Origin: Luteithermobacter gelatinilyticus
GTDB lineage: Bacteria; Pseudomonadota; Alphaproteobacteria; Sphingomonadales; Emcibacteraceae
Assembly: GCF_005849285.1 (NCBI RefSeq)
Contig: NZ_CP040517.1
Coordinates: 1,494,501 to 1,558,500, forward strand
Length of the DNA: 64,000 bases
Direction of reading: 5' to 3'
Part shown: positions 1 to 64,000 of the stretch, in pieces
How positions within the stretch are numbered: the first letter of the stretch is position 1
Layout of the letters: the number at the start of each line of letters is the position of its first letter
Made by a program: the position numbers and the translations under genes
The notes under the pieces: generated by a model
The model's input: only the letters and a program-made list of their open reading frames with translations
What the model was told of the DNA's origin: nothing
The model's database searches: none

Positions 1-1412
1 GTGAGGCCCGTCCCGACGCGATCATCGCCACAGGGCGGTCCGATTATCCCAATCAGGTCAATAATGTACTGTGTTTCCCGTTTTTGTTCCGGGGCGCATT
101 GGATGTGGGCGCTACCACCATCAATGAGGAAATGAAAATTGCCGCGGTCAAGGCCATTGCGGATCTCGCCTATCAGGAATCGGAAGAACAGGTGGCCAAT
201 GCCTATCGCGGCGAGGAACTGAAATTCGGTCCGGATTACATCATCCCCAAACCGTTTGATCCACGTCTTATTCTGGAAGTGGCTCCTGCCGTTGCCAAGG
301 CCGCCATGGATACCGGTGTGGCCACGCGGCCGCTTGTGGATGTGGAAGCGTACCGGGAAGAACTGGGCAATTTCGTATTCAAGTCAAATATGCTGTTGCA
401 GCCGGTCATTGAAAAGGCGAAGCAGGATATTCAGCGGGTCATCTATGCCGAAGGCGAAAATGAATCCGTGCTTAGGGCGGTGCAGGCCGTGGTGGATGAA
501 AATCTGGCCCAGCCTATTCTGATTGGCCGACCGGATGTCGTGGCCCGTCGGATAGACCGGCTGGGGCTGCGGCTCAAAGCGGGAGAGGATTATGAGTTGA
601 TCAATCCGCAACAGGATGATCGCTACCGGGAATACTGGCAGACCTATCACCGTCTGGTGGGGCGCAAGGGGGTATCCATCGAAGCCGCCAAGACCATTGT
701 CCGGACAAATACCACAGTCATTGCCGCGCTCGCAGTCTTGCGCGGCGATGCAGATGCCATGATTTGCGGCACTTATGGGCGGTTTGATTTTCATATCCGA
801 TATATCATTGATCTGATTGGCAAGCGCAGCGACACACGGAAAATCTCGACTTTAAGCACGCTGATTCTTCCGCGCCAGACTCTGTTCCTCGCAGATGCCT
901 TCATGGGGGTGGATCCGGATACGGACCAGATTGTAGAAACCACCATTGCCGCGGCTAAAAAGGTAGAGGATTTCGGCATTAAACCGAAAATTGCCCTGTT
1001 GTCGCATTCCAACTTTGGGTCTTCGCGTGAGCCGTCCGCCCGGAAAATGCGCAAAGCCGCCGCCATACTCAGAGAACAATATCCGGACATGGAAGTGGAC
1101 GGTGAAATGCATGCCGCGGCGGCCCTGGATGAAACCCTGCGCAATCAGCTGATCACCGACAGCCGGCTGAAAGGGGCCGCTAATTTGCTGATTTTCCCCA
1201 ATCTTGATGCGGCCAATATCGGTTTGGATCTTGTCAAGAATATTGACAATGGTCTTCTGGTAGGGCCCATTCTTCTGGGGACAGCGATGGCGGCCCATAT
1301 TGTGACGCCGGCCACCAGCGCGCGCGGCATTCTGAACATGACCGCCATTGCCGCTGTCGATGCCCAGAAAGTCAAGGCTCGAAATCAGGCCCAGGACGGC
1401 GCTAGCGCATGA
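1..1412 (+). CDS. maeB: NADP-dependent malic enzyme, 3' part (malic/phosphotransacetylase fusion)
   Basis: The reading frame is already open at base 3 and runs off the left edge, so the N-terminus is missing. About 470 residues are visible. The first part is the end of the malic-enzyme NAD(P)-binding domain, with ATGRSDYPNQVNN and FRGALDVGATTINEEM. It is followed by a phosphotransacetylase-like domain (from about VIEKAKQDIQRVIYAEGE to the end), the architecture of the large MaeB-type enzymes that oxidatively decarboxylate malate to pyruvate with NADP. In such fusions the acyltransferase-like domain is thought to be regulatory rather than catalytic. The gene ends 11 bases inside the convergent small membrane-protein gene. 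Family assignment is secure. Confidence 0.95.
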   Translation, partial: EARPDAIIATGRSDYPNQVNNVLCFPFLFRGALDVGATTINEEMKIAAVKAIADLAYQESEEQVANAYRGEELKFGPDYIIPKPFDPRLILEVAPAVAKAAMDTGVATRPLVDVEAYREELGNFVFKSNMLLQPVIEKAKQDIQRVIYAEGENESVLRAVQAVVDENLAQPILIGRPDVVARRIDRLGLRLKAGEDYELINPQQDDRYREYWQTYHRLVGRKGVSIEAAKTIVRTNTTVIAALAVLRGDADAMICGTYGRFDFHIRYIIDLIGKRSDTRKISTLSTLILPRQTLFLADAFMGVDPDTDQIVETTIAAAKKVEDFGIKPKIALLSHSNFGSSREPSARKMRKAAAILREQYPDMEVDGEMHAAAALDETLRNQLITDSRLKGAANLLIFPNLDAANIGLDLVKNIDNGLLVGPILLGTAMAAHIVTPATSARGILNMTAIAAVDAQKVKARNQAQDGASA

Positions 1413-1611
1413 GCTGGGTATCCTGACCGGTATGCAGGGCAATGAGGTGGCGGACCATCAGCAAAATAACCAGTACAGCCACAAACTGGATGCCGTTCCA
1501 CGGAATGGTCCAAGCTTTGCCGAGCGGTTTGGGGCGACGGGACATGAAATTGGCAAAGGCGGTAAGCAGCGCACATAGTGTCAAAATTACATAGGTGGTC
1601 ATTTCATTCAT
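1402..1611 (-). CDS. small two-helix membrane protein, unknown function
   Basis: A 69-residue ORF with two hydrophobic stretches (about residues 5-22 and 43-58) separated by a basic loop containing RRPKPLGKAW. This fits a small inner-membrane protein. It starts at ATG 1609-1611; a second in-frame ATG lies four codons downstream, and no strong ribosome-binding site is visible. It overlaps the 3' end of the malic enzyme gene by 11 bases on the opposite strand. I do not recognise a family. The membrane-like composition and the otherwise empty interval support it as a real gene. Confidence 0.55.
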   Translation of the reverse strand: MNEMTTYVILTLCALLTAFANFMSRRPKPLGKAWTIPWNGIQFVAVLVILLMVRHLIALHTGQDTQLMR

Positions 1612-1736
1612 GCAGGATGGTTCCGAACAACTTTTATGCTTCTTTTACGCTTGATGACTGCGCTATTGGTACCCGGTCCCGGAAGATTGTCAAGCTCCGC
1701 CCGGAAACTGTGAAAAACCGAAACAAAGGTGTGTCT

Positions 1737-2762
1737 ATGCATGACAGTGTAACCCGAACAAACAACCGCCAGATCGCCGTGTGGCTTTTTTCGGTTTGTG
1801 CGCTGATCTTTCTGATGATTGTAGTGGGAGGTATTACGCGCCTGACCGAATCTGGTCTGAGCATGGTGAAATGGCATCCCATTCACGGGGTCATACCGCC
1901 CCTGAATGAAAGTCAGTGGATGGAGGAATTCGAAGCCTACAAAGCCTATCCTGAATATCAGAAGGTCAACCGGGGCATGAGCCTAGGGGAGTTCAAAGCC
2001 ATCTTCTTCTGGGAGTACGGGCACCGTCTTCTGGGGCGCCTGATTGGTCTGGCATTCTTTGTGCCGTTTGTCTTCTTTTTATGGCGTAAAAAGGTTGAAG
2101 CATCATTGAAACCGCAATTGTGGCTGATGTTTTTTCTGGGGGGGCTCCAGGGACTTGTGGGATGGTGGATGGTCAAAAGCGGCCTGATTGATCAGCCGGA
2201 TGTGAGCCATTATCGCCTGACTGCTCATCTCGGTCTCGCAGTGTTTATTTTTATGTATATTTTCTGGGTGGCGCTGGGTTTGGTTCAGCCGCGAGCGGAA
2301 AAGGTGGACGTGTCTCGTTCCGGTCGGCTGGCAAAGTTCCTTGTGGGACTGATTTTTATCCAAATCCTGCTGGGCGGACTGGTGGCCGGCCTGAATGCAG
2401 GATTCATCTATAATAGCTGGCCGTTAATGGAGGAGGCCCTGGTGCCAGAAGGGCTTTTCGAGCTGTCCCCTTGGTATATCAATTTTTTTGAAAATCTGTT
2501 GACGGTTCAGTTTGATCACCGAATAGGGGCTTATGTGATTTTTGCCCTGACGACTTGGTTGTGGTGGGCCTGTCGCAGGCAATTGGGCTTGACCGCTCAT
2601 ATCCTGATGGTGACTGTGATCATTCAGGTGCTGCTCGGCATTTTAACACTGATCTATGTGGTGCCGATTCCGTTGGCGGCATTGCACCAGGCCGGGGCCA
2701 TCGTTACCCTGTCAGCCAGCCTTTATTTCTTGCATCGTCTGAAGATACAGGAGGGCTCATGA
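1737..2762 (+). CDS. ctaA: heme A synthase CtaA/COX15
   Basis: This 341-residue polytopic membrane protein oxidises heme O to heme A for cytochrome aa3 oxidase. It shows the repeated four-helix halves of the family with likely heme-ligand histidines in EYGHRLLGR, RLTAHLGLAVF, FDHRIGAYV and AALHQAGA. The frame is open upstream to 1578, but that extension is polar and unlike the family. ATG 1737, a few bases after AAAGGTG, gives the usual short N-terminus before the first helix (VWLFSVCALIFLMIVVGGITR region). The stop overlaps the cutA start as ATGA, so the two are probably co-translated. Confidence 0.93.
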   Translation: MHDSVTRTNNRQIAVWLFSVCALIFLMIVVGGITRLTESGLSMVKWHPIHGVIPPLNESQWMEEFEAYKAYPEYQKVNRGMSLGEFKAIFFWEYGHRLLGRLIGLAFFVPFVFFLWRKKVEASLKPQLWLMFFLGGLQGLVGWWMVKSGLIDQPDVSHYRLTAHLGLAVFIFMYIFWVALGLVQPRAEKVDVSRSGRLAKFLVGLIFIQILLGGLVAGLNAGFIYNSWPLMEEALVPEGLFELSPWYINFFENLLTVQFDHRIGAYVIFALTTWLWWACRRQLGLTAHILMVTVIIQVLLGILTLIYVVPIPLAALHQAGAIVTLSASLYFLHRLKIQEGS

Positions 2763-3079
2763 CGGAATATTGCAGTCTGTATGTGACCTGCGCCCACAAG
2801 GATGAGGCGCTGATGATTGCTCGAACGTTGGTGAGGGAAAAGCTTGCCGCTTGTGGCAATATCCTTGACGGCATGACGTCCATCTATGTGTGGCAAGGCA
2901 AGTCGTGTGAAGATTCGGAGGTGGCCTTGCTTCTCAAAACGACACGGGACAGGCAGGAAGCGGCCACGACCCGAATACGGGAACTGCATTCCTATGATGT
3001 GCCTTGTGTGGTGGTCTGGCCCATCGAAGGCGGCAACCCGGAATATCTGGACTGGATCAGCAACAGTTTGAAGCCCTGA
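2759..3079 (+). CDS. cutA: CutA-type divalent-cation tolerance protein
   Basis: 106 residues when started at ATG 2759, which overlaps the ctaA stop and follows AGGAGGG. The frame is open further upstream but only as a shadow of ctaA. The family pattern is clear: SLYVTCAHKDEA, LVREKLAACGNI, SIYVWQGK and a C-terminal GNPEYLDWI. CutA proteins are small trimeric ferredoxin-fold proteins linked to copper tolerance and cytochrome c maturation. Their exact role is unresolved, but the pairing with heme A synthase fits a link to cytochrome oxidase assembly. A repeat element begins right after the stop codon. Confidence 0.92.
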   Translation: MTEYCSLYVTCAHKDEALMIARTLVREKLAACGNILDGMTSIYVWQGKSCEDSEVALLLKTTRDRQEAATTRIRELHSYDVPCVVVWPIEGGNPEYLDWISNSLKP

Positions 3080-3080
3080 A

Positions 3081-3125
3081 GTGAATTGTGAATAGATTGC
3101 CCCAACCTCTTCACCATTCATTCTA
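3081..3125. repeat. rearranged copy of the 38-bp palindromic repeat
   Basis: The left part, GTGAATTGTGAATAGATTG, matches the left half of a reverse-oriented element (compare 52895). The right part, beginning CCAACCTCTTCACC and ending ATTCATTCTA, matches the right half of a forward-oriented element (compare 18759). The two halves therefore fold on each other along about 19 pairs with a few mismatches. It lies between the convergent cutA and GFA genes, one base after the cutA stop. Confidence 0.75.
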
Positions 3126-3142
3126 AAGGATATTTCCGGGGG

Positions 3143-3574
3143 CTATAATGTTTCGGCCCGGCGCCAACGTTCCATGACCGCTTTGGAGTCCTCGGTGCGC
3201 TCTTCCGGCAGGCCGTCAGGCTTGTGCCAGCTCATGATGCGGCTTTCCACGCCGAAATGGCTTTGCGGCGTGAACAGGCTCGGGTCATCAAAACTGCCAA
3301 CAGTGATATCCATCCTGTTGGAATCCGGGAAAGCAAAGGTGAGCGGCGTGCCACAGGTGGCACAATATCCGCGCTGTGCGATTTTGGATGAATGATAGAT
3401 GTCGGGCTCTTCGCCGCTCCAGCGTACGGCATTTTTAGGAAGATTGACAAATGTCGCGAAAATATTACCAACGGCACGCTGACACATCCGGCAATGGCAA
3501 TAATAGGCGTGATAGTCATCCGTTTCCACTGTGAATTTTTTAGCCCCGCATTGACATTGACCTGTTGCTTTCAT
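3143..3574 (-). CDS. GFA-family (Mss4-fold) zinc protein
   Basis: 143 residues from ATG 3574, preceded by GGAGAG at good spacing; an in-frame extension to 3625 lacks support. Cysteine motifs CQCG (7-10), CHCRMC (26-31) and CATCG are the zinc ligands of the glutathione-dependent formaldehyde-activating (GFA) family. Few members have been tested biochemically, so the name should not be read as proof of formaldehyde metabolism. It lies downstream of metY on the same strand, but a strong terminator separates them, so it is probably transcribed alone. Confidence 0.88.
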   Translation of the reverse strand: MKATGQCQCGAKKFTVETDDYHAYYCHCRMCQRAVGNIFATFVNLPKNAVRWSGEEPDIYHSSKIAQRGYCATCGTPLTFAFPDSNRMDITVGSFDDPSLFTPQSHFGVESRIMSWHKPDGLPEERTEDSKAVMERWRRAETL

Positions 3575-3604
3575 TGATCTCTCCTTCAGATAAAAAGCAA
3601 GTAA

Positions 3605-3636
3605 GAAAAGGCCGGTGAAGATCACTCCCCCGGCCT
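3605..3636 (-). terminator. rho-independent terminator of metY
   Basis: AGGCCGG (3609-3615) pairs with CCGGCCT (3630-3636). Read on the minus strand, the hairpin is followed by TTTTCTT, which places it just after the metY stop. Confidence 0.75.
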
Positions 3637-3660
3637 CGACTAATCTCTTGAGCGCTCCCT

Positions 3661-4947
3661 TCAGGCAGTCAGCGCCTGATCCAGGTCGGCCTTGATGTCC
3701 GCCACATCCTCAATTCCGACGGACAGCCTGATTACATCCGGACCGGCGCCCGCCTTGACCTGGTCGGCTTCGGGCAACTGCCGGTGCGTGGTGGAGGAGG
3801 GGTGAATGATCAGGCTGCGGGTATCGCCGATATTGGCCAGATGTTTAAACAGCTTAACGGAACGGACCACTTTCACCCCGGCCTCATATCCACCCTTGAC
3901 CCCGAAGGTCATGACTGCTCCACCGCCCTTGGGCATGTATTTCTGTTGCAGGGCGTGATACGGGTCATCCTCGAGACCAGCATAGGACACCCAATCCACC
4001 TTGTCATGATTTTTGAGGAACTTGGCCACTTCCAGCGCATTGTCGCAATGACGCTGCATCCTCAGCGGCAGGGTTTCGATACCATTGAGAATCAGAAAGG
4101 CATTCATGGGCGACAAAGCCGGCCCCAGGTCACGAAGCCCCAGCGCCCGACAGGCAATAGCAAAAGCGATATTGCCCATGGTCTCCCCAAAGGTTTCCCC
4201 GAAAGTCATGCCATGATATGCCGCACAGGGTTCACTAAGGGTTGGGTATTTTTTGCTTTTCATCCAGTCGAAGCGGCCGGAATCCACAATCACACCGCCG
4301 ATGCTGTTGCCCTGGCCACCAAGGAATTTGGTGAGGCTGTGAACCACAATATCCGCACCATGTTCAATAGGGCGGCACAGATAGGGGGTTGCCAGTGTAT
4401 TATCCACCACTAGAACAATGCCGGCTTCATGGGCCACGTCGGCAAGGGCGGCAATATCCGTGACGATCCCGCCGGGATTGGCCAGGCTTTCCACAAAAAT
4501 GGCCTTGGTCTTGGGCGTGATGGCGGCTTTCATCAATTCCGGGTCCGGTTCGATAAAACGGGTGGACCATCCGAATTTACGGAAACTGTGGCCCATCTGG
4601 GTAATGGATCCGCCATAAAGTTTGGTCGAGGCAATGATTTCGTCACCGGGTTCCATCAACGTATGGAAGGTGATCAGCTGGGCAGCATGTCCGGAGGCGA
4701 CGGCCAGAGCGGCAGTACCGCCTTCAAGGGCGGCAACACGGGCTTCAAGCACACTTACAGTCGGGTTGGTGAGTCGACTGTAAATATTACCGAACTCCTG
4801 CAGATTAAACAGCGCGGCAGCCTGTTCCGGACTTTCAAATTCAAAAGAGGCTGTCTGATAAATAGGGGTGGCACAAGCACCTGTGGCGGGATCGGAGTGC
4901 TGGCCCGCATGAACGGCCAAAGTTGAAAAGTTATAGGATTCAGTCAT
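3661..4947 (-). CDS. metY: O-acetylhomoserine sulfhydrylase (MetY type)
   Basis: 428 residues, the normal length for O-acetylhomoserine aminocarboxypropyltransferase. It is a PLP enzyme that makes homocysteine from O-acetylhomoserine and sulfide in the methionine pathway. The N-terminus (TLAVHAGQHSDPATGA, then PIYQTASFEF) and the PLP lysine in SLTKFLGGQGNS (K207) are typical of the Cys/Met-metabolism family. The MetY insertion, longer than cystathionine-gamma-synthase, is present. AAAGGAAA precedes the start. Homoserine dehydrogenase (hom) lies 10 kb away in the window. It diverges from rplM. Confidence 0.94.
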   Translation of the reverse strand: MTESYNFSTLAVHAGQHSDPATGACATPIYQTASFEFESPEQAAALFNLQEFGNIYSRLTNPTVSVLEARVAALEGGTAALAVASGHAAQLITFHTLMEPGDEIIASTKLYGGSITQMGHSFRKFGWSTRFIEPDPELMKAAITPKTKAIFVESLANPGGIVTDIAALADVAHEAGIVLVVDNTLATPYLCRPIEHGADIVVHSLTKFLGGQGNSIGGVIVDSGRFDWMKSKKYPTLSEPCAAYHGMTFGETFGETMGNIAFAIACRALGLRDLGPALSPMNAFLILNGIETLPLRMQRHCDNALEVAKFLKNHDKVDWVSYAGLEDDPYHALQQKYMPKGGGAVMTFGVKGGYEAGVKVVRSVKLFKHLANIGDTRSLIIHPSSTTHRQLPEADQVKAGAGPDVIRLSVGIEDVADIKADLDQALTA

Positions 4948-5266
4948 TTGTGATTTTCCTTTTATGGTGGCTTTTCAGAATATCGTATTATTTCTTTAAT
5001 TATAACCAGTTATTTTTACGGTATTATAATACCTTTCATGTAACGCCTTGTTATTTATTGGAATTATTCCATTGACATTACATGAAAGAATGGCATATTT
5101 CGCGCCAGTGTGACCGGCAGGATCGTTAGTGATCTGTCAGGTTTTACCTGAAAGTCATAAGACATTACAAGGTCATGAAAAAAATATGGGTCTCCGTGGT
5201 GGAGGTGAGGGCACGAAAGGCCGTCAAAACATCAAGAGATCCGGATGTCCCAAGGGAAACTGAACG
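4948..5266. promoter_or_regulatory. divergent metY/rplM control region
   Basis: A gene-free interval of 319 bases. It holds a perfect 14-bp palindrome, GGTATTATAATACC, at 5020-5033 that contains a TATAAT on both strands, so it could serve as a metY -10. It also holds an 11-bp inverted repeat, CTTTCATGTAA (5033-5043) with TTACATGAAAG (5078-5088). Inside the second arm lies the likely rplM promoter, TTGACA (5072-5077), 16 bases, CATATT (5094-5099). About 160 bases of leader follow, including hairpin TCAGGT-TTT-ACCTGA (5137-5151). I see no SAM-riboswitch core before metY. Confidence 0.6.
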
Positions 5267-5731
5267 ATGAAAACTTATTCTGCTAAACCGGCAGATATCG
5301 AGAAAAAATGGATCGTCATTGATGCCGAAAATGTTGTGCTCGGACGTCTGGCGGCCATTGTGGCTTCTCGTCTGCGCGGTAAACACAAACCGACTTTTAC
5401 CCCGCATATGGATGACGGGGACAACGTCATTGTGATCAATGCTGCCAAGGTTAAGCTGACTGGCAAAAAATTAGATGACAAGATCCATTACTGGCATACC
5501 GGTTATCCGGGCGGGATCAAAAGCCGCAACGCCCGCCAGATCTTGGAAAGTGACCATCCGGAACGTCTGGTGATCAAGGCGGTTCAGCGTATGATTCCGC
5601 GTGGCCCGCTGGGGCGTCAGCAAATGCGTAACTTGCGTGTTTATGCCGGAAGTGAACATCCTCATGCCGCTCAAAATCCGGAAGTTCTGGATGTTGCGGG
5701 CATGAATGACAAAAATACAAGGAGCCGTTAA
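5267..5731 (+). CDS. rplM: 50S ribosomal protein L13
   Basis: 154 residues with the uL13 signature: [20 protein letters not shown] at the start, [19 protein letters not shown], and [16 protein letters not shown]. It is an assembly-initiating protein of the large subunit. A long leader with a hairpin precedes it. It is followed two bases later by rpsI, the standard bacterial pair. Confidence 0.98.
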
Positions 5732-5733
5732 TC

Positions 5734-6231
5734 ATGGCTGATGAAAAGAAAACACTGGAAGATCTGAAAGAGATCACTTCTGGCGCGGAAGCCGCCGCGA
5801 CGGCAGATAACGCTGAAGCTGCTGCCGAACCGCAACTGGATGCCCTCGGGCGGGCTTATGCGACCGGAAAACGTAAAGATGCCGTTGCCCGTGTCTGGAT
5901 CAAGCCGGGTTCTGGGAAAATTACGGTTAACGGCCGGGATCAGCAGGTTTATTTCGCCCGTCCGACGCTGCGGATGATTGTTAATCAGCCGTTTGAAGTG
6001 GCGGGCCGGACTGGTCAGTTTGATGTGGAATGTACCGTTAAGGGCGGCGGGCTGTCCGGACAGGCTGGTGCCGTCCGTCATGGCATCAGTCGCGCGTTGA
6101 CATTCTATGAGCCGGGCCTGCGCCCGGTGTTGAAAGCCGGTGGTTTTCTCACCCGTGATGCCCGTGTGGTTGAACGTAAAAAATATGGTAAGCGGAAAGC
6201 ACGTCGGAGCTTCCAGTTCTCCAAACGTTAA
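5734..6231 (+). CDS. rpsI: 30S ribosomal protein S9
   Basis: 165 residues. The C-terminal 130 carry the uS9 core ([20 protein letters not shown], and the basic tail [16 protein letters not shown], whose final residues reach the P-site tRNA). The N-terminal 35-40 residues are an acidic, alanine-rich extension, common in alphaproteobacteria. Translation probably couples to rplM. A clear terminator follows. Confidence 0.98.
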
Positions 6232-6257
6232 TCCGTTTACACAGTATCGGATCAAAG

Positions 6258-6289
6258 AGCCGTCCTGGGACTCTCAGGGCGGCTTTTTT
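6258..6289 (+). terminator. terminator of rplM-rpsI
   Basis: AGCCGTCCTG (6258-6267) pairs with CAGGGCGGCT (6275-6284), with one G-U pair, and runs into six T residues. Confidence 0.9.
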
Positions 6290-6307
6290 GTGAAGTTATT
6301 CTGTTTA

Positions 6308-6322
6308 TTAACAAGGTGTTAA
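6308..6322. promoter_or_regulatory. perfect CtrA-type box before the dead GGDEF-EAL pair
   Basis: TTAA-CAAGGTG-TTAA matches the Caulobacter CtrA consensus TTAA-N7-TTAA without mismatch. It lies 82 bases before the chosen start at 6404, where an activator could act. Confidence 0.55.
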
Positions 6323-6403
6323 TATTTGATGGAATAATCATTGGTATACTGGTTTGTTAAGGACTTTATGACATACGGGCGAATTCCAAGGGATCATCCT
6401 GAA

Positions 6404-7813
6404 ATGAAGCAAATAAAGCTTAAAAATATTCTGGAAAGCCTGTTTTTTGATGATGATTCGTCCCGGGCCGGAGACCAGAATTCATCTTCGACGCTGCCCA
6501 GGATGTCTCAAGTGGTCCCGTCTCGAAATCTCAGCTCCCTGACCGAAGATAAGCTTCTGAAAATCCTTACCCATAATTCCTTTCTGAATACCGGGCGTGT
6601 GCAGCTTCTTGGGCTCGAAGCACTTAAAACAAAACTTGGCGAAAAGTGGCCGGGGCTGCGGGAAAAAATTCTTGATGCCCTGCATCAGATCGTAAACAAA
6701 AGGCTGCGTGATGAAGATGTGTTTTTTTCCATCAATGATGAAGAACATCTTATTGTATTTTCTTATCTCGCAGAAGACAGCGCCCGGCTGGTCTGCGCCA
6801 AGATACTTCAGGAACTCTCGGAAAGGTTTCTGGGCTCGGCGGAGACTAGTGATATTGTCGTGCGCACGGCCATCGGAAAACTGGATGGCGAACTGCTTTT
6901 TGAACCCAGTTTTCTGGACGACATCCTTACAAAGCCACCTGTACCCCCCTCGACGTTAAAGCACGAGGAAGGCACCAATCAAAATCCAAAACCACCTTGT
7001 TCTTCTGTTTCTTCTGTCCAGGACAAAATTTCGAAAGTGGTTTCTACGAGCTGTTCTCAGGGGGGGCTGAAATGGGTTGAGCCTGTCTTTATGCCTTTGT
7101 GGGACAGCAACCATCAGGTCATTTCGACCTATGCCATGAATTGCAGGCTGAAAAGCAGGACCCTTTCCGCTGGCGGATATGCCGTTTTGTCAAAAACAAT
7201 GAAACGTCAGGACAAAATCGCTCTGGATTATTTTCTGTTTGAGACCTGCCGGGAAATGATGCAGGAATTTTATGCCAATAAATTCAGGGCTATTTTTTCC
7301 ATCCCGGTGAGTTATGAAACCCTTTTTACCCCGGAGTTACTGGCCTCCTATCTGCAATTATGTCGCAAAATGCCGGAGGAATTGTGTCGCTATGTTTCCT
7401 TTACCCTGGTGAATTTTCCACCGGGAATTCCTGAAGCTAAACTCAGATATATCACGGGGCTTCTCAAAAAATATTGCCGCCTTATCATTTTGCACTGTCA
7501 TGAATTTATTCCTCAGGATATCGGTTTCTACAAGGAATGCCAGATCAAAGGGGTGAGCATCAACCTTGCGCCGCCGTCCCGCAACAGCGCCGTTTATTGG
7601 GCCGGGCTGGCGCGAATGACGGCCAAATGTCACCAGAAGTCGATGCAGGCCATTTTGTTGAATGTGCAAAGTTTGGAAAATCTGCTGTTGGCGCGCGAGG
7701 CCGGCTTTGATTATATTGCGGGAGCAGTGATCAGGGAAAACACCGCGATTCCCGGACATATGGTGCGTCTGTCCTGGAAGGAATTGCTGGCCGGTAAAAA
7801 ACCGACATTCTAG
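6404..7813 (+). CDS. degenerate GGDEF-EAL-like protein, copy 1
   Basis: 469 residues from ATG 6404 (AAGGGA upstream); the frame also allows a start at 6341. The C-terminal half follows the EAL fold. FMPLWDSNHQVISTYAMNCR aligns with the YQPIVDL...VEALLRW strand, and NVQSLENLLLAREAGFDYIAGAVI aligns with the AEGVET...LGCDYxQGYLI segment. EAL itself is AMN, and the acidic metal ligands and the DDFG loop are missing, so phosphodiesterase activity is very unlikely. The middle region (DVFFSINDEEHLIVFSYL) resembles a GGDEF domain without the motif. A paralog follows 84 bases downstream. A role as a c-di-GMP or protein-binding regulator is inference. Confidence 0.75.
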   Translation: MKQIKLKNILESLFFDDDSSRAGDQNSSSTLPRMSQVVPSRNLSSLTEDKLLKILTHNSFLNTGRVQLLGLEALKTKLGEKWPGLREKILDALHQIVNKRLRDEDVFFSINDEEHLIVFSYLAEDSARLVCAKILQELSERFLGSAETSDIVVRTAIGKLDGELLFEPSFLDDILTKPPVPPSTLKHEEGTNQNPKPPCSSVSSVQDKISKVVSTSCSQGGLKWVEPVFMPLWDSNHQVISTYAMNCRLKSRTLSAGGYAVLSKTMKRQDKIALDYFLFETCREMMQEFYANKFRAIFSIPVSYETLFTPELLASYLQLCRKMPEELCRYVSFTLVNFPPGIPEAKLRYITGLLKKYCRLIILHCHEFIPQDIGFYKECQIKGVSINLAPPSRNSAVYWAGLARMTAKCHQKSMQAILLNVQSLENLLLAREAGFDYIAGAVIRENTAIPGHMVRLSWKELLAGKKPTF

Positions 7814-7897
7814 TCAGGGGTTTATGTGTCGTGGCCTTGATGCAATGGGGAATGTTTTCGGCGCACGCGTAGTGGATGTAACGAGGGTGACTAGAAA

Positions 7898-9202
7898 GTG
7901 TTAAATTTTTTCAGGTCCAAAAAAAGAACTCCAAAGCCTTCGCCGCCCAGAGAAAGAACGCAAAAACCTGCGGAACAGGTTTCTGTGGCAACCTCTCCCG
8001 CCAAGATAATTTCCGAAGCCAAGTTGCAGGAAATCATGGCCAATGACGATCTGGCCCTGGCCGGGCGGGCACAGTTGATCAGTCTACACGCCATTAAAAA
8101 CCGGTTGGGGGAAAAATGGGCCTCGCTCAAAGACAGGATGTTTCCTGTTTTTGAGAACTGTTTTGAAAGGCGGTTCGGAAACCGGGAAAAGATCTATAAA
8201 AAATCGGAAGTCGAATATATTGTCATTTTCTCCGGTCAATTGGCGGCCACAAAATCGTCCCGGGATATGGTGGAAATGTGCCGCACTGTGCTGGAGGAAG
8301 TCGGGCGGAAATTTACTGGGGAATATATGCCGGATCAGGAAGAGGTCAGAACCGTTTTCGGTTATGAGGACGGTGTTTTTGCCTTTACGCCTGAAGACCG
8401 CGAAAAACTGAAACAGAAGCCGGAGCAAGAGGAAGACAAGAGCCGGTTGGATCTGTTTATCAGCGGGGAAACTTTCGATATTGTTTACCGACCTCTCTGG
8501 AACGTCAAACACCAAACCATTACAACCTATACCGTCCATGCCCGCAGCACTGCGGCGGACGGCAGCATGCGATATGATTACAATGTGCTGAAGGATAAAA
8601 CGTCACTGGAAGCAAAAATCGGTCTGGACTGGATTTTGCTTGAAGATGCCGCTCTTACCATGCAGGGGCTCTATGACAATAAGTTCCGCACCATCTATAC
8701 CATCCCGGTTAGTTATGAAACGGTTTTCAGCAAAGAACGGCTGAAAGGATTTACAGGGCAGTGTCAGAAAATTCCTGAAGAACTGCGCAAATACGTCATC
8801 TTTAATCTGACGCTGTGTCCCGCAGGTATCCCGCAATCGAAACTGCAGATGATTGTCGTCTGGCTCAAACCCTATTGTAATTCCATCCAGATCGACCTCA
8901 CGACACTTCCGCGGGATCTGCAAAAATATAAAATTCCAGGGCTCTCCTATATGAAATATGATTTGCCCAGAGTGCTGAAAGACACCAAAAAAACCTGGAT
9001 GGACCTTGCGGAATTTTCCATCAAATGCCGCAAGCTTGATCTGAAGACCGTGATCGGTAATGTGAATACAGTCGATCATGCCATGCTGGCCCGGGAAATA
9101 GGTGCCAATTTTATTTCGGGTGATATAATAGGCGACTACTGTGATATCCCGGAACATATGCAACGCAGGAGTTGGCAAGAAGTCGTTGAGCGCACCGGAT
9201 AA
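7898..9202 (+). CDS. degenerate GGDEF-EAL-like protein, copy 2
   Basis: 434 residues starting at GTG 7898 behind GAGGGTG. It is a paralog of the preceding gene along the whole length: both share the RxQLxxLxAIKxRLGEKW segment, a degenerate GGDEF-like part, and an EAL-fold C-terminus (IVYRPLWNVKHQTITTYTVH, and VIGNVNTVDHAMLAREIGAN with FISGDII). Where active enzymes have EAL this copy reads TVH, and DDFGTG and AEGVET are lost. The tandem arrangement implies duplication and probably joint transcription from the upstream CtrA box. Activity as an enzyme is not expected. Confidence 0.75.
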   Translation: MLNFFRSKKRTPKPSPPRERTQKPAEQVSVATSPAKIISEAKLQEIMANDDLALAGRAQLISLHAIKNRLGEKWASLKDRMFPVFENCFERRFGNREKIYKKSEVEYIVIFSGQLAATKSSRDMVEMCRTVLEEVGRKFTGEYMPDQEEVRTVFGYEDGVFAFTPEDREKLKQKPEQEEDKSRLDLFISGETFDIVYRPLWNVKHQTITTYTVHARSTAADGSMRYDYNVLKDKTSLEAKIGLDWILLEDAALTMQGLYDNKFRTIYTIPVSYETVFSKERLKGFTGQCQKIPEELRKYVIFNLTLCPAGIPQSKLQMIVVWLKPYCNSIQIDLTTLPRDLQKYKIPGLSYMKYDLPRVLKDTKKTWMDLAEFSIKCRKLDLKTVIGNVNTVDHAMLAREIGANFISGDIIGDYCDIPEHMQRRSWQEVVERTG

Positions 9203-9339
9203 CGAAATATTATTTTTATATTTCAGTATTTGAAGAATAATATTTTGTTTTTAGATGTTGAAGTTAATTTTATTTCGTTATACACACCGTTCATGACTTG
9301 TGGATATTTTGTCATACGGTTTTAACACATGAGGAAAAC

Positions 9340-10473
9340 ATGACTGAAACTACGTCAAAAATAAGAGCAGCAATTCTTGGCGCCAGCGGATATACAGGGG
9401 CAGAACTGGTACGCCTTCTTGTGCGCCACCCTCATGTGGAAATTGTTTTGATGACAGCGGACCGCAAGGCGGGGCAACCCCTCGGGGACGTCTTTCCTCA
9501 TCTGGCTTATACTGATTTGCCGGACCTTATGGCGATCTCTGATGTGGAATGGCCGGGGCTGGAGCTTGATGTGGTATTTTGTGCCCTGCCACATGCCACC
9601 AGCCAGGAAATCATCAAAGGCATCCTGCATGAAACCGGTCACGGATTTATTGACGAGATGATTATCGAGTCACCAGCAGATTACGCCAATGCCATTCAGG
9701 GATCGGTCAAGGTAATTGACCTGTCGGCGGATTTCCGCCTGGAAGACCTTGAGGTTTACAGCCGGTGGTACGGGGACATTCACCGGGCGCCGGAGTTGCA
9801 GAAAGAAGCCGTATATGGTCTGAGCGAACTGAACAGGGAACGCATCAGCAAGGCGCGGCTGGTGGCCTGTCCGGGATGTTACCCGACGGCAGCGCTTCTG
9901 ACACTCATCCCGTTGCTGAAACAGGGGGTGATCCGGAAGGACGGCATTATCATCGACGCCAAGTCCGGGGTCAGCGGTGCAGGACGCTCCCTCAAAGAAG
10001 GCAATCTGTTTACGGAAGTGGCCGAAGCCCTGCATCCTTACGGTATTGCCTCTCACCGGCATGCCCCTGAAATAGAGCAGGAACTGGGTAAAGTCTGCGG
10101 GGAGGGGGTCTATGTGACCTTCACCCCTCATCTCGTGCCCATGAACCGGGGCGAACTGGAAACCATTTATGTTCAATATGCCGGGAAGGCGCAGACGGCG
10201 CAGGATTTGCGGGCTGTCCTGGAAGAACAATACAGGGATGAACCCTTTGTCACCATCGCGCCCGAAGGCGTAGTGCCGGCAACCCGCCAGGTCCGAGGGT
10301 CTAATCATTGTGTGATCAATGTGTTTGAGGACCGCGTGCCGGGCCGGGCCATTCTTGTGGTGGCCATTGATAATCTGGTCAAAGGATCTTCTGGGCAGGC
10401 CATTCAGAACATGAATCTGATGTTCGGATTTGAGGAAACATTATCGCTGGAACAATTGCCGATTTTCCCGTAA
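9340..10473 (+). CDS. argC: N-acetyl-gamma-glutamyl-phosphate reductase
   Basis: 377 residues from ATG 9340 (GAGGAAA upstream), reducing N-acetylglutamyl phosphate to the semialdehyde in arginine synthesis. It has the NADP-binding N-terminus AAILGASGYTGAELVRLL, the catalytic cysteine in VACPGCYPTAALL, and HRHAPEIEQEL and GSNHCVINVF in the C-terminal domain. It is longer than many ArgC proteins because of an insertion of some 20-25 residues around HETGHGFIDEMIIESPADY, before the DLSADFRL motif. Upstream is 137 bases of AT-rich DNA with a 10-bp inverted repeat (9205-9214 with 9236-9245). Confidence 0.95.
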   Translation: MTETTSKIRAAILGASGYTGAELVRLLVRHPHVEIVLMTADRKAGQPLGDVFPHLAYTDLPDLMAISDVEWPGLELDVVFCALPHATSQEIIKGILHETGHGFIDEMIIESPADYANAIQGSVKVIDLSADFRLEDLEVYSRWYGDIHRAPELQKEAVYGLSELNRERISKARLVACPGCYPTAALLTLIPLLKQGVIRKDGIIIDAKSGVSGAGRSLKEGNLFTEVAEALHPYGIASHRHAPEIEQELGKVCGEGVYVTFTPHLVPMNRGELETIYVQYAGKAQTAQDLRAVLEEQYRDEPFVTIAPEGVVPATRQVRGSNHCVINVFEDRVPGRAILVVAIDNLVKGSSGQAIQNMNLMFGFEETLSLEQLPIFP

Positions 10474-10501
10474 GAGGGGAGTGAAATGAGGAGAAAAAGC
10501 C

Positions 10502-11056
10502 ATGATGGCAGAGGTCGGCAAAATCGTAAATGGCGGCGGCAAAATTTATCCCCATAATGGCATATGGCCCCAAATAGACGAAACTGCATTTATTGCACCG
10601 GGTGCCAGAATTATCGGGGATGTCGAAATCGGTCCCGAAAGCAGCATCTGGTTTAATTGCGTGTTGCGGGGGGACGTCAATAAAATCCGCATCGGGGCCC
10701 GGACCAACCTTCAAGATGGCACTGTGGTGCATGTGGAAAGTGGTGGGGCTGCGACGCTGATCGGGGATGAGGTGCTGGTTGGTCACATGGCCCTGATTCA
10801 TGGCACGGTGATCGAAAACGGGGGATTCGTGGGCATGGGAGCCATGACCATGGACAACTGTTATATTGAAAGTGGCGGCATGCTGGCGGCCGGGGCTTTG
10901 CTAAGCCCGGGAAAAAGGATCGGCAAGGGCGAAATGTGGCTGGGCCGCCCGGCCAAATACGTCCGAACCCTGACCGAAGAGGCGATCAAAGACTTGCGCG
11001 CCGGTACAGATCATTATGCCGCACTGGCGCAAGATTATCTCGGGGAATATCGATAG
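10502..11056 (+). CDS. gamma-carbonic anhydrase family protein
   Basis: 184 residues forming a left-handed beta helix of hexapeptide repeats (APGARIIGDVEIGPESSIW onward), with LRGDVNKIRIGARTNLQDG and the zinc histidines in VVHVES and VGHMALIHG. This matches the YrdA/CaiE-like gamma-carbonic anhydrase group. Many members bind zinc but have unproven carbonic anhydrase activity. It follows argC by 28 bases on the same strand and may be co-transcribed. A short terminator lies immediately after it. Confidence 0.93.
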   Translation: MMAEVGKIVNGGGKIYPHNGIWPQIDETAFIAPGARIIGDVEIGPESSIWFNCVLRGDVNKIRIGARTNLQDGTVVHVESGGAATLIGDEVLVGHMALIHGTVIENGGFVGMGAMTMDNCYIESGGMLAAGALLSPGKRIGKGEMWLGRPAKYVRTLTEEAIKDLRAGTDHYAALAQDYLGEYR

Positions 11057-11062
11057 TTCACT

Positions 11063-11089
11063 TGGGCTCTTGCCAAAGCCCATTATTTT
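11063..11089 (+). terminator. terminator after the carbonic anhydrase gene
   Basis: TGGGCT (11063-11068) pairs with AGCCCA (11077-11082) and is followed by TTATTTT. The T-rich side begins with the complement of the phaC stop codon. Confidence 0.55.
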
Positions 11090-12879
11090 CCTTCGGTATC
11101 ATACCGGATTTTCACATAACTGCCGGGGGCCTCTTCGATAATGCTCAGCTTGCCTTCTCCGGGCTGTCGGGCCGGAACTTTTTTCCCAGATTGGGTCCGT
11201 AGCCACTGGTGCCAGTCCGGCCACCAGGATCCGGGTTTTTCTTCCGCTTCGTTTAACCAGTCCGCCGGGTCATCAGGCAGGTTGTCATTAATCCAGTGAT
11301 TGTATTTCCGGGCTTCCGGCGGATTGACGACGCCGGCAATATGTCCTGAGCCAGCCAGCATAAAACGGCGCGGACCGGAAAAAATCTGGGTTGCTTTATA
11401 GACGGAATTCCAGGGGCAGATATGGTCGGTCTGCGCGGCCTGGATATAAGCCGGGATAGTGATCTTTCGAAGGTCGATAGGGGTGCCCTTGAGCACCAGC
11501 TTGCCAGGTTTGACCAGGTTGTTTTCCAGATACATTTCCCTGAGATACTGGCTGTGGCAGGCCTTGGTCAGGCGGGTGGAATCGCTATTCCAGTACAACA
11601 GGTCAAAGGGGAAGGGGTCCCGCCCTAGAAGATAATTGTTGATGACAAAGGACCAGATTAGATCATTGGAACGCAGCATATTGAACGTCTGGGACATGAT
11701 GCTGCCGTCAAGATACCCCTTTTCCTCCATAATCTTTTCCATGAATTTCAGTTGTTTTTTATCTACGAACAGTTTGAGTTCGCCGGACTCGCTGAAATCC
11801 ACCTGAGTGACCAGAAAAGTTGTGCTCTTGACACGATCGGCCTTGTCGTTCGCGGCGAGATAGGCAAGCGTTGCGGCCAGCAATGTTCCTCCAATACAGT
11901 ACCCCACCGTATTGACGACAGTTTCGCCGATAGCTTCCTCAATGGCATGCAGGGCCGAAAGGGGACCCAGCGCCATATAATCCCCAAAGTCCAGTTCCGC
12001 CATACTTTCGTCCGGGTTTTTCCAGGAAATGATAAAGACCGTATATCCCTTGTCCGTGAGCCACTTGACCAGAGAATTTTCTGGTCTGAGATCAAGAATA
12101 TAATATTTGTTGATCCACGGCGGCACGATCAGCAGCGGGACCTTGTAGACCGTTTCAGTAGTGGGGGTATATTGAATAAGCTGAATGAGTTCGTTCTGAT
12201 AGATCACTTTGCCCGGCGTGGTGGCAACATTGCGTCCGGGTTCAAAGGCCTCTTCATCAGTCATGCGAATGCGGAAAGTGCCCGTTTTCGGGTTGATGTC
12301 CCGGGCAATATTGTGCAGTCCCTGAACAAGGTTCTTGCCATTTTTTTCAATAGTTTCCCGAATGACCTGCGGGTTGGTGACAGCAAAATTTGTGGGCGAC
12401 ATGGCATCAATGAACTGGCGGGTAAAGAATTTCAGTTTCTGCCCTTCATGAGTTTTGGCAAGAGGGGTATCCTGAATGACATCTTCAAGCCAGCGGGAGG
12501 TCAAAAGATAGGATTGTTTGATATAATCATAAACCTCGTTTTCCTCCCATTCTTTGTCCTTGAACCGGCGATCCCCTACCTCAGGTGCAATGACCGGCTC
12601 CACTTCGTCTTCTCCCGCCATTTTTTTTACCGTGTTTTGCCACAGCGTCATGTAATCTTTCCACAGGTTGACCTGCTTTTCGACAATCTGTTGGGGGTTT
12701 TCGGCAAAATATTTGGTCATTTCCATCATGGCCTGTCCCAGATTCAGTGGGTCAAGCTCATCGGGCGGGCTATGTTCCTTCTGTTTTTCGAGAAATTCAG
12801 CGGCGATTTTCTGGAACTGTTCCGCATATTCCTTCATATTGGCAGCAAACTGTTCCATGTCCGGTTTGTCGTTGTCCAT
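11083..12879 (-). CDS. phaC: class I polyhydroxyalkanoate synthase
   Basis: 598 residues, the normal class I length. It polymerises (R)-3-hydroxyacyl-CoA into storage polyester at the granule surface. The alpha/beta-hydrolase core contains the lipase-like box GYCIGGT with the active-site cysteine at C328, and the catalytic histidine in GSGHIAGVVNPP. The N-terminal 100 residues are acidic and helical, as expected. GGAGG-like sequence precedes the ATG. No phasin, PhaR, phaA or phaB gene is in the window, so polymer synthesis is encoded in pieces. Confidence 0.95.
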   Translation of the reverse strand: MDNDKPDMEQFAANMKEYAEQFQKIAAEFLEKQKEHSPPDELDPLNLGQAMMEMTKYFAENPQQIVEKQVNLWKDYMTLWQNTVKKMAGEDEVEPVIAPEVGDRRFKDKEWEENEVYDYIKQSYLLTSRWLEDVIQDTPLAKTHEGQKLKFFTRQFIDAMSPTNFAVTNPQVIRETIEKNGKNLVQGLHNIARDINPKTGTFRIRMTDEEAFEPGRNVATTPGKVIYQNELIQLIQYTPTTETVYKVPLLIVPPWINKYYILDLRPENSLVKWLTDKGYTVFIISWKNPDESMAELDFGDYMALGPLSALHAIEEAIGETVVNTVGYCIGGTLLAATLAYLAANDKADRVKSTTFLVTQVDFSESGELKLFVDKKQLKFMEKIMEEKGYLDGSIMSQTFNMLRSNDLIWSFVINNYLLGRDPFPFDLLYWNSDSTRLTKACHSQYLREMYLENNLVKPGKLVLKGTPIDLRKITIPAYIQAAQTDHICPWNSVYKATQIFSGPRRFMLAGSGHIAGVVNPPEARKYNHWINDNLPDDPADWLNEAEEKPGSWWPDWHQWLRTQSGKKVPARQPGEGKLSIIEEAPGSYVKIRYDTEGK

Positions 12880-12979
12880 CTTGCCTCCTTAATTTCGCGA
12901 AGTTGAGAAGAGGTCCTTTAATTATAGTAGTTTTCTTATCAGGATTATGACAGGATTTTTTTGGCCGGTTTTTTTACTT

Positions 12980-13022
12980 TTTAGCAGAAAGCCTGTTTGC
13001 CTATGGGCAAATTGCTGCTAAA
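12980..13022. promoter_or_regulatory. nested palindrome between phaC and the aminotransferase gene
   Basis: An outer inverted repeat TTTAGCAG (12980-12987) with CTGCTAAA (13015-13022) encloses an inner one, TTTGCC (12996-13001) with GGCAAA (13006-13011). It lies in the divergent intergenic region. It may be an operator or a cruciform/hairpin; no regulator can be assigned. Confidence 0.4.
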
Positions 13023-13078
13023 GAATTGATCCCGGCTGGCATCAGCCGTTGAACAGAAATTTTTCAGGTGAGAGATCA

Positions 13079-14293
13079 ATGGAGTCAGAATTTTACCGGA
13101 TCAAGCGATTACCGCCCTATGTGTTTGCCGAAGTCAACGCAATGAAGGCGCGGGCGCGGGCGGCCGGAGAGGACATTATTGATCTGGGGATGGGCAACCC
13201 TGATCTCTCTCCACCGCAACATGTCCTGGACAAGCTTGTCGCCACATTGCCGGATCCCAAAGCGCACCGCTATTCCGCCTCCAAAGGGATTCCGGGATTA
13301 CGTAAGGCGCTAGCGGCCTATTACCAGCGGCGTTTCGATGTAGAAATTGATCCGGACAGGGAAGCCATTGTTACTCTGGGATCAAAGGAGGGACTGGCCA
13401 ATCTGGCGCAGGCCATCACCGCCCCGGGTGATGTGATTCTGGTGCCGAACCCCAGTTATCCCATTCATCATTTCGGGTTTATTATCGCCGGAGCGACCAT
13501 TCGCCATTTGCCGCCGAACAGCCGTCAGAATTTTATGGAAAGCCTGTCCCTGGCCGTCAAGCACAGTGTTCCAAAACCTCTGGCCTTGGTGTTGAATTAT
13601 CCCGCCAACCCAACGGCAGAGGTTGTGGATCTTGACTTTTATGCAGAAGTTGTGGATTTCGCCCGCAAGTATGGCATTTATGTCCTCTCAGACCTGGCCT
13701 ATGCGGAAATTTATTTTGATGATAGTCCGCCGCCATCCATTCTCCAGGTGCCGGGAGCAAAGGATATTGCGGTCGAATTCACCTCCATGAGCAAGACCTA
13801 CTCCATGGCGGGCTGGCGTATCGGGTTTGCGGCTGGAAATGAAAAACTGATTGGAGCGTTGACCCGCGTGAAGTCCTATCTGGATTATGGGGCGTTTACC
13901 CCCATCCAGGTCGCGGCGACAGCCGCTCTGAACGGACCGCAGGATTATATTGACGAGGTCCGCGCCATCTATAAGGCCCGACGGGATGTTCTGGTGCAAG
14001 GACTGGAGCAGGCCGGCTGGCCGATCCCGGCGCCGCGGGCCACCATGTTTGCCTGGGCGCCGATCCCGGAAGAATGGAAAGAAGTCGGCTGCATGGCCTT
14101 CGCCAAGCAATTACTGACCCATGCCAAGGTGGCTGTGTCGCCGGGGGTAGGGTTTGGCGAATATGGAGAGGGCTATGTCCGCATCGCGCTTGTTGAAAAT
14201 GAGCAGCGGATACGCCAGGCAATACGTAATATCAAACGGTTTATGGCCCGTAGCCATGATTATCTTGAAGAAGCAAAAAAACAGGAAAGCTAA
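13079..14293 (+). CDS. alaC: class I/II aminotransferase, AlaC / LL-diaminopimelate aminotransferase-like
   Basis: 404 residues from ATG 13079, preceded by AGGTGAGAG; the longer TTG start at 13049 is less likely. It is a fold-type I PLP enzyme with IIDLGMGNPDLSPP, NPSYPIHHFG, NYPANPTAE and the PLP lysine in SMSKTYSMAGWRIGF. The sequence style is that of AlaC, the glutamate-pyruvate transaminase; related proteins are annotated LL-diaminopimelate aminotransferase. It sits one base before hom, which suggests a role in amino-acid synthesis. The exact substrate is not decided by sequence. Confidence 0.88.
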   Translation: MESEFYRIKRLPPYVFAEVNAMKARARAAGEDIIDLGMGNPDLSPPQHVLDKLVATLPDPKAHRYSASKGIPGLRKALAAYYQRRFDVEIDPDREAIVTLGSKEGLANLAQAITAPGDVILVPNPSYPIHHFGFIIAGATIRHLPPNSRQNFMESLSLAVKHSVPKPLALVLNYPANPTAEVVDLDFYAEVVDFARKYGIYVLSDLAYAEIYFDDSPPPSILQVPGAKDIAVEFTSMSKTYSMAGWRIGFAAGNEKLIGALTRVKSYLDYGAFTPIQVAATAALNGPQDYIDEVRAIYKARRDVLVQGLEQAGWPIPAPRATMFAWAPIPEEWKEVGCMAFAKQLLTHAKVAVSPGVGFGEYGEGYVRIALVENEQRIRQAIRNIKRFMARSHDYLEEAKKQES

Positions 14294-15586
14294 GTGAGCA
14301 CATCATTGAAAATTGCCATCGCCGGTTTGGGAACGGTCGGGGTCGGCGTTCTGAAAATTCTTGAGGCTCAGAAAGAATTGATTGCCGCGCGTTGCGGCCG
14401 TCCAATTGAAATTGTCGCAGTCGCTGCCAACAACCGGCATCGTGACCGGGGGGTAGATATCTCTGGCTACCGGTGGGTTGATAATGCGCTGGATTTTGCG
14501 GAACAGGATGATGTCGACCTTGTGGTCGAATTGATCGGCGGCTCCGACGGAGTTGCCAAGGAGCTGGCGCAAAAAACATTACAGGCCGGGAAATCTTTTG
14601 TCACGGCAAATAAGGCCCTGATTGCTCATCATGGCACGATGTTGGCCCGAACCGCCCATGAAAATGGCGCAGCTTTGCGGTTTGAGGCCGCTGTGGCCGG
14701 GGGCATTCCGATCATCAAATCCATTGGGGAAGGACTTGCTGCGAACCGGCTGAACCGGGTTTACGGCATCATGAACGGAACTTGCAATTACATCCTGACT
14801 CAGATGGAAGCCAAGGGAGAAAGCTTTGAGGACGTTCTGAGCGAAGCCCAGCTTCTGGGTTATGCCGAGGCCGACCCCACCTTTGATGTGGACGGTATTG
14901 ATACGGCACATAAACTCGCCATTCTCAGCAGCGTTGCCTTTGGCGTAGAAACCGATTTCGATAATATTTACACCGAAGGCATCCGGCATATTGCTGCTGT
15001 GGACATTGATTATGCGGATGAAATTGGCTATCGCATCAAGCTCTTGGGTATTTCCAGTTATTCGGAAGGAAAGCTGGAACAGCGGGTACATCCCGTACTG
15101 GTCCAAAAAAACCTGCCAATTGCCCAGGTCAGCGACGCCTTTAATGCCATTGTGGCGGAAGGTGATTTTATCGGCCGGACTTTTTATGAAGGGCAGGGTG
15201 CCGGAGAGGGCCCCACAGCGTCGGCCGTGGTCGCAGATCTTGTTGATATCGCCCGGGGGCATAACGGGGCAGCATTTTTTGTTCCGGCAGACAAGCTTGT
15301 CAAAGCCGAACCCGTGCTGATCGACGATCATGAAGGGGCGTATTACATGCGGCTTCACGTGGCGGAAAAGCCCGGCGTGATTGCCGATATTACCTCGATT
15401 CTCAAGGAGCAGAACGTTTCGCTCGATGTGATGTTGCAAAAAGGGCATGAACTGGACGGATCGGTTTATGTGGTGATGGTGACCCATAAAACCCGGGAAA
15501 ATGTTCTGATGCAGGCATTGAACAAGATTGATGCCTTGCCGATCGTGCTGGAAAAACCCGTGGCGATCCGCATCGAAAACCTGTAA
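14294..15586 (+). CDS. hom: homoserine dehydrogenase
   Basis: 430 residues, starting with GTG directly after the aminotransferase stop codon. It has the NAD(P)-binding start IAIAGLGTVGVGVLK, the catalytic domain FEAAVAGGIPIIK, GIMNGTCNYIL and AEADPTFDVDGIDTAHKL, and a C-terminal ACT domain (YYMRLHVAEKPGVIADIT) that usually carries threonine feedback inhibition. It reduces aspartate semialdehyde to homoserine for threonine and methionine synthesis, which metY in this window continues. Confidence 0.96.
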   Translation: MSTSLKIAIAGLGTVGVGVLKILEAQKELIAARCGRPIEIVAVAANNRHRDRGVDISGYRWVDNALDFAEQDDVDLVVELIGGSDGVAKELAQKTLQAGKSFVTANKALIAHHGTMLARTAHENGAALRFEAAVAGGIPIIKSIGEGLAANRLNRVYGIMNGTCNYILTQMEAKGESFEDVLSEAQLLGYAEADPTFDVDGIDTAHKLAILSSVAFGVETDFDNIYTEGIRHIAAVDIDYADEIGYRIKLLGISSYSEGKLEQRVHPVLVQKNLPIAQVSDAFNAIVAEGDFIGRTFYEGQGAGEGPTASAVVADLVDIARGHNGAAFFVPADKLVKAEPVLIDDHEGAYYMRLHVAEKPGVIADITSILKEQNVSLDVMLQKGHELDGSVYVVMVTHKTRENVLMQALNKIDALPIVLEKPVAIRIENL

Positions 15587-15675
15587 TCTTTCCGACAGAA
15601 TGCGGGCTCAACTACCGCGTGCAGAAATATTGAAGCAATCGAATATAAAGGCAAATACAAAAGGAATTTTATAGA

Positions 15676-16650
15676 ATGAGCTTTGACTCGAATATGGACC
15701 GTCTTTTTGTTCTTGAACTTGTTCGTGTCACAGAAGCCGCGGCTGTAGCGGCCGCCAAGCTTGTGGGCATGGGGGATGAAAAAGCCGCCGATGCAGCAGC
15801 GGTGGACGCCATGCGGCGGGCTCTGAATGAGATGGATATTCAGGGCCGTGTGGTCATTGGAGAAGGCGAGCGCGATGAAGCACCGATGCTTTTTATCGGT
15901 GAAGAAGTTGGCACCGGAAAGGGGCCGCGTGTGGATATTGCGCTGGATCCGCTGGAAGGCACCACCATCGCTGCCAAAGCCATGCAAAACTCGCTGGCGG
16001 TGATTGCTCTGGCCGAAGAAGGACATCTTCTGAATGCACCGGACGTTTATATGGACAAGATTGCCGTTGGTCCGGGATTGCCGGAAGGGGTCATTGACCT
16101 GGATAAAACGCCAGAGGAAAACATCAGGGATGTGGCCGAGGCCAAAGGGTGTGCCGTGAGCGACCTTCTGGTTTGTATTCTGGACCGTCCGCGCCATGCG
16201 GAGCTGATCAAGGCAGTGCGTGAAGCAGGTGCACGGATCAAGCTGATCGGCGATGGCGATGTGGCCGGCGTAATTGCCACCACCAACCCGGAAACCAGTG
16301 TGGACATCTATATGGGGTCTGGCGGAGCACCGGAAGGGGTTTTGGCGGCGGCGGCGTTGCGGTGTATCGGTGGACAGATTCAAGGACGGCTGTTGTTCCG
16401 CAATGATGACGAGAGAGCCCGCGCCCGAAAATGGGGCATTGAAGACCTGAACCGCAAATACAGCACCATGGACATGGCCAGCGGGGATGTGATTTTTGCG
16501 GCAACCGGGGTCACTGACGGCACCATGCTGCGCGGCGTTCACAGTTCCCCGGATGGCCAGAAATATACAACGGATTCCGTTGTCATGCGCTCCAAGTCCG
16601 GCACAGTGCGTTGGATCAAGGGCGAACATTTGCGCAAGAAAGCCGAATGA
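15676..16650 (+). CDS. glpX: class II fructose-1,6-bisphosphatase GlpX
   Basis: 324 residues. GEGERDEAPMLFIGEEVG and DIALDPLEGTT hold the metal and phosphate ligands of the GlpX family; DGDVAGVI and GSGGAPEGVLAAAALR follow. The enzyme hydrolyses fructose-1,6-bisphosphate in gluconeogenesis. AAAGGAA precedes the ATG. The order hom, glpX, recJ is common in alphaproteobacteria, and recJ begins 10 bases downstream. Confidence 0.96.
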   Translation: MSFDSNMDRLFVLELVRVTEAAAVAAAKLVGMGDEKAADAAAVDAMRRALNEMDIQGRVVIGEGERDEAPMLFIGEEVGTGKGPRVDIALDPLEGTTIAAKAMQNSLAVIALAEEGHLLNAPDVYMDKIAVGPGLPEGVIDLDKTPEENIRDVAEAKGCAVSDLLVCILDRPRHAELIKAVREAGARIKLIGDGDVAGVIATTNPETSVDIYMGSGGAPEGVLAAAALRCIGGQIQGRLLFRNDDERARARKWGIEDLNRKYSTMDMASGDVIFAATGVTDGTMLRGVHSSPDGQKYTTDSVVMRSKSGTVRWIKGEHLRKKAE

Positions 16651-16660
16651 CATCTCACAG

Positions 16661-18472
16661 ATGAGACAAAATGCTGCCACAGGGCAGGAGGACTTCCTGC
16701 TCGGCGTGGAAAAATCCGTCACCGGGCGCGCCTGGAAAACCCGGCCTGCCGAATTTCGCGTTGTGCAGGCCATCGCCCAGGCGCAAGGCGTGCCGGAAAT
16801 TGTGGCGCGGGTGGTGGCCGGACGAGGGATTGGTATTGAAGAGGCAGAAGCCTTCCTGAATCCTACCCTCAGAGCCGCCCTCCCGGACCCTTCCCTGTTC
16901 CAGGATATGGACAAGGCCTGCGCCCGGCTGGCCGATGCAGTCATCAAGAATGAAAAAATTGCTGTTTTCGGGGATTATGATGTGGACGGGGCCACGTCAT
17001 CTGCCTTGTTCAAAAGGTTTTTACGGGCCGTGGGGCGGGACTGCCTGATTTATATTCCCGACCGGTTGCGTGAAGGCTATGGGCCCAACAGCGCCGCTCT
17101 GCTTGGGTTGAAAGAACAGGGCGTTGATCTTGTTGTCACCGTGGATTGCGGCATTGTTTCTTTTGAACCGCTCCAGGCCGCCCAAGAGGCGGGACTGGAG
17201 GTCATTGTTGTGGATCACCATCAGGCAGAACCCCACCTGCCGGCTGCCGTCGCCGTGGTAAACCCGAACCGCCTTGACGAACCGGGCGGCTATGGCCAAC
17301 TGGCGGCCATTGGGGTGTCGTTTCTGGTTATTGTGGGACTCAACCGGGAACTGCGCCGGCGCAACTGGTATGCTCAGCAAGGCTTTCCGGAACCCGATCT
17401 AATGCAATGGCTGGATCTTGTAGCACTGGGAACAATTTGTGACGTGGTGCCGCTGACTGGTGTTAACAGGGCGCTGGTCGCCCAAGGACTGAAGGTCATG
17501 GCGCGACGGGACAACCCGGGTTTGCGGGCGCTTGCGGATGTGGCAGGCCTTCGGGAAACGCCGGGGACCTATCATGCCGGCTTCTTGATAGGGCCGCGGG
17601 TTAATGCCGGGGGGCGTGTGGGACGGTGTGACGCCGGAAGCCGTATTCTCAGCACCGATGACGAAGAAGAGGCCCGGCAATTGGCCGACGAATTGCACCA
17701 TTATAACATGGAACGACAGGCTATTGAGCAGGCGGTGCTCGAACAGGCCCAGAATCAGATTGCCGCACGAATTGGCCCGGCGGGAGAAGTGCCGCCGGTG
17801 ATCATCACTCACGGGCAGGGGTGGCATCCGGGCGTGATTGGCATTGTCGCCGGTCGCTTGAAGGAATTTTATCAGCGCCCCACCTTTGTCATCGGCCTGG
17901 ATGATGAGGGAATCGGCAAAGGATCAGGGCGGTCGATTCCCGGAGTGGACCTGGGAGCGGTTGTCACCGCAGCGCGCCAGCAGGGGATTCTGATCAATGG
18001 CGGCGGCCATGCCATGGCTGCAGGATTAACCCTGGCCTCGACCCGGCTGAAGGAATTGGAAACTTTTCTTGCGAGCCGTCTGGCGGCTCATGTAACAGAG
18101 GCATTGAGTGGCTTGTCCCTGAAGTTAGACGGGGCGCTGGCTGCCGAAGCGGTCAAACCGGAATTGGTGGAACTTTTGCAGCAGGTTGGCCCCTACGGAC
18201 AGGGCAATCCCCAGCCACGCTTTGCGCTGGCACAGATGAAGGTGCGTTTTGCAACGGTGGTGGGCCAGAATCATGTCAAATGTGCCCTTCAAGGCCCGGA
18301 CGGCGCCACCGTTAAGGCAATCGCCTTCCGTTGCGCTGACCAGCCGCTCGGGCAGTTGATTCTGAATAAGGTCGGCCAGCGGATCCATGTGGCCGGAACC
18401 CTAAAAAATTCCCATTGGAATGGGCAGGTTTCGGCGGAGCTGTTTATTGAAGATGCGGCTGAAACGCTTTGA
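16661..18472 (+). CDS. recJ: single-stranded-DNA-specific exonuclease RecJ
   Basis: 603 residues from ATG 16661; an upstream extension of the frame only overlaps glpX. The DHH-family catalytic motifs are present: VFGDYDVDGATS, TVDCGI, VIVVDHHQAEP, then the DHHA1 motif NGGGHAMAAGL. A C-terminal OB-like segment follows (GPYGQGNPQPRFAL). RecJ degrades ssDNA 5' to 3' in recombination and mismatch repair. It is the last gene of the aminotransferase-hom-glpX-recJ run and is followed by tRNA-Glu. Confidence 0.96.
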   Translation: MRQNAATGQEDFLLGVEKSVTGRAWKTRPAEFRVVQAIAQAQGVPEIVARVVAGRGIGIEEAEAFLNPTLRAALPDPSLFQDMDKACARLADAVIKNEKIAVFGDYDVDGATSSALFKRFLRAVGRDCLIYIPDRLREGYGPNSAALLGLKEQGVDLVVTVDCGIVSFEPLQAAQEAGLEVIVVDHHQAEPHLPAAVAVVNPNRLDEPGGYGQLAAIGVSFLVIVGLNRELRRRNWYAQQGFPEPDLMQWLDLVALGTICDVVPLTGVNRALVAQGLKVMARRDNPGLRALADVAGLRETPGTYHAGFLIGPRVNAGGRVGRCDAGSRILSTDDEEEARQLADELHHYNMERQAIEQAVLEQAQNQIAARIGPAGEVPPVIITHGQGWHPGVIGIVAGRLKEFYQRPTFVIGLDDEGIGKGSGRSIPGVDLGAVVTAARQQGILINGGGHAMAAGLTLASTRLKELETFLASRLAAHVTEALSGLSLKLDGALAAEAVKPELVELLQQVGPYGQGNPQPRFALAQMKVRFATVVGQNHVKCALQGPDGATVKAIAFRCADQPLGQLILNKVGQRIHVAGTLKNSHWNGQVSAELFIEDAAETL

Positions 18473-18576
18473 AAATTAAAACCTTGCGGGCCTTTTGCGG
18501 AAAAAATTATTTTTTTGGGAAAAAGGTGTTGACCATCGGCGAGGATATGTTTAGAAACCACCTCACCGAACACGAC

Positions 18577-18652
18577 GGCCCCTTCGTCTAGCGGTCTAGG
18601 ACGCCGCCCTTTCACGGCGGAAACACGGGTTCGAGTCCCGTAGGGGTCACCA
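18577..18652 (+). tRNA. tRNA-Glu (anticodon TTC), CCA encoded
   Basis: The acceptor stem GGCCCCT pairs with AGGGGTC (one G-U). The anticodon stem CCGCC/GGCGG encloses CTTTCAC, giving anticodon TTC. The T arm reads CGGGTTCGAGTCCCG, and CCA is encoded at 18650-18652. A possible promoter, TTGACC at 18529 and TTTAGA at 18550, lies just upstream. Confidence 0.97.
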
Positions 18653-18673
18653 ACTTTTTGTAAAAGAATGAAA

Positions 18674-18707
18674 AACAGGCTCAATCTGGAGTCTGTTTTC
18701 TTTTTTT
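18674..18707 (+). terminator. terminator of tRNA-Glu
   Basis: AACAGGCTC (18674-18682) pairs with GAGTCTGTT with one mismatch and runs into TTCTTTTTTT. Confidence 0.75.
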
Positions 18708-18758
18708 ATAAAGACTTAAAAAAACTCTCTCACATTTTGCTTTAACTCTACTATCTCC

Positions 18759-18798
18759 TTAGAATGAATTGAGCCAACCTCTTCACAATTCACTCTAA
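18759..18798 (+). repeat. 38-bp palindromic repeat, forward copy
   Basis: Arms TAGAATGAATTG and CAATTCACTCTA enclose the 14-base centre AGCCAACCTCTTCA. Flanking TT and AA extend the palindrome. Confidence 0.9.
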
Positions 18799-18914
18799 AA
18801 AAATAATAATTCCTGAACCAAAGCGGCGATCAAAAAAATTCCGAAAAACCGTAAAGGGAAAAAGGGGATGTTGTCGGCGTGTGGTTTTGTGGTTAAGTTA
18901 GGCAAATTTTACTG

Positions 18915-18952
18915 TAGAGTGAATTGAGCCAATCTATCCACAATTCACTCTA
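18915..18952 (+). repeat. 38-bp palindromic repeat, forward copy
   Basis: Perfect 12-bp arms TAGAGTGAATTG and CAATTCACTCTA around AGCCAATCTATCCA. It lies upstream of ggt. Confidence 0.9.
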
Positions 18953-18992
18953 ATCATCACACTATCCCGTTCATCACAGGACAGGCGACACA

Positions 18993-20758
18993 ATGTTTTT
19001 TTTCCTGAAAGATAACAAGTTCACCAGAACACTTTCCTCATTTCTTACGGTTTTTGGTTTTTCCCTTGTTTTTGGCTTTATGCCTGCCGGACAGCTTCTC
19101 GCAGAGCGTCAGGCTGCAATTATTGATTATTCCTCGATTCATCATCCTGTGGTGGGTCGTGAGGGCATGGTGGTCAGTCAAAGCCGCCTGGCCAGTGAAG
19201 TTGGGGCAGAAATCCTGCGCAAGGGGGGAATGCAGTGGATGCCGCCGTTGCCGTAGGGCTGGCGTTGGCGGTCACTTTGCCGCGGGCCGGCAATCTGGGC
19301 GGCGGCGGATTCATGATGGTCTATCTGGCTGAAGAACAGAAAACCATTGCCATTGATTACCGCGAAATGGCACCCAAAGCCGCACACCGGGATTTGTTTC
19401 TCAATAAAAACGGCAATGTGGACCATAAAAAGGCCCGTTTCAGTCTGTTGTCTGCCGGTGTCCCGGGAACCCCGGCCGGCCTGCATCATGCACTTCAAAA
19501 CTATGGCACGATGAGTTGGCAGGAAGTAATCGAACCGGCCATTGAGCTAGCCGAAAAAGGTATCACGGTAAGTTTTGACCTGGCCCATAATCTGAAAAGC
19601 CGTTTGCATCTGCGGTTTTATAAAGCCACATGTGAGGCGTATTTCAAAACGGATTGTGCCCCTTATGAGGCCGGCGAAACGCTGATTCAGGAAGAACTGG
19701 CCTGGTCACTGACCCAGTTGCGCGATCATGGCCCTGACGCCTTTTACAAAGGTGCCATTGCTGATAAGATTGTGGCGGAAATGAAACGTTCGGGCGGTTT
19801 GATCACCAAAGAGGATCTGGCCGCCTATACCGTACGGGAAAGGGAGCCGGTGCAGGGAACCTTCCACGGTTATGACATTATATCCATGCCGCCCCCAAGC
19901 TCTGGCGGGGTGCATATTATTCAGATGCTCAACATGCTGGAACAGTTTGATCTGGAAAAAACCGGCCCCAACAGTGCCGCCACCATTCATATCCTGGCCG
20001 AAGTCATGAAACGGGCCTATGCAGACCGCAGCAAATACCTGGGGGATCCGGATTTCACGGAAGTGCCAGTAAAGGGCCTGACACACAAGGCTTATGCCAG
20101 GGAACTTGCCGCCCAAATCAGGGCCTGCTGTATCACGCCATCTTCAGACATTCAGCCGGGGGCGGCATCAAAATATGAAAGCCCCGACACCACCCATTAT
20201 TCCGTCATGGATAAATGGGGCAATGTGGTCTCCAACACCTATACCCTGAACTTTTCCTATGGCTCCGGCATTACTATTCCGGGCACGGGGATTTTGATGA
20301 ATAATGAAATGGATGATTTCTCCGCCAAACCGGGCGTGCCGAACGCGTTCGGCCTTCTTGGGGGAGACGCCAACGCCATAGAACCCGGCAAAAGACCACT
20401 CAGTTCCATGACCCCCACCATTGTGCTCAAGGACGGCAAACCCTATCTGGTGACCGGCAGTCCCGGCGGCAGTCGCATTATTTCGACCGTATTGCAGACG
20501 CTGATTAATGTTTTGGTGTATGATATGAATGTGGCTGAAGCCGTTTCCCGGCCGCGGATGCATCATCAGTGGATGCCGGATATATTGTTTGTGGAGCCGG
20601 GATTCAATCCGGACACACTCCATTTGCTTGAAAAAATGGGGTATACTTTAAGACAGACATCCACTATGGGCAGCGTACAATCCATCCAGTACAGGGACGG
20701 ATTGTTCTTCGGTGGATCCGATCCCCGCCGGCCCGGTGCGGGGGCTGTTGCTCCCTGA
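18993..20758 (+). pseudogene. ggt: gamma-glutamyltransferase, one-base frameshift
   Basis: Two frames together encode a normal GGT of about 588 residues. Frame 1 (18993-19256) has the signal peptide (hydrophobic VFGFSLVFGFMPAG) and the start of the enzyme, ending SEVGAEILRKGG. Frame 2 (from 19235) continues exactly with NAVDAAVAVGLALAVTLPRAG. The break is at the six-G run 19223-19228; a seventh G restores the family sequence KGGNAVDAA. The catalytic threonine motif DTTHYSV and GSPGGSRIIST are intact. Periplasmic GGT cleaves glutathione. This is either a recent pseudogene, a slippage-controlled gene, or an assembly error. Confidence 0.9.
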
Positions 20759-20808
20759 CCCGGGATAGGCCCATCTGGTCATCAATTTTGTCTGAACTGT
20801 CAATACCA

Positions 20809-21393
20809 ATGCCGGAACAGCCCCCCGTCAGGGAGAGCACTATCAGAGCCTTCATCGCCATCCCGCTAGCGGATCAGGCAAGGGAGATTCTGAAACAACA
20901 TGTTCTGCCGGCCAAAAAGACGCTGAAGGACAAGAATATTCGTTGGGTCCCGCCGGCCAACTATCATGTGACACTGGCATTTCTGGGGTCAGTTCCGGAA
21001 GCTGGGCAGGAGGATATTGAGGCAGTTATAGAAAAAGTTTGTCATGGGCGGGAGGTATTTAACGTGCACGTCAATGCTGCCCGGCCGTTTCCCAGCGAAC
21101 GGAAAGCCCGGCTTTTTGCAGCGGAAATTACGCCTTCTGACCCGTTATCTCGGCTTCAGGCTGCGCTCCGTTGCGCGCTTGACGCCCACGGCTACAAGAT
21201 GGAAGACAAACGTTTCCGGCCCCATGTCACCCTCGCCCGTCTGAAACGGCCAATGGCTCTGTCAGGAGCAGTGGGAGATGCAGGATTTCCCATTGCCTTG
21301 GCTGTTAACAGGGTCTGTCTGTATAAAAGTGAGACCCACCAAACCGGCGCGGTTTATACTTGTCTGCGGGATGTCGTCTTTAGAGTGAATTGA
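20809..21393 (+). CDS. thpR: RNA 2',3'-cyclic phosphodiesterase (2'-5' RNA ligase family)
   Basis: 194 residues from ATG 20809; a TTG at 20788 would add seven codons, and neither start has a strong ribosome-binding site. Both HxTx catalytic motifs of the 2H phosphoesterase fold are present, HVTLAFLG and HVTLARLK, along with RAFIAIPL at the start. The last codons and the TGA stop (reading FRVN-stop) are supplied by a copy of the 38-bp repeat, so the native C-terminus may have been altered by its insertion. It is convergent with the DMT transporter. Confidence 0.9.
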   Translation: MPEQPPVRESTIRAFIAIPLADQAREILKQHVLPAKKTLKDKNIRWVPPANYHVTLAFLGSVPEAGQEDIEAVIEKVCHGREVFNVHVNAARPFPSERKARLFAAEITPSDPLSRLQAALRCALDAHGYKMEDKRFRPHVTLARLKRPMALSGAVGDAGFPIALAVNRVCLYKSETHQTGAVYTCLRDVVFRVN

Positions 21394-21418
21394 GCCAATC
21401 TATTCACAATTCATTCTA
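21381..21418 (+). repeat. 38-bp palindromic repeat supplying the thpR stop codon
   Basis: Arms TAGAGTGAATTG and CAATTCATTCTA enclose AGCCAATCTATTCA. The thpR frame enters the left arm and stops at the TGA (21391-21393) that spans the arm and the loop. Confidence 0.9.
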
Positions 21419-21459
21419 TATCGACACCCTTATATCGGCACCGGGGGACAGCCCCGGGG

Positions 21460-22370
21460 TCAGCTCTGGCGACGATTGGCCTTACGATCCAGAAAAACAC
21501 TGAGATAGAAGCCGGCAAAAATGAAAAACTGCCCCGTCACCTGATAGGGTTGCAGGCGGTCGCCAAGAATTACATAACTCAGGAGTGCTACAAAAATCGG
21601 CATCATATAGAAAAAAGTCGCTGCGACCTGGGGACCAACAACGGCGACACCATTGTTCCAGAAATAAAAGGCAATAATGGACGGGAAAATCCCCATATAA
21701 AGAATGATGCCAATATTTTGCGTATTCAGCTCAATTCCCCCACAACAAGAAATTCCACTATATAAAAAGGCACCATCAAAGCGAGGCCGGCCACCACCAA
21801 TACTGTCAGAAATGCCAGTGGTGGCAGCTCGGTCAGGGGATTTTTGATCAGTAGAACGCTGTAAAGTCCCCAGCAAAAGACAGCAAGCAACATCCAGAGG
21901 TTGCCAGGACTGGCTCCTATTGAAAGAAGATTGCCGGGTGTTCCCTGGCTGAGCAGAATCATGATGCCGATAAATGCCACGGCCAGACCGGCAAGCTGGT
22001 GGCGGCTTGGTTTTTTTCCCAAAACCAGCCAAGCTAGGAAAAATGTGGCAACCGGGCTGAAGGTCTGGATCATGTTGAGACTGATGACTGCGGCGGAATG
22101 CGCGCTAAGATACAACAAGGCATTAAAAATGCTGATCGACAGCGCCGCTTGAAACAGGACATATTTCCAGGCCCGAAGAATGGCCTGTTTGTGCTCCAGC
22201 AAAGTTCGATAGGTCAGAGGCAGAAGGATCAGTGCTGCTACCCCCCAGCGCCAGAAATTTCCGGTGATGGGCGGAATAGTGTTGTTCATCAGACTGGCTG
22301 CGATATAATTACCGGCCCAGCACAGGATTGTGGTGGTCAGCCCTAAATAGGCGGTAAGACGAAGTGACAT
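21460..22370 (-). pseudogene. EamA/DMT-family exporter, one-base frameshift
   Basis: Two minus-strand frames make one ten-helix drug/metabolite transporter of about 303 residues. The first (22370-21726) covers the N-terminal EamA repeat (ILCWAGNYIAASLM) and most of the second. The second frame continues with ELNTQNIGIILYMGIFPSIIAF and FFYMMPIFVALLSY to 21460. The break lies in a five-G run (minus strand, about 21739-21743); a sixth G joins VEFLVVG to GIELNTQ. The substrate is unknown. It follows the 89-residue ORF by eight bases. Confidence 0.87.
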
Positions 22371-22378
22371 GGATCGTA

Positions 22379-22648
22379 TCAGTGTTGAGTATTTTGAGAA
22401 GATGTCGAGCTAACGGTGGCTTTTTCCAGCGCTTCGGCAGCTTCGCCATAAATCCTCCCTTCCAGGGAAAGCTCAAGAAAGCGTATATAATCCTTCTCGT
22501 TGGTGATTTTTTCGCGGGCCACGGAAATGATTTCCAGAGAAGACGATGCCTCAAGCTGATATGTCTGGATAAGCGTGAGCATTTCCGCGCTGATTCTGTC
22601 CAGCTCCTGGCGGATGGCGGTGAGGGTAAGTTCACTGGCTTTCAGCAT
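22379..22648 (-). CDS. small helical protein, unknown function
   Basis: 89 residues, predicted all helical, with heptad-like leucines (LTLTAIRQELDRISAEML, and KDYIRFLELSLEG). No family is recognised. It starts at ATG 22648 and ends eight bases before the DMT transporter start on the same strand, so the two may share a transcript. It diverges from the GGDEF-EAL gene. The spacing and the lack of a better ORF support it. Confidence 0.55.
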   Translation of the reverse strand: MLKASELTLTAIRQELDRISAEMLTLIQTYQLEASSSLEIISVAREKITNEKDYIRFLELSLEGRIYGEAAEALEKATVSSTSSQNTQH

Positions 22649-22782
22649 GCTGCAATCCCGTCACATATATGGAACACATAAGTCCGCGTTCCCGGAAGTT
22701 TTGATTTTATTTACATTTTTCCGCTAAATATATTCATAACCAACCAAAAAGGCTGGGACATGTATAAACCAGGCATTCATTA

Positions 22783-25166
22783 ATGACAACGTCGTTATCA
22801 TTCCGGACACTGAGTGAAAAGCTGTCTCTGCTGGAAGAGCAAGGGAAGGGGGGGCACCCCTTCGACACCAAAGCCATACTGCTCAGACAACTGGCCTTTC
22901 TGGAAAAAGCCATGCTGCCTGCCGCGGTCAGCAGCCTGGTAATTGGTGTAATTTTTCTCAGCATTATCGCGCCGAGGGCTGACACTGTGGTGCTGGCGGT
23001 CTGGTATGCATGTCTGGTTCTCGCAGTGGTTCCCCGGTTTTTTCTGTCGCTTCTGAGGACCCGTTTCAGTTTTGAAAAGAAACCCTATTTTTGGCTGGGG
23101 ATCTGCATCACCTCTTTCTCTCTTTCGGGGTGGTGTGGGGAAGTTCGCTGATTTTTGCACAAGAACCCGAGCCTGCCGCCAATTTTTACCTGGTTCTTGC
23201 CATGCTAGCCGGCCTCGGATGTGTGGCCGTGATCGCGGGGGCGGCACACAAATTCGTCATCTGGGCCTTTTTGGGGGCGATTTCCCTGCCGACCCTGGGG
23301 TTTATTTTTGCAACACCTTATGTTCCCTCATTGGCTATGGGATTGTCGGTTGTCATTTATGTTCTGGTGATTGGATATTGCGGGCATTTGGTTAATGACC
23401 TGTTGGTGAAAACGCTGACGCTGCAATATAAAAACCAGAAACTGAACCATGAAATTTCCGCGCTTTTGAACGACCATTATGAATCCCTGGAAAGCTTGCG
23501 GTTTCTGGTCAACCGCATGGGCTCCGGCGTTGCCATGTTTGATCAGAAAAATAACCTGGTCACCTGGAACAAGGCCTATGAAGATATTTTTGGCTATCCG
23601 AAAGACTTTCTTCAGCCAGGTGTTCCCTTGCGGGAATTGCTGGAATGGTATCTTAGCCGATTCGACAAAAACAAAGTCGAGATCAAAGCAGAAATCGCAA
23701 AAATCCTTGAAAAGCTAGATCGCGGCCGAAAGAAAAAATTCCTGAACACTGAATTTGATCTGCCGGATGGACGAATATATGATTTAAGAATAGATTATCT
23801 GCCCGATGGGGAAACCATTTACAGCTTCTCCGATGTCACGCATCGGGCCAAGGCCAGCACAGATGCGCTGGTTAAGATGACACAGCTTGATCCCCTGACC
23901 AGCATGCCCAACCGTTTGATGTTCCGGCGGGAGCTGAAAAAAAGACTGTTGCGTTCGGAAACAACGGGACGGCCCATCGCCATTCTTCTGGTCAATATAG
24001 ACACCTTTAAGACCATTAACGAGATGTACGGCCATGCCACGGGGGACCGGGTCATCGTCCAGATGGGAGAAAAGTTGTGTTCGTTGGCAGAGCAAGACGA
24101 TTTTGTTGCCCGCTTTGGTGGTGATGAATTTGCTGTGATTACGCAGCGCCTTACCACAAAGGACAAAGTCCTGGAATATGCTCGACAGGTGCAAAACAGC
24201 TTTCGTCAACCGATGAAACTTGGGGGGAAAGAAATCATTCTCGAACTTTCCATCGGGGCCACTCTCTATCCGGACGATCAGGGAAGCCCCGATCAACTGG
24301 TCCGCAATGCGGGCATTGCTTTAGGTAAGGCAAAACAGGAAGGCGGAACTGCCATCGTGATGTTCAATTGGCATATGCAGGAAGAACTGAAAGACAAAAC
24401 CACGCTGGTGACGGATATCCGCACCAGTATGGAAACCAGTCAGTTTGTTCTGCATTACCAACCCCAGATTGACCTGAAAAGCCGGCAGATATGCGGGGTT
24501 GAGGCCCTGATGAGGTGGAATCATCCGCAACGCGGTTGGATTTCGCCGGGAGAGTTTATCCCGCTTGCGGAATGGTCAAAACAGATTATCCCGTTGACTG
24601 AACAACTTTTGCCGGAAGCCTGCATCCAGGCCCAGGTCTGGGCCGCACAGAGAATAAAGCCGGTGCCGATTTCCGTGAATATTTCCCCAATGCATTTTCA
24701 TGATAAGGGATTTGTGGACTTCGTGCGTGAATGTCTTGAGGAAGCTTCTTTGGCGCCGGAACTTCTGGAGTTGGAGATTACCGAAGGTATTGTGATGAGC
24801 AAAACCGAAGATGTGATGTCCACATTGCGGGGGTTATCGGAGCTCGGGGTCCGGTTGTCCATTGATGATTTTGGCACCGGGTATTCATCCCTGACTTATC
24901 TGCGCCGCTTGCCCATCAGTAAACTCAAGATAGATCAGGCATTTGTGCGCGACATGATACAGGAAAAAGAAGCCCAGTCTGTTATTGAAGCCATCATCCG
25001 GCTGGGGCACAGTTTTAATCTTGAAGTGATTGCCGAGGGCATCGAAACGGCCGAGCAGCTTAAGATGCTTGCTGCCATGAACTGTGATCAGGCGCAGGGA
25101 TTTTATATTGGACGCCCGCTTTCCGCGGCCGATATAACCGAATGGATCAGAACACATTCCGGATGA
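22783..25166 (+). pseudogene. membrane PAS-GGDEF-EAL protein, one-base frameshift near the N-terminus
   Basis: Frame 1 (22783-23151) encodes the first two helices of a six-helix sensor domain. Frame 2 (to 25166) continues with helices three to six, a PAS-like domain (NRMGSGVAMFDQKNNLVTWN), GGDEF and EAL. Adding one G to the four-G run 23127-23130, or one T just before it, joins ICITSFSL to GVVWGSSLIF, giving about 794 residues. RFGGDEFAV is intact, as are the EAL motifs VEALMRW, DDFGTGYSSLTY and AEGIETAEQ, so both c-di-GMP synthesis and hydrolysis are possible. Frame 2 alone could still yield a protein lacking the first helices. Confidence 0.88.
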
Positions 25167-25219
25167 AACCATTTCCCACTGATGCGCGAGCAGGGGCGTT
25201 CGTGCAGGGCAGACCAGGA

Positions 25220-25255
25220 CTGACCTAGATCAATTTTTTTGCTGACGCATATCAA
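25220..25255 (+). promoter_or_regulatory. two tandem FNR/Crp-type boxes before ompW
   Basis: CTGAC-CTAG-ATCAA (25220-25233) and CTGAC-GCAT-ATCAA (25242-25255) each have one perfect half of the FNR-family motif TTGAT-N4-ATCAA. Their centres are 22 bases apart, two helical turns. They lie 61-96 bases before the ompW start codon. Confidence 0.55.
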
Positions 25256-25272
25256 GGTTTGTTTCTTCTGAA

Positions 25273-25298
25273 ACTGTTAAGACTCACTCATTAACAGT
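25273..25298. promoter_or_regulatory. inverted repeat in the ompW leader
   Basis: ACTGTTAA (25273-25280) and TTAACAGT (25291-25298) are perfect 8-bp arms separated by ten bases, ending just before the GAGAGGA ribosome-binding site. It could be an operator or an mRNA hairpin. Confidence 0.4.
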
Positions 25299-25315
25299 AA
25301 GAGAGGAAACACCTA

Positions 25316-25966
25316 ATGAAAAAATCTATCCTGAAGACGGCCGGCATTGCCGGAGCAACTCTGATCTGTCTGATGTCTTCAACTGCAATTGCCAAGGAAG
25401 CCGGGGACTGGCTGGTCCGGGCCCGCGGTGTTCTAGTCACGCCTGATGCCGGGGGCACCACGTCCATTGGTGGTGAGGTGGATATTGACAACAGCGTCGT
25501 GCCGGAACTGGATTTTACTTATTTCATCACGGACAATATCGGTGTCGAACTTATTTTGGCGACCACTAAGCATAACCCGGTGGTCAAGAACTCTGATCTT
25601 GGTGAAGTTCCCTTGGGCAGTGTGTGGTTGTTACCGCCGACGCTGACTTTCCAATATCATTTCGCTCCCAAAGAAGCCTTTAGCCCTTATGTGGGGGCTG
25701 GTGTGAATTATACATTTTTCTACAGCGAGGACACCTCCGAGGCTTTGGAAGGGCTTGGCATGACCAAAATCAATTATGATGACGGGTTTGGATTTGCCCT
25801 TCAGGCCGGTTTTGATTATGCCATCAACGAAAAATGGTCCTTTAACGTGGACGTTAAAAAGGTCTGGCTGAATACAGAAGTTTCTATTGCCAATGGCGCC
25901 GTTACAGCAGCGGATGTGGACATTAATCCGTGGCTGATCGGGGTCGGCTTCGGCTACAGTTTCTAA
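25316..25966 (+). CDS. ompW: OmpW-family outer membrane beta-barrel
   Basis: 216 residues with a signal peptide cleaved after STAIA and an eight-strand barrel typical of OmpW: GDWLVRARGVLVTPD, LDFTYFITDNIGVEL, PPTLTFQYHF, FSPYVGAGVNYT, INEKWSFNVDVKKVW, and a terminal FGYSF with the aromatic end recognised by the BAM machinery. OmpW proteins form narrow hydrophobic channels. In enterobacteria ompW is controlled by FNR, which agrees with the two FNR-type boxes upstream here. A strong terminator follows. Confidence 0.94.
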   Translation: MKKSILKTAGIAGATLICLMSSTAIAKEAGDWLVRARGVLVTPDAGGTTSIGGEVDIDNSVVPELDFTYFITDNIGVELILATTKHNPVVKNSDLGEVPLGSVWLLPPTLTFQYHFAPKEAFSPYVGAGVNYTFFYSEDTSEALEGLGMTKINYDDGFGFALQAGFDYAINEKWSFNVDVKKVWLNTEVSIANGAVTAADVDINPWLIGVGFGYSF

Positions 25967-26146
25967 GAAACTTTGGTGACAGACGGGAGAAGGAATTTAC
26001 TTTGCCTGGCAAAAGCGATAAACTTGTCCCGTCAACCTGATGAGAAAGGACTGCCAGGGGTGATAGTGAGAAGACCACCACGAGCGAGAATTCCGGATCC
26101 CGGTCCCGAGCTTATGTCCTTTCTTGTGTCAAAAAGCAACAATCAG

Positions 26147-26174
26147 CGCCTTCCTTTCGAGGAAGGCGTTTTTT
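26147..26174 (+). terminator. terminator of ompW with TTCG tetraloop
   Basis: CGCCTTCCT (26147-26155), loop TTCG, then AGGAAGGCG (26160-26168), a perfect stem followed by six T residues. The 26 kb interval before it holds no credible gene. Confidence 0.92.
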
Positions 26175-26223
26175 GTTGTGTCTTCTCGCCTTTTCCTGTC
26201 CAACAAGATGAATGGAGACTGTA

Positions 26224-26976
26224 ATGGGTAAAAGAGCCAGGCGTATGCGCAAAACTTCTGAGCATCAGAATATTCATAGCTCAAATATCCGACCTTTGTA
26301 TCGGGAAGCGGCCTGGGACCCGCTCGATTCTGAGGAACAGTCGCGAGACAAGAGATACATTCGCAAAATAAAACCTCAAAGCGACAACCAGCAGCAGCTT
26401 CTGGAAGCAATTGACAGCTACAATGTTGTGATGGCGATCGGACCGGCTGGGACGGGAAAAACCTATCTGGCGGTGGCCAAGGGTGTAGAAGCACTGGAAG
26501 CCGGAGAGGTTAATAAAATCATTCTGTGCCGCCCCGCAGTGGAAGCGGGAGAAAGTCTGGGATATCTGCCGGGCGCGGTGGATGAAAAACTCGCGCCCTA
26601 TTTGCGGCCGCTATATGATGCGCTGAGCGACCGCATGGGACTCAGAAAACTGAAAAAATATCTCCATGACGGCACCATCGAAATTGCTCCGGTCGCCTAT
26701 ATGCGCGGCAGAACCCTGAACAATGCCTATATCGTGGTGGATGAAGCGCAGAATTGCACCTATGGCCAGATCAAAATGTTACTGACCCGTTTGGGGTGGC
26801 AATCCACCATGGTTATGACAGGCGACCCGGGCCAGACAGATCTGCTTAACGGCCTGTCCGGACTTGCGGATATTGCCAATAAACTGGCCGGACTGGATGA
26901 CGTGGCGGTGATCCGGCTGAAAGACAAGGATATCGTCCGTCATCCGCTGGTTGCGGCCATGTTAACCGTAATCTGA
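26224..26976 (+). CDS. PhoH-family ATPase
   Basis: 250 residues from ATG 26224 (GGAG upstream). The P-loop GPAGTGKT is at residues 73-80, the Walker B segment is AYIVVDEAQN, and GDPGQTDL follows, all typical of PhoH. The basic N-terminus (KRARRMRK) suggests nucleic-acid contact. PhoH proteins are associated with RNA metabolism and phosphate stress; the cellular role here is unproven. Its last 15 bases overlap the convergent nitronate monooxygenase gene. Confidence 0.92.
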   Translation: MGKRARRMRKTSEHQNIHSSNIRPLYREAAWDPLDSEEQSRDKRYIRKIKPQSDNQQQLLEAIDSYNVVMAIGPAGTGKTYLAVAKGVEALEAGEVNKIILCRPAVEAGESLGYLPGAVDEKLAPYLRPLYDALSDRMGLRKLKKYLHDGTIEIAPVAYMRGRTLNNAYIVVDEAQNCTYGQIKMLLTRLGWQSTMVMTGDPGQTDLLNGLSGLADIANKLAGLDDVAVIRLKDKDIVRHPLVAAMLTVI

Positions 26977-27942
26977 CGAAAGAGGCAGAAGGCTTTCACG
27001 GGCGTTCACATATTCACGTCGTAATTGTTCAACAAGGGCCGCCGTGGTGGGAGCGTCCTTGATGCTCCCTAGTCCCTGGCCGGCGCCCCAGATATCACGC
27101 CAGGCTTTGGCCTTGCTGCCGCCACCACTGCCAAAATTCATTGTGTTCTTATCGGCTTCCGGCAGGTCGTCCGGGTCAAGGCCCGCCGCATGGATACTGG
27201 GTTTCAGATAATTCCCATGGACGCCGGTAAACAGGGAGGAATACACAATATCCTGCGCGTAATGGTCAATTAACATCTTCTTATAGGCCGGGTCAGCATT
27301 GGCTTCTTGGGTAGCGATGAACCGTGTGCCCATATAGGCGAGGTCAGCGCCCATTGCCTGGGCTGCCAGAATACTGCGCCCTGTGGAAATGGCGCCAGCC
27401 AGAAGAATCGTGCCGTCAAAAAATTCCCGAACCTCCTGGACCAGCGCAAAAGGGCTTAAGGTACCGGCATGTCCGCCAGCGCCTGCGCAGACCAGGATCA
27501 GCCCGTCAACCCCTGCCTCAGCAGCTTTGCGGGCGTGACGCAAACTGATCACATCATGAAACACCAGCCCCCCATATTCATGCACCGGGCCGACGATTTT
27601 GTTCGGCGCCATCAGACTGGTAATAATGATCGGCACTTCATGTTTGATACAGAGATCCAGGTCATGCGCCAGCCGGTCATTGGAATGGTGTATGATCTGA
27701 TTTACGGCAAATGGTGCAACCTTTTTGTCCGGGTTGTCACGTTGATAATCCGCCAGTTCTCTTTTGATGCGCCACAGCCAGTCATCCAGCATTTCCTTGG
27801 GCCGGGCATTCAAAGCCGGGAAGGATCCGACGATTCCGGCTTTGCATTGCTCAATCACTAGATCCGGGTTGGAAATGATAAACATGGGGGAGCCGATCAC
27901 GGGGAGTGTTAGGCTGTTTTCAAGGATTTTCGGTAACGCCAT
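26962..27942 (-). CDS. nitronate monooxygenase (2-nitropropane dioxygenase family)
   Basis: 326 residues from ATG 27942 behind GGAGA. This is an FMN TIM-barrel enzyme: LPVIGSPMFIISNPDL at the start, then GAGGHAGTLSPFALV and LLAGAISTGRSILAAQAMGADLAYMGTRFIAT in the phosphate-binding part. Family members oxidise alkyl nitronates such as propionate 3-nitronate. It has a near-perfect promoter overlapped by a 19-bp palindrome and is followed, in the upstream direction, by a PadR regulator gene, so it is probably inducible. Confidence 0.93.
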   Translation of the reverse strand: MALPKILENSLTLPVIGSPMFIISNPDLVIEQCKAGIVGSFPALNARPKEMLDDWLWRIKRELADYQRDNPDKKVAPFAVNQIIHHSNDRLAHDLDLCIKHEVPIIITSLMAPNKIVGPVHEYGGLVFHDVISLRHARKAAEAGVDGLILVCAGAGGHAGTLSPFALVQEVREFFDGTILLAGAISTGRSILAAQAMGADLAYMGTRFIATQEANADPAYKKMLIDHYAQDIVYSSLFTGVHGNYLKPSIHAAGLDPDDLPEADKNTMNFGSGGGSKAKAWRDIWGAGQGLGSIKDAPTTAALVEQLRREYVNARESLLPLSSDYG

Positions 27943-27952
27943 AAAAATCTCC

Positions 27953-27996
27953 ATATATCTTAAAGATATATTAGAGGCAAATAAAAGATATGTCAA
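27953..27996 (-). promoter_or_regulatory. nitronate monooxygenase promoter with palindromic operator
   Basis: On the minus strand TTGACA (27996-27991), a 17-base spacer and TAATAT (27973-27968) form a near-consensus sigma-70 promoter. The -10 runs into a perfect palindrome, ATATATCTT-A-AAGATATAT on the plus strand (27953-27971), which ends 11 bases before the start codon. Binding there would block the polymerase. Confidence 0.7.
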
Positions 27997-28045
27997 TATG
28001 GCTCGCCCGGGGCATCCTCAAAAGGAAGGAGGGGACGAGTTTGGT

Positions 28046-28603
28046 TTAATTTTTGTTATTTTTTAGAAGCTGAATGGTTTCTTTGGCCCATTCAATATTC
28101 ATGCGGGTTCCTTTGATGCCATAGTTAAGGGTTGCGCTAAGGTAGGTCATGCTGGTGACAGGTTGATTTGTTTGATCTGGCAAGGTCCGGTGGAAGCCCT
28201 CAAACATTTCAAGACGTTGTTTTTCATGTTCAAGAAAGTCTTGCAGATGTTTCAGGCTGGTTTCTACCCCGACATTATGGCCGAAAAATAGTTTGAGAAG
28301 GAGTTCGTTTCTATAGCCGCCATAATCGGCATTCTGTTTGATCCAGTCGGCCAATACGGCGCGTCCTTTGTCCGTGATGGCATAGCGCTGACGTTTGCGG
28401 GAGGAATGGGGGTCGGGGGGAAGTTTTTCTGCATATCCATCTTCAGCCAGTTTTTTCAGCATGGGGTAAATCTGGCCATAACTTTCGCTCCAGAAAAAAC
28501 CAACACTTTTTTCAATGGCTTTTTTGATGTCATAGCCGGAACGGGGTTTGCTGGCAAGGAAACCCAAGATAGCGTAAACGGTTCTGCTTTTTCTTGTATT
28601 CAT
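28046..28603 (-). CDS. PadR-family transcriptional regulator
   Basis: 185 residues from ATG 28603. The N-terminal winged helix (TVYAILGFLASKPRSGYDIKKAIE, then YGQIYPMLKKLAEDGYAE) and the basic wing (SSRKRQRYAITDKGRAVL) are PadR hallmarks. The C-terminal half is the helical dimerisation domain of the longer PadR group. It lies directly upstream of the nitronate monooxygenase gene on the same strand, 103 bases apart, and is the natural candidate to bind the palindrome on that promoter. Confidence 0.93.
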   Translation of the reverse strand: MNTRKSRTVYAILGFLASKPRSGYDIKKAIEKSVGFFWSESYGQIYPMLKKLAEDGYAEKLPPDPHSSRKRQRYAITDKGRAVLADWIKQNADYGGYRNELLLKLFFGHNVGVETSLKHLQDFLEHEKQRLEMFEGFHRTLPDQTNQPVTSMTYLSATLNYGIKGTRMNIEWAKETIQLLKNNKN

Positions 28604-28808
28604 GAAACATCCGATTTTTCTAGAAAAATAACGCAATCACAATCAAAGAACAAACAGAACCGTCCGTCGGCGAATTCTTAAGGACGGGAAAATGTGAATA
28701 TTCCGGAAAATATCATATTAATGTCACTTAAGATAAATCTGTCGGTCACAAATCAGGGATAGTTCTTTCCGTGATGAATAATATTCAATGTTTCAAAGGA
28801 AAGGTCCC

Positions 28809-28997
28809 ATGACGTCTATCATTCCCCATTTGCTTCAGGATGACGAAGCCGCCTCACGTGTTGCCCGAGTTTTGTTACGCCATGTCAGGCCCCGAACCAA
28901 AGATGAGGCCCTGCATCTTCTGGACAGCAAACTGGGGGTTTATTTACAGGACAGAACCTCCCTGTCAAAGGAAGTTGATCAATATTTCAGGCCGTAA
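28809..28997 (+). CDS. small soluble protein, unknown function
   Basis: 62 residues from ATG 28809, with a strong ribosome-binding site (AAAGGAAAGG). The composition is charged, with an amphipathic helix (EAASRVARVLLRHVRP, then KDEALHLLDSKLGVYL). No family is recognised. Its last codons form one arm of a 14-bp inverted repeat. The good ribosome-binding site and the isolated position support expression. Confidence 0.55.
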   Translation: MTSIIPHLLQDDEAASRVARVLLRHVRPRTKDEALHLLDSKLGVYLQDRTSLSKEVDQYFRP

Positions 28998-29022
28998 CCC
29001 GATTGAGGATTGATCAACTTCC
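28970..29022. repeat. 14-bp perfect inverted repeat at a convergent gene boundary
   Basis: GGAAGTTGATCAAT (28970-28983) and ATTGATCAACTTCC (29009-29022) are exact complements separated by 25 bases. The left arm is inside the 62-residue ORF, and the right arm is between it and the DUF4170 gene. No T tract follows, so it is not a typical terminator. Confidence 0.8.
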
Positions 29023-29032
29023 CAACAGACCG

Positions 29033-29259
29033 TTATGAGTTATCCTGCCCCGGTTCCAAAAGTCGATGCAGATGAACCACCACATATTTTGTCATGGCGT
29101 CATCTACACTGGCCTGGCTGGCACCTTTCCAGGCTTCTTTGGCCTTTTGATAGTTTGGAAAAATGCCAACAATATCCAGTTTGCTGGTATCTACAAATTC
29201 CAGACCTTCCGGGTCCTTGACTTTTCCCCGAACACAAGATGCAACAATTGTTCTGACAT
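29033..29259 (-). pseudogene. DUF4170-family protein, one-base frameshift
   Basis: The start ATG 29259 follows AAGGTGAAGGT and reads MSEQLLHLVFG; the frame then fails after about ten more codons. With one base added at the run 29226-29229 (CCCC on the plus strand) the frame continues KVKDPEGLEFVD, LDIVGIFPNYQKAKEAW and TKYVVVHLHRLLEPG to TAA at 29033, a 75-residue DUF4170 protein. That is the family's usual length and pattern, found in alphaproteobacteria and of unknown function. It is the fourth gene in this 10-kb stretch with such a break. Confidence 0.82.
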
Positions 29260-29431
29260 ACCTTCACCTTCGTGTTGAATACACTTGTCATGCGCGCAGC
29301 TTTTCCAAAAATTCGGAATCCGGCTATGGCGCTCTTGTTTTATTTCGGTTATTTTCTAGAGTAAATGATGATGAGATTGACCCTAGAATAACGCACCGCC
29401 TTCAATAGCCTGTATCAGGATAATTCGCAAT

Positions 29432-29974
29432 ATGTCAAAAGCACCGTATACCACCGTTTTGATTTCCATTGTCAGCCCGGATCAGGTTGGTCTGATTGCT
29501 GCCGTTGCCGGACGGCTGTTTGAACTCGGGGTTAACCTGGCTGACACATCATTTGCCCAGTTAGGGGAGGGATGTGAATTTTCCTGCGTGGCGGAAATTC
29601 CGCTTGAGTTGTCGAGCCGGCAGCTTCAACAGGAATTACAATCTCTGGACTGTCTTGGAAACGCCGATGTGCTGGTGACGGATTTCCGATTCTCCACCGA
29701 TAAGAATGAGGGTTGTGAAGTCACCCATATTATAGATGTCAGTGGTGGCGATCAGCCGGGGTTGGTGGCGCGTCTTGCAGAAGCCTTTATCGACTATGAT
29801 GCCAATGTGGTCCATATGCATTCCACGCGCCGTTCCGCTCCGGAAGGCAAAGGAACCTATCATACCACCTTTGCCATATCTGTGGACAAAGCACGTGAGG
29901 AAGCCTGTCTGGCGGCCATATACAATACGGCAAGCCAGCTCCAACTGACCTGCCGTCATGAAACAGTGCAATAA
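29432..29974 (+). CDS. tandem ACT-domain protein, GcvR-like
   Basis: 180 residues made of two ACT domains: the first begins TTVLISIVSPDQVGLIAAVAG, the second HIIDVSGGDQPGLVARLAEA. This is the layout of the glycine cleavage repressor GcvR and related amino-acid-sensing regulators. There is no DNA-binding domain, so it would act through a partner. ATG 29432 is used; the gene stands alone between DUF4170 and the convergent MlaC gene. Confidence 0.85.
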   Translation: MSKAPYTTVLISIVSPDQVGLIAAVAGRLFELGVNLADTSFAQLGEGCEFSCVAEIPLELSSRQLQQELQSLDCLGNADVLVTDFRFSTDKNEGCEVTHIIDVSGGDQPGLVARLAEAFIDYDANVVHMHSTRRSAPEGKGTYHTTFAISVDKAREEACLAAIYNTASQLQLTCRHETVQ

Positions 29975-30002
29975 ACCTGGGCCATAAACCTGGAAATGGG
30001 GG

Positions 30003-30752
30003 TCAATCCAGTCTTTTTTTCTGGTTCATGTCGGGGGCTTCGACTTTATGCACTTCCTCTTCTTCGTCAGTATCCAGTTTGCCTTCAATAATGTCTTTCA
30101 TATACTGGTTGAGGCCACTCATTCCGCTGTCCAGAACCCGTGAGGTAAAGTCATCACGCTGGGTACGGGCCATACTGATTCCTTCAATTTTAATGTCCAG
30201 AATTTTGTACCCACTGTCCCCATAGGGGCGAACCCGCCAGTCCACATCAAAGGTTTCGTTTTTGTCGTCAATCACCTGGCTACGGATAAACAAATCCTTG
30301 CTGCCGTGAGGAATGATCCGGCCGATGACAATATCTTTGGTTTCCAGCTTGCTCAGCCGTGTGGCATACACTTTGATCAAAAATTCTGGGAACAAATCAT
30401 GATAAGTCTGAAGCTCCTGCGGTGTGGCTTTTTTCCGATGTCGGCCAAGCACCAGTTGACCGATCTTGTCAACGGCAAAACCATCATGCAGTATTTCCCT
30501 GAAATGCTGCTCTCTCTCTTCCTGTGGCATATCTGCATCACGCATGACTTCCAGAGCCCGCGCTGTGATATTTTCGATAAACCGGAGCGCTTCCTGCTGG
30601 TTGGCCGCATCCTGATTGTCTGTATTCTCAGCAAAAGCTTTGTGAGCGACAAAAAACGCAATCACCACAAACAGGGAAGACAGAGCGAAACCGATCCCTG
30701 TCCGAAAAGGAGAGGCTGTGGCAGTTTTGACCTTTGCCCGCTGAAGACGCAT
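30003..30752 (-). CDS. MlaC/Ttg2D-family periplasmic phospholipid carrier
   Basis: 249 residues with an N-terminal export signal (hydrophobic GFALSSLFVVIAFFVAH, cleavage near KAFA). The MlaC core includes FIENITARALEVM, LVLGRHRKKATPQEL and the C-terminal DWRVRPYGDSGYKILDIKIEGISM. These proteins carry phospholipids between the outer-membrane and inner-membrane Mla complexes. The tail is acidic (DTDEEEEVHK). No mlaEFD genes are adjacent; an MlaD-like gene is at 59.3 kb. Confidence 0.92.
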   Translation of the reverse strand: MRLQRAKVKTATASPFRTGIGFALSSLFVVIAFFVAHKAFAENTDNQDAANQQEALRFIENITARALEVMRDADMPQEEREQHFREILHDGFAVDKIGQLVLGRHRKKATPQELQTYHDLFPEFLIKVYATRLSKLETKDIVIGRIIPHGSKDLFIRSQVIDDKNETFDVDWRVRPYGDSGYKILDIKIEGISMARTQRDDFTSRVLDSGMSGLNQYMKDIIEGKLDTDEEEEVHKVEAPDMNQKKRLD

Positions 30753-30870
30753 TTAATAAATCCTTCCCGTATATTGAGACTGAAGTATCCCGTCAAATCA
30801 TGACCGAATGATGGCATATCATGTATGAGTTGGTGAGCAATATTCAAGAGAGTCAGAAAAAAGAACACAG

Positions 30871-30903
30871 CAAAAAGGGTTCCCTTAATGCTGGAACCCT
30901 TTT
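30871..30903 (-). terminator. terminator after the cytochrome c gene
   Basis: AAAAGGGTTCC (30873-30883) pairs perfectly with GGAACCCTTTT (30893-30903). On the minus strand the stem runs into a T tract. Confidence 0.88.
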
Positions 30904-30929
30904 GCCGTTCAGAGATGTTTTGGACTGAT

Positions 30930-31313
30930 TTAATCACTCAGGGATTTCAGATAAGCAATGACATCATCCCGTTCTTTTTCCCGTCTCAGGCCCGGAAAGG
31001 CCATTTTGGTTTTGGGAATAACTTTACGGGGGCTTTCCAGGTATTTATGCAGGTTTTCTTCTGTCCAGACTAAGTCGGAAGAAGCCATGGAAGAGGAATA
31101 TTTATATCCTTCCACGGCGCCAGCTTTACGGCCCACTACGCCATAAAGGTTGGGACCGACCCTGTTTTTGCCGCCTTTATCTACGGTATGACAAGCCTGG
31201 CATTTCCGGAATACTTTCTTGCCGGCTGCCGCATCGCCTTCGGCATGCGCCACAGGCACAAGCGCAAGCGGGGAAAGAGCCGCGATAAGAACAAAACGAA
31301 CTAATAATTTCAT
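30930..31313 (-). CDS. class I c-type cytochrome
   Basis: 127 residues with a Sec signal ([17 protein letters not shown], cleavage after AHA) and one heme site CQACH (C38, C41, H42). [14 protein letters not shown] and the methionine ligand region YSSSM match mitochondrial-like cytochrome c/c2. It is a soluble periplasmic electron carrier, probably between the bc1 complex and cytochrome oxidase; heme A synthase in this window supports an aa3 oxidase. Confidence 0.94.
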
Positions 31314-31349
31314 GATTGAGGTCCTTTCTTAAAAATACGCAACAATAAC

Positions 31350-32879
31350 TCAGGCCTTGTTTCCCACGGGAGAGAGTTCTCCGCTTCTAATCCGATCCAG
31401 GAAAGAATTCAGTTCTTGTTTGACGACGGGCGCCAGGAGCACGACGCCAATCACATTGGGAATCGACATGGCGAAGATGGCTGCGTCGGAAAAATCGACG
31501 ATTTTGCCCAAAGGCATCGTGGCACCAATGACCGTGACGATACAAAAGATGATTTTATACGTCATATCCATGGATTTGGTCCGTCCGAACAAGAATGTCC
31601 AGGATTTGAGGCCATAATATGACCAGGTAATCATCGTGGAAAAAGCAAATAACAGCGAGGCGACAGCCAGCACAATGGGGAACCAGTCAATAACGGTTGC
31701 AAAGGCATTGGATGTCAAGACCACCCCATTGGCATCACCGGCCTGATAGACGCCGGTAATCACAATCACAAGTGCCGTGGTTGTACAGACAATCACTGTG
31801 TCAATAAACGGCTCCAGCAAAGCCACAAGCCCTTCGGTGACAGGATATTCCGTCTTTACGGCGGAATGGGCAATGGGGGCGGACCCCACGCCGGCCTCGT
31901 TGGAGAATGTCGCCCGGCGCATTCCCTGGATCATCACCCCGATAATTCCGCCATACCCGGCTTCTGGTGTGAAGGCCCCTGCCAAAATAGTGGCGATGGC
32001 GTCGGGGATCAGGGCATTGAACTTGAACATAATGGCAAAAGCGGCCAGCATGTAAATGGCACACATTAGCGGAACAAGTTTGGATGTGACTGAGGCGATA
32101 GAGCGAATGCCGCCGATAATCACCACGGCCACCAGGCTCGCAACAACAACGCCAAATAGCCAGCGGTACTCGCTTAGCGGGCTGTTTTCACCACCGGTAA
32201 TATTGATAAATTGTTCCAGGGCCTGGCTGATCTGAAAAATATTACCGCCCCCAAACGATCCGAAAATGCAGAACACAGAAAAAAGCCCGGCCAGGAAAAG
32301 TCCTATTTTGGGAAATCCTTTTTCGGCCAGGCCTTTTTTCAGATAGTACATCGGGCCGCCATAGACCACCCCCTGAGCATCAATTTCACGGTATTTCACC
32401 CCCAGCGTACATTCCGTGAATTTGGATGACATGCCCAGAAGCCCGACCACGATCATCCAGAATGTGGCCCCGGGCCCGCCCAGGCTGATGGCCACAGCCA
32501 CCCCGCCAATATTGCCAAGCCCCACGGTGCCTGATAGGGCGGCGGAAAGTGCCTGAAAATGGCTGACTTCGCCGGCATCCTCTTTCTTGGTGTAAAGTCC
32601 CCGGACAATCCTGAGGGACAAGGCAAATCCGCGGATATTGATAAAGCGAAAATAAAGTGTGAAAAAAATCGCCGCTGAAAACAGCCAGACTACGATAACG
32701 GGTAGATCATTGCCGGCGATGGTGATGGAACTGAAAATCAGACTGGAAAACGTGTCGGTAAACGGGGCTACAGCGTTGTTGATTGACTGGTCAAACTCCC
32801 TAAAATCCAGTGCGAGAGCCGGCAGCACGCTAAACAGATACAAAACCGGGCTCATAATCAATAGTAATGTTTTTTTCAT
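31350..32879 (-). CDS. sodium:alanine/glycine symporter (AGCS family)
   Basis: 509 residues, about eleven membrane helices. The family signatures are present: SGTVGLGNIGGVAVAISLGGPGATFWM and GGIIGVMIQGMRRATFSNEAGVGSAPIAHS. The N-terminal hydrophobic segment (LLLIMSPVLYLFSVLPALA) may be a signal or the first helix. It imports alanine or glycine with sodium; substrate choice cannot be read from the sequence. It is divergent from the DUF2336 gene, with a CtrA-type box between them. Confidence 0.94.
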   Translation of the reverse strand: MKKTLLLIMSPVLYLFSVLPALALDFREFDQSINNAVAPFTDTFSSLIFSSITIAGNDLPVIVVWLFSAAIFFTLYFRFINIRGFALSLRIVRGLYTKKEDAGEVSHFQALSAALSGTVGLGNIGGVAVAISLGGPGATFWMIVVGLLGMSSKFTECTLGVKYREIDAQGVVYGGPMYYLKKGLAEKGFPKIGLFLAGLFSVFCIFGSFGGGNIFQISQALEQFINITGGENSPLSEYRWLFGVVVASLVAVVIIGGIRSIASVTSKLVPLMCAIYMLAAFAIMFKFNALIPDAIATILAGAFTPEAGYGGIIGVMIQGMRRATFSNEAGVGSAPIAHSAVKTEYPVTEGLVALLEPFIDTVIVCTTTALVIVITGVYQAGDANGVVLTSNAFATVIDWFPIVLAVASLLFAFSTMITWSYYGLKSWTFLFGRTKSMDMTYKIIFCIVTVIGATMPLGKIVDFSDAAIFAMSIPNVIGVVLLAPVVKQELNSFLDRIRSGELSPVGNKA

Positions 32880-32939
32880 TGAATAGTCTTTCTCATCCCC
32901 TGATATTTTTCTGATTAATGACAGATGTTATAGCGCAAA

Positions 32940-32954
32940 TTAACGTGAGTTTAA
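32940..32954. promoter_or_regulatory. perfect CtrA-type box before the DUF2336 gene
   Basis: TTAA-CGTGAGT-TTAA, exact match to TTAA-N7-TTAA. It lies 61 bases from the symporter start and 137 bases from the DUF2336 start, so either gene could be the target. Confidence 0.5.
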
Positions 32955-33090
32955 CCACTTTTGTTGAAAATGTGACAAAGTAAAGCGCTAGGAACAACTT
33001 ATTTTGCTTTCAATCTCTTGTGATGATGCATCGTGTATTTTCTAAAGGGCTGAAAACAAATATCTTTCATTAATAAAGGCGTGAGTTTCA

Positions 33091-34209
33091 ATGACGACCA
33101 ATCTGACCAATGCTGACGTGCGCAAACTGCTTGAGGATCCATCTGCGGAAAATCGTGCCGAAGCAGCCCAGAAAGTAAGCACCCATTTTTCCTCCGGCAA
33201 GATGACAGAGGCCGAAAGAAAAATTGCTGAAGACATCTTCAAGCTTATGGTTAAGGATGCGGAAATTCGGGTGCGTCAGGCCCTTTCTGCCAGCCTGAAG
33301 GATAACCCGGATATTCCCCGTGATGTGGCGGTCACACTGGCCAGCGACGTGGAAGAAGTGTCGCTGCCGATCCTGGAATTTTCAGAGGTTCTGACAGATG
33401 AGGACCTGATGGAACTGGTGGCCGGCAGCAGCGCCGAACGGCAGAAGGCTATTGCTCGGCGCAATAATCTGTCTGCGGATGTGGCGGATGCCATAGTTGA
33501 AAACAGTGACGACGAAGAGGTGGTGGCAACTCTCGTTGGAAATGAAACCGCGGCGCTGCGGGAAAACACCATGGAAAAAGTGCTGGACAAGTTCGGCGAA
33601 AGCGAAAAGGTCAACACGCCGCTGGCCCAGCGCGGCCAGCTTCCGTTGAAAGTCGCCGAACGGCTGGTTTATCTGGTGTCGGAAAAAGTTCGGGATCATT
33701 TGATGACCCATCATGAAATGTCGCCAGACATGGCAATGGATCTGCTGCTGAGCGCCCGGGAACGGGCAACCATCAGCCTTCTTGGCGATGGTGCCGATGT
33801 GATGGATGTGCGCCAGCTTGTTGATCAGCTTTATGACAATGGCCGTCTTACTCATACGTTGATCCTGCGGGCCCTGTGTATGGGCGATCTGGTGTTTTTC
33901 GAGGCGGCGATGGCCAAGTTGTGCCGTATCCCCGTCAGCAACGCCTATAAACTTATCCACGACCGGGGAGATCTCGGACTGAATGCCGTCTTCAAGCAAG
34001 CCAAAATGCCCGAAGGTTTGCATCCTCTGATCAGAGCGGCTCTTGACGTGGCAAAGGATATGTCTGTGAGTGCCGGTGAAGACAGAGAACGTTTCCGCAG
34101 CCGGATGATTGAGCGGGTTCTCACCTATTGCGAAAACGATGTGGACCCGGAAAATCTGGATTATTTTATCACCAAACTTGGAAATTCGGGAGCATCAGAA
34201 GCGGCCTGA
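33091..34209 (+). CDS. DUF2336-domain protein
   Basis: 372 residues, almost all helical with HEAT-like repeats (RVRQALSASLKDNPDIPRDVA, IARRNNLSADVADAIV, LAQRGQLPLKVAERLVYLVSEKV). This is the alphaproteobacterial DUF2336 family, whose function is unknown; members are often found near cell-cycle or motility genes. The upstream CtrA-type box fits that association, which remains inference. A bidirectional-looking terminator follows, then the convergent TipN-like gene. Confidence 0.85.
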   Translation: MTTNLTNADVRKLLEDPSAENRAEAAQKVSTHFSSGKMTEAERKIAEDIFKLMVKDAEIRVRQALSASLKDNPDIPRDVAVTLASDVEEVSLPILEFSEVLTDEDLMELVAGSSAERQKAIARRNNLSADVADAIVENSDDEEVVATLVGNETAALRENTMEKVLDKFGESEKVNTPLAQRGQLPLKVAERLVYLVSEKVRDHLMTHHEMSPDMAMDLLLSARERATISLLGDGADVMDVRQLVDQLYDNGRLTHTLILRALCMGDLVFFEAAMAKLCRIPVSNAYKLIHDRGDLGLNAVFKQAKMPEGLHPLIRAALDVAKDMSVSAGEDRERFRSRMIERVLTYCENDVDPENLDYFITKLGNSGASEAA

Positions 34210-34235
34210 TGTTTTAAGACCGATTGCAAACAAGA

Positions 34236-34266
34236 AAAATCCCGCTGGTGAAAAGCGGGATTTTTT
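34236..34266 (+). terminator. terminator of the DUF2336 gene
   Basis: AAATCCCGCT (34237-34246) pairs with AGCGGGATTT (34254-34263) and ends in six T residues. The A-rich left side may also serve the opposite strand. Confidence 0.88.
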
Positions 34267-34320
34267 GTTCAAGAACCAGGAGAAAGTCAGGGTAGTTTCT
34301 TGATAAGGGCTCTGCTGCGC

Positions 34321-36930
34321 TCAGGACAGACGCCCAAGAGCCTGGGCAAGGGCCAGGTAAACTTTCCCCGCATCAGAAGAAATAAGGGCCACGCTGAAGG
34401 CTGCATTAGCGCTGTTGCCCATGACTCTGGACATCAGGTCCTCAAAGGTTTCAATATATTCCTGCACATGATGACGGAAGTCCGGCTCTGCCTTGCATTT
34501 CTCAGCAATTCTGGTGACGGTTTTTTTGTCAGCAACCTTTTTCAGACGACGCAAGAAAGCGTTTTTGTCACCGTTCACATAAAGTTTCCATAACTCGTCT
34601 GTTTCTTCTTCTTCAAGATAGCGCCCGATATCAATGGCGGCAGACTGAAGCTGTTCCATCACTCGTGAGGCAAGGGGGGCAAAACCACTGCTGGTTCTCT
34701 GCCCCAGCCGTTTTTCAATATTTTCGGCATCAGCAATAATGCTTTTGCTGGACATTTGTATGGCATTGATCAGTTGTTGGAAGTTCTGATTATGCTGATC
34801 AATGGCCTTGTTGGTTTCATCCGCCGCCTCAATAGCACTGGCAGAGGCCAGATAAATGCTCTCGGAAGCATGCATCAGCTCGTCGGCAAGGCGTTTGATG
34901 TTGCCTTCCGCGGTATCTGACACTTGATGATTTTCCTGCTCCAGAGTCTTGATGCGCGCAACAAGATCGTTCAGCCGCTCTAGTGTATCGGCACATTTTG
35001 CGTCAATGTGTTCTGCTGATCTGTGCCAGTCCTCACTTAAGCGCCCGGCTGTTTCTTCTACGGCGTGCAGATGGTCGCTCATACTGTCTTCTGCTGTCTG
35101 AAGTTCATGAAGCGCAGAGGCCGTTTTCTGGCGCATTTCTTCCATTTTATGGGCCAGCTGTTCTGTTTGCGCAATCAGGCTGTCGACCACCTGCTGGCCA
35201 TGACTGCCCAGATCGCTGGAGCGTTCCTTCAGAGCGCCAAGGGCTTTTTCCAGGGCCTCAGTCACCAATGTGATATTGTGGGACAGCGTTTCCTGCTGGG
35301 TACGAAGCTGTTGTTCGGAACGGCGCATCTGATCGCGGAACCGGCCTGACAGGTCTTCAAATTGGCTGGTATGGTGTGCCATATGATCAAGGGTTTGCTC
35401 AAGGTGCTCCGCATTGCCCACAACGGTTTTGTGAATCTTACCGGAATGCTGTTCAAGATGTTGTAAGGCTTCTGCCATCTGACGGGTGAGAGTGTCATTA
35501 TTCTCATTTAGAATGTTTCTGATTTCCTCACCTTGTTTTTTCAATCCTTGCCGGATGATTTCGGCCTGTTCCTCAAGCGCTTCCTGGGCATCCGAAATTC
35601 GTGCTGCCAGAGAGTGCTGGAGGCTTTCGCTCTGAGTGCTGAGCTTGTGGCTGGTCTGTTCAACCAGATGATCCAGATTTTGTGTGAAATCCGTGATCAT
35701 TTGTCTGATGTGGTCTGCCTTGGAGGTCAAGGCCTCGCTCATTTCTTCAATATCGTCTTTACTGCGCCCAGTGACTTCCGCAAAGATACGTCCCATATCC
35801 TGCGCATGGATCTTGAAACTTTCTCCGGCTTCAGCCGTTTGAGCCAGGGCATGTGCTGCTGCGGCAGACAGCTCATGGGCCTGTTCGCGAATCAGGGCGG
35901 TAAGCTTGTCACTGTCGGTGACAGACCTGCCGGTTATCTCCTGGATGGTCTTGGCCTGGTCGTCCAGTTTCTGGCAAATTTCTTCGGTTCTTCCGGCCAG
36001 GCTGTCTACGCTTTCGGCCAGGGCATCCCGTTTGTCATCAAGTTGTGTTATCAGTGTTGTCAAACGATCTTCCGTATTCGTTGTCTGCTGATCAACCCTG
36101 TCACTCAGCTGATACAGCTTATCCCCGATAGCATTAAGCCGCTCTTCAATCTGCGCCGCCTTTTCGTCCAGAGTTTTTTTCTGGAAAACCATTTCGTTAC
36201 TGACTTTCTCGGAATTTTTCCGGGTCAGATTGGTAATGCTTTCACTATCGAACTTCAACTGACTAAACAGCGTTTCCAGCTCCTTGACATGTTCAGTGAT
36301 ATCAGCGGCAAGCGTGGCGAGAGCCTCCCGTTCCCGGCTGAGCAATTCTTGAAACCCCTGCGCCTTGCTTTCTGCGGTGGTAGTCGCCTCGAACAGGGCA
36401 GAGATCTGCTCTTGAAAACGGGATTCCAGGTCACCGATCCGGCTTGTGGCGATATCCCCGGCGGCCTCTACACTGGCGATTTGTTTGTGAAGGTCAGCGA
36501 CGATGATTTCGATACGTCTTTGAGCCATATCGAGCGGGGATAGCAAAGCCTCCAGGCCATGGGACAATGCAGCCTGTTCTTCGCGTACTGGGTTGAGCCG
36601 TAAAAAGGCTATGGTGACCATCCAGATGACAATCAAAGGCAGCATCGCGCCGCTCACAAGGCCGGCAATTTCATATAGCGGCATCCGGTCCAGATTGCGC
36701 TCGGACAGGATAAAGAGTGTGACACAGGCCCCGATCCACAACGCACTGAGCCCGCCCGATATCAGAATGGAACGATATGTTTTTATCCAACTGTTTTGTC
36801 CTTGCGGCGCTGACGTCTCAGGGCCGGCTTTACGCAGGGACGACGGATGCGGCGTCACCACATGGTCCATGTTTTTTTCCTGTGAGCTTGTTTCTTTCTG
36901 GTCAGGCTTGATTGGTGTCTGGTCGCTCAT
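34321..36930 (-). CDS. large membrane-anchored coiled-coil protein, TipN-like architecture
   Basis: 869 residues from ATG 36930; an extension to 37044 is possible but less likely. Two helices sit near the N-terminus (SILISGGLSALWIGACVTLF and LVSGAMLPLIVIWMVTIAFL). About 600 residues of coiled coil follow, rich in Gln, Glu and heptad leucines. A conserved-looking C-terminal domain ends the protein (LWKLYVNGDKNAFLRRLKKV, then SSDAGKVYLALAQALGRL). Length and order match TipN, the birth-pole landmark of Caulobacter that orients polarity and flagellum placement. Coiled coils converge easily, so the assignment is tentative. Confidence 0.6.
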   Translation of the reverse strand: MSDQTPIKPDQKETSSQEKNMDHVVTPHPSSLRKAGPETSAPQGQNSWIKTYRSILISGGLSALWIGACVTLFILSERNLDRMPLYEIAGLVSGAMLPLIVIWMVTIAFLRLNPVREEQAALSHGLEALLSPLDMAQRRIEIIVADLHKQIASVEAAGDIATSRIGDLESRFQEQISALFEATTTAESKAQGFQELLSREREALATLAADITEHVKELETLFSQLKFDSESITNLTRKNSEKVSNEMVFQKKTLDEKAAQIEERLNAIGDKLYQLSDRVDQQTTNTEDRLTTLITQLDDKRDALAESVDSLAGRTEEICQKLDDQAKTIQEITGRSVTDSDKLTALIREQAHELSAAAAHALAQTAEAGESFKIHAQDMGRIFAEVTGRSKDDIEEMSEALTSKADHIRQMITDFTQNLDHLVEQTSHKLSTQSESLQHSLAARISDAQEALEEQAEIIRQGLKKQGEEIRNILNENNDTLTRQMAEALQHLEQHSGKIHKTVVGNAEHLEQTLDHMAHHTSQFEDLSGRFRDQMRRSEQQLRTQQETLSHNITLVTEALEKALGALKERSSDLGSHGQQVVDSLIAQTEQLAHKMEEMRQKTASALHELQTAEDSMSDHLHAVEETAGRLSEDWHRSAEHIDAKCADTLERLNDLVARIKTLEQENHQVSDTAEGNIKRLADELMHASESIYLASASAIEAADETNKAIDQHNQNFQQLINAIQMSSKSIIADAENIEKRLGQRTSSGFAPLASRVMEQLQSAAIDIGRYLEEEETDELWKLYVNGDKNAFLRRLKKVADKKTVTRIAEKCKAEPDFRHHVQEYIETFEDLMSRVMGNSANAAFSVALISSDAGKVYLALAQALGRLS

Positions 36931-37212
36931 ACGCTGCCTAATTTCTGAAATGGAGGGTCCCAACGAAAGGGCGCATTCTAACAGGCCCTTTCCGCGGCCG
37001 CAATATAACGGCCGACAAATGTTTATTGTACATACCAGATCCACAGCCCCACGCAGACCCCAGGCTTTTGCCGGGTATGGGGCCTTCTCTGACAGAGATA
37101 ACCTTTGGGGAATCCGGTTTTTTGTTATAGTGTTCTTCTATTCTTCATATATGCCTGGCGAGAGCTTCAATCATAAAAAACGAAACCAAAAAATAACGGA
37201 ACAGGTGAGGCA

Positions 37213-37731
37213 ATGCGAAATTTTTTTATTGACCAAATGGCCATGTATTCGGCCTATCATACAGACCGGCGCAACCAACTGACCCATTATATAGGGGTGC
37301 CGTCAATTGTTTTTTCCCTGTTTATCCTACTATCCTGGGCCTCGCTCATGCAGGTGGGAGACATTGCCGTGAGCGCGGCGATGATATTTCTTGCCGTGAT
37401 TTTGATTTTTTATCTACTTTCCGATTTTCTGATCGGCGTGATTGCCGCCTTGATATATATACCACTGTTGTATCTGGCCGATTATCTTTTTCCCCTGCCA
37501 TCCCCCGAAGGGTGGGGAACTTTTGCGGTTCTCTTTATCGGGGGGTGGGTCTTTCAATTATGGGGGCATGTTTATGAGGGGCGAAAACCGGCTCTTCTGG
37601 ACAATCTTTTTCAGATTTTTATGGCCCCGGCTTTCCTGATCGCCGAAGTTCTGTTTTCGCTGGGGGGGTGCCAGAGGCTAAAAGCACAGATCCAGGGCAG
37701 AATGACGAAATATACCGCAACGGGGCGCTGA
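37213..37731 (+). CDS. Mpo1-like (DUF962) membrane protein
   Basis: 172 residues with four hydrophobic helices and the family histidines in YSAYHTDRRNQLTHYIGVP and WVFQLWGHVYEGRKPALLDN. Yeast Mpo1 (YGL010w) is an iron-dependent 2-hydroxy fatty acid dioxygenase; the bacterial homologs keep the histidines but are little studied. GGTGAGG precedes the ATG. It is a lone gene, followed by a short hairpin (ATGCTGG with CCAGCAT, 37731-37749) without a T tract. Confidence 0.87.
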   Translation: MRNFFIDQMAMYSAYHTDRRNQLTHYIGVPSIVFSLFILLSWASLMQVGDIAVSAAMIFLAVILIFYLLSDFLIGVIAALIYIPLLYLADYLFPLPSPEGWGTFAVLFIGGWVFQLWGHVYEGRKPALLDNLFQIFMAPAFLIAEVLFSLGGCQRLKAQIQGRMTKYTATGR

Positions 37732-37851
37732 TGCTGGGGAAACCAGCATGCTTTCCCGTGGCGGCGGAAAAAAACCAAAAGTTTAGATTTTTTTTACCCT
37801 GTTTCGGGACTATGGGATATCAAAACAGGTAGTCAAAGGTAAAAGCATATT

Positions 37852-38403
37852 ATGCAAACTCTGGATCTGAGCCGGATCAGTATTTTGGTGGTTGAAGACA
37901 GTCCGTTTATCCGTTCCCTAATTGTGAACAGCCTGCGGGTCCTGGGGGTTGGCACCGTGAAATCCGTAGATGACGGCGGAGAGGCCATAGAAGTTATCAA
38001 GGGCGTGGCCAATGACCCCATAAAGGCGGGCATGATGAATGTGGACATTGTTATCTCCGATTGGGAGATGTCGCCGGTCAACGGCATGATGCTGCTGCGT
38101 TGGATCAGGCGCCACAAAGAATCTCCCGATCGTTTCATGCCGTTTATTATGCTTACAGGATATTCGGAACCTAGTAGGGTCCAGGAGGCGCGGGATATGG
38201 GCGTGACCGAATTCATGTCCAAGCCGTTTTCTGTCAAGGCGCTGGCGGATAAACTGTATTCCGTCATCATGAAACCCCGCCAGTTTGTTCACACCAGTAC
38301 TTATTTCGGTCCGGACCGCCGCCGGCAGGCCATTCCCATAGAAGGAGAAGACCGGCGCCGCTTAACAGAAGACAGTGAAGAAGTGGAGGTGGTTAATGGC
38401 TAA
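37852..38403 (+). CDS. single-domain response regulator with basic C-terminal tail
   Basis: 183 residues. A CheY-like receiver fills residues 8-135: acidic pair E15-D16, phospho-acceptor D70 in VISDWEM, T102 in MLTGYSEP, and K124 in FMSKPF. No output domain follows, only a tail with YFGPDRRRQ and GEDRRR seen in alphaproteobacterial receivers. The stop codon overlaps the start of an Hpt-domain gene, so the two are probably one phosphorelay unit. The kinase is not in the window. Confidence 0.92.
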   Translation: MQTLDLSRISILVVEDSPFIRSLIVNSLRVLGVGTVKSVDDGGEAIEVIKGVANDPIKAGMMNVDIVISDWEMSPVNGMMLLRWIRRHKESPDRFMPFIMLTGYSEPSRVQEARDMGVTEFMSKPFSVKALADKLYSVIMKPRQFVHTSTYFGPDRRRQAIPIEGEDRRRLTEDSEEVEVVNG

Positions 38404-38908
38404 ACCGGTTCGTGTGCGTTATTACCGCCTGAAAAATCGATTGAAAGAAAAAACCGCGGGGCTTGGCAAGGTCAATGCGGAAGATGTTTCCTTTGATGAC
38501 GAGTTGTTAATGAAGGCGGAAGAAGCGCTTCAGGAAATGGCCGAGGATTATCCTGACTGGGTTTCCTCCCTCATTAACCAACTGGCCGAAGAACATCGGC
38601 GCTGTGTGGACAGTCCGGAAACCCGCAAGGCGCATTTTGAAAGAATTCATGCCATTGCCCATGACATGAAAGGGCAGGGGGGCACATTCGGTTATCAACT
38701 GATCACGGATTTTGCCGATGGGTTGTATAATTTTACCGGCCCCAATGCCGGGCAGACTGACAGTCACGTGGAAATCATCAAAGCCCACATCGACGCCATG
38801 CGGGTTGTGATCCGCGAACGTATTGACGGCGACGGGGGAGAAATCGGCAACGAATTAAAAGAATCCCTCACTCAGGCGATTGAAAAATACAGCAGCAAAA
38901 CAGCATAA
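38396..38908 (+). CDS. Hpt-domain phosphotransfer protein
   Basis: 170 residues from ATG 38396, which lies inside the end of the response-regulator gene behind GAGGTGG. The Hpt helix carries the phospho-histidine in AIAHDMKGQGGTFGYQLI (H89), and the following helices fit a four-helix bundle. It is longer than a minimal Hpt because of a basic N-terminal stretch (VRVRYYRLKNRLKEK). A role as phosphate shuttle to the neighbouring receiver is inferred from the overlap. Confidence 0.88.
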   Translation: MAKPVRVRYYRLKNRLKEKTAGLGKVNAEDVSFDDELLMKAEEALQEMAEDYPDWVSSLINQLAEEHRRCVDSPETRKAHFERIHAIAHDMKGQGGTFGYQLITDFADGLYNFTGPNAGQTDSHVEIIKAHIDAMRVVIRERIDGDGGEIGNELKESLTQAIEKYSSKTA

Positions 38909-38912
38909 CATT

Positions 38913-38950
38913 TAGAGTGAATTGCACATAGGTTGGCTCAATTCACTCCA
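38913..38950 (-). repeat. 38-bp palindromic repeat, reverse copy
   Basis: Arms TAGAGTGAATTG and CAATTCACTCCA; the centre reads CACATAGGTTGGCT, the reverse orientation. It sits five bases after the Hpt stop codon, between convergent genes. Confidence 0.88.
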
Positions 38951-39038
38951 GTGCGTCTCGCAACGGCTATGCCATCTCATCACAATTCAGCCTGGCTTCC
39001 CGTTACTCCAACAAACGGAAAACGCCTGTTGATCAGTG

Positions 39039-39076
39039 TCCTCCCCCTATCATTCAGGAAAACAGCAGGGGGAGGA
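39039..39076. repeat. perfect 10-bp hairpin downstream of the stress-protein gene
   Basis: TCCTCCCCCT (39039-39048) and AGGGGGAGGA (39067-39076) are exact complements with an 18-base loop. It lies between convergent genes and has no T tract on either strand. Confidence 0.6.
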
Positions 39077-39104
39077 TGCTTCATCTGCTTTCTGGCAGTA
39101 TTCC

Positions 39105-39977
39105 TCAATCCGGTTTGATTGCAAGAATATCCGTACGAAGGATTTTCAGGATCTTTTCACAGGTGCTGCCCAGAACAATCCGGGAAAGCCCCTTTCGCCG
39201 ATGAGTGCCGAGTACCACAAGTTCTGCATGCAGCTTGCCGGCCTGGGACGGAATCACCTTGTTGGCTTTGCCGGCTTTGATGTGAATATTTTCCGGCGGG
39301 ATACCATATTTGGCCACATAATCCTGCAGCTTTTTAAGTCTTTTTTCCTTAAAACGTTTCTGCATTTCGTTGGTGTTGATAATGTCCAGGTCAGCCAGAG
39401 CCGGATTATAAGTAATGACGTAACTGCAATGCAGGCTCGCGTCAAGGAGATCGGCAAAATACCGGGCCTGGGTGAGCACCTTGTCATTCAGTGCCATTTG
39501 TTCTTCATCATCATTGGAAAAATCCACAGTGGCGAGGACAACACGTTTGCTGCGCCAGCGGTGGGCATGGAGAATTAGAACCGGAATCTTGGGCAGGGTC
39601 AGCAGATGAAAGTCTGAGGGCCGGTGGAAAAGCGTTTCCGAACGGTGACCGGTTTTGATAATCAGGTCAAATTCCTCCTTTGCACAGGCTTTTTCGACTG
39701 CATCAATGAGGCTTTTGTTCCACTGGACTTCTCCGGTGATATTGTTCTTGCCCTCTAGGAGCTTGCTGAGCGCATATTTCTCTCTTGAGATCAGCGTATC
39801 TTTCAGGGCTTCGCGCTGCTCGTTGCTGATCAGTTCCTGCTGTTCGTAAAGGGAATCATGAACCACAGAGAGGACATGTACACTGACTTTTGCCCGCTCT
39901 GCAAAAAACAGTGCCTTGTCATAGGCTAAGCTGGGCTGGTCAGGAAGACGGTCGGCAATTACAAGTATTTTTTTCAT
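39105..39977 (-). CDS. tandem universal stress protein (UspE-like)
   Basis: 290 residues with two Usp domains: the first begins KKILVIADRLPDQPSLAYDK, the second KRVVLATVDFSNDDEEQ. The second domain keeps the ATP-binding pattern GTHRRKGLSRIVLGST (G-2X-G-9X-GST type); in the first it is degenerate (TGHRSETLFHRPSD). Universal stress proteins support survival under starvation and oxidative stress. ATG 39977 follows an in-frame GTG at 39980. No operon partner. Confidence 0.93.
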   Translation of the reverse strand: MKKILVIADRLPDQPSLAYDKALFFAERAKVSVHVLSVVHDSLYEQQELISNEQREALKDTLISREKYALSKLLEGKNNITGEVQWNKSLIDAVEKACAKEEFDLIIKTGHRSETLFHRPSDFHLLTLPKIPVLILHAHRWRSKRVVLATVDFSNDDEEQMALNDKVLTQARYFADLLDASLHCSYVITYNPALADLDIINTNEMQKRFKEKRLKKLQDYVAKYGIPPENIHIKAGKANKVIPSQAGKLHAELVVLGTHRRKGLSRIVLGSTCEKILKILRTDILAIKPD

Positions 39978-40112
39978 CACAAAAGTCCCTTTGCTGTAGT
40001 CTAAATGCGAACTCTACCCTTATCATAGAGCGAAAAAAGATCGCTGAAAATGATGTACGTCAGGGTAAGGAGAATTTATTTTCTAACTTAAGGAAATAGG
40101 GGGCGGAACGGG

Positions 40113-41297
40113 TTATTTTTTTCGGCTCAATTCCTTCATGGCGTCTTCAAGGCCCCCAAGGGTGAGCGGATACATCCGATCCTGCATCAATTGCCGGACC
40201 ATGCCGATGGAATGGGTATAATCCCAATATTTTTCTTTTACCGGATTCAACCAGACAGCGCTTTCATAAACGTTCAGCAGGCGTTTCATCCATACTTCGC
40301 CGCTTTCTTCATTCCAGTGTTCGACACTGCCGCCGGGATAAACGATCTCATAAGGGCTCATAGACGCGTCCCCGACAAAGATCACTTTATAATCGTGGGG
40401 ATATTTATGCAGGATATCCCATGTGTTGATACGATTGGCATGCCGGCGCCGGTTATCTTGCCACACACTTTCATAAAGAAAATTATGGAAATAAAAATAT
40501 TCCATATTTTTGAATTCTGTCCGGGCGGCGGAAAACAGCTCTTCACAGATCTTGATGAAGGGATCCATTGACCCGCCCACATCAAAGAAAATCAGCACCT
40601 TGACGGCATTATGGCGCTCCGGCACCATTTTAATATCCAGCCAGCCCTGCTTCGCCGTGGAATGGATAGTGTCATGCAGATCCAGTTCGCTGGCGGCCCC
40701 TTCACGGGCAAACTGTCGCAAGCGACGAAGTGCTACCTTTATGTTGCGGGTGCCCAGCTCAACAGAATCATCGAGATTTCGGAACTGACGTTTGTCCCAC
40801 ACTTTTACGGCACGGCCGTGCCGGCCTTCCTTCTGGCCGATACGGACACCTTCAGGGTTATAGCCATAGGCACCAAAGGGCGAGGTGCCAGCGGTGCCAA
40901 TCCATTTGTTTCCACCTTGGTGGCGTTCTTTTTGTTCTTCAAGCCGCTTTTGCAGCGTTTCCATCAGTTTTTCCCAATCCCCGATGGCTTCTATTTTGGC
41001 CATTTCTTCAGGAGTGAGAAATTTTTCCGCCAGTTTTCTGAGCCATTCCTCAGGGATTTCGGCAACAAGGTCTTCTCCCTCCGGCGCTTCAAGGCCCTTG
41101 AAATGATGTCCGAATACCTGGTCGAATTTGTCCAGGTTTCGTTCGTCCTTCACCAGAGTTGCGCGGCTGAGATAATAAAAATCATCAATAGAATAATTGG
41201 CCAGCCCCGCCTTCATGGCCTCCATCAACGTGAGATATTCCCGTAAGGAAACGGGAACGCCATGTTCTCTTAAGGAAAGGAAGAAGTCCACAAACAT
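40113..41297 (-). CDS. VWA-domain protein, CoxE-like
   Basis: 394 residues. The C-terminal half is a von Willebrand A domain with the MIDAS motif FFDVGGSMD and the later FVGDASMSPYEI; the N-terminal part is helical (FFLSLREHGVPVSLREYL). Proteins of this type pair with MoxR AAA ATPases as metal-chelatase-like chaperones that mature or remodel other proteins. It starts eight bases after the MoxR gene on the same strand, so the pair forms one operon. The client is unknown. Confidence 0.92.
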   Translation of the reverse strand: MFVDFFLSLREHGVPVSLREYLTLMEAMKAGLANYSIDDFYYLSRATLVKDERNLDKFDQVFGHHFKGLEAPEGEDLVAEIPEEWLRKLAEKFLTPEEMAKIEAIGDWEKLMETLQKRLEEQKERHQGGNKWIGTAGTSPFGAYGYNPEGVRIGQKEGRHGRAVKVWDKRQFRNLDDSVELGTRNIKVALRRLRQFAREGAASELDLHDTIHSTAKQGWLDIKMVPERHNAVKVLIFFDVGGSMDPFIKICEELFSAARTEFKNMEYFYFHNFLYESVWQDNRRRHANRINTWDILHKYPHDYKVIFVGDASMSPYEIVYPGGSVEHWNEESGEVWMKRLLNVYESAVWLNPVKEKYWDYTHSIGMVRQLMQDRMYPLTLGGLEDAMKELSRKK

Positions 41298-41305
41298 GAT
41301 TGGGG

Positions 41306-42151
41306 TTACCTGCCGTCCCGTTTGCTCATAAACGCCAGTCTTTCAAACAGATGCACGTCCTGCTCATTTTTGAGAAGCGCCCCATGCAGCGGCGGGATGA
41401 GTTTTTTCGGATCACGGCTTTTCAGCACCTCCAACGGCATGTCTTCCACCATCAGAAGTTTCAACCAGTCCAGAAGTTCCGACGTGGATGGCCGTTTTTT
41501 CAGACCCGGCACCTCGCGGATATCATAGAACAAGTTGAGCGCCTCGCGCACCAGCATTTGCTGAATATCCGGGAAATGAACCTGAACGATTTCCGCCATG
41601 GTTGTCTTGTCAGGGAACTGGATATAGTGGAAAAAACAGCGCCTGAGAAAAGCATCCGGCAATTCTTTTTCGTTGTTGCTGGTGATAATGACCAAAGGCC
41701 GCTGTTTGGCCTTGATCACTTCACCGGTTTCGTAGACAAAAAATTCCATCCGGTCCAGTTCCTGCAACAAATCGTTGGGGAACTCGATGTCCGCCTTGTC
41801 GATTTCGTCGATCAACAGAACCGGTGCTTCCTTGGCCTCAAAGGCTTGCCAGAGTTTACCCTTTTTGATGTAGTTACGAATGTCCTTGACTTTTTCGTCC
41901 CCCAACTGGGAATCCCGCAGACGGGATACGGCGTCATATTCGTATAAGCCCTGTTGTGCTTTGGTGGTGGACTTGATGTGCCACTCAATAAGCTCCTTAT
42001 TGAGAGCCTTTGCCACTTCATGCGCCAGAACCGTCTTGCCGGTTCCCGGTTCCCCCTTGATCAGCAGGGGACGCTGTAAGGTCAACGCCGCATTCACCGC
42101 GACCATCAGATCCTCGGTTGCTATATAACTGTCGGTACCTGTAAATTTCAT
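41306..42151 (-). CDS. MoxR-family AAA+ ATPase
   Basis: 281 residues from ATG 42151. Walker A GEPGTGKT is at residues 33-40, Walker B is VLLIDEIDKAD, and the sensor motif is IITSNNEKELPDAFLRRC. It is the ATPase partner of the downstream VWA protein; together they resemble the MoxR-CoxE/RavA-ViaA-type systems that assemble or activate metal enzymes or complexes. The target cannot be inferred from neighbours. Confidence 0.94.
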   Translation of the reverse strand: MKFTGTDSYIATEDLMVAVNAALTLQRPLLIKGEPGTGKTVLAHEVAKALNKELIEWHIKSTTKAQQGLYEYDAVSRLRDSQLGDEKVKDIRNYIKKGKLWQAFEAKEAPVLLIDEIDKADIEFPNDLLQELDRMEFFVYETGEVIKAKQRPLVIITSNNEKELPDAFLRRCFFHYIQFPDKTTMAEIVQVHFPDIQQMLVREALNLFYDIREVPGLKKRPSTSELLDWLKLLMVEDMPLEVLKSRDPKKLIPPLHGALLKNEQDVHLFERLAFMSKRDGR

Positions 42152-42306
42152 GATCAAACACCCGTTTTATTTCACCGCGCACAGAGTACTGCAGCGCAGC
42201 AAAATCGTCAAAGGATTTCGGTTACTGTCTCATCAGTTCCAACCATGCCGGTCCGGCATCATCGTTGCATATGCTGAAGATCAAGTGGTGAAGATAATGC
42301 CGCTTT

Positions 42307-42344
42307 TAGAGTGAATTGAGCCAACCTATGCACAATTCACTCTA
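42307..42344 (+). repeat. 38-bp palindromic repeat supplying the FlmG-like stop codon
   Basis: Perfect arms TAGAGTGAATTG and CAATTCACTCTA around AGCCAACCTATGCA. The terminal CTA (42342-42344) is the TAG stop of the minus-strand gene. Confidence 0.92.
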
Positions 42345-44030
42345 GCCTTTGGTGGCTTTTATGGTTTCCAGCCAGGGACGAAATTCTTCTTCCGTAAAAA
42401 CGGGGAAGAAATCCGCCCAGGTCATATCGGCCGGTTTAATGGTTTTTCGGGCCTTTCTGAACATGGGCGTCCCGCGTTCCTCACCAAAAGCATACCAGGG
42501 ACGTCTTGTATGCAGCCACCAGGCCGGACAGCCGGAAGCGGCAGCCAACGGGAGCGGGGTAGTGGCCGGACCGATCACCAGATCAAGATTTTTCATCAAC
42601 GCCGCAGTGCCTTCAAAATCATCCTTGAGATCCAGTTCCTCAAACCTGTGGATGGTTAGGCCGGTCTGCGCTTCGAACTCCCGGATTTCCTCTTCACAAT
42701 CCCCATATTGCACATTGATGAAATTGATATTTTCATTGCGCAGCAGGGGGGCCCAATCCCCAAGACCGGCATAATGTTCCTTGCGTCGCGCTAACAACAG
42801 GCCGCTGCGCCAACAGATTCCCACGTTAATTTTATGCGGCAGTGTTGCCAGTTTTTGACGCCAATAGTCGGCCTTGTCTTCTGTGGGGTGCAGAAAACCG
42901 TCACTCATGTCCGGAATGTCCTCCAGGCGACGCCAGCAGTATCGTAACGCCTGCATATACAGGCACATATAATCCACCTTCTCTGGCTCAAGCCCGTCAT
43001 ATAGCCGTATTCTTAACCCCTCCTGGTTGAGTCCGCCCTTGTACCCCAGAACGGTGGCCTCTGGGAAACTGTGCCGGTACAGGTCGACCAGACGATGGTC
43101 GCAGCCAATGATCACATGTTTGGCGGTCCGGATTATCTCTGGATATAGGGCGGCAAACAGGATTTCGTCGCCGACGCCCTGTTCGGCTCCAATAAAGATG
43201 ACTTTGCCGCGCAAGTCCTCTCCCTGCCATTGCGGAATGTCATAAGGCATAAAAACAGATTCCGCCGAGGCTGGATGATTAAGCATTTTCATAGCGGCAA
43301 AGGCTTCGTCAAATTTGCCGATTGCAAAACTGTTGTGCCATAACGCCTGATAGGCTTTGGGATCGTTGGGGGCCAGTTCAGTCGCTCTTTGTGCCAGCTC
43401 CCATGCCTTCTCATGCATTCCGAGATGAGAATAGGTAAGTGCCAGATTCAGGATCACCATGACACTGTCGGGATTCAAACGATAGGCTTCTTCATAAAAA
43501 ACCAGGCTGGCCGGATAACCATCACGAAAGCTTACCGCCGCAGCCAGCGTATTCCACAGCATGAAATTGTCGGGAAACTGGGGGATAATGGATTTGAGAA
43601 GTTCGATGGAGTCATCGACCTGGTCATTTTCCCTCAACGCTGTAGCCAGGTTGTTATACCCCATGGGGTTCGAGGGGTTCTGCTGAATGTAGAGCTGATA
43701 ACACTTAATGGCCAGATCATTCAAATCCATGGCCAGACAGGCCCCGCCAATAATTTCACAAATCGCCGGATTATCAGCATTCTGCGCCAGGGCATGTTCC
43801 AGCATCTGTATTGCTTTTCCCTTCATGCCGAGTTTGAACAGACACTGCGCCATGAAAGGCAGAATATTGGGAGAATAATCTTTATATCTGAGAGAGGAAT
43901 TAAAATATCTGAGTGCTTCTTTGTAGTTGCCCGCTTTGTAGAATTTGGTGGCTTTTTTGACCTGCTTGTCATACTGGGCGGCCGTTTTGGGGGCAGGAAG
44001 CGGTTTGATGGTTTTTGTGTTACGTGTCAT
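42342..44030 (-). CDS. TPR-glycosyltransferase, FlmG-like (probable flagellin glycosyltransferase)
   Basis: 562 residues. Residues 20-250 are tetratricopeptide repeats (YKAGNYKEALRYFNSSLRYK, NPMGYNNLATALRENDQVDD, and others). The C-terminal half is GT-B-like with GAEQGVGDEILFAALYPE, GICWRSGLLLARRKEH and the nucleotide-sugar site region LDLVIGPATTPLPLAAASG. In Caulobacter, FlmG has this layout and attaches pseudaminic acid to flagellins, binding them through the TPRs. The gene is divergent from flbT-flaF and beside the flagellins, which supports the same role. The stop codon lies in a 38-bp repeat. Confidence 0.8.
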   Translation of the reverse strand: MTRNTKTIKPLPAPKTAAQYDKQVKKATKFYKAGNYKEALRYFNSSLRYKDYSPNILPFMAQCLFKLGMKGKAIQMLEHALAQNADNPAICEIIGGACLAMDLNDLAIKCYQLYIQQNPSNPMGYNNLATALRENDQVDDSIELLKSIIPQFPDNFMLWNTLAAAVSFRDGYPASLVFYEEAYRLNPDSVMVILNLALTYSHLGMHEKAWELAQRATELAPNDPKAYQALWHNSFAIGKFDEAFAAMKMLNHPASAESVFMPYDIPQWQGEDLRGKVIFIGAEQGVGDEILFAALYPEIIRTAKHVIIGCDHRLVDLYRHSFPEATVLGYKGGLNQEGLRIRLYDGLEPEKVDYMCLYMQALRYCWRRLEDIPDMSDGFLHPTEDKADYWRQKLATLPHKINVGICWRSGLLLARRKEHYAGLGDWAPLLRNENINFINVQYGDCEEEIREFEAQTGLTIHRFEELDLKDDFEGTAALMKNLDLVIGPATTPLPLAAASGCPAWWLHTRRPWYAFGEERGTPMFRKARKTIKPADMTWADFFPVFTEEEFRPWLETIKATKG

Positions 44031-44213
44031 ACAATCCTCACCTTAAAAACATCGCCATGATTTCAGAGTGGCATAGATGTGTCAATTCTTCTTAAAATCA
44101 TTGTGTTCATGCGCCCTGTGCTGTTATCGTTAACCAACAAATTCATTATTTATTAATATTATTTGTAAAAAATGTCAGAACCTCATGAAAAAGAGGGGCA
44201 AAGAGAGAACTAG

Positions 44214-44639
44214 ATGGCACTGAAACTGTCACTTAAACCGGGTGAGAAAATAGTCGTAAACGGGGCAGTCATTGTAAACGGGGACCGACGGTCAACCCTC
44301 GTGCTTCAGAACAAAGCATCGCTCCTCAGGGAAAAGGACATTATGTTGGCGGAAGAAGTGGATACGCCCGTCAAGCATGTCTATTTTCCCATTATGTTGA
44401 TGTATATGGATGAAAAGGGGTTCAAAAAATATCATGAGGAATTTGTTCTGAGAATGACAGAACTTCTCGGGGTGGTGGAGAATCCCGAAGCCAAAACACT
44501 CTGTGTCGCCATCAGCAAGGATGTGATGGACGGAGAATTTTACAAGGCCCTGATGAAATGCAAGAAACTCTTTGAATATGAAAAAGTGAGATTGGCATAT
44601 GTCCCTGAAAGCATATCAGACGACACAACAGGCGAGTGA
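44214..44639 (+). CDS. flbT: flagellin mRNA regulator FlbT
   Basis: 141 residues matching FlbT: LKLSLKPGEKIVVNGAVIVNGDR, then LLREKDIMLAEEVDTPVKHVYFP. In Caulobacter FlbT binds the 5' untranslated region of flagellin mRNA and promotes its decay until the hook is finished. AGAGAGAAC precedes the ATG. It overlaps flaF by 41 bases in another frame, so translation is coupled. Confidence 0.95.
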   Translation: MALKLSLKPGEKIVVNGAVIVNGDRRSTLVLQNKASLLREKDIMLAEEVDTPVKHVYFPIMLMYMDEKGFKKYHEEFVLRMTELLGVVENPEAKTLCVAISKDVMDGEFYKALMKCKKLFEYEKVRLAYVPESISDDTTGE

Positions 44640-45033
44640 AACAGCCAGCCAGACCGAATACCGTTTGTTTGCTGACGTTACGCGCGCATTGATGGAGGCC
44701 AAGGGGTTATCCAAACTGGATCAGAAACTCCACGATGCGTTGTATTGGAACCGTCGGGTATGGTCCACGCTAGCCACGGACTGTGCGCTGGAAGGGAATC
44801 AGTTGCCCGCGCAACTGAGGGCACAGATTATTTCTCTATCCATCTTTATTGGGAAATATAGTTCCCAGGTTGCGCGCGGCGAGCAGGACATCCAAACGCT
44901 GATCGACATTAACAAGAATATCATGGAAGGGTTAGCGATGCAGGCGCAGCGTCAGTCTCAGGCTTCTGAGGCTGCTTCCGAAGACAAAACGGCAAAAACA
45001 CCGCCGTCTCAGGGCTTGTCCTATACCGTCTGA
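44599..45033 (+). CDS. flaF: flagellin biosynthesis regulator FlaF
   Basis: 144 residues: AYQTTQQASETASQTEYRLF and then DALYWNRRVWSTLATDCAL, LPAQLRAQIISLSIFIGKYS, the FlaF pattern. FlaF works opposite to FlbT and promotes flagellin synthesis and secretion. The start ATG lies within flbT. The last 30 residues are polar and poorly conserved. The flagellin gene follows 284 bases later. Confidence 0.95.
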   Translation: MSLKAYQTTQQASETASQTEYRLFADVTRALMEAKGLSKLDQKLHDALYWNRRVWSTLATDCALEGNQLPAQLRAQIISLSIFIGKYSSQVARGEQDIQTLIDINKNIMEGLAMQAQRQSQASEAASEDKTAKTPPSQGLSYTV

Positions 45034-45149
45034 CAAAAATTAATGAAAATGTTAACTGTTCGAGGACCCCGGCCGATCCTCTGCCGGGACATTCTTTGTA
45101 ACCTTATGATATTTATAGATTTTTGAAAAAATATTTAAAAAATACGTTG

Positions 45150-45175
45150 TTAACCTTTTATTAACAGCTTATAGC
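45150..45175 (+). promoter_or_regulatory. flagellin promoter with CtrA-type box
   Basis: TTAA-CCTTTTA-TTAA (45150-45164) is a perfect CtrA consensus. It overlaps a possible sigma-70 promoter, TTGTTA (45147-45152), 17 bases, TATAGC (45170-45175). No GG-N10-GC sigma-54 element is seen here. Confidence 0.55.
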
Positions 45176-45229
45176 TTAGGGTGAAAATGCAGGTGAAGCT
45201 GTCAGAAAGATGGTTTCTCCCAGTGATTT

Positions 45230-45287
45230 CCCGGGCAAAAGGCCCGGGGTTAAGGGCATAAGGCCCGCATGGAGCAAAATGCTCCAT
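45230..45287 (+). promoter_or_regulatory. structured flagellin mRNA leader
   Basis: Three hairpins lie in the 5' untranslated region: CCCGGGC with GCCCGGG (45230-45248), GGGC with GCCC (45254-45265), and ATGGAGCA with TGCTCCAT (45269-45287). The start codon is 31 bases further on. FlbT-type control acts on such leaders. Confidence 0.65.
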
Positions 45288-45317
45288 TAATGTACTCTCA
45301 GAATGGAGATTTAAGTT

Positions 45318-46160
45318 ATGGCATTTTCAGTCAACACCAATGCAGGCGCTCTTTTCGCTCTGCAGAACCTCAATTCCACCAATTCCTCTCTTGATACTGT
45401 TCAGAACCGCATCAACACGGGCCTGAAGGTTGCCAGCGCCAAAGACAATGCAGCGGTTTTCGCCATTGCCCAGGGTCAGCGGGCCGACCTTGCCGGGCTG
45501 GAGTCAGTGAAATCTTCACTGGATCGGGCAACCAGCTCTGTTGACGTGGCGCTTGCGGCGGCCGAGGCCGTTTCAGACCTTCTGATTCAGTTGAAAGAAA
45601 AAGCAACAGCAGCAACTGACCCTGGAGCAGACGCCGACGCTCGTACGGCTCTGAATGACGAGTTCCAGAACCTTCTGAGCCAGATTGATACGGTTGTCAA
45701 CAATGCCGAGTTTAATGGCGTGAATGCCGTGAAGACCGGTGGTGCAAATATTCAGGCTCTTGTGGCTCTGCCGACAGGCGCCAATACGGCTGGCGATTAT
45801 TCTATTACCGTGACGGCTACGGATATTTCCGCAAGTAACGGTCTTGACCTGACATCAGGTTTGGCCATTACCACCGCTGGCGGGGCTTCCGGTGCTCTGG
45901 CCAAGATTACTGCCGCAGAAAGCACGCTGAACACGTTCTTGTCCAAACTGGGCGCTGGCGCAAAACGCGTGGAAATTCAGCGGACCTTTACGAACAAACT
46001 GGCCGACCAGATTGAAGTTGGTATCGGGAACCTGGTGGATGCCGATCTGGCTCGTGAAAGCGCGAACCTGCAATCACTGCAGGTGAAGCAGCAGTTGGGT
46101 CTGCAGGCGCTCTCCATTGCTAATCAGGCGCCGGGAACCGTACTCTCCCTCTTCCGGTAA
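45318..46160 (+). CDS. flagellin, copy 1
   Basis: 280 residues with the conserved flagellin D0/D1 ends: SVNTNAGALFALQNLNSTNSS and IQRTFTNKLADQIEVGIGNL, ending LQALSIANQAPGTVLSLFR. The middle (TAGDYSITVTATDISASNGL) is the short variable region, so this is a small alphaproteobacterial-type flagellin. It is about as similar to copy 2 (47 kb, opposite strand) as paralogs usually are at the ends, with a different centre. It has a CtrA-type box and a hairpin-rich leader. Confidence 0.96.
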   Translation: MAFSVNTNAGALFALQNLNSTNSSLDTVQNRINTGLKVASAKDNAAVFAIAQGQRADLAGLESVKSSLDRATSSVDVALAAAEAVSDLLIQLKEKATAATDPGADADARTALNDEFQNLLSQIDTVVNNAEFNGVNAVKTGGANIQALVALPTGANTAGDYSITVTATDISASNGLDLTSGLAITTAGGASGALAKITAAESTLNTFLSKLGAGAKRVEIQRTFTNKLADQIEVGIGNLVDADLARESANLQSLQVKQQLGLQALSIANQAPGTVLSLFR

Positions 46161-46186
46161 GGGTTTCCTTATTATAACAATGGTCT

Positions 46187-46214
46187 GGCGGGGCTCCAGC
46201 GGCCCCGCCGATTT
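46187..46214 (+). terminator. GC-rich hairpin after flagellin 1
   Basis: GGCGGGGC (46187-46194) pairs with GCCCCGCC (46202-46209); only a weak T run follows (GATTT). Confidence 0.6.
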
Positions 46215-46343
46215 CCCGACCGCAAGCACAGCTGTTCTTATAAAATATGGGTATTCAATGCGTTTTTCAGAATTGATTTATAATACAGAACAACGTTATA
46301 TGATGTGTATGCGGAAAAACCGGGGCAAAAATAAGAGGTTAAA

Positions 46344-46799
46344 ATGGTTGACGGAATCGACACATATAGTCCGCTTTTTGCGCAGGCTGGTGTTGTCCGT
46401 GCAAACGAACAGCCAACGGGCAATGGGCCGGACGTAAAAGGGCCTGTCGGGACCGAAAGGCCCAGGACAGAGCAGACCAGCGGGGTAAACGAAACCGACG
46501 TTTCCGCCGCGATCAGAAAAGCAGCGGAAGAAAAACTCAATTCCTTAAGCGCGGGCAGCGTTGAAAAATTTCTCAACGCCGCGGAAGAATTTATCAATAA
46601 ATCGCTTCCCAACAAACCACCCCAGACCCGGTTGCGTATCAATCAGGATGATGCAACGGGAGTGTTTGTGTATCAGGGGGTAGATGTAAATTCAGGGGAA
46701 GTAGTTAAACAGTGGCCGGCGGATGAAATTCTCAAATTCCTGGCGTTTTATCGCGAGAAGGAAGGGGCCGAAGGAATTGTTCTTGATGTTGATGCGTAA
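46344..46799 (+). CDS. flaG: FlaG-family flagellar protein
   Basis: 151 residues. The C-terminal 70 match FlaG: LRINQDDATGVFVYQGVDVNSGEVVKQWP region, then ADEILKFLAFYRE. The N-terminal half is polar and disordered. FlaG proteins affect filament length and flagellin stability by an unclear mechanism. The gene lies between two flagellin genes, and a terminator follows. Confidence 0.87.
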   Translation: MVDGIDTYSPLFAQAGVVRANEQPTGNGPDVKGPVGTERPRTEQTSGVNETDVSAAIRKAAEEKLNSLSAGSVEKFLNAAEEFINKSLPNKPPQTRLRINQDDATGVFVYQGVDVNSGEVVKQWPADEILKFLAFYREKEGAEGIVLDVDA

Positions 46800-46829
46800 A
46801 AAAGACTGTCTTGTTTTAAGCTCTTGAAA

Positions 46830-46858
46830 AACCTGCCAACATTCTCGGCGGGTTTTTT
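46830..46858 (+). terminator. terminator of flaG
   Basis: AACCTGCC (46830-46837) pairs with GGCGGGTT (46847-46854, one G-U pair), ending in six T residues. Confidence 0.8.
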
Positions 46859-46935
46859 GTTGTATATTCATGTGACAAGTGGGGGAGACGTTTCGACCGA
46901 TCTGTTCTTTTTTTATCAGCCGTTCTGTTCTGGAC

Positions 46936-46964
46936 AAAAGAAAGGCCGGCAAGTGCCGGCCTTT
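46936..46964 (-). terminator. terminator of flagellin 2
   Basis: AAAGGCCGGC (46941-46950) pairs exactly with GCCGGCCTTT (46955-46964); on the minus strand it runs into TTTCTTTTG. Confidence 0.88.
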
Positions 46965-46989
46965 GCTGCCAGAATACAAATACGATTCT

Positions 46990-47820
46990 TCAGCCGCCAA
47001 ACAGGTTGAGAATGGACTGTGGGGCCTGATTGGCGATGGACAGGGCCTGAACCCCCAATTGTTGTTTCACCTGTAGGGCCTGAAGATTGGCACTTTCCTT
47101 GGCCATATTGGCGTCCACCAAGTTTCCTATTCCCACTTCAAGGCTATCGGCAATCTTGTCGGAAAATACCCGCTGCGCTTCCAGGGACTTTCCGCCAGCA
47201 CCAAGAGATGTCAGAACCGAATTCACATTGTCCAGTGCCGTATCCACAGTTGTGACCATGGCCGCGGCATCGGTCTGGGTCGTAATGGAATCCCCGGCCG
47301 TCAAAGTAATATTCGGGCCGCCCAAGGTTAGATTCTGGTGGGCAATGGTAATGGTTTGGGTGGCGTCCGGATTAGTGATGGCAACGATAATATCCGTGCC
47401 GCCGTCCAGAATATTCGTTCCGTTGAATTCCGCATTGTTGATGATGGTGGTGATCTGATCCCGAAGGGCTTCGAAATCTTCGGCTAGGGCATCGCGGCTT
47501 TTCTGATCGAGCCCTGCGTCTGCTGCTGCAACGGCTTTTTCTTTCATCTCAATCAAAATGTCTGAAATAGAGCCTGCCGCGGCCAGGGCAATATCTACCG
47601 TACTGATAGACCTGTCCAGACTTTGCTTAACCGCGTTATATCCCTTCAAATCCGCCCGTAATTGTTGGGCAATGGAAAAAATCGCCGCGTTATCCTTGGC
47701 AGTTGAAATTTTCAGGCCCGTATTGATCCGGGTTTGTACCGTTTCCAGATCTGTGGTCGTTTTGTTCAGGTTTTGTAGTGCGGACAAGGCACTGGCATTG
47801 GTGTTAACTGAGAAGGACAT
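46990..47820 (-). CDS. flagellin, copy 2
   Basis: 276 residues: SFSVNTNASALSALQNLNKT at the N-terminus and LQALQVKQQLGVQALSIANQ, ending ILNLFGG, the conserved D0/D1 coiled-coil regions. The central part differs from copy 1 (IIVAITNPDATQTITIAHQN). GGAGAG precedes the ATG, and a sigma-54-type promoter lies about 80 bases upstream. Having two flagellins under different promoter types suggests a filament built from two subunits made at different times, as in Caulobacter. Confidence 0.96.
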   Translation of the reverse strand: MSFSVNTNASALSALQNLNKTTTDLETVQTRINTGLKISTAKDNAAIFSIAQQLRADLKGYNAVKQSLDRSISTVDIALAAAGSISDILIEMKEKAVAAADAGLDQKSRDALAEDFEALRDQITTIINNAEFNGTNILDGGTDIIVAITNPDATQTITIAHQNLTLGGPNITLTAGDSITTQTDAAAMVTTVDTALDNVNSVLTSLGAGGKSLEAQRVFSDKIADSLEVGIGNLVDANMAKESANLQALQVKQQLGVQALSIANQAPQSILNLFGG

Positions 47821-47901
47821 ACCGCTCTCCTATTTAAATGTATTCTGACATACTGATAGAGTCATATGCTGCGTTTGTTTTACTTTTTCGATTGTAGTTA
47901 A

Positions 47902-47917
47902 TGCATTTTTCATGCCA
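47902..47917 (-). promoter_or_regulatory. sigma-54-type promoter of flagellin 2
   Basis: The minus strand reads TGGCATGAAAAATGCA, with invariant GG and GC separated by ten bases; two positions differ from the TGGCAC-N5-TTGCA consensus. It lies 82 bases before the start codon. Confidence 0.65.
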
Positions 47918-48047
47918 TTCCTCAAAATACATGTAACTATTTGAAATATATTAGTTTTTAAAAGAAAACCATTTATCAAAACCTATGACTTGGCGGAAGC
48001 AGGGGAAAAAAATTCCCTGATCAACAGGTAAAGCCTGCAGGGCAGGG

Positions 48048-48076
48048 ATAAAAAAAGCGGGGTCCAAAACCCCGCT
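48048..48076 (-). terminator. terminator of the flgI operon
   Basis: AGCGGGGT (48056-48063) pairs with ACCCCGCT (48069-48076); on the minus strand it is followed by seven T residues. Confidence 0.88.
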
Positions 48077-48101
48077 AAAATTTTACCCGGAGATGGCCGG
48101 T

Positions 48102-48599
48102 TTATATGGTTTCATTCAGCGTTAATGTTGTTGGTGTTTTGGCCGTTTGGGGGTCTTTCAGCTTGGCATTAGCCCCATAAGCCTGACTTTTATTGGCTTG
48201 CCGGGCAATTTCATCTCCCACAGCCTTGATCATTTTTTCGGAAATGGTCTTTAGCGCCTTGAGCTTGCGTTTATGGTCCTCCAGGACTTCCTGAAACTCG
48301 CGAGTGACTTTTTTCAGCAGGCGCAGATGATCCGCAGATCCCGCAGTTTTCAAACCCCCAGCTTGTTGCAGCGCTGTCATTTGCTGGTGATAGGTCGCGG
48401 CCAGGCGATTTTTGTCTTCCGCAAGACTGGCAATATCCCCGGGACGACGGGCGTTAAGAAGGGAAATTTCTTTTTTGATAAGCGCCGTGAGGTCCCTGGT
48501 GACCTGTATCAGTGAAGGCAGATCCCCCTGTGAGAACTGCCCCCGTGAAACTTTTTCAGGCGAAAACTGTTCGGGGAAGAATTTTCTATCGTCTGACAT
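48102..48599 (-). CDS. FlgN-like flagellar export chaperone
   Basis: 165 residues, mostly helical: LPSLIQVTRDLTALIKKEIS and NRLAATYHQQMTALQQAGG, then LEDHKRKLKALKTISEKMIK, the coiled FlgN pattern. It is third in a flgI, rod-binding protein, FlgN-like order, and such genes sit in the same place in other alphaproteobacteria (FlbY in Caulobacter). It probably chaperones hook-associated proteins. The match is by pattern and position, not a strong motif. Confidence 0.7.
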   Translation of the reverse strand: MSDDRKFFPEQFSPEKVSRGQFSQGDLPSLIQVTRDLTALIKKEISLLNARRPGDIASLAEDKNRLAATYHQQMTALQQAGGLKTAGSADHLRLLKKVTREFQEVLEDHKRKLKALKTISEKMIKAVGDEIARQANKSQAYGANAKLKDPQTAKTPTTLTLNETI

Positions 48600-48608
48600 G
48601 TTTCGTCC

Positions 48609-48959
48609 TCATTTTTGTGGGGAAAGGGAGGGGGCAGGGACATTGTCCTGCTGTCCGGCTTCCTGGGTTTTCAGTATTTCGCGATACACAGCATCGGAAA
48701 GCCCGATGCCACCATTGCGGCTGATTGTGTTGGCCATTTGTTCATTCAACAGGTCCCGGTATATGCCCTCACTGTGCCCGCCGCCAAACGGCCCATCGGT
48801 TTGCAGCCCCATCGACATATTTTTCAGGATTTCCGAAAGGAAGATGGCCTCGAACTCATTGGCGGCATCCCGGGCCGCTTTCTGGGCCTGGGTTTTGGGG
48901 CTCTCCACACTGTGCTGAACAACGTTTTTGCCCTGGATGTCAAAGACTTTCATTTCCAT
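48609..48959 (-). CDS. flgJ: FlgJ-type rod-binding protein
   Basis: About 116 residues; ATG 48959 is chosen, although GTG 48962 and ATG 48953 are also in frame. The rod-binding domain is clear: AARDAANEFEAIFLSEILKNM, GLQTDGPFGGGHSEGIYRDLL and GIGLSDAVYREILK. It lacks the peptidoglycan hydrolase domain that enterobacterial FlgJ carries, as is usual in alphaproteobacteria; hydrolysis is done by a separate protein. It overlaps the flgI stop codon. Confidence 0.92.
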   Translation of the reverse strand: MEMKVFDIQGKNVVQHSVESPKTQAQKAARDAANEFEAIFLSEILKNMSMGLQTDGPFGGGHSEGIYRDLLNEQMANTISRNGGIGLSDAVYREILKTQEAGQQDNVPAPSLSPQK

Positions 48960-50101
48960 CACATCACCTCTATATCCGCATGCAGTGCGCCGGAAACCTT
49001 GAGGGCCTGAAGGATGGAAATCATGTCCCTTGGCCCGATTCCCAAGGCATTTAAGCCATCAACAAGATCTTGGAGATTCACTCCGGGTTTCAGTAGGGCG
49101 AGTTTTTTGCCTTCACCAGTGTCCACCTCAACTTCGGTGCGGGGAACCACCTGCGTCTCTCCGCCTTGGGCAAAGGGGGCGGGTTGGGATACCTGGGGTG
49201 TTTCCGTAACCCGAATGGTCAGGTTGCCCTGCGCGATGGCCACTTCACTGACCCGAACTTCCTGCCCAATCACAATGATTCCGGATTTTTCATCAATCAC
49301 AACCCGGGCTTTCTGGTCCGGTTCCACATAAAATTGTTCAATTTCCGTCACCAAAGAAATCATATTTTTGGGATATCCCCGGGGTTTCTGCAACTGTACC
49401 GTTGCCGGGTCCACGGGGTCCGCCACATTAACCCCCAGTTCCCGGTTAATGGTTTCTGCAATCCGTTGCGCCGTGGTAAAATCCGGTTCTCTTAACGCAA
49501 GATGAAGAACATCAAGATCCGCCATACTGTAGTTGATTTCGCGCTCAATGATGGCCCCATTGGGAATACGGCCAGCTGTAGGAACGCCGGTTGTGATGTT
49601 TGCCGCATCGCCGCCCGCGGAAAAACCGGCAATCTGCAGCGCCCCTTGCGCGACGGCATAAACTTCACCATCGGCGCCGAGCAAGGGGGTGACGATAAGT
49701 GTCCCCCCCCGCAAATCTTCAGCGTCTCCGATGGCGCTGATGGTTACATCAATACGGCTGCCGGCACGGGCAAAAGGGGGCAGGCTCGCCGTGACCATAA
49801 CCGCAGCAGTGTTGTCTGTTTTCATGGTGGCGTCGCGGGTGTTAACCCCTAAACGCTCCAGCATGGCCGTGATACTTTGCTGGGTAAAGGGGGCGTTGCG
49901 CAGTGTATCGCCGGTGCCATTCAGGCCAACCACAAGACCATAACCGACCAGTTGGTTTTCCCTCACGCCCTCTACGGCAACCAGATCCTTGATACGGGAA
50001 GCCGCAGAAACGTTTCCCGACACTGTTATAAAAACAGCGACAAAGAGGAGCAAAAAGACAACGCTTTTTTTCAGCGCCTGTTCTGAACTGATTTTACCCA
50101 T
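48959..50101 (-). CDS. flgI: flagellar P-ring protein FlgI
   Basis: 380 residues with a Sec signal (VVFLLLFVAVFITVSG, cleavage near NVSA). FlgI motifs: RIKDLVAVEGVRENQLVGYGLVVGL, NAPFTQQSITAMLERLG and SRIDVTISAIGDAEDLRGG. The protein forms the P ring around the rod in the periplasm. It is the first gene of a three-gene operon and diverges from fliX, as in Caulobacter. Confidence 0.97.
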   Translation of the reverse strand: MGKISSEQALKKSVVFLLLFVAVFITVSGNVSAASRIKDLVAVEGVRENQLVGYGLVVGLNGTGDTLRNAPFTQQSITAMLERLGVNTRDATMKTDNTAAVMVTASLPPFARAGSRIDVTISAIGDAEDLRGGTLIVTPLLGADGEVYAVAQGALQIAGFSAGGDAANITTGVPTAGRIPNGAIIEREINYSMADLDVLHLALREPDFTTAQRIAETINRELGVNVADPVDPATVQLQKPRGYPKNMISLVTEIEQFYVEPDQKARVVIDEKSGIIVIGQEVRVSEVAIAQGNLTIRVTETPQVSQPAPFAQGGETQVVPRTEVEVDTGEGKKLALLKPGVNLQDLVDGLNALGIGPRDMISILQALKVSGALHADIEVM

Positions 50102-50479
50102 TGTTTTTGACGATCCATTGTTGACAGACGTTCCACATCACAAGAATAAAAGCAAAATCCGTGCCAGGGTGAGACAACATGAAGAAAGTCTTTTAATGCA
50201 TTGTAAATAAAGTTTTTTAATTATAAATTTCCCTGTCAGGTGCTCCCGAAGGGGTCTGTTATTCCACTCCATAAGAAAAATTTTCCGCCTTTTTTGACAC
50301 ACCGGCAAGCCTTGCCGGGCTATTTATCCGGAAATATTTTGCAGTTGTTGGCGTGCAGATTTTTATGCCCGGATTTCTCTTTTAAGAAATTCTCCCTCCA
50401 GAAATTCTCTAGGAACAGCAGCCCCGATCTGCTAAAAAATAAGAATATTAGTGCCTCATTCAGCAGAAGGATCTGATTT
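50102..50479. promoter_or_regulatory. divergent flgI/fliX control region
   Basis: 378 bases without a credible ORF. It contains a near-consensus CtrA box, TTAA-TGCATTG-TAAA (50193-50207), one base off. It also holds a short palindrome CCGGCAA-GCC-TTGCCGG (50302-50318) next to a TTGACA, and a direct repeat AGAAATTCTC at 50385-50394 and 50400-50409. No sigma-54 element with correct GG-N10-GC spacing was found on either strand. Confidence 0.45.
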
Positions 50480-50902
50480 ATGGAAATCAAAGGACCCGGA
50501 AAAATCTCCACGCCAGGAGTGAGCCGGAAAAAAGACAAGAAAGCGACAGATAAAGCCGGTTTCCAGAAACAGCTCTCCACCGAGGAAACATCCGCCAGCG
50601 CCGGGCTCAGTGGAACCGCACCGCTTACAGCGGTGACCTCTTTACTGGCCCTGCAGGAAGCGGGCACGGCCACCGATGGGCGGTCCCGTGGCGTCGCACG
50701 GGCAGAAGAACTTCTGGATCATCTGGAAGCCATCAGGACAGGACTGCTGATCGGGCAAATCCCCGTCCAGAAACTACGTGACGTTGCAAAAGTGGTCAAT
50801 CAACAGCGCGGAGTCGTTAATGATAAAGCGCTGGAGAGCCTTCTTGATGACATAGAACTGCGGGTCAAGGTTGAACTGGCGAAACTTGAAATGATTGACT
50901 AA
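50480..50902 (+). CDS. fliX: flagellar assembly regulator FliX
   Basis: 140 residues. FliX pattern: MEIKGPGKISTPGVSRKKD at the start, and in the C-terminal half RAEELLDHLEAIRTGLLIGQIP and LESLLDDIELRVKVELAKLE. In Caulobacter FliX couples basal-body assembly to the activator FlbD and helps assemble the P ring. The divergent pairing with flgI is conserved. AGAAGGA precedes the ATG. Confidence 0.93.
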   Translation: MEIKGPGKISTPGVSRKKDKKATDKAGFQKQLSTEETSASAGLSGTAPLTAVTSLLALQEAGTATDGRSRGVARAEELLDHLEAIRTGLLIGQIPVQKLRDVAKVVNQQRGVVNDKALESLLDDIELRVKVELAKLEMID

Positions 50903-51074
50903 AAAGTTGATTCTAAAGGACTAATAATCCATTTTCCAGCTCTGATATTTCTCTTACCTTCTCGTAATACGCACAAAACGGAAAATTGCTTCAAATGCTT
51001 CTTGAAAAGTAGGGGGGAGTTGATTAGGTTGTGTGCGAAATTAACATAATAAGGTCAAAGATCAGAGGTGCTGG

Positions 51075-51491
51075 ATGACAGTCGAGTTGCCTGAGGGATA
51101 CAAACCGTCTGCAGATGAAGAGTTTATGAACCCTATGCAGGTTGAGTATTTTCGGCGGAAATTGCTCAAATGGAAAGAGGATATTCTGCGTGATTCCAAA
51201 GAAACGCTGAATCACCTTCAGGAAGATAGTCTCAAGGAACCTGATATTGCAGACCGCGCCTCGTCTGAAACAGACTGGTCTGTGGAATTGAGAACCCGCG
51301 ACCGTCAACGCAAGCTGATTGCCAAGATTGACGCCGCCTTGGAGCGCATCCGCAAAGGTGAATATGGCTATTGTGAGGTGACCGGTGAACCCATCAGCCT
51401 GGAACGGCTGGATGCCCGTCCCATTGCCACCATGACCCTGGAAGCCCAGGAAATGCATGAAAAATACGAAAAGGTGCACCGGGACGACTGA
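51075..51491 (+). CDS. dksA: RNA polymerase-binding transcription factor DksA
   Basis: 138 residues with the coiled-coil stalk (YFRRKLLKWKEDILRDSKET, and DRASSETDWSVELRTRDRQRK) bearing the acidic tip (EPDIADRAS), then the globular end GEYGYCEVTGEPISLERLDA and RPIATMT. Of the four zinc cysteines only C100 remains; the others are T103, A118 and T121. Cys-poor DksA proteins are usual in alphaproteobacteria. It works with ppGpp to tune promoters. Confidence 0.95.
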   Translation: MTVELPEGYKPSADEEFMNPMQVEYFRRKLLKWKEDILRDSKETLNHLQEDSLKEPDIADRASSETDWSVELRTRDRQRKLIAKIDAALERIRKGEYGYCEVTGEPISLERLDARPIATMTLEAQEMHEKYEKVHRDD

Positions 51492-51574
51492 TCTTCGTTA
51501 CACGTCACGGACCTTGCACCTACAAAACATTCTACCCTGTGGCGGTTGGAGTGCCCGCGGTTCTTTTTCATGTC

Positions 51575-51592
51575 ATTCACAATTCATTCTAA
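51575..51592 (+). repeat. half copy of the 38-bp repeat
   Basis: Only TTCACAATTCATTCTA, the right arm with part of the centre, is present. It lies between dksA and the convergent thioesterase gene. Confidence 0.7.
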
Positions 51593-51639
51593 TAAAATAT
51601 CCGGCAGTTGAATTTTCTACATCGGCACGGGCAGAGCGA

Positions 51640-52032
51640 TCAGTCCTTTTTATGGATGGGGGTTGGTTTGTGATCTTCATTCAGGGCAACAAACACAAAA
51701 TCCCCTTCGGTGACTTTGATTTCTTCTTTCAGGCCCCGACGCATCACCATAACCTCAATATGGATGGTGATGGAGGTGGTGCCGACCCGGACGATATCGG
51801 TATAGACACTGAGCCAGTCGCCCGGCAACACAGGGGCGTGAAATTTCATGGCTTCCACGGCCACAGTCGCCACGGGTCCGCCCACATATCTGATGGCTTC
51901 AATTCCCGCCGCCATGTCCATTTGCGATAAAATCCAGCCACCGAAAATATGACCATTGGCATTTAGATTGGAATAACTGGGGATGGTGCGAATGGTGGGC
52001 TGTCTATGAAATTTATCGTCAAAATCGCTCAT
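51640..52032 (-). CDS. acyl-CoA thioesterase, hotdog fold (YciA-like)
   Basis: 130 residues. IRTIPSYSNLNANGHIFGGWILSQMDMA carries the catalytic region of the YciA/cytosolic acyl-CoA hydrolase group (NxNGxIFGGWxLxxMD), and KFHAPVLPGDWLSVYTDIVR follows. Such enzymes hydrolyse short- to long-chain acyl-CoA. No partner gene is evident; it is convergent with dksA. Confidence 0.93.
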   Translation of the reverse strand: MSDFDDKFHRQPTIRTIPSYSNLNANGHIFGGWILSQMDMAAGIEAIRYVGGPVATVAVEAMKFHAPVLPGDWLSVYTDIVRVGTTSITIHIEVMVMRRGLKEEIKVTEGDFVFVALNEDHKPTPIHKKD

Positions 52033-52107
52033 TTTTCTATTTCCTGCTGTAACGCGCTGTTCTGATGGTGTTATCCTGATTCTGGTATCTTGTCCGGGGG
52101 TGGGCGT

Positions 52108-52803
52108 TCAGATTTTTCGGCCCATCCAGATGACCCGACCCAAAATATCCAGGCTCTCAGGTTCGCACCCCGACCAGCTTTCATAATGTGGATTGTCGCT
52201 TTTGATGCTGCATAGACCCGTGACGGGATTTAGGGATATTCTTTTGACCAGCAGCATATCATCATTGCGCAGGACATAAATGCCGTCATTACGGATTTTT
52301 TTTTCTGTCATGTCCACCAGAATATGATCCCCGTCAACCAGCGTTGGCGCCATTGAATCGCCTGATACCGTAATCACCGCCAGATCTTCTTCACTGGCAT
52401 TCGAGCTATCGCGAATCCAGCTTTTCCGAAAAGCCAGTCGGTTATGCACGTCGTTGTTTTCGGCAAACGCACCGCTGCCGGCGGCGGCCTGGACATCATA
52501 TACGTTAACCAGAATATAATCCGATGGTTGAAAATCTGCCGGAAAGTGAGGAGAAGCTTGTCCCGGCGTAGGAAAATCCTCCGGTGAACCAAAATAATCT
52601 GCCGGCAGATCAAAATGTTCAAGGATGGTGTTCAGGTCTTCCTGATTCAAACATTTGGGCACACCGCGTTTGATGAACTGCTGTATATAGGCGTGATTTT
52701 TTCCTATCAGCGCCGATATGGAGGCATAATCATCTCGGGAGCTTGTCCGGATCAGATGGTCAAGGCGCTCCCTTACCTGCTTGTAATAAGACGTATAATC
52801 CAT
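52108..52803 (-). CDS. XRE-type repressor with S24 (LexA-like) peptidase domain
   Basis: 231 residues from ATG 52803 behind AGGAG. The N-terminal 70 residues form a helix-turn-helix (YASISALIGKNHAYIQQFIKRG). The C-terminal domain is a LexA/CI-type self-cleaving peptidase with Ser150 in VSGDSMAPTLVDGD and Lys187 in LLVKRI. Such proteins are repressors inactivated by RecA-driven cleavage; here no prophage accompanies it, so it is a chromosomal regulator of unknown target. It is not the housekeeping LexA, whose DNA-binding domain differs. Confidence 0.9.
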   Translation of the reverse strand: MDYTSYYKQVRERLDHLIRTSSRDDYASISALIGKNHAYIQQFIKRGVPKCLNQEDLNTILEHFDLPADYFGSPEDFPTPGQASPHFPADFQPSDYILVNVYDVQAAAGSGAFAENNDVHNRLAFRKSWIRDSSNASEEDLAVITVSGDSMAPTLVDGDHILVDMTEKKIRNDGIYVLRNDDMLLVKRISLNPVTGLCSIKSDNPHYESWSGCEPESLDILGRVIWMGRKI

Positions 52804-52894
52804 GGAAGCTCCTGATCGAGAAGGGAAAGGCTTTATAGGACTATACCACATTATTCTCCAAAATACAGGAGATAGTAACGGGGCGGATAGGATT

Positions 52895-52932
52895 TAGAAT
52901 GAATTGTGAATAGGTTGGCTCAATTCACTCTA
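52895..52932 (-). repeat. 38-bp palindromic repeat, reverse copy
   Basis: Arms TAGAATGAATTG and CAATTCACTCTA around TGAATAGGTTGGCT. It lies just downstream of the GGDEF-EAL gene. Confidence 0.9.
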
Positions 52933-52942
52933 GAACAAAGAA

Positions 52943-54700
52943 TTACCGGGAATTATGGCCGCCGGCGATGAAGTTTTCTGCCTCAGAAGCGGGCAGGGGA
53001 GGAGCGATAAGGAACCCCTGTCCGGCATGACAGCCCAATTGGCGCAGGATCAGCAACTGTTCCTGCTGTTCAATCCCTTCGGCCACCAGATCAAGTCCCA
53101 GGGTTGTCGCCAGGTTGCTGATGATATGCACAAGTTTTTGGCTGTCCTCGTTACGGTTCATGTCCATAATGAAGCTGCGATCAATTTTCAATGTATCTAT
53201 GGGAAAGCGGTGCAGATAGCTGAGGGATGAATATCCGGTGCCAAAATCATCAATGGCGAGTTGCAGTCCCAAGGATTTCAGATCGAGCAGAATATCCCGG
53301 GCCTGGTCTGCATTTTCCACCAAGCTGGATTCGGTAATTTCCAGTTTTAGATGGTGACCTTCCAGTCCGGAATGGCGCAACGCATCACGGGCAACCGCCA
53401 TTACGTCATCCTGGGTGATTTGCATATTAGAAACATTCACATTGATCATCAGCGCCCCGGCTTCCGGATATTTTTTGATCCACTCACTGAGTTGCTGGCA
53501 CGCGGTGGTCATACACCAGCGTCCCATTGGCAGAATCAGACCGCTTTCCTCGGCAAGCGGAATAAACTCTGCCGGAGAGACGGCACCCCGTTCCGGGTGG
53601 TTCCAGCGAGATAAGGCTTCAAATCCGATGAGGGTACCGCTGGCAAGATTGATAATGGGCTGATAATAAACTTCAAGTTCCCGGTTATCTATGGCCACGC
53701 CCAATTCTGTCTCCAGCTTCAGGATCGACTGGGCTCGGCTTTTGATTTCCGGTTTATAGACCAGGGTCCGGTCGGTGCTCAGCCCGTTAATGCGTTGCAT
53801 TGCAGTATGGGCATCCTGGAGCAGTTCGATAAGGTTATGCAAGGTGGAGGTTCCGGAAGAAATGCCAATGGTGGCGGCCACCTGAATTTTCTGATTCCCC
53901 AGATGAATCTTTTTTGTCAGTTCATGATGAATTTGGCGAGCAAGGGCAACAGCTTCATTTTCCGCAGAATCATACGCCTCGTCATTTAAAAGTATGACAA
54001 ATTTGTCGCCATCAAAGCGGGCCAGGAGTCCTTCGGGGGGCAGGCAGGACTGAATTTTCTGAGCAATCATTTTCAACAGCTCATCACCCGCTTCATAACC
54101 GTAACTCTCATTAATACGCTGGAGCTTGAAAATATTGATAAACAGAACAGCCGCGTCGCCGGGAGGCAGGTCATCGCCAAACCTGTCCTCTATCACCTGA
54201 TAAAAATAATGTTTGTTTGGAAGATTGGTGAGACTGTCAAAATAATTGTAACGTTCAACTTCCTGCTCAAATTTCAGTTCCAGCCCTCTATCGGCACTCA
54301 ACAACATGATCTTTTGAAGCGCGCCGTTCAATCCTTTGATCGGCAGAAGGCGACAATAAAGTGAACATTCCTGCCCGTCAGGTGTTTTGTACTGCCAATA
54401 AAAGTCTTGGGTTTCCTGCGTCCGGCAAACCAGATCCACTTGTTTTTGAAGTTGACCATGGTCCTGCAGCCAAATCAATTCGTCGAGTTTTTTTTCAAGA
54501 GGGGTATTTTCGCGGTAACTGAGGATCTTGAGAAGTTCATCATTACAGCAAGAGAAACAGAAATTTCTCTTATTCGCGCAAAGTGTAAGTTCCGCTACGC
54601 CATCAGCCAGGCGCCGTTTATTGAAACCGGCATTGTCTCTGACTTTGAAACGCGGCTTGTGATCCCTGAAAAGAAATGGCGCAGCAATCTTGTGCAGCAT
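52943..54700 (-). CDS. PAS-GGDEF-EAL protein with degenerate GGDEF, probable c-di-GMP phosphodiesterase
   Basis: 585 residues. The N-terminal 150 look PAS-like (FCFSCCNDELLKILSYREN). A GGDEF domain begins at FDSLTNLPNKHYF, but its signature is RFDGDKFVI instead of GGDEF, so cyclase activity should be lost. The EAL domain keeps all key parts: FEALSRWNHPERG, INVNVSNMQ, LEITESSLVE, DDFGTGYSSLSY, KIDRSFI and AEGIEQQEQ. Expected activity: hydrolysis of c-di-GMP, perhaps GTP-modulated. No membrane helices are present, so it is cytosolic. Confidence 0.92.
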   Translation of the reverse strand: MLHKIAAPFLFRDHKPRFKVRDNAGFNKRRLADGVAELTLCANKRNFCFSCCNDELLKILSYRENTPLEKKLDELIWLQDHGQLQKQVDLVCRTQETQDFYWQYKTPDGQECSLYCRLLPIKGLNGALQKIMLLSADRGLELKFEQEVERYNYFDSLTNLPNKHYFYQVIEDRFGDDLPPGDAAVLFINIFKLQRINESYGYEAGDELLKMIAQKIQSCLPPEGLLARFDGDKFVILLNDEAYDSAENEAVALARQIHHELTKKIHLGNQKIQVAATIGISSGTSTLHNLIELLQDAHTAMQRINGLSTDRTLVYKPEIKSRAQSILKLETELGVAIDNRELEVYYQPIINLASGTLIGFEALSRWNHPERGAVSPAEFIPLAEESGLILPMGRWCMTTACQQLSEWIKKYPEAGALMINVNVSNMQITQDDVMAVARDALRHSGLEGHHLKLEITESSLVENADQARDILLDLKSLGLQLAIDDFGTGYSSLSYLHRFPIDTLKIDRSFIMDMNRNEDSQKLVHIISNLATTLGLDLVAEGIEQQEQLLILRQLGCHAGQGFLIAPPLPASEAENFIAGGHNSR

Positions 54701-54808
54701 GCCTGTAGTTTCACCCCATCACAATACGAAGGAAGTTGTATTTGTTATCTTCGCCCCCATAAAGGACAGGGTGAACCCATTCGGTAAATATTTAGTAAAA
54801 ATCTGTAA

Positions 54809-57800
54809 TTACGAACATCCGCTTGTCGATCCGCAGGTATCGCATTTCAGACATGTACCGTTTCTGACCATGGTGAAGTTTCCGCATTCACCGCAGGCAT
54901 CACCTTCATATCCTTTCATGCGGGCCTGAACGATCCTGTCGGTGACACTTTCCGTTACCCTTTGGGTGGTGGTCTGCACGACACCGGCATTGACCGCTGT
55001 GGTGGTGGTTTCCACGCTTACAGAAGCACTTATAGGGTCGCTTGCGGCCTGTTCACTGGCCTGTCCCTTGGTTTTCGTATTTAACACATACAGATTGCTT
55101 TTACGCACATAACCGGTGCTGGCCAGTTCCATCATGCGGTCAAGGTTTTTCCCCGATGCTTCGGCAGAAAACGCCGGTGCAGCGGATGCATCACCGGTGC
55201 CAATGGAATCAGGCAGCAGGTCTTCCGGATCCACATGCGCCAAATCATTCCGCCCCAGATAAGAAACGGCCAATTCACGGAAAATATAATCCAGAACAGA
55301 GGTGGCCATCTTAATAGCGTCATTGCCAACAACCTGGCCTGACGGTTCAAAACGGGTAAAGGTGAAGGCATCGACATATTCTTCGAGCGGCACCCCATAT
55401 TGCAGGCCAATGGACAGCGCAATGGCAAAATTGTTCATGAGGCTGCGGAAAGCGGCGCCTTCCTTGTGCATGTCGATAAAGATCTCGCCCAGTCTGCCGT
55501 CATCATACTCGCCGGTTCTGAGATAAACTTTATGCCCTCCCACCATGGCTTTCTGGGTATATCCCTTGCGGCGACTGGGCAGTTTTTGCCGTCTGGCTGG
55601 TCCTTGCTGTTCGACAATACGTTCGACGATGCGTTCCGCCACAATCCGGGTTTTCTCAGCCTGGGACTTGTCTTCCGCCAGATCGTCTTCCTTGAGCAGG
55701 GAAGTATTCAAAGGCTGGCTGAGTTTTGAGCCGTCCCGGTATAGCGCATTGGCCTTCAAGCCCAGCCGCCAGGAGAGCATATAGGCCTTCTTGCAGTCTT
55801 CGACAGTTGCCGAGGCCGGCATATTGATGGTTTTCGAAATCGCCCCGGAAATGAACGGCTGGGCCGCCGCCATCATGCGAATATGGCTTTCCGCACTTAA
55901 GTAACGTTTGCCGATTTTGCCGCAAGGGTTGGCGCAATCAAAGACCGGCAGATGCTGTTCCTTCAGATGTGGCGCCCCTTCCAGGGTCATGGTGCCGGTA
56001 CAATACAGATTGGCTTCCTCGATCTGCTTTTTACTGAACCCTAGAGCTTCCAGCATGTTAAAGGACAGATCATTCAGCTGTTCTTCTGAGAAGCCCAGCA
56101 CATCCCGACAGAAGTCCTTGCCCAGAACCCAGTGATTAAAGGCAAAACTGATATCAAACGCTCCTTTGATATTCTCTTCCAAAATATCCAGCTGTGCTTC
56201 GGAGAAACCTTTTTCCTTCAGGCTTTCCGGGTTAATATGCGGGGCGCCATGCAGGGTGCCGTGACCAACCGCATATTTGGCCATTTCATCAATCTGTTTC
56301 GGGGTGTACCCCAGTGTTTTCAACGCCTGGGGCACCAGGCGATTGATGATCTTAAAATGTCCGCCGCCCGCGAGCTTTTTGTATTTCACCAGCGCAAAGT
56401 CCGGTTCAATGCCGGTTGTGTCGCAATCCATAACCAGGCCGATGGTGCCCGTGGGCGCGATCACCGTGGTCTGAGCGTTGCGATAACCGTGCAGGGTGCC
56501 GATTTCCAATGCCTGATCCCAGGCTGCCCCTGCTGCCGTGGCAATTTCAGGGAAGGGGCAATTGACAATATCGAGCGGCACCGGGATGGTCTGTAACTCT
56601 TCATAACCATCTGTTTTGCCCCAGGCGGCGCGACGGTGATTGCGGATTACCCGGAGCATAGAATCACTGTTTTTTTCATAGGCTGGGAAACTGCCCAGTT
56701 CCCGAGCCATTTCCGCAGAAGTGCGATAGGCCGCTCCGGTCATTAGCGCGGTGATGGCGCCACACAGGGCACGGCCTTCGTCACTGTCATAGGAATAGCC
56801 AGAGGCCATGATCAGACCGCCAATATTGGCATATCCAAGACCAAGTGTGCGGAAATCATAGCTGCGCTGGGCAATTTCCTTTGAAGGGAACTGCGCCATC
56901 AGCACGGAAATTTCCAGCGCCATGGTCCAAAGACGTACGGCATGTTCAAAAGAGTCCACATCAAAACGTTCCTCGCGCCCGCGGAATTTCATCAAATTGA
57001 GTGACGCCAAATTACAGGCCGTATCATCCAGAAACATATATTCGGAACAGGGGTTGGAGGCCCGGATTTCCCCTGATTCGGGGCAAGTGTGCCAATCATT
57101 GATGGTGGTATGAAACTGCAATCCCGGATCGGCACATTGCCAGGCCGATAATGCAATATCATCCCACAGCGCCTGCGCCTTGACCGTTTTGGCCACTGAA
57201 TGGTTGCCCCCCCGGTGAATCAGTGCCCAGTCCCGGTCTTCTTCGACAGCCCGCATAAAATCGTCGGTTACCCGCACAGAGTTGTTGGAGTTCTGCCCGG
57301 AAACCGTCATATAGGCTTCAGAATCCCAGTCCGTATCATAGGTTTCAAATTCAATTTCCGTGAAACCTTGTCGGGCGAACTGGATCACCCGCTGGATATA
57401 ATTTTCCGGTATCATGGCGTTGCGGGCGGCAATAATGGCGGTTTTCAGATGCGGATTTTTATGCGCCTCGTAACGATCCTCTTCGGAGAGGTCTTCCTGC
57501 TGGCAGGCGTTCATGACTTCCCTGAGGTGGTTGGCCGTGATTTTGGAGCCAGCCACCAGCGCGGCAACTTTTTGCTCTTCGCGAACTTTCCAGTTGATGA
57601 AATCCTCTATATCGGGATGGTCAATATCCACAATCACCATTTTTGCGGCACGCCGGGTAGTGCCGCCGGATTTGATGGCCCCGGCGGCGCGATCGCCGAT
57701 TTTCAGGAAACTCATCAATCCGGAAGATTTGCCCCCGCCAGACAGAGGTTCGCCTTGCCCACGAATGTTTGAAAAGTTGCTGCCCGTGCCGGACCCGTAT

Positions 57801-58477
57801 TTAAACAGACGCGCTTCACGTGTCCAAAGATCCATAATCCCGCCTTCATTAACCAGATCATCTTCGACGCTCTGGATAAAGCAGGCATGGGGTTGCGGGT
57901 GTTCGTAAGCACTCCTGGAGCGGGTTAATTTGCCTGTCTGATAGTCCACATAATAATGTCCCTGAGCCGGACCGTCGATGCCATATGCCCAATGAAGACC
58001 GGTATTAAACCATTGAGGAGAATTGGGGGCGCACATTTGTGTAGCCAGCATGTAGCGCATTTCATCAAAAAATGCCCGGGCATCCGATTCTTCCGTGAAA
58101 TATCCCCCTTTCCAGCCCCAGTAGGTCCAGGTGCCGGCCAGGCGGTCAAACACCTGCTTGGCGCTGCGTTCCGGGCCATATCTTTTCTCTGCGGGCAACG
58201 CTTCAAGAGCTTCCTTATCCGCTTCATGCCGCCATAGCCAGCTGGGTACATCGGGCTCCTCAACCGCCTTCAAACAGGACGGCACACCGGCTTTGCGGAA
58301 ATATTTCTGGGCAATGATATCGGTGGCCACCTGACTCCAGTCCGCCGGCACCTCAATATCTTTCAGCTCGAAGACGATACTGCCATCCGGATTGCGGATT
58401 TCGCTATTGGCAGAACGAAAGTCAAGCCCATGATAGGGAGACTGATCTGGTGAAGTAAAACGACGGTTGATTCTCAT
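54809..58477 (-). CDS. nrdJ: vitamin B12-dependent (class II) ribonucleotide reductase
   Basis: 1222 residues from ATG 58477; the frame extends eight codons further. Core motifs: [75 protein letters not shown] and [20 protein letters not shown]. The C-terminus ends in a cysteine cluster (CGECGNF and [13 protein letters not shown]) that resupplies reducing power. The enzyme makes deoxynucleotides with adenosylcobalamin, with or without oxygen. I see no cobalamin riboswitch upstream. Confidence 0.96.
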
Positions 58478-58724
58478 TCCTGTTCCCCGGAGTCTAGACA
58501 ATGAAACTTCTGTAACGATGAAACGTCTCTAATTGTGACTTTTCGATGATGATTTCGAGACAAAAGTCTAACCAAGTTCGGTTCCGAATAACAGATTTTT
58601 TTCTTATATATTGTGGTTGACGGAAGTTTTGTTTCTATATCTTGTGTCTCGCGAGTCGGAGCACCAAAAGCGTTCCGCCCTTGGTATACGCTGCATCCAG
58701 GGGATTGGACCGGAGGCCATAAAC
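58478..58724. other. intergenic region before the leader ORF
   Basis: About 250 bases between the divergent nrdJ and NDUFA12 genes. It is AT-rich at 58540-58620, where promoters for both directions are likely, but no pair of hexamers stands out. No repeat or riboswitch was recognised. Confidence 0.4.
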
Positions 58725-58838
58725 ATGGGCAGAACAGCAGCCAAGGAGACCGAACAGGACCGTTTTATGGTTGTTCTGTTTGCTTTGTCGCGGTATAGAA
58801 GGACAAATCCGGCAGTAGAGTGGAAATTAAGGACATGA
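58725..58838 (+). CDS. 37-residue leader ORF coupled to NDUFA12
   Basis: ATG 58725 follows CGGAGG at eight-base spacing, better than the ribosome-binding site of the next gene. The peptide, MGRTAAKETEQDRF then MVVLFALSRYRRTN, ends at TGA 58836-58838, which overlaps the ATG (58835) of the NDUFA12 gene as ATGA. This is the arrangement of translational coupling. No family is recognised; it may be a leader peptide or a small protein. Confidence 0.45.
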   Translation: MGRTAAKETEQDRFMVVLFALSRYRRTNPAVEWKLRT

Positions 58839-59218
58839 TATCCCTATTCAAACGTATTTTTACCTGGTGGAATGACAGCACCATTGGCACCATGCTTTTT
58901 ACCAAAAGAAAAGGCGTCAAGGTTGGAGAGGACAATCAGGGTAATATTTATTACCGGGAAAAAGACGGCGACAAACGCTGGGTCATTTACAAGGGAGAAG
59001 TTGAGGCTTCCCGAATTCCGCCTGAATGGCATGCCTGGTTGCATTATACGATTGATGAAACCCCTGTGGAAAATCCGCCGCGGGTCAAGCCTTGGGAAAA
59101 AGAACATGAGCCCAACCCAACCGGAACGGTCAAAGCATATTTCCCCAAAGGCAGTCTGTACCGGGAAGGCCGCCGGCCGACAAGCAATGGCGATTATGAG
59201 GCTTGGACGCCCAATTAA
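58835..59218 (+). CDS. NDUFA12-family complex I accessory subunit
   Basis: 127 residues from ATG 58835; a GTG at 58820 is the alternative. FTWWNDSTIGTMLFTKRKGVKVG, then GDKRWVIYKGEVEASRIPPEWHAWLH, and the ending TSNGDYEAWTP are the signature of B17.2/NDUFA12, a supernumerary subunit of NADH dehydrogenase shared by mitochondria and alphaproteobacteria. The gene order NDUFA12, MlaD, DUF2155 and a nearby aat-acc cluster is common in this class. Confidence 0.95.
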   Translation: MISLFKRIFTWWNDSTIGTMLFTKRKGVKVGEDNQGNIYYREKDGDKRWVIYKGEVEASRIPPEWHAWLHYTIDETPVENPPRVKPWEKEHEPNPTGTVKAYFPKGSLYREGRRPTSNGDYEAWTPN

Positions 59219-59256
59219 GCCCCGTTTTTTTTAGAGGATTTTCTGGGAGTATACGA

Positions 59257-59700
59257 ATGCGAAATAACCTGGTGGAAACCCTGATGGGGCTTGTGGTCTT
59301 GTTTGTGGCCGGAACATTCCTGTATTTCGCTTATACTCACGCCAATATTGCCAACAATGGCGGATATCTTTTAAAGGCCCGCTTTAATAAGGTGGACGGC
59401 CTTTCGGTGGGCAGCGATGTTCGTATCAGCGGCATCAAGGTTGGCACAGTGGTGCGTCAGTTCATTGACCCGGAAAGTTATTGGGCGGTAGTGGAGTTCA
59501 CCGTGGATCCGTCCATTAAACTTCCGGAAGATACCTTCGCCAAGATTACTGCTGAGGGGCTTCTGGGCGGAAATTATCTGGCCCTTGACCCAGGGGGCAG
59601 TGATGAATATCTGCGGGATGGTGACGAAATCCTTGATACTCAAGGGTCTGTTGATCTCCTGGGGCTGCTGGATAAATTTGCCGGATCAGACGATGAATGA
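59257..59700 (+). CDS. MlaD-family phospholipid transport protein
   Basis: 147 residues from ATG 59257 (GGGAG upstream). One N-terminal helix (LMGLVVLFVAGTFLYFAY) anchors a periplasmic MCE domain: YLLKARFNKVDGLSVGSDVRISGIKVGTV, ending in LLGGNYLALDPGG. MlaD hexamers bind phospholipid for the Mla ABC transporter. The ATPase and permease are not adjacent; MlaC is at 30 kb. It overlaps the DUF2155 gene as ATGAATGA. Confidence 0.94.
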   Translation: MRNNLVETLMGLVVLFVAGTFLYFAYTHANIANNGGYLLKARFNKVDGLSVGSDVRISGIKVGTVVRQFIDPESYWAVVEFTVDPSIKLPEDTFAKITAEGLLGGNYLALDPGGSDEYLRDGDEILDTQGSVDLLGLLDKFAGSDDE

Positions 59701-60154
59701 GCGTCTTGTAAAAAAGACCGGAATTCTTAGTGACCTGATGATCTTGTTCGTTGCTTTGATGCCCTTATGGCCGATCAATGCTCTTAGCCAGCCCGTGAAG
59801 GAATCCCCCTCGATTTTTAAGGAAACTAGAACACCGGTGGCGGTTCTGGGCGCGTTGGACAAGATTACCACTCGCCTATCCAGCATAGAAGCCCGGCAAA
59901 ATGAAGTGGTCCGCTTCGGCACGCTGGAAATTGTCATGCGCTATTGTCGCAGCACGCCGCCGGAAGAAACCCCGGAAAGCGTGGCTTTCCTGGAAATCAC
60001 TGATGTCGGCAATGACGCGCAGCGCAAAAAAGTGTTTTCCGGCTGGATGTTTGCCTCCAGCCCGGCCGTCTCGCCTTTGGAACATCCGGTTTATGACATT
60101 TGGCTGACCAGTTGCAAAATGGTATCCGGGGATACCTCTAAAGGCAGCGAATAG
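59693..60154 (+). CDS. DUF2155-domain protein, exported
   Basis: 153 residues from ATG 59693 overlapping the MlaD stop. A signal sequence (LMILFVALMPLWPINALS) leads into the DUF2155 core: VAVLGALDKITTRLSSIEARQNE, LEIVMRYCRSTPPEETPES and [27 protein letters not shown]. Function is unknown. Its last 64 bases are antisense to the 3' end of aat, an unusually long coding overlap that includes the conserved WLTSC end. Confidence 0.9.
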   Translation: MNERLVKKTGILSDLMILFVALMPLWPINALSQPVKESPSIFKETRTPVAVLGALDKITTRLSSIEARQNEVVRFGTLEIVMRYCRSTPPEETPESVAFLEITDVGNDAQRKKVFSGWMFASSPAVSPLEHPVYDIWLTSCKMVSGDTSKGSE

Positions 60155-60747
60155 AAATCACCGGCCCTGTTCAGGGCTTCATTCAGACGTTTTCTGTATT
60201 CTTGCCGGGGAATTTCGATGGCCCCGAAACGGGCCAGGTGAGGGGTGATGAACTGGGTATCCAGAAGGCTGTATCCGCCATATCGCAACCGGGCGACAAG
60301 ATAGACAAGTGCGACCTTGCTGGCATCGCTGACCCTGTGAAACATACTCTCCCCGCAAAAGGCCCCACCGATGGACACTCCATAGAGTCCGCCGACCAGA
60401 GTTCCCTGCTGCCAGCATTCCACGGAATGGCAGTACCCCATAGCGAACAGGTCTTCATAAAGACAGATGATATGGTCATTGATCCAGGTGTTTTCCCGTT
60501 CGCTACCGGGTATGGTTTCGGCACAAGCCCGGATCACCTGAGGGAAGGCGGTGTCTATGCGTATCTCAAAGGGGGATTTGCGAATCTTTTTGGCCAGTTT
60601 CGCCGGGACATGAAACCGGTCCAATGGGAAGATCCCCCGCATTTGGGGATCCACCCAATAGATTTCCTCCGCATCGGCCTGTTCGGCCATGGGAAATATG
60701 CCCTGACTATAGGCATGGAGAAGAAGTTCTGCGGAAATTTCGGTCAT
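60091..60747 (-). CDS. aat: leucyl/phenylalanyl-tRNA-protein transferase
   Basis: 218 residues. [30 protein letters not shown] at the N-terminus, then [33 protein letters not shown] and [21 protein letters not shown] are typical of Aat. It adds Leu or Phe to N-terminal Arg/Lys, marking proteins for ClpAP. Last gene of aroQ-accB-accC-aat; its start overlaps the accC stop as ATGA. Confidence 0.96.
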
Positions 60748-62090
60748 TTATCCATTGTATTCAGGAAATTCTCCAGCCAATGAATGTCATAAGCTCCATT
60801 GACGAAATCACTTTCCCGGATCAGGCGCTGATGCAGAGGAATGGTGGTTTTGATCCCGTCAATGACATACTCTTCCAACGCCCGACGCAACCGCATTAGA
60901 CATTCGTTGCGGGTTTTGCCATGGACGATCAGCTTGGCGATCATGCTGTCGTAATAAGGCGGGATACTATACCCGCTGTATAACGCGGAATCCACCCGGA
61001 CCCCAAGCCCGCCCGGGGTATGATAATCGCCGATCCGACCGGGAGAGGGGGCAAAGGTAAAGGGATCTTCCGCATTGATGCGGCATTCAATAGCGTGGCC
61101 GGAAAAGGAAATATCTTCCTGTTTGAAGGATAGCGGCAAGCCCGCCGCCACCCGGATCTGTTCGCGCACCAGGTCAATACCGGTGATCATTTCCGTCACC
61201 GGATGTTCCACCTGCAAACGGGTATTCATTTCGATAAAATAAAATTCCCCGTTCTCATACAGGAATTCAATGGTACCGGCGCCGACATAACCCAGCCCCT
61301 GCACAGCCTTGCGCACAACTTCCCCGATTTTTTCCCGTTCACTGGCATTCAGGGCAGGGGACGGGGCCTCCTCCAGGACTTTCTGATGGCGCCGCTGCAG
61401 GGAACAGTCCCGTTCCCCGAGATGCACGGCATTGCCATGTTTGTCCGCAATGATCTGTAATTCAATATGCCTTGGCAGAGTGAGGAATTTTTCCAGATAC
61501 ACGGCATCATCACCGAAGGCGGCCCTGGCTTCCTGTTTGGCGGTGCTAACGGCTTTTTGCAGTTCCTGTTCATTGTGGACCACTTTCATACCGCGTCCGC
61601 CGCCGCCGGCAGCAGCCTTTACGATCACCGGATAGCCAATATCCTTAGCGATTTTCATGGCTTCTTTGATATCGCGAATTTCGCCATCAGAGCCGGGCAC
61701 CACGGGAATGCCCAGCTTCTTGACAGTTTCCTTGGCGGAAATCTTATCTCCCATCAGACGGATATGTTCCGCGGACGGTCCGATAAAGACGATGTTATGT
61801 TCTTCAACGATTTCCGAAAATTTATCATTTTCGGATAAGAAACCGTATCCGGGATGAATGGCATCCACACCGGTGATTTCAGCTGCGGCAATAATGGCGG
61901 GAATATTCAGATAACTTTCCGCCGAAGGCGCCGGACCAATACAGACACTTTCATCCGCCAGACGCACATGCATGGCGTCTTCATCGGCCACGGAATGAAC
62001 GGCAACGGTATGAATGCCCATTTCCCGGCAGGCGCGATGAATGCGAAGAGCAATTTCGCCCCGGTTGGCAATAAGCACTTTATCAAACAT
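60744..62090 (-). CDS. accC: acetyl-CoA carboxylase biotin carboxylase subunit
   Basis: 448 residues from ATG 62090. The N-terminal start is [20 protein letters not shown]; the ATP-grasp core has [37 protein letters not shown], and [16 protein letters not shown]. It carboxylates biotin on AccB with bicarbonate and ATP, the first step of fatty acid synthesis. Directly downstream of accB. The carboxyltransferase genes accA/accD are elsewhere. Confidence 0.97.
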
Positions 62091-62103
62091 CAGGAAAAGG
62101 CCT

Positions 62104-62562
62104 TTATTCAATGATCACCAGAGGTTCGCCATATTCAACGGGTTGCCCGTTTTCCACCAGAATCTGCGTGACAGTACCGGATTTGGGCGCATGAATATGG
62201 TTCATGACTTTCATGGCTTCCACAATCAACAGGGTATCCCCGCTGTTCACCCGGTCTCCCACTTTGATATAGGGATCGGCTCCTGGTTCCGGAGCTACAT
62301 AGACAGTTCCCACCATGGGCGAAGTGACGGCACCGGGATGGGAACTCAGATCACTGCCGGCGCTGCTCTCAGCTGTGGGGGCGGCGGGCGCAGCAGCAAC
62401 AGGAGCAGGAGCCACCGGTGCCGCTGCTGCAACAGCGGTTGCGGTGCGGGCTACACGAATTTTTCGTTCGCCGTCCTCAACTTCGATTTCGGTCAGGTCC
62501 GTTTCATTAAGCAGTGCTGCCAGATCGCGAATAAGTTCCTGATCGACGTGCATTTTTGACAT
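62104..62562 (-). CDS. accB: biotin carboxyl carrier protein
   Basis: 152 residues. An N-terminal helix ([20 protein letters not shown]) and an Ala/Pro-rich linker (residues 42-66) lead to the biotinyl domain with the target lysine K118 in EAMKVMN. It carries the carboxylated biotin between AccC and AccAD. It precedes accC in the operon and follows aroQ by 29 bases. Confidence 0.97.
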
Positions 62563-62591
62563 CTGATGTAAATCCTTCGTTCTTTCTGATC

Positions 62592-63050
62592 TTATTGTTT
62601 TTGTGCGGTTATATCCGCCAGAGCGTCAAGCGCCAACAGATATCCCCGGCTCCCAAAGCCGCAGATTATCCCCCGGGAAGCCGGTGAAATATAAGAATGA
62701 TGACGAAAATCCTCACGCTTGAAGATATTCGACAGATGAACTTCAATAATGGGCAGATTCACAGCAAGCAATGCATCCATGATGGCAATAGAAGTGTGCG
62801 TATAAGCGCCGGCATTAATGATAATGGCCTGTGCGCTCTCGCGCGCCTCGTGAATCCAGTCAATGATTTCGCCTTCTTGATTGCTTTGGCGAAAATCAAC
62901 CTGCCAGGGTGTTGCGGAAGCATGCGTTTTCAGACGGTGCTCAATATCTTTCAGGCTTTCGCGACCATAAACTTCCGGCTCACGGCTGCCGAGAAGATTC
63001 AGATTGGGCCCATTGATGACCATGACAGTCTTCTTTGAGGTATTCGTCAT
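62592..63050 (-). CDS. aroQ: type II 3-dehydroquinate dehydratase
   Basis: 152 residues. The active-site tyrosine is Y28 in GSREPEVYG, after [29 protein letters not shown] and [20 protein letters not shown] follow, with the catalytic histidine. It dehydrates 3-dehydroquinate in the shikimate pathway. First gene of the aroQ-accB-accC-aat operon, an order shared with many proteobacteria. Confidence 0.97.
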
Positions 63051-63266
63051 AAAACAGTCCGTTTGTTTTATTTTGCCTGCTGCATTATTGCTGTGATCGT
63101 TCTATATAATGCCTTATACCCCGTTTGGAAATAGGAATTGTCTCTGGGGTCATGCCTCTTCTGGGCCGGGACGGTTCAAGGGCGATTGATTTGCCTGAAA
63201 CCATTTGCGAACTATAGAGGATTGCTTTAATCCTGCATAGTACTTAAGAAGAAAAAGGGACAGACT

Positions 63267-63479
63267 TTGATTAACATAATCATTAACGGTGACCCCCACA
63301 AAGTCGAAGCAAATCAGGATCTTTACTGCCTCTTGGAAAATCTGGGTATTGATCCGTCAAAAGTTGCCGTCGAAAGAAACCTGGAAATCGTTCCCCGCTC
63401 CACATATCAGGATGTGATGATCAGGGAAGGGGACAAACTTGAAATTGTGCATTTTATAGGTGGTGGAAAAAGTGTCTGA
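63267..63479 (+). CDS. thiS: sulfur carrier protein ThiS
   Basis: 70 residues from TTG 63267, with GGGA upstream. The beta-grasp fold of ThiS is evident ([20 protein letters not shown], then [16 protein letters not shown] and [13 protein letters not shown]). Functional ThiS ends in Gly-Gly, which is adenylated and thiolated; here three residues, KSV, follow the glycines before TGA. thiG starts 8 bases inside this gene in another frame. No TPP riboswitch was found upstream. Confidence 0.9.
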
Positions 63480-64000
63480 CAGTTTTGTAATTGCCGGCAA
63501 GGAATATACCTCCCGTCTGATTGTCGGGACCGGGAAATATCGTGACTTTGAACAAACCGCCGAGGCCGTAACGGCTTCCGGTGCCGAAATCGTTACAGTG
63601 GCGGTGCGCAGGGTGAATATCATGGACCCCGGAAAGCCCATGCTGGTGGATTATCTGGATCCCAAAAAGATCACCTATCTGCCCAATACCGCAGGCTGTT
63701 TTACGGCAGAAGAAGCCGTTCGTACCCTGCGCCTGGCGCGGGAAGCCGGGGGATGGAAGCTGGTCAAGCTGGAAGTTCTCGGGGATCAGAAAACCCTGTA
63801 TCCCAATATGCCGGAAACCCTGAAAGCGGCTGAAACGCTTATTGCCGAAGGATTTGATGTGATGGTGTACTGCAATGACGATCCGATCCAGGCCAAGGTG
63901 CTGGAAGAGATGGGCTGTTGCGCCATTATGCCGTTGGGTGCGCCCATCGGCTCGGGGCTGGGCATTCAAAACCCGGTGCAGATTCGACTGATTGTGGAAC
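63472..64000 (+). CDS. thiG: thiazole synthase ThiG, 5' part
   Basis: Open to the right edge, about 176 residues. The start is GTG 63472 behind GGTGG, overlapping thi[22 protein letters not shown], then [34 protein letters not shown] and [12 protein letters not shown] (the Schiff-base lysine region) are typical, as is [13 protein letters not shown] near the edge. ThiG joins deoxyxylulose phosphate, dehydroglycine and ThiS-thiocarboxylate into the thiazole of thiamine. Confidence 0.94.

Follow-up and report, generated by a model that had tools for sequence, protein, structure and literature searches.

Two adjacent GGDEF-EAL proteins that lack both active sites belong to an old alphaproteobacterial family with a probable link to CtrA

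Why would a bacterium keep two neighboring proteins that resemble GGDEF-EAL enzymes and have lost both active sites? Luteithermobacter gelatinilyticus raises this question with a pair of genes that lie between rpsI and argC in the window (the whole stretch of 64,000 nucleotides that was analysed). Both genes, and all of the features described below, are on the forward (+) strand. The first, P0001 (6404..7813), encodes 469 amino acids; the second, P0002 (7898..9202), has a GTG start and encodes 434 amino acids. (P0001 might instead start at an in-frame ATG upstream, at 6369, where an AAGGA is better placed.) The two proteins are 31% identical (131 of 427 aligned columns, E = 4e-68), so they are paralogs. 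The gap between the genes is 84 bp, and they are probably transcribed together. A sequence-only reading had described them as paralogs that keep the outline of an EAL barrel without its catalytic residues, along with a GGDEF-like domain without its motif. It proposed that they were retained for a non-enzymatic function, perhaps ligand sensing or protein binding, in a CtrA-linked pathway.

Standard domain models give little indication of what these proteins are. Pfam's EAL model scores 17.8 bits against P0001 and 14.2 bits against P0002, below its gathering cut-off of 31.3; GGDEF was not found in either protein by the Pfam scan, and an NCBIfam scan of both gave nothing notable. A phmmer search of P0002 alone against PDB sequences yielded chance matches only. 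A profile built from the family to which both proteins belong (see below) was needed to reach FimX (first, at E = 3e-9) and LapD (next, at E = 3e-7). Similarly, when we used hhalign to compare 42 family members to intact GGDEF-EAL proteins from this genome and one relative, the probability was 95.5 and E was 1.4e-8, with both domains covered.

Structural models agree. We built AlphaFold2 models from six related sequences, with a pLDDT of 72 for P0001 and 76 for P0002. In a Foldseek search of the PDB, the top matches for the P0002 model were GGDEF-EAL tandems (PA0575, MorA, PA0861, and LapD, with E from 3e-14 to 2e-13). With VIA-align, the EAL part of P0002 superimposes on the EAL domain of BifA (Z = 21.8, rmsd 3.4 Å over 235 residues) and that of P0001 on the EAL domain of FimX (Z = 21.4, rmsd 3.3 Å over 230 residues). 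Superpositions of the full tandem have an rmsd above 14 Å, so either the domains are placed unlike those in the solved structures or their placement is predicted unreliably. Because the models, hhalign, and the profile search against the PDB agree, the original fold call was correct, and an unrelated fold was not seen in these comparisons.

From the secondary structure of the models and the profile columns, the GGDEF-like domain covers roughly residues 47-178 of P0001 (6542..6937) and 39-172 of P0002 (8012..8413). The EAL-like barrel covers roughly residues 220-458 of P0001 (7061..7777) and 188-424 of P0002 (8459..9169). We did not find transmembrane, HAMP, or PAS input modules in either protein with the Pfam scan, and the N-termini of both models are short low-confidence stretches. 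Both proteins look soluble.

The aligned columns confirm that the active sites are gone. The GG(D/E)EF motif is replaced by INDEEH in P0001 and by SEVEY in P0002. EAL itself is replaced by AMN (7133-7141) in P0001 and by TVH (8531-8539) in P0002. The metal-site asparagine (of NxS) is a proline in both proteins (Pro301 in P0001 and Pro270 in P0002), DDFG is missing from both, and the AEGVE column reads LNVQ in P0001 and GNVN in P0002, so that its glutamates are lost. (The QG column reads AG and SG, respectively.) P0001 and P0002 are thus tandem GGDEF-EAL proteins in which both active sites have been lost.

The same losses are found across the family, which corrects the earlier picture of the two proteins as isolated decayed paralogs. 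The EAL glutamate is absent from every one of the 42 members that we aligned, and none is an ortholog with intact EAL residues that would resemble an active ancestor. The asparagine of NxS is retained in 3 members, with proline instead in 30; the second glutamate of AEGVE is present in just one member, and the glutamine of YQP in 3. The family has conserved features of its own. The first strand of the barrel, YxPxW, has its proline in 41 of the 42 members and its tryptophan in 39, and the aspartate of the next helix, a GxP turn, and a final glycine are also conserved. The metal-binding strand is replaced by (I/V)P(V/L)x(Y/F)xT(L/V), which is common in the family. We had considered the arginine of ExLxR (R248 in P0001, R216 in P0002) as another such feature and rejected it, as it is conserved in only 10 of 42 members.

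These residues bear on the main rival to an adaptor role, which is that P0001 and P0002 are receptors like LapD or FimX: c-di-GMP would be held in a remodelled barrel pocket and would switch the state of these non-catalytic proteins. FimX and LapD are indeed the nearest solved relatives by sequence. But the glutamine of YQP, the arginine of ExLxR, the asparagine of NxS, and the glutamates of AEGVE are not conserved in the family, nor did we find transmembrane, HAMP, or PAS domains through which such a receptor might get its input. We consider a c-di-GMP receptor to be unlikely. The pocket might instead bind another small ligand: the mouth of the old active site, relined with Pro, Tyr/Phe, and Thr, would sense some metabolite or nucleotide. 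That the replacement motif at the metal site is common throughout a divergent family fits with this idea, and the groove of an inactive EAL domain can persist, as in YdiV, where it holds phosphate and glycerol (PMC3510510). On the other hand, the conserved residues may be merely structural, and no candidate ligand emerged from the analysis. We view such a sensor as quite unlikely. The loss of the c-di-GMP site tips the balance, tentatively, toward protein binding over ligand sensing.

Could the two genes be functionless remnants of a GGDEF-EAL enzyme? Every catalytic residue is lost, P0002 is evolving rapidly (it lies on a long branch of the tree), and one relative (L121) has in-frame stops. 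However, the reading frames have remained intact over deep divergence. For recent pairs in relatives, dN/dS is 0.05, 0.20, 0.20, or 0.24, which indicates purifying selection. (For P0002 and its ortholog in the relative G001, dN/dS is 0.18, with dS near saturation.) The pair is also old. In the tree, P0001 groups with two copies from G001 and P0002 with another, and both nodes are starred. G001 has P0001-like and P0002-like copies between rpsI and argC, with PAS, MCP, and JmjC/cupin genes intervening. The tree and this layout imply that the duplication predates the split from a second genus (g2), and that both genera kept both copies. The CtrA-type box upstream (see below) is conserved as well. 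Decay is contradicted by the evidence for selection, and we give it almost no credence. The proposal of a retained, non-enzymatic role is instead supported by the absence of the EAL glutamate from all 42 members, by purifying selection, and by the two copies in the second genus.

P0001 and P0002 belong to an old and uncatalogued family that is found across the Alphaproteobacteria. Family genes are present in 15 of 60 genomes of close relatives. Across the class, 62 of 385 genomes (about one-sixth) match the family profile with E of 1e-10 or better. In a sample of the phylum, 18 genomes had matches, of which 16 were Alphaproteobacteria. (The matches in the other two genomes were weak, with E of about 1e-11, and may be ordinary EAL proteins.) A contig scan with a 10-row alignment identified four loci, and the distribution given here is therefore based on the genome searches. 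The relatives with names are from Kordiimonadaceae and other alphaproteobacterial MAGs, and members from Azospirillum sp. B510 and A. lipoferum 4B, which lie in a hydrogenase locus, are annotated as "hypothetical protein." Genomes often have several copies, with tandem copies at L132, L147, and L148. Judging from its sequence, another locus (L143) encodes a fused form in which two GGDEF-like halves appear to be joined to a single EAL-like half.

The family falls below Pfam's cut-offs. Just 10 of the 42 members reach E = 0.01 with Pfam's EAL model, and we found no family-specific model in Pfam or NCBIfam for the 42 members. A published survey, which covered the c-di-GMP genes of five orders of Alphaproteobacteria, chose its proteins by their Pfam domains (PMC9756655), so, from this method, it should have missed most of the family. 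We searched the literature for degenerate EAL or GGDEF proteins in Alphaproteobacteria, with thin coverage of subscription papers, and did not find a description of this family.

Gene neighborhoods vary by lineage: depending on the genome, the family lies in a ribosomal, fatty-acid, hydrogenase, or signalling locus, and gene context does not name a partner. Some relatives are adjacent to PAS/MCP, CheY, REC-EAL, or histidine-kinase genes, which lends some support to an adaptor role; for instance, the fused form adjoins genes for CheY, a REC-EAL protein, and a histidine kinase. Two contexts are conserved (rplM-rpsI-[family]-argC and plsX-fabH-ihfA-merR-[family]). We rejected these neighbors as clues to a partner because both contexts look like inherited housekeeping positions.

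CtrA is the master regulator of motility and the cell cycle in Alphaproteobacteria, and this genome encodes a protein that is 77% identical to Caulobacter CtrA. The rplM-rpsI operon ends at a strong intrinsic terminator (6254..6289), in which a hairpin of 16 pairs precedes U6 (-24.7 kcal/mol, z = -4.4). As this terminator separates the pair from rpsI, transcription of the pair probably starts downstream of it. Just beyond the terminator, 82 bp before the ATG at 6404, is the CtrA-type box TTAACAAGGTGTTAA (6308..6322), which is a perfect match to TTAA-N7-TTAA. We did not find a CtrA-type box of its own upstream of P0002. The full CtrA site is TTAA-N7-TTAAC; looser TTAA pairs are bound too (PMC3692519).

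The window contains three perfect boxes, as compared to 0.8 expected. The second (32940..32954) is upstream of a DUF2336 gene at 33091, and the third (45150..45164) is upstream of a flagellin gene at 45318; both support the motif as a predicted CtrA site in this genome. Elsewhere in the genome, TTAA-N7-TTAAC also precedes motA, ftsZ, and mraZ, as well as PilZ, GGDEF, GGDEF-EAL, MCP, and histidine-kinase genes. These targets match known CtrA regulons. (Some of the sites precede unrelated genes.) Boxes upstream of PilZ genes and of genes for c-di-GMP enzymes also count in favor of the c-di-GMP receptor. The genome-wide total of TTAA-N7-TTAAC is not above that of a reversed control, so support for the boxes comes from their position, their conservation, and the identity of the genes.

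Across the family, we compared the region between -250 and +120, relative to the first start, with the same region of other genes at the same loci. A perfect box is present in 9 of 48 family upstreams and 11 of 490 others (p = 1.4e-5, about tenfold enrichment), and a box with at most one mismatch is present in 23 of 48 and 82 of 490 (p = 2.6e-6); these p values are too small because related genomes are not independent. The positions of the boxes are stronger evidence. At six loci (L113, L118, L120, L133, L134, and L145), the sole perfect sites in 16-17 kb are just upstream of the family gene. In four orthologs (L117-L120), both TTAA halves are aligned and invariant while the spacer varies. Many high-GC members lack a good box. 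Together, the box, its enrichment and positions, and the CtrA gene make it likely that P0001 is controlled by CtrA, much as the sequence-only reading had suspected; control of P0002 by read-through is plausible.

Does a link to CtrA mean a role in flagella? The family might be strictly flagellar, such as a regulator of the motor or of assembly that resembles TipF. Across the class, 39 genomes match the family strongly, and 38 of them have FliG, as compared to 190 of 346 others (p about 1e-8), but this signal may reflect genome size. The box is held in common with motA and flagellin genes, and one relative (L136) adjoins fliG. Yet among the 60 close relatives the association is gone: 11 of the 15 genomes with the family have FliG, as do 39 of the 45 without it (p = 0.25). 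Furthermore, three close relatives that lack FliG (G004, whose genome is complete in a single contig, G013, and G019) have kept both the gene and its box, so a strict flagellar role is unsupported. Also, L. gelatinilyticus encodes a TipF-like protein (L005) apart from the pair. A strictly flagellar factor seems very unlikely. The family is linked to CtrA and is not bound to the flagellum.

We favor, by a little over an even chance, the view that P0001 and P0002 are CtrA-controlled, non-enzymatic adaptors from an old alphaproteobacterial family. The catalytic motifs and the canonical contacts to c-di-GMP were lost while the fold, the two copies, selection, and the box were kept, and an adaptor is the most economical explanation. 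Phosphorylated CtrA, bound at 6308-6322, would activate P0001 and probably, through read-through, P0002. The products would be two paralogous and soluble pseudo-enzymes, with neither the catalytic residues nor the canonical c-di-GMP site of GGDEF-EAL proteins, and are predicted not to bind c-di-GMP. The retained GGDEF and EAL folds might bind partners within the CtrA/c-di-GMP network, by analogy to partner binding by the inactive EAL domains of YdiV or LapD. A broader proposal, that pseudo-enzymes throughout the class are controlled by CtrA, have dropped c-di-GMP, and rely on the new motif, where the active site used to be, for contact with a partner or a different ligand, strikes us as just short of an even bet.

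Inactive GGDEF-EAL proteins are already known, but singly (FimX, LapD, YdiV, and CsrD). What is new is the scale, with an entire family, and the apparent link to CtrA, which makes the family a specific candidate for an additional component of the CtrA network. If this is correct, then the network has an extra layer, and surveys of c-di-GMP proteins that rely on Pfam would mostly miss it.

LapD (from Pseudomonas and Vibrio; PDB:3pjw and 6pwk) is a degenerate GGDEF-EAL tandem, like our family, but it is a transmembrane HAMP receptor that requires c-di-GMP, whereas P0001 and P0002 have no input domain. FimX (from Pseudomonas and Xanthomonas; PDB:4j40 and 4fok) is also a degenerate tandem without catalysis. 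However, c-di-GMP binds to FimX, which also carries REC and PAS domains, while the family lacks these domains and does not conserve the binding residues. CsrD, a specificity factor for RNA decay in enterobacteria, is another degenerate tandem; as compared by description, it differs from our pair in being membrane-bound. CsrD from E. coli has been described as inactive, and inactive GGDEF and EAL domains were included in a study of interactions in E. coli (PMC5635695). Within the Alphaproteobacteria, TipF and PopA from Caulobacter are c-di-GMP adaptors in the cell-cycle and flagellar network (PMC10212136). Both bind c-di-GMP, and TipF is a membrane EAL protein, and L. gelatinilyticus has its own TipF-like gene besides our pair. 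In its fold and its loss of residues, the clearest precedent for how P0001 and P0002 might work is YdiV (also known as RflP) from Escherichia and Salmonella. YdiV keeps an EAL fold but is missing 8 of 10 catalytic residues; its binding partner is FlhD, and it shows no c-di-GMP binding (PMC3510510). Unlike our pair, YdiV is shorter and EAL-only, with no GGDEF-like half, but it fits as an analogy: a protein that has lost nearly all of its catalytic residues and acts by binding another protein.

In the family of degenerate GGDEF-EAL proteins to which P0001 and P0002 of Luteithermobacter gelatinilyticus belong, the long member at locus L143 (L143:7916-9904) has an open frame of 719 amino acids and, judged by eye, consists of two GGDEF-like halves followed by one EAL-like half. 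(It lies in the same gene row as genes for CheY, a REC-EAL protein, and a histidine kinase.) In genome G011, one family copy is intact, and the second (L121:7704-8984, contig 63) is interrupted by an in-frame TGA and a TAA; this second copy is either a pseudogene or an assembly error.

Genes for a PAS-domain protein and a methyl-accepting chemotaxis protein adjoin family members at L130, L131, and L110 (three genomes from two distant groups). On plasmids of Azospirillum sp. B510 and A. lipoferum 4B (loci L182 and L183), the family member sits within a hydrogenase locus: hyaD/hypC come after it in both, and in A. lipoferum, genes for the hydrogenase sensor and large subunit precede it.

Within the window, a DUF2336 gene has a CtrA-type box (TTAA-N7-TTAA) 151 bp upstream (box and gene, 32940-34209) and is a possible CtrA target.

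Elsewhere in the L. gelatinilyticus genome, a degenerate EAL-type protein of 464 amino acids (L006:1483-2874, or G000:C1 about 2898507-2899898, - strand) is distinct from the P0001/P0002 family. Its match to Pfam EAL (42.8 bits) is confined to the final 157 residues, with SIDAMD in place of the lost DDFG and QGYY retained. A TipF-like EAL protein of 417 amino acids (L005:1471-2721, or G000:C1 about 2631357-2632607, - strand) has a hydrophobic N-terminus, a coiled-coil-like stretch, and an altered EAL motif, which reads FEAYSR.
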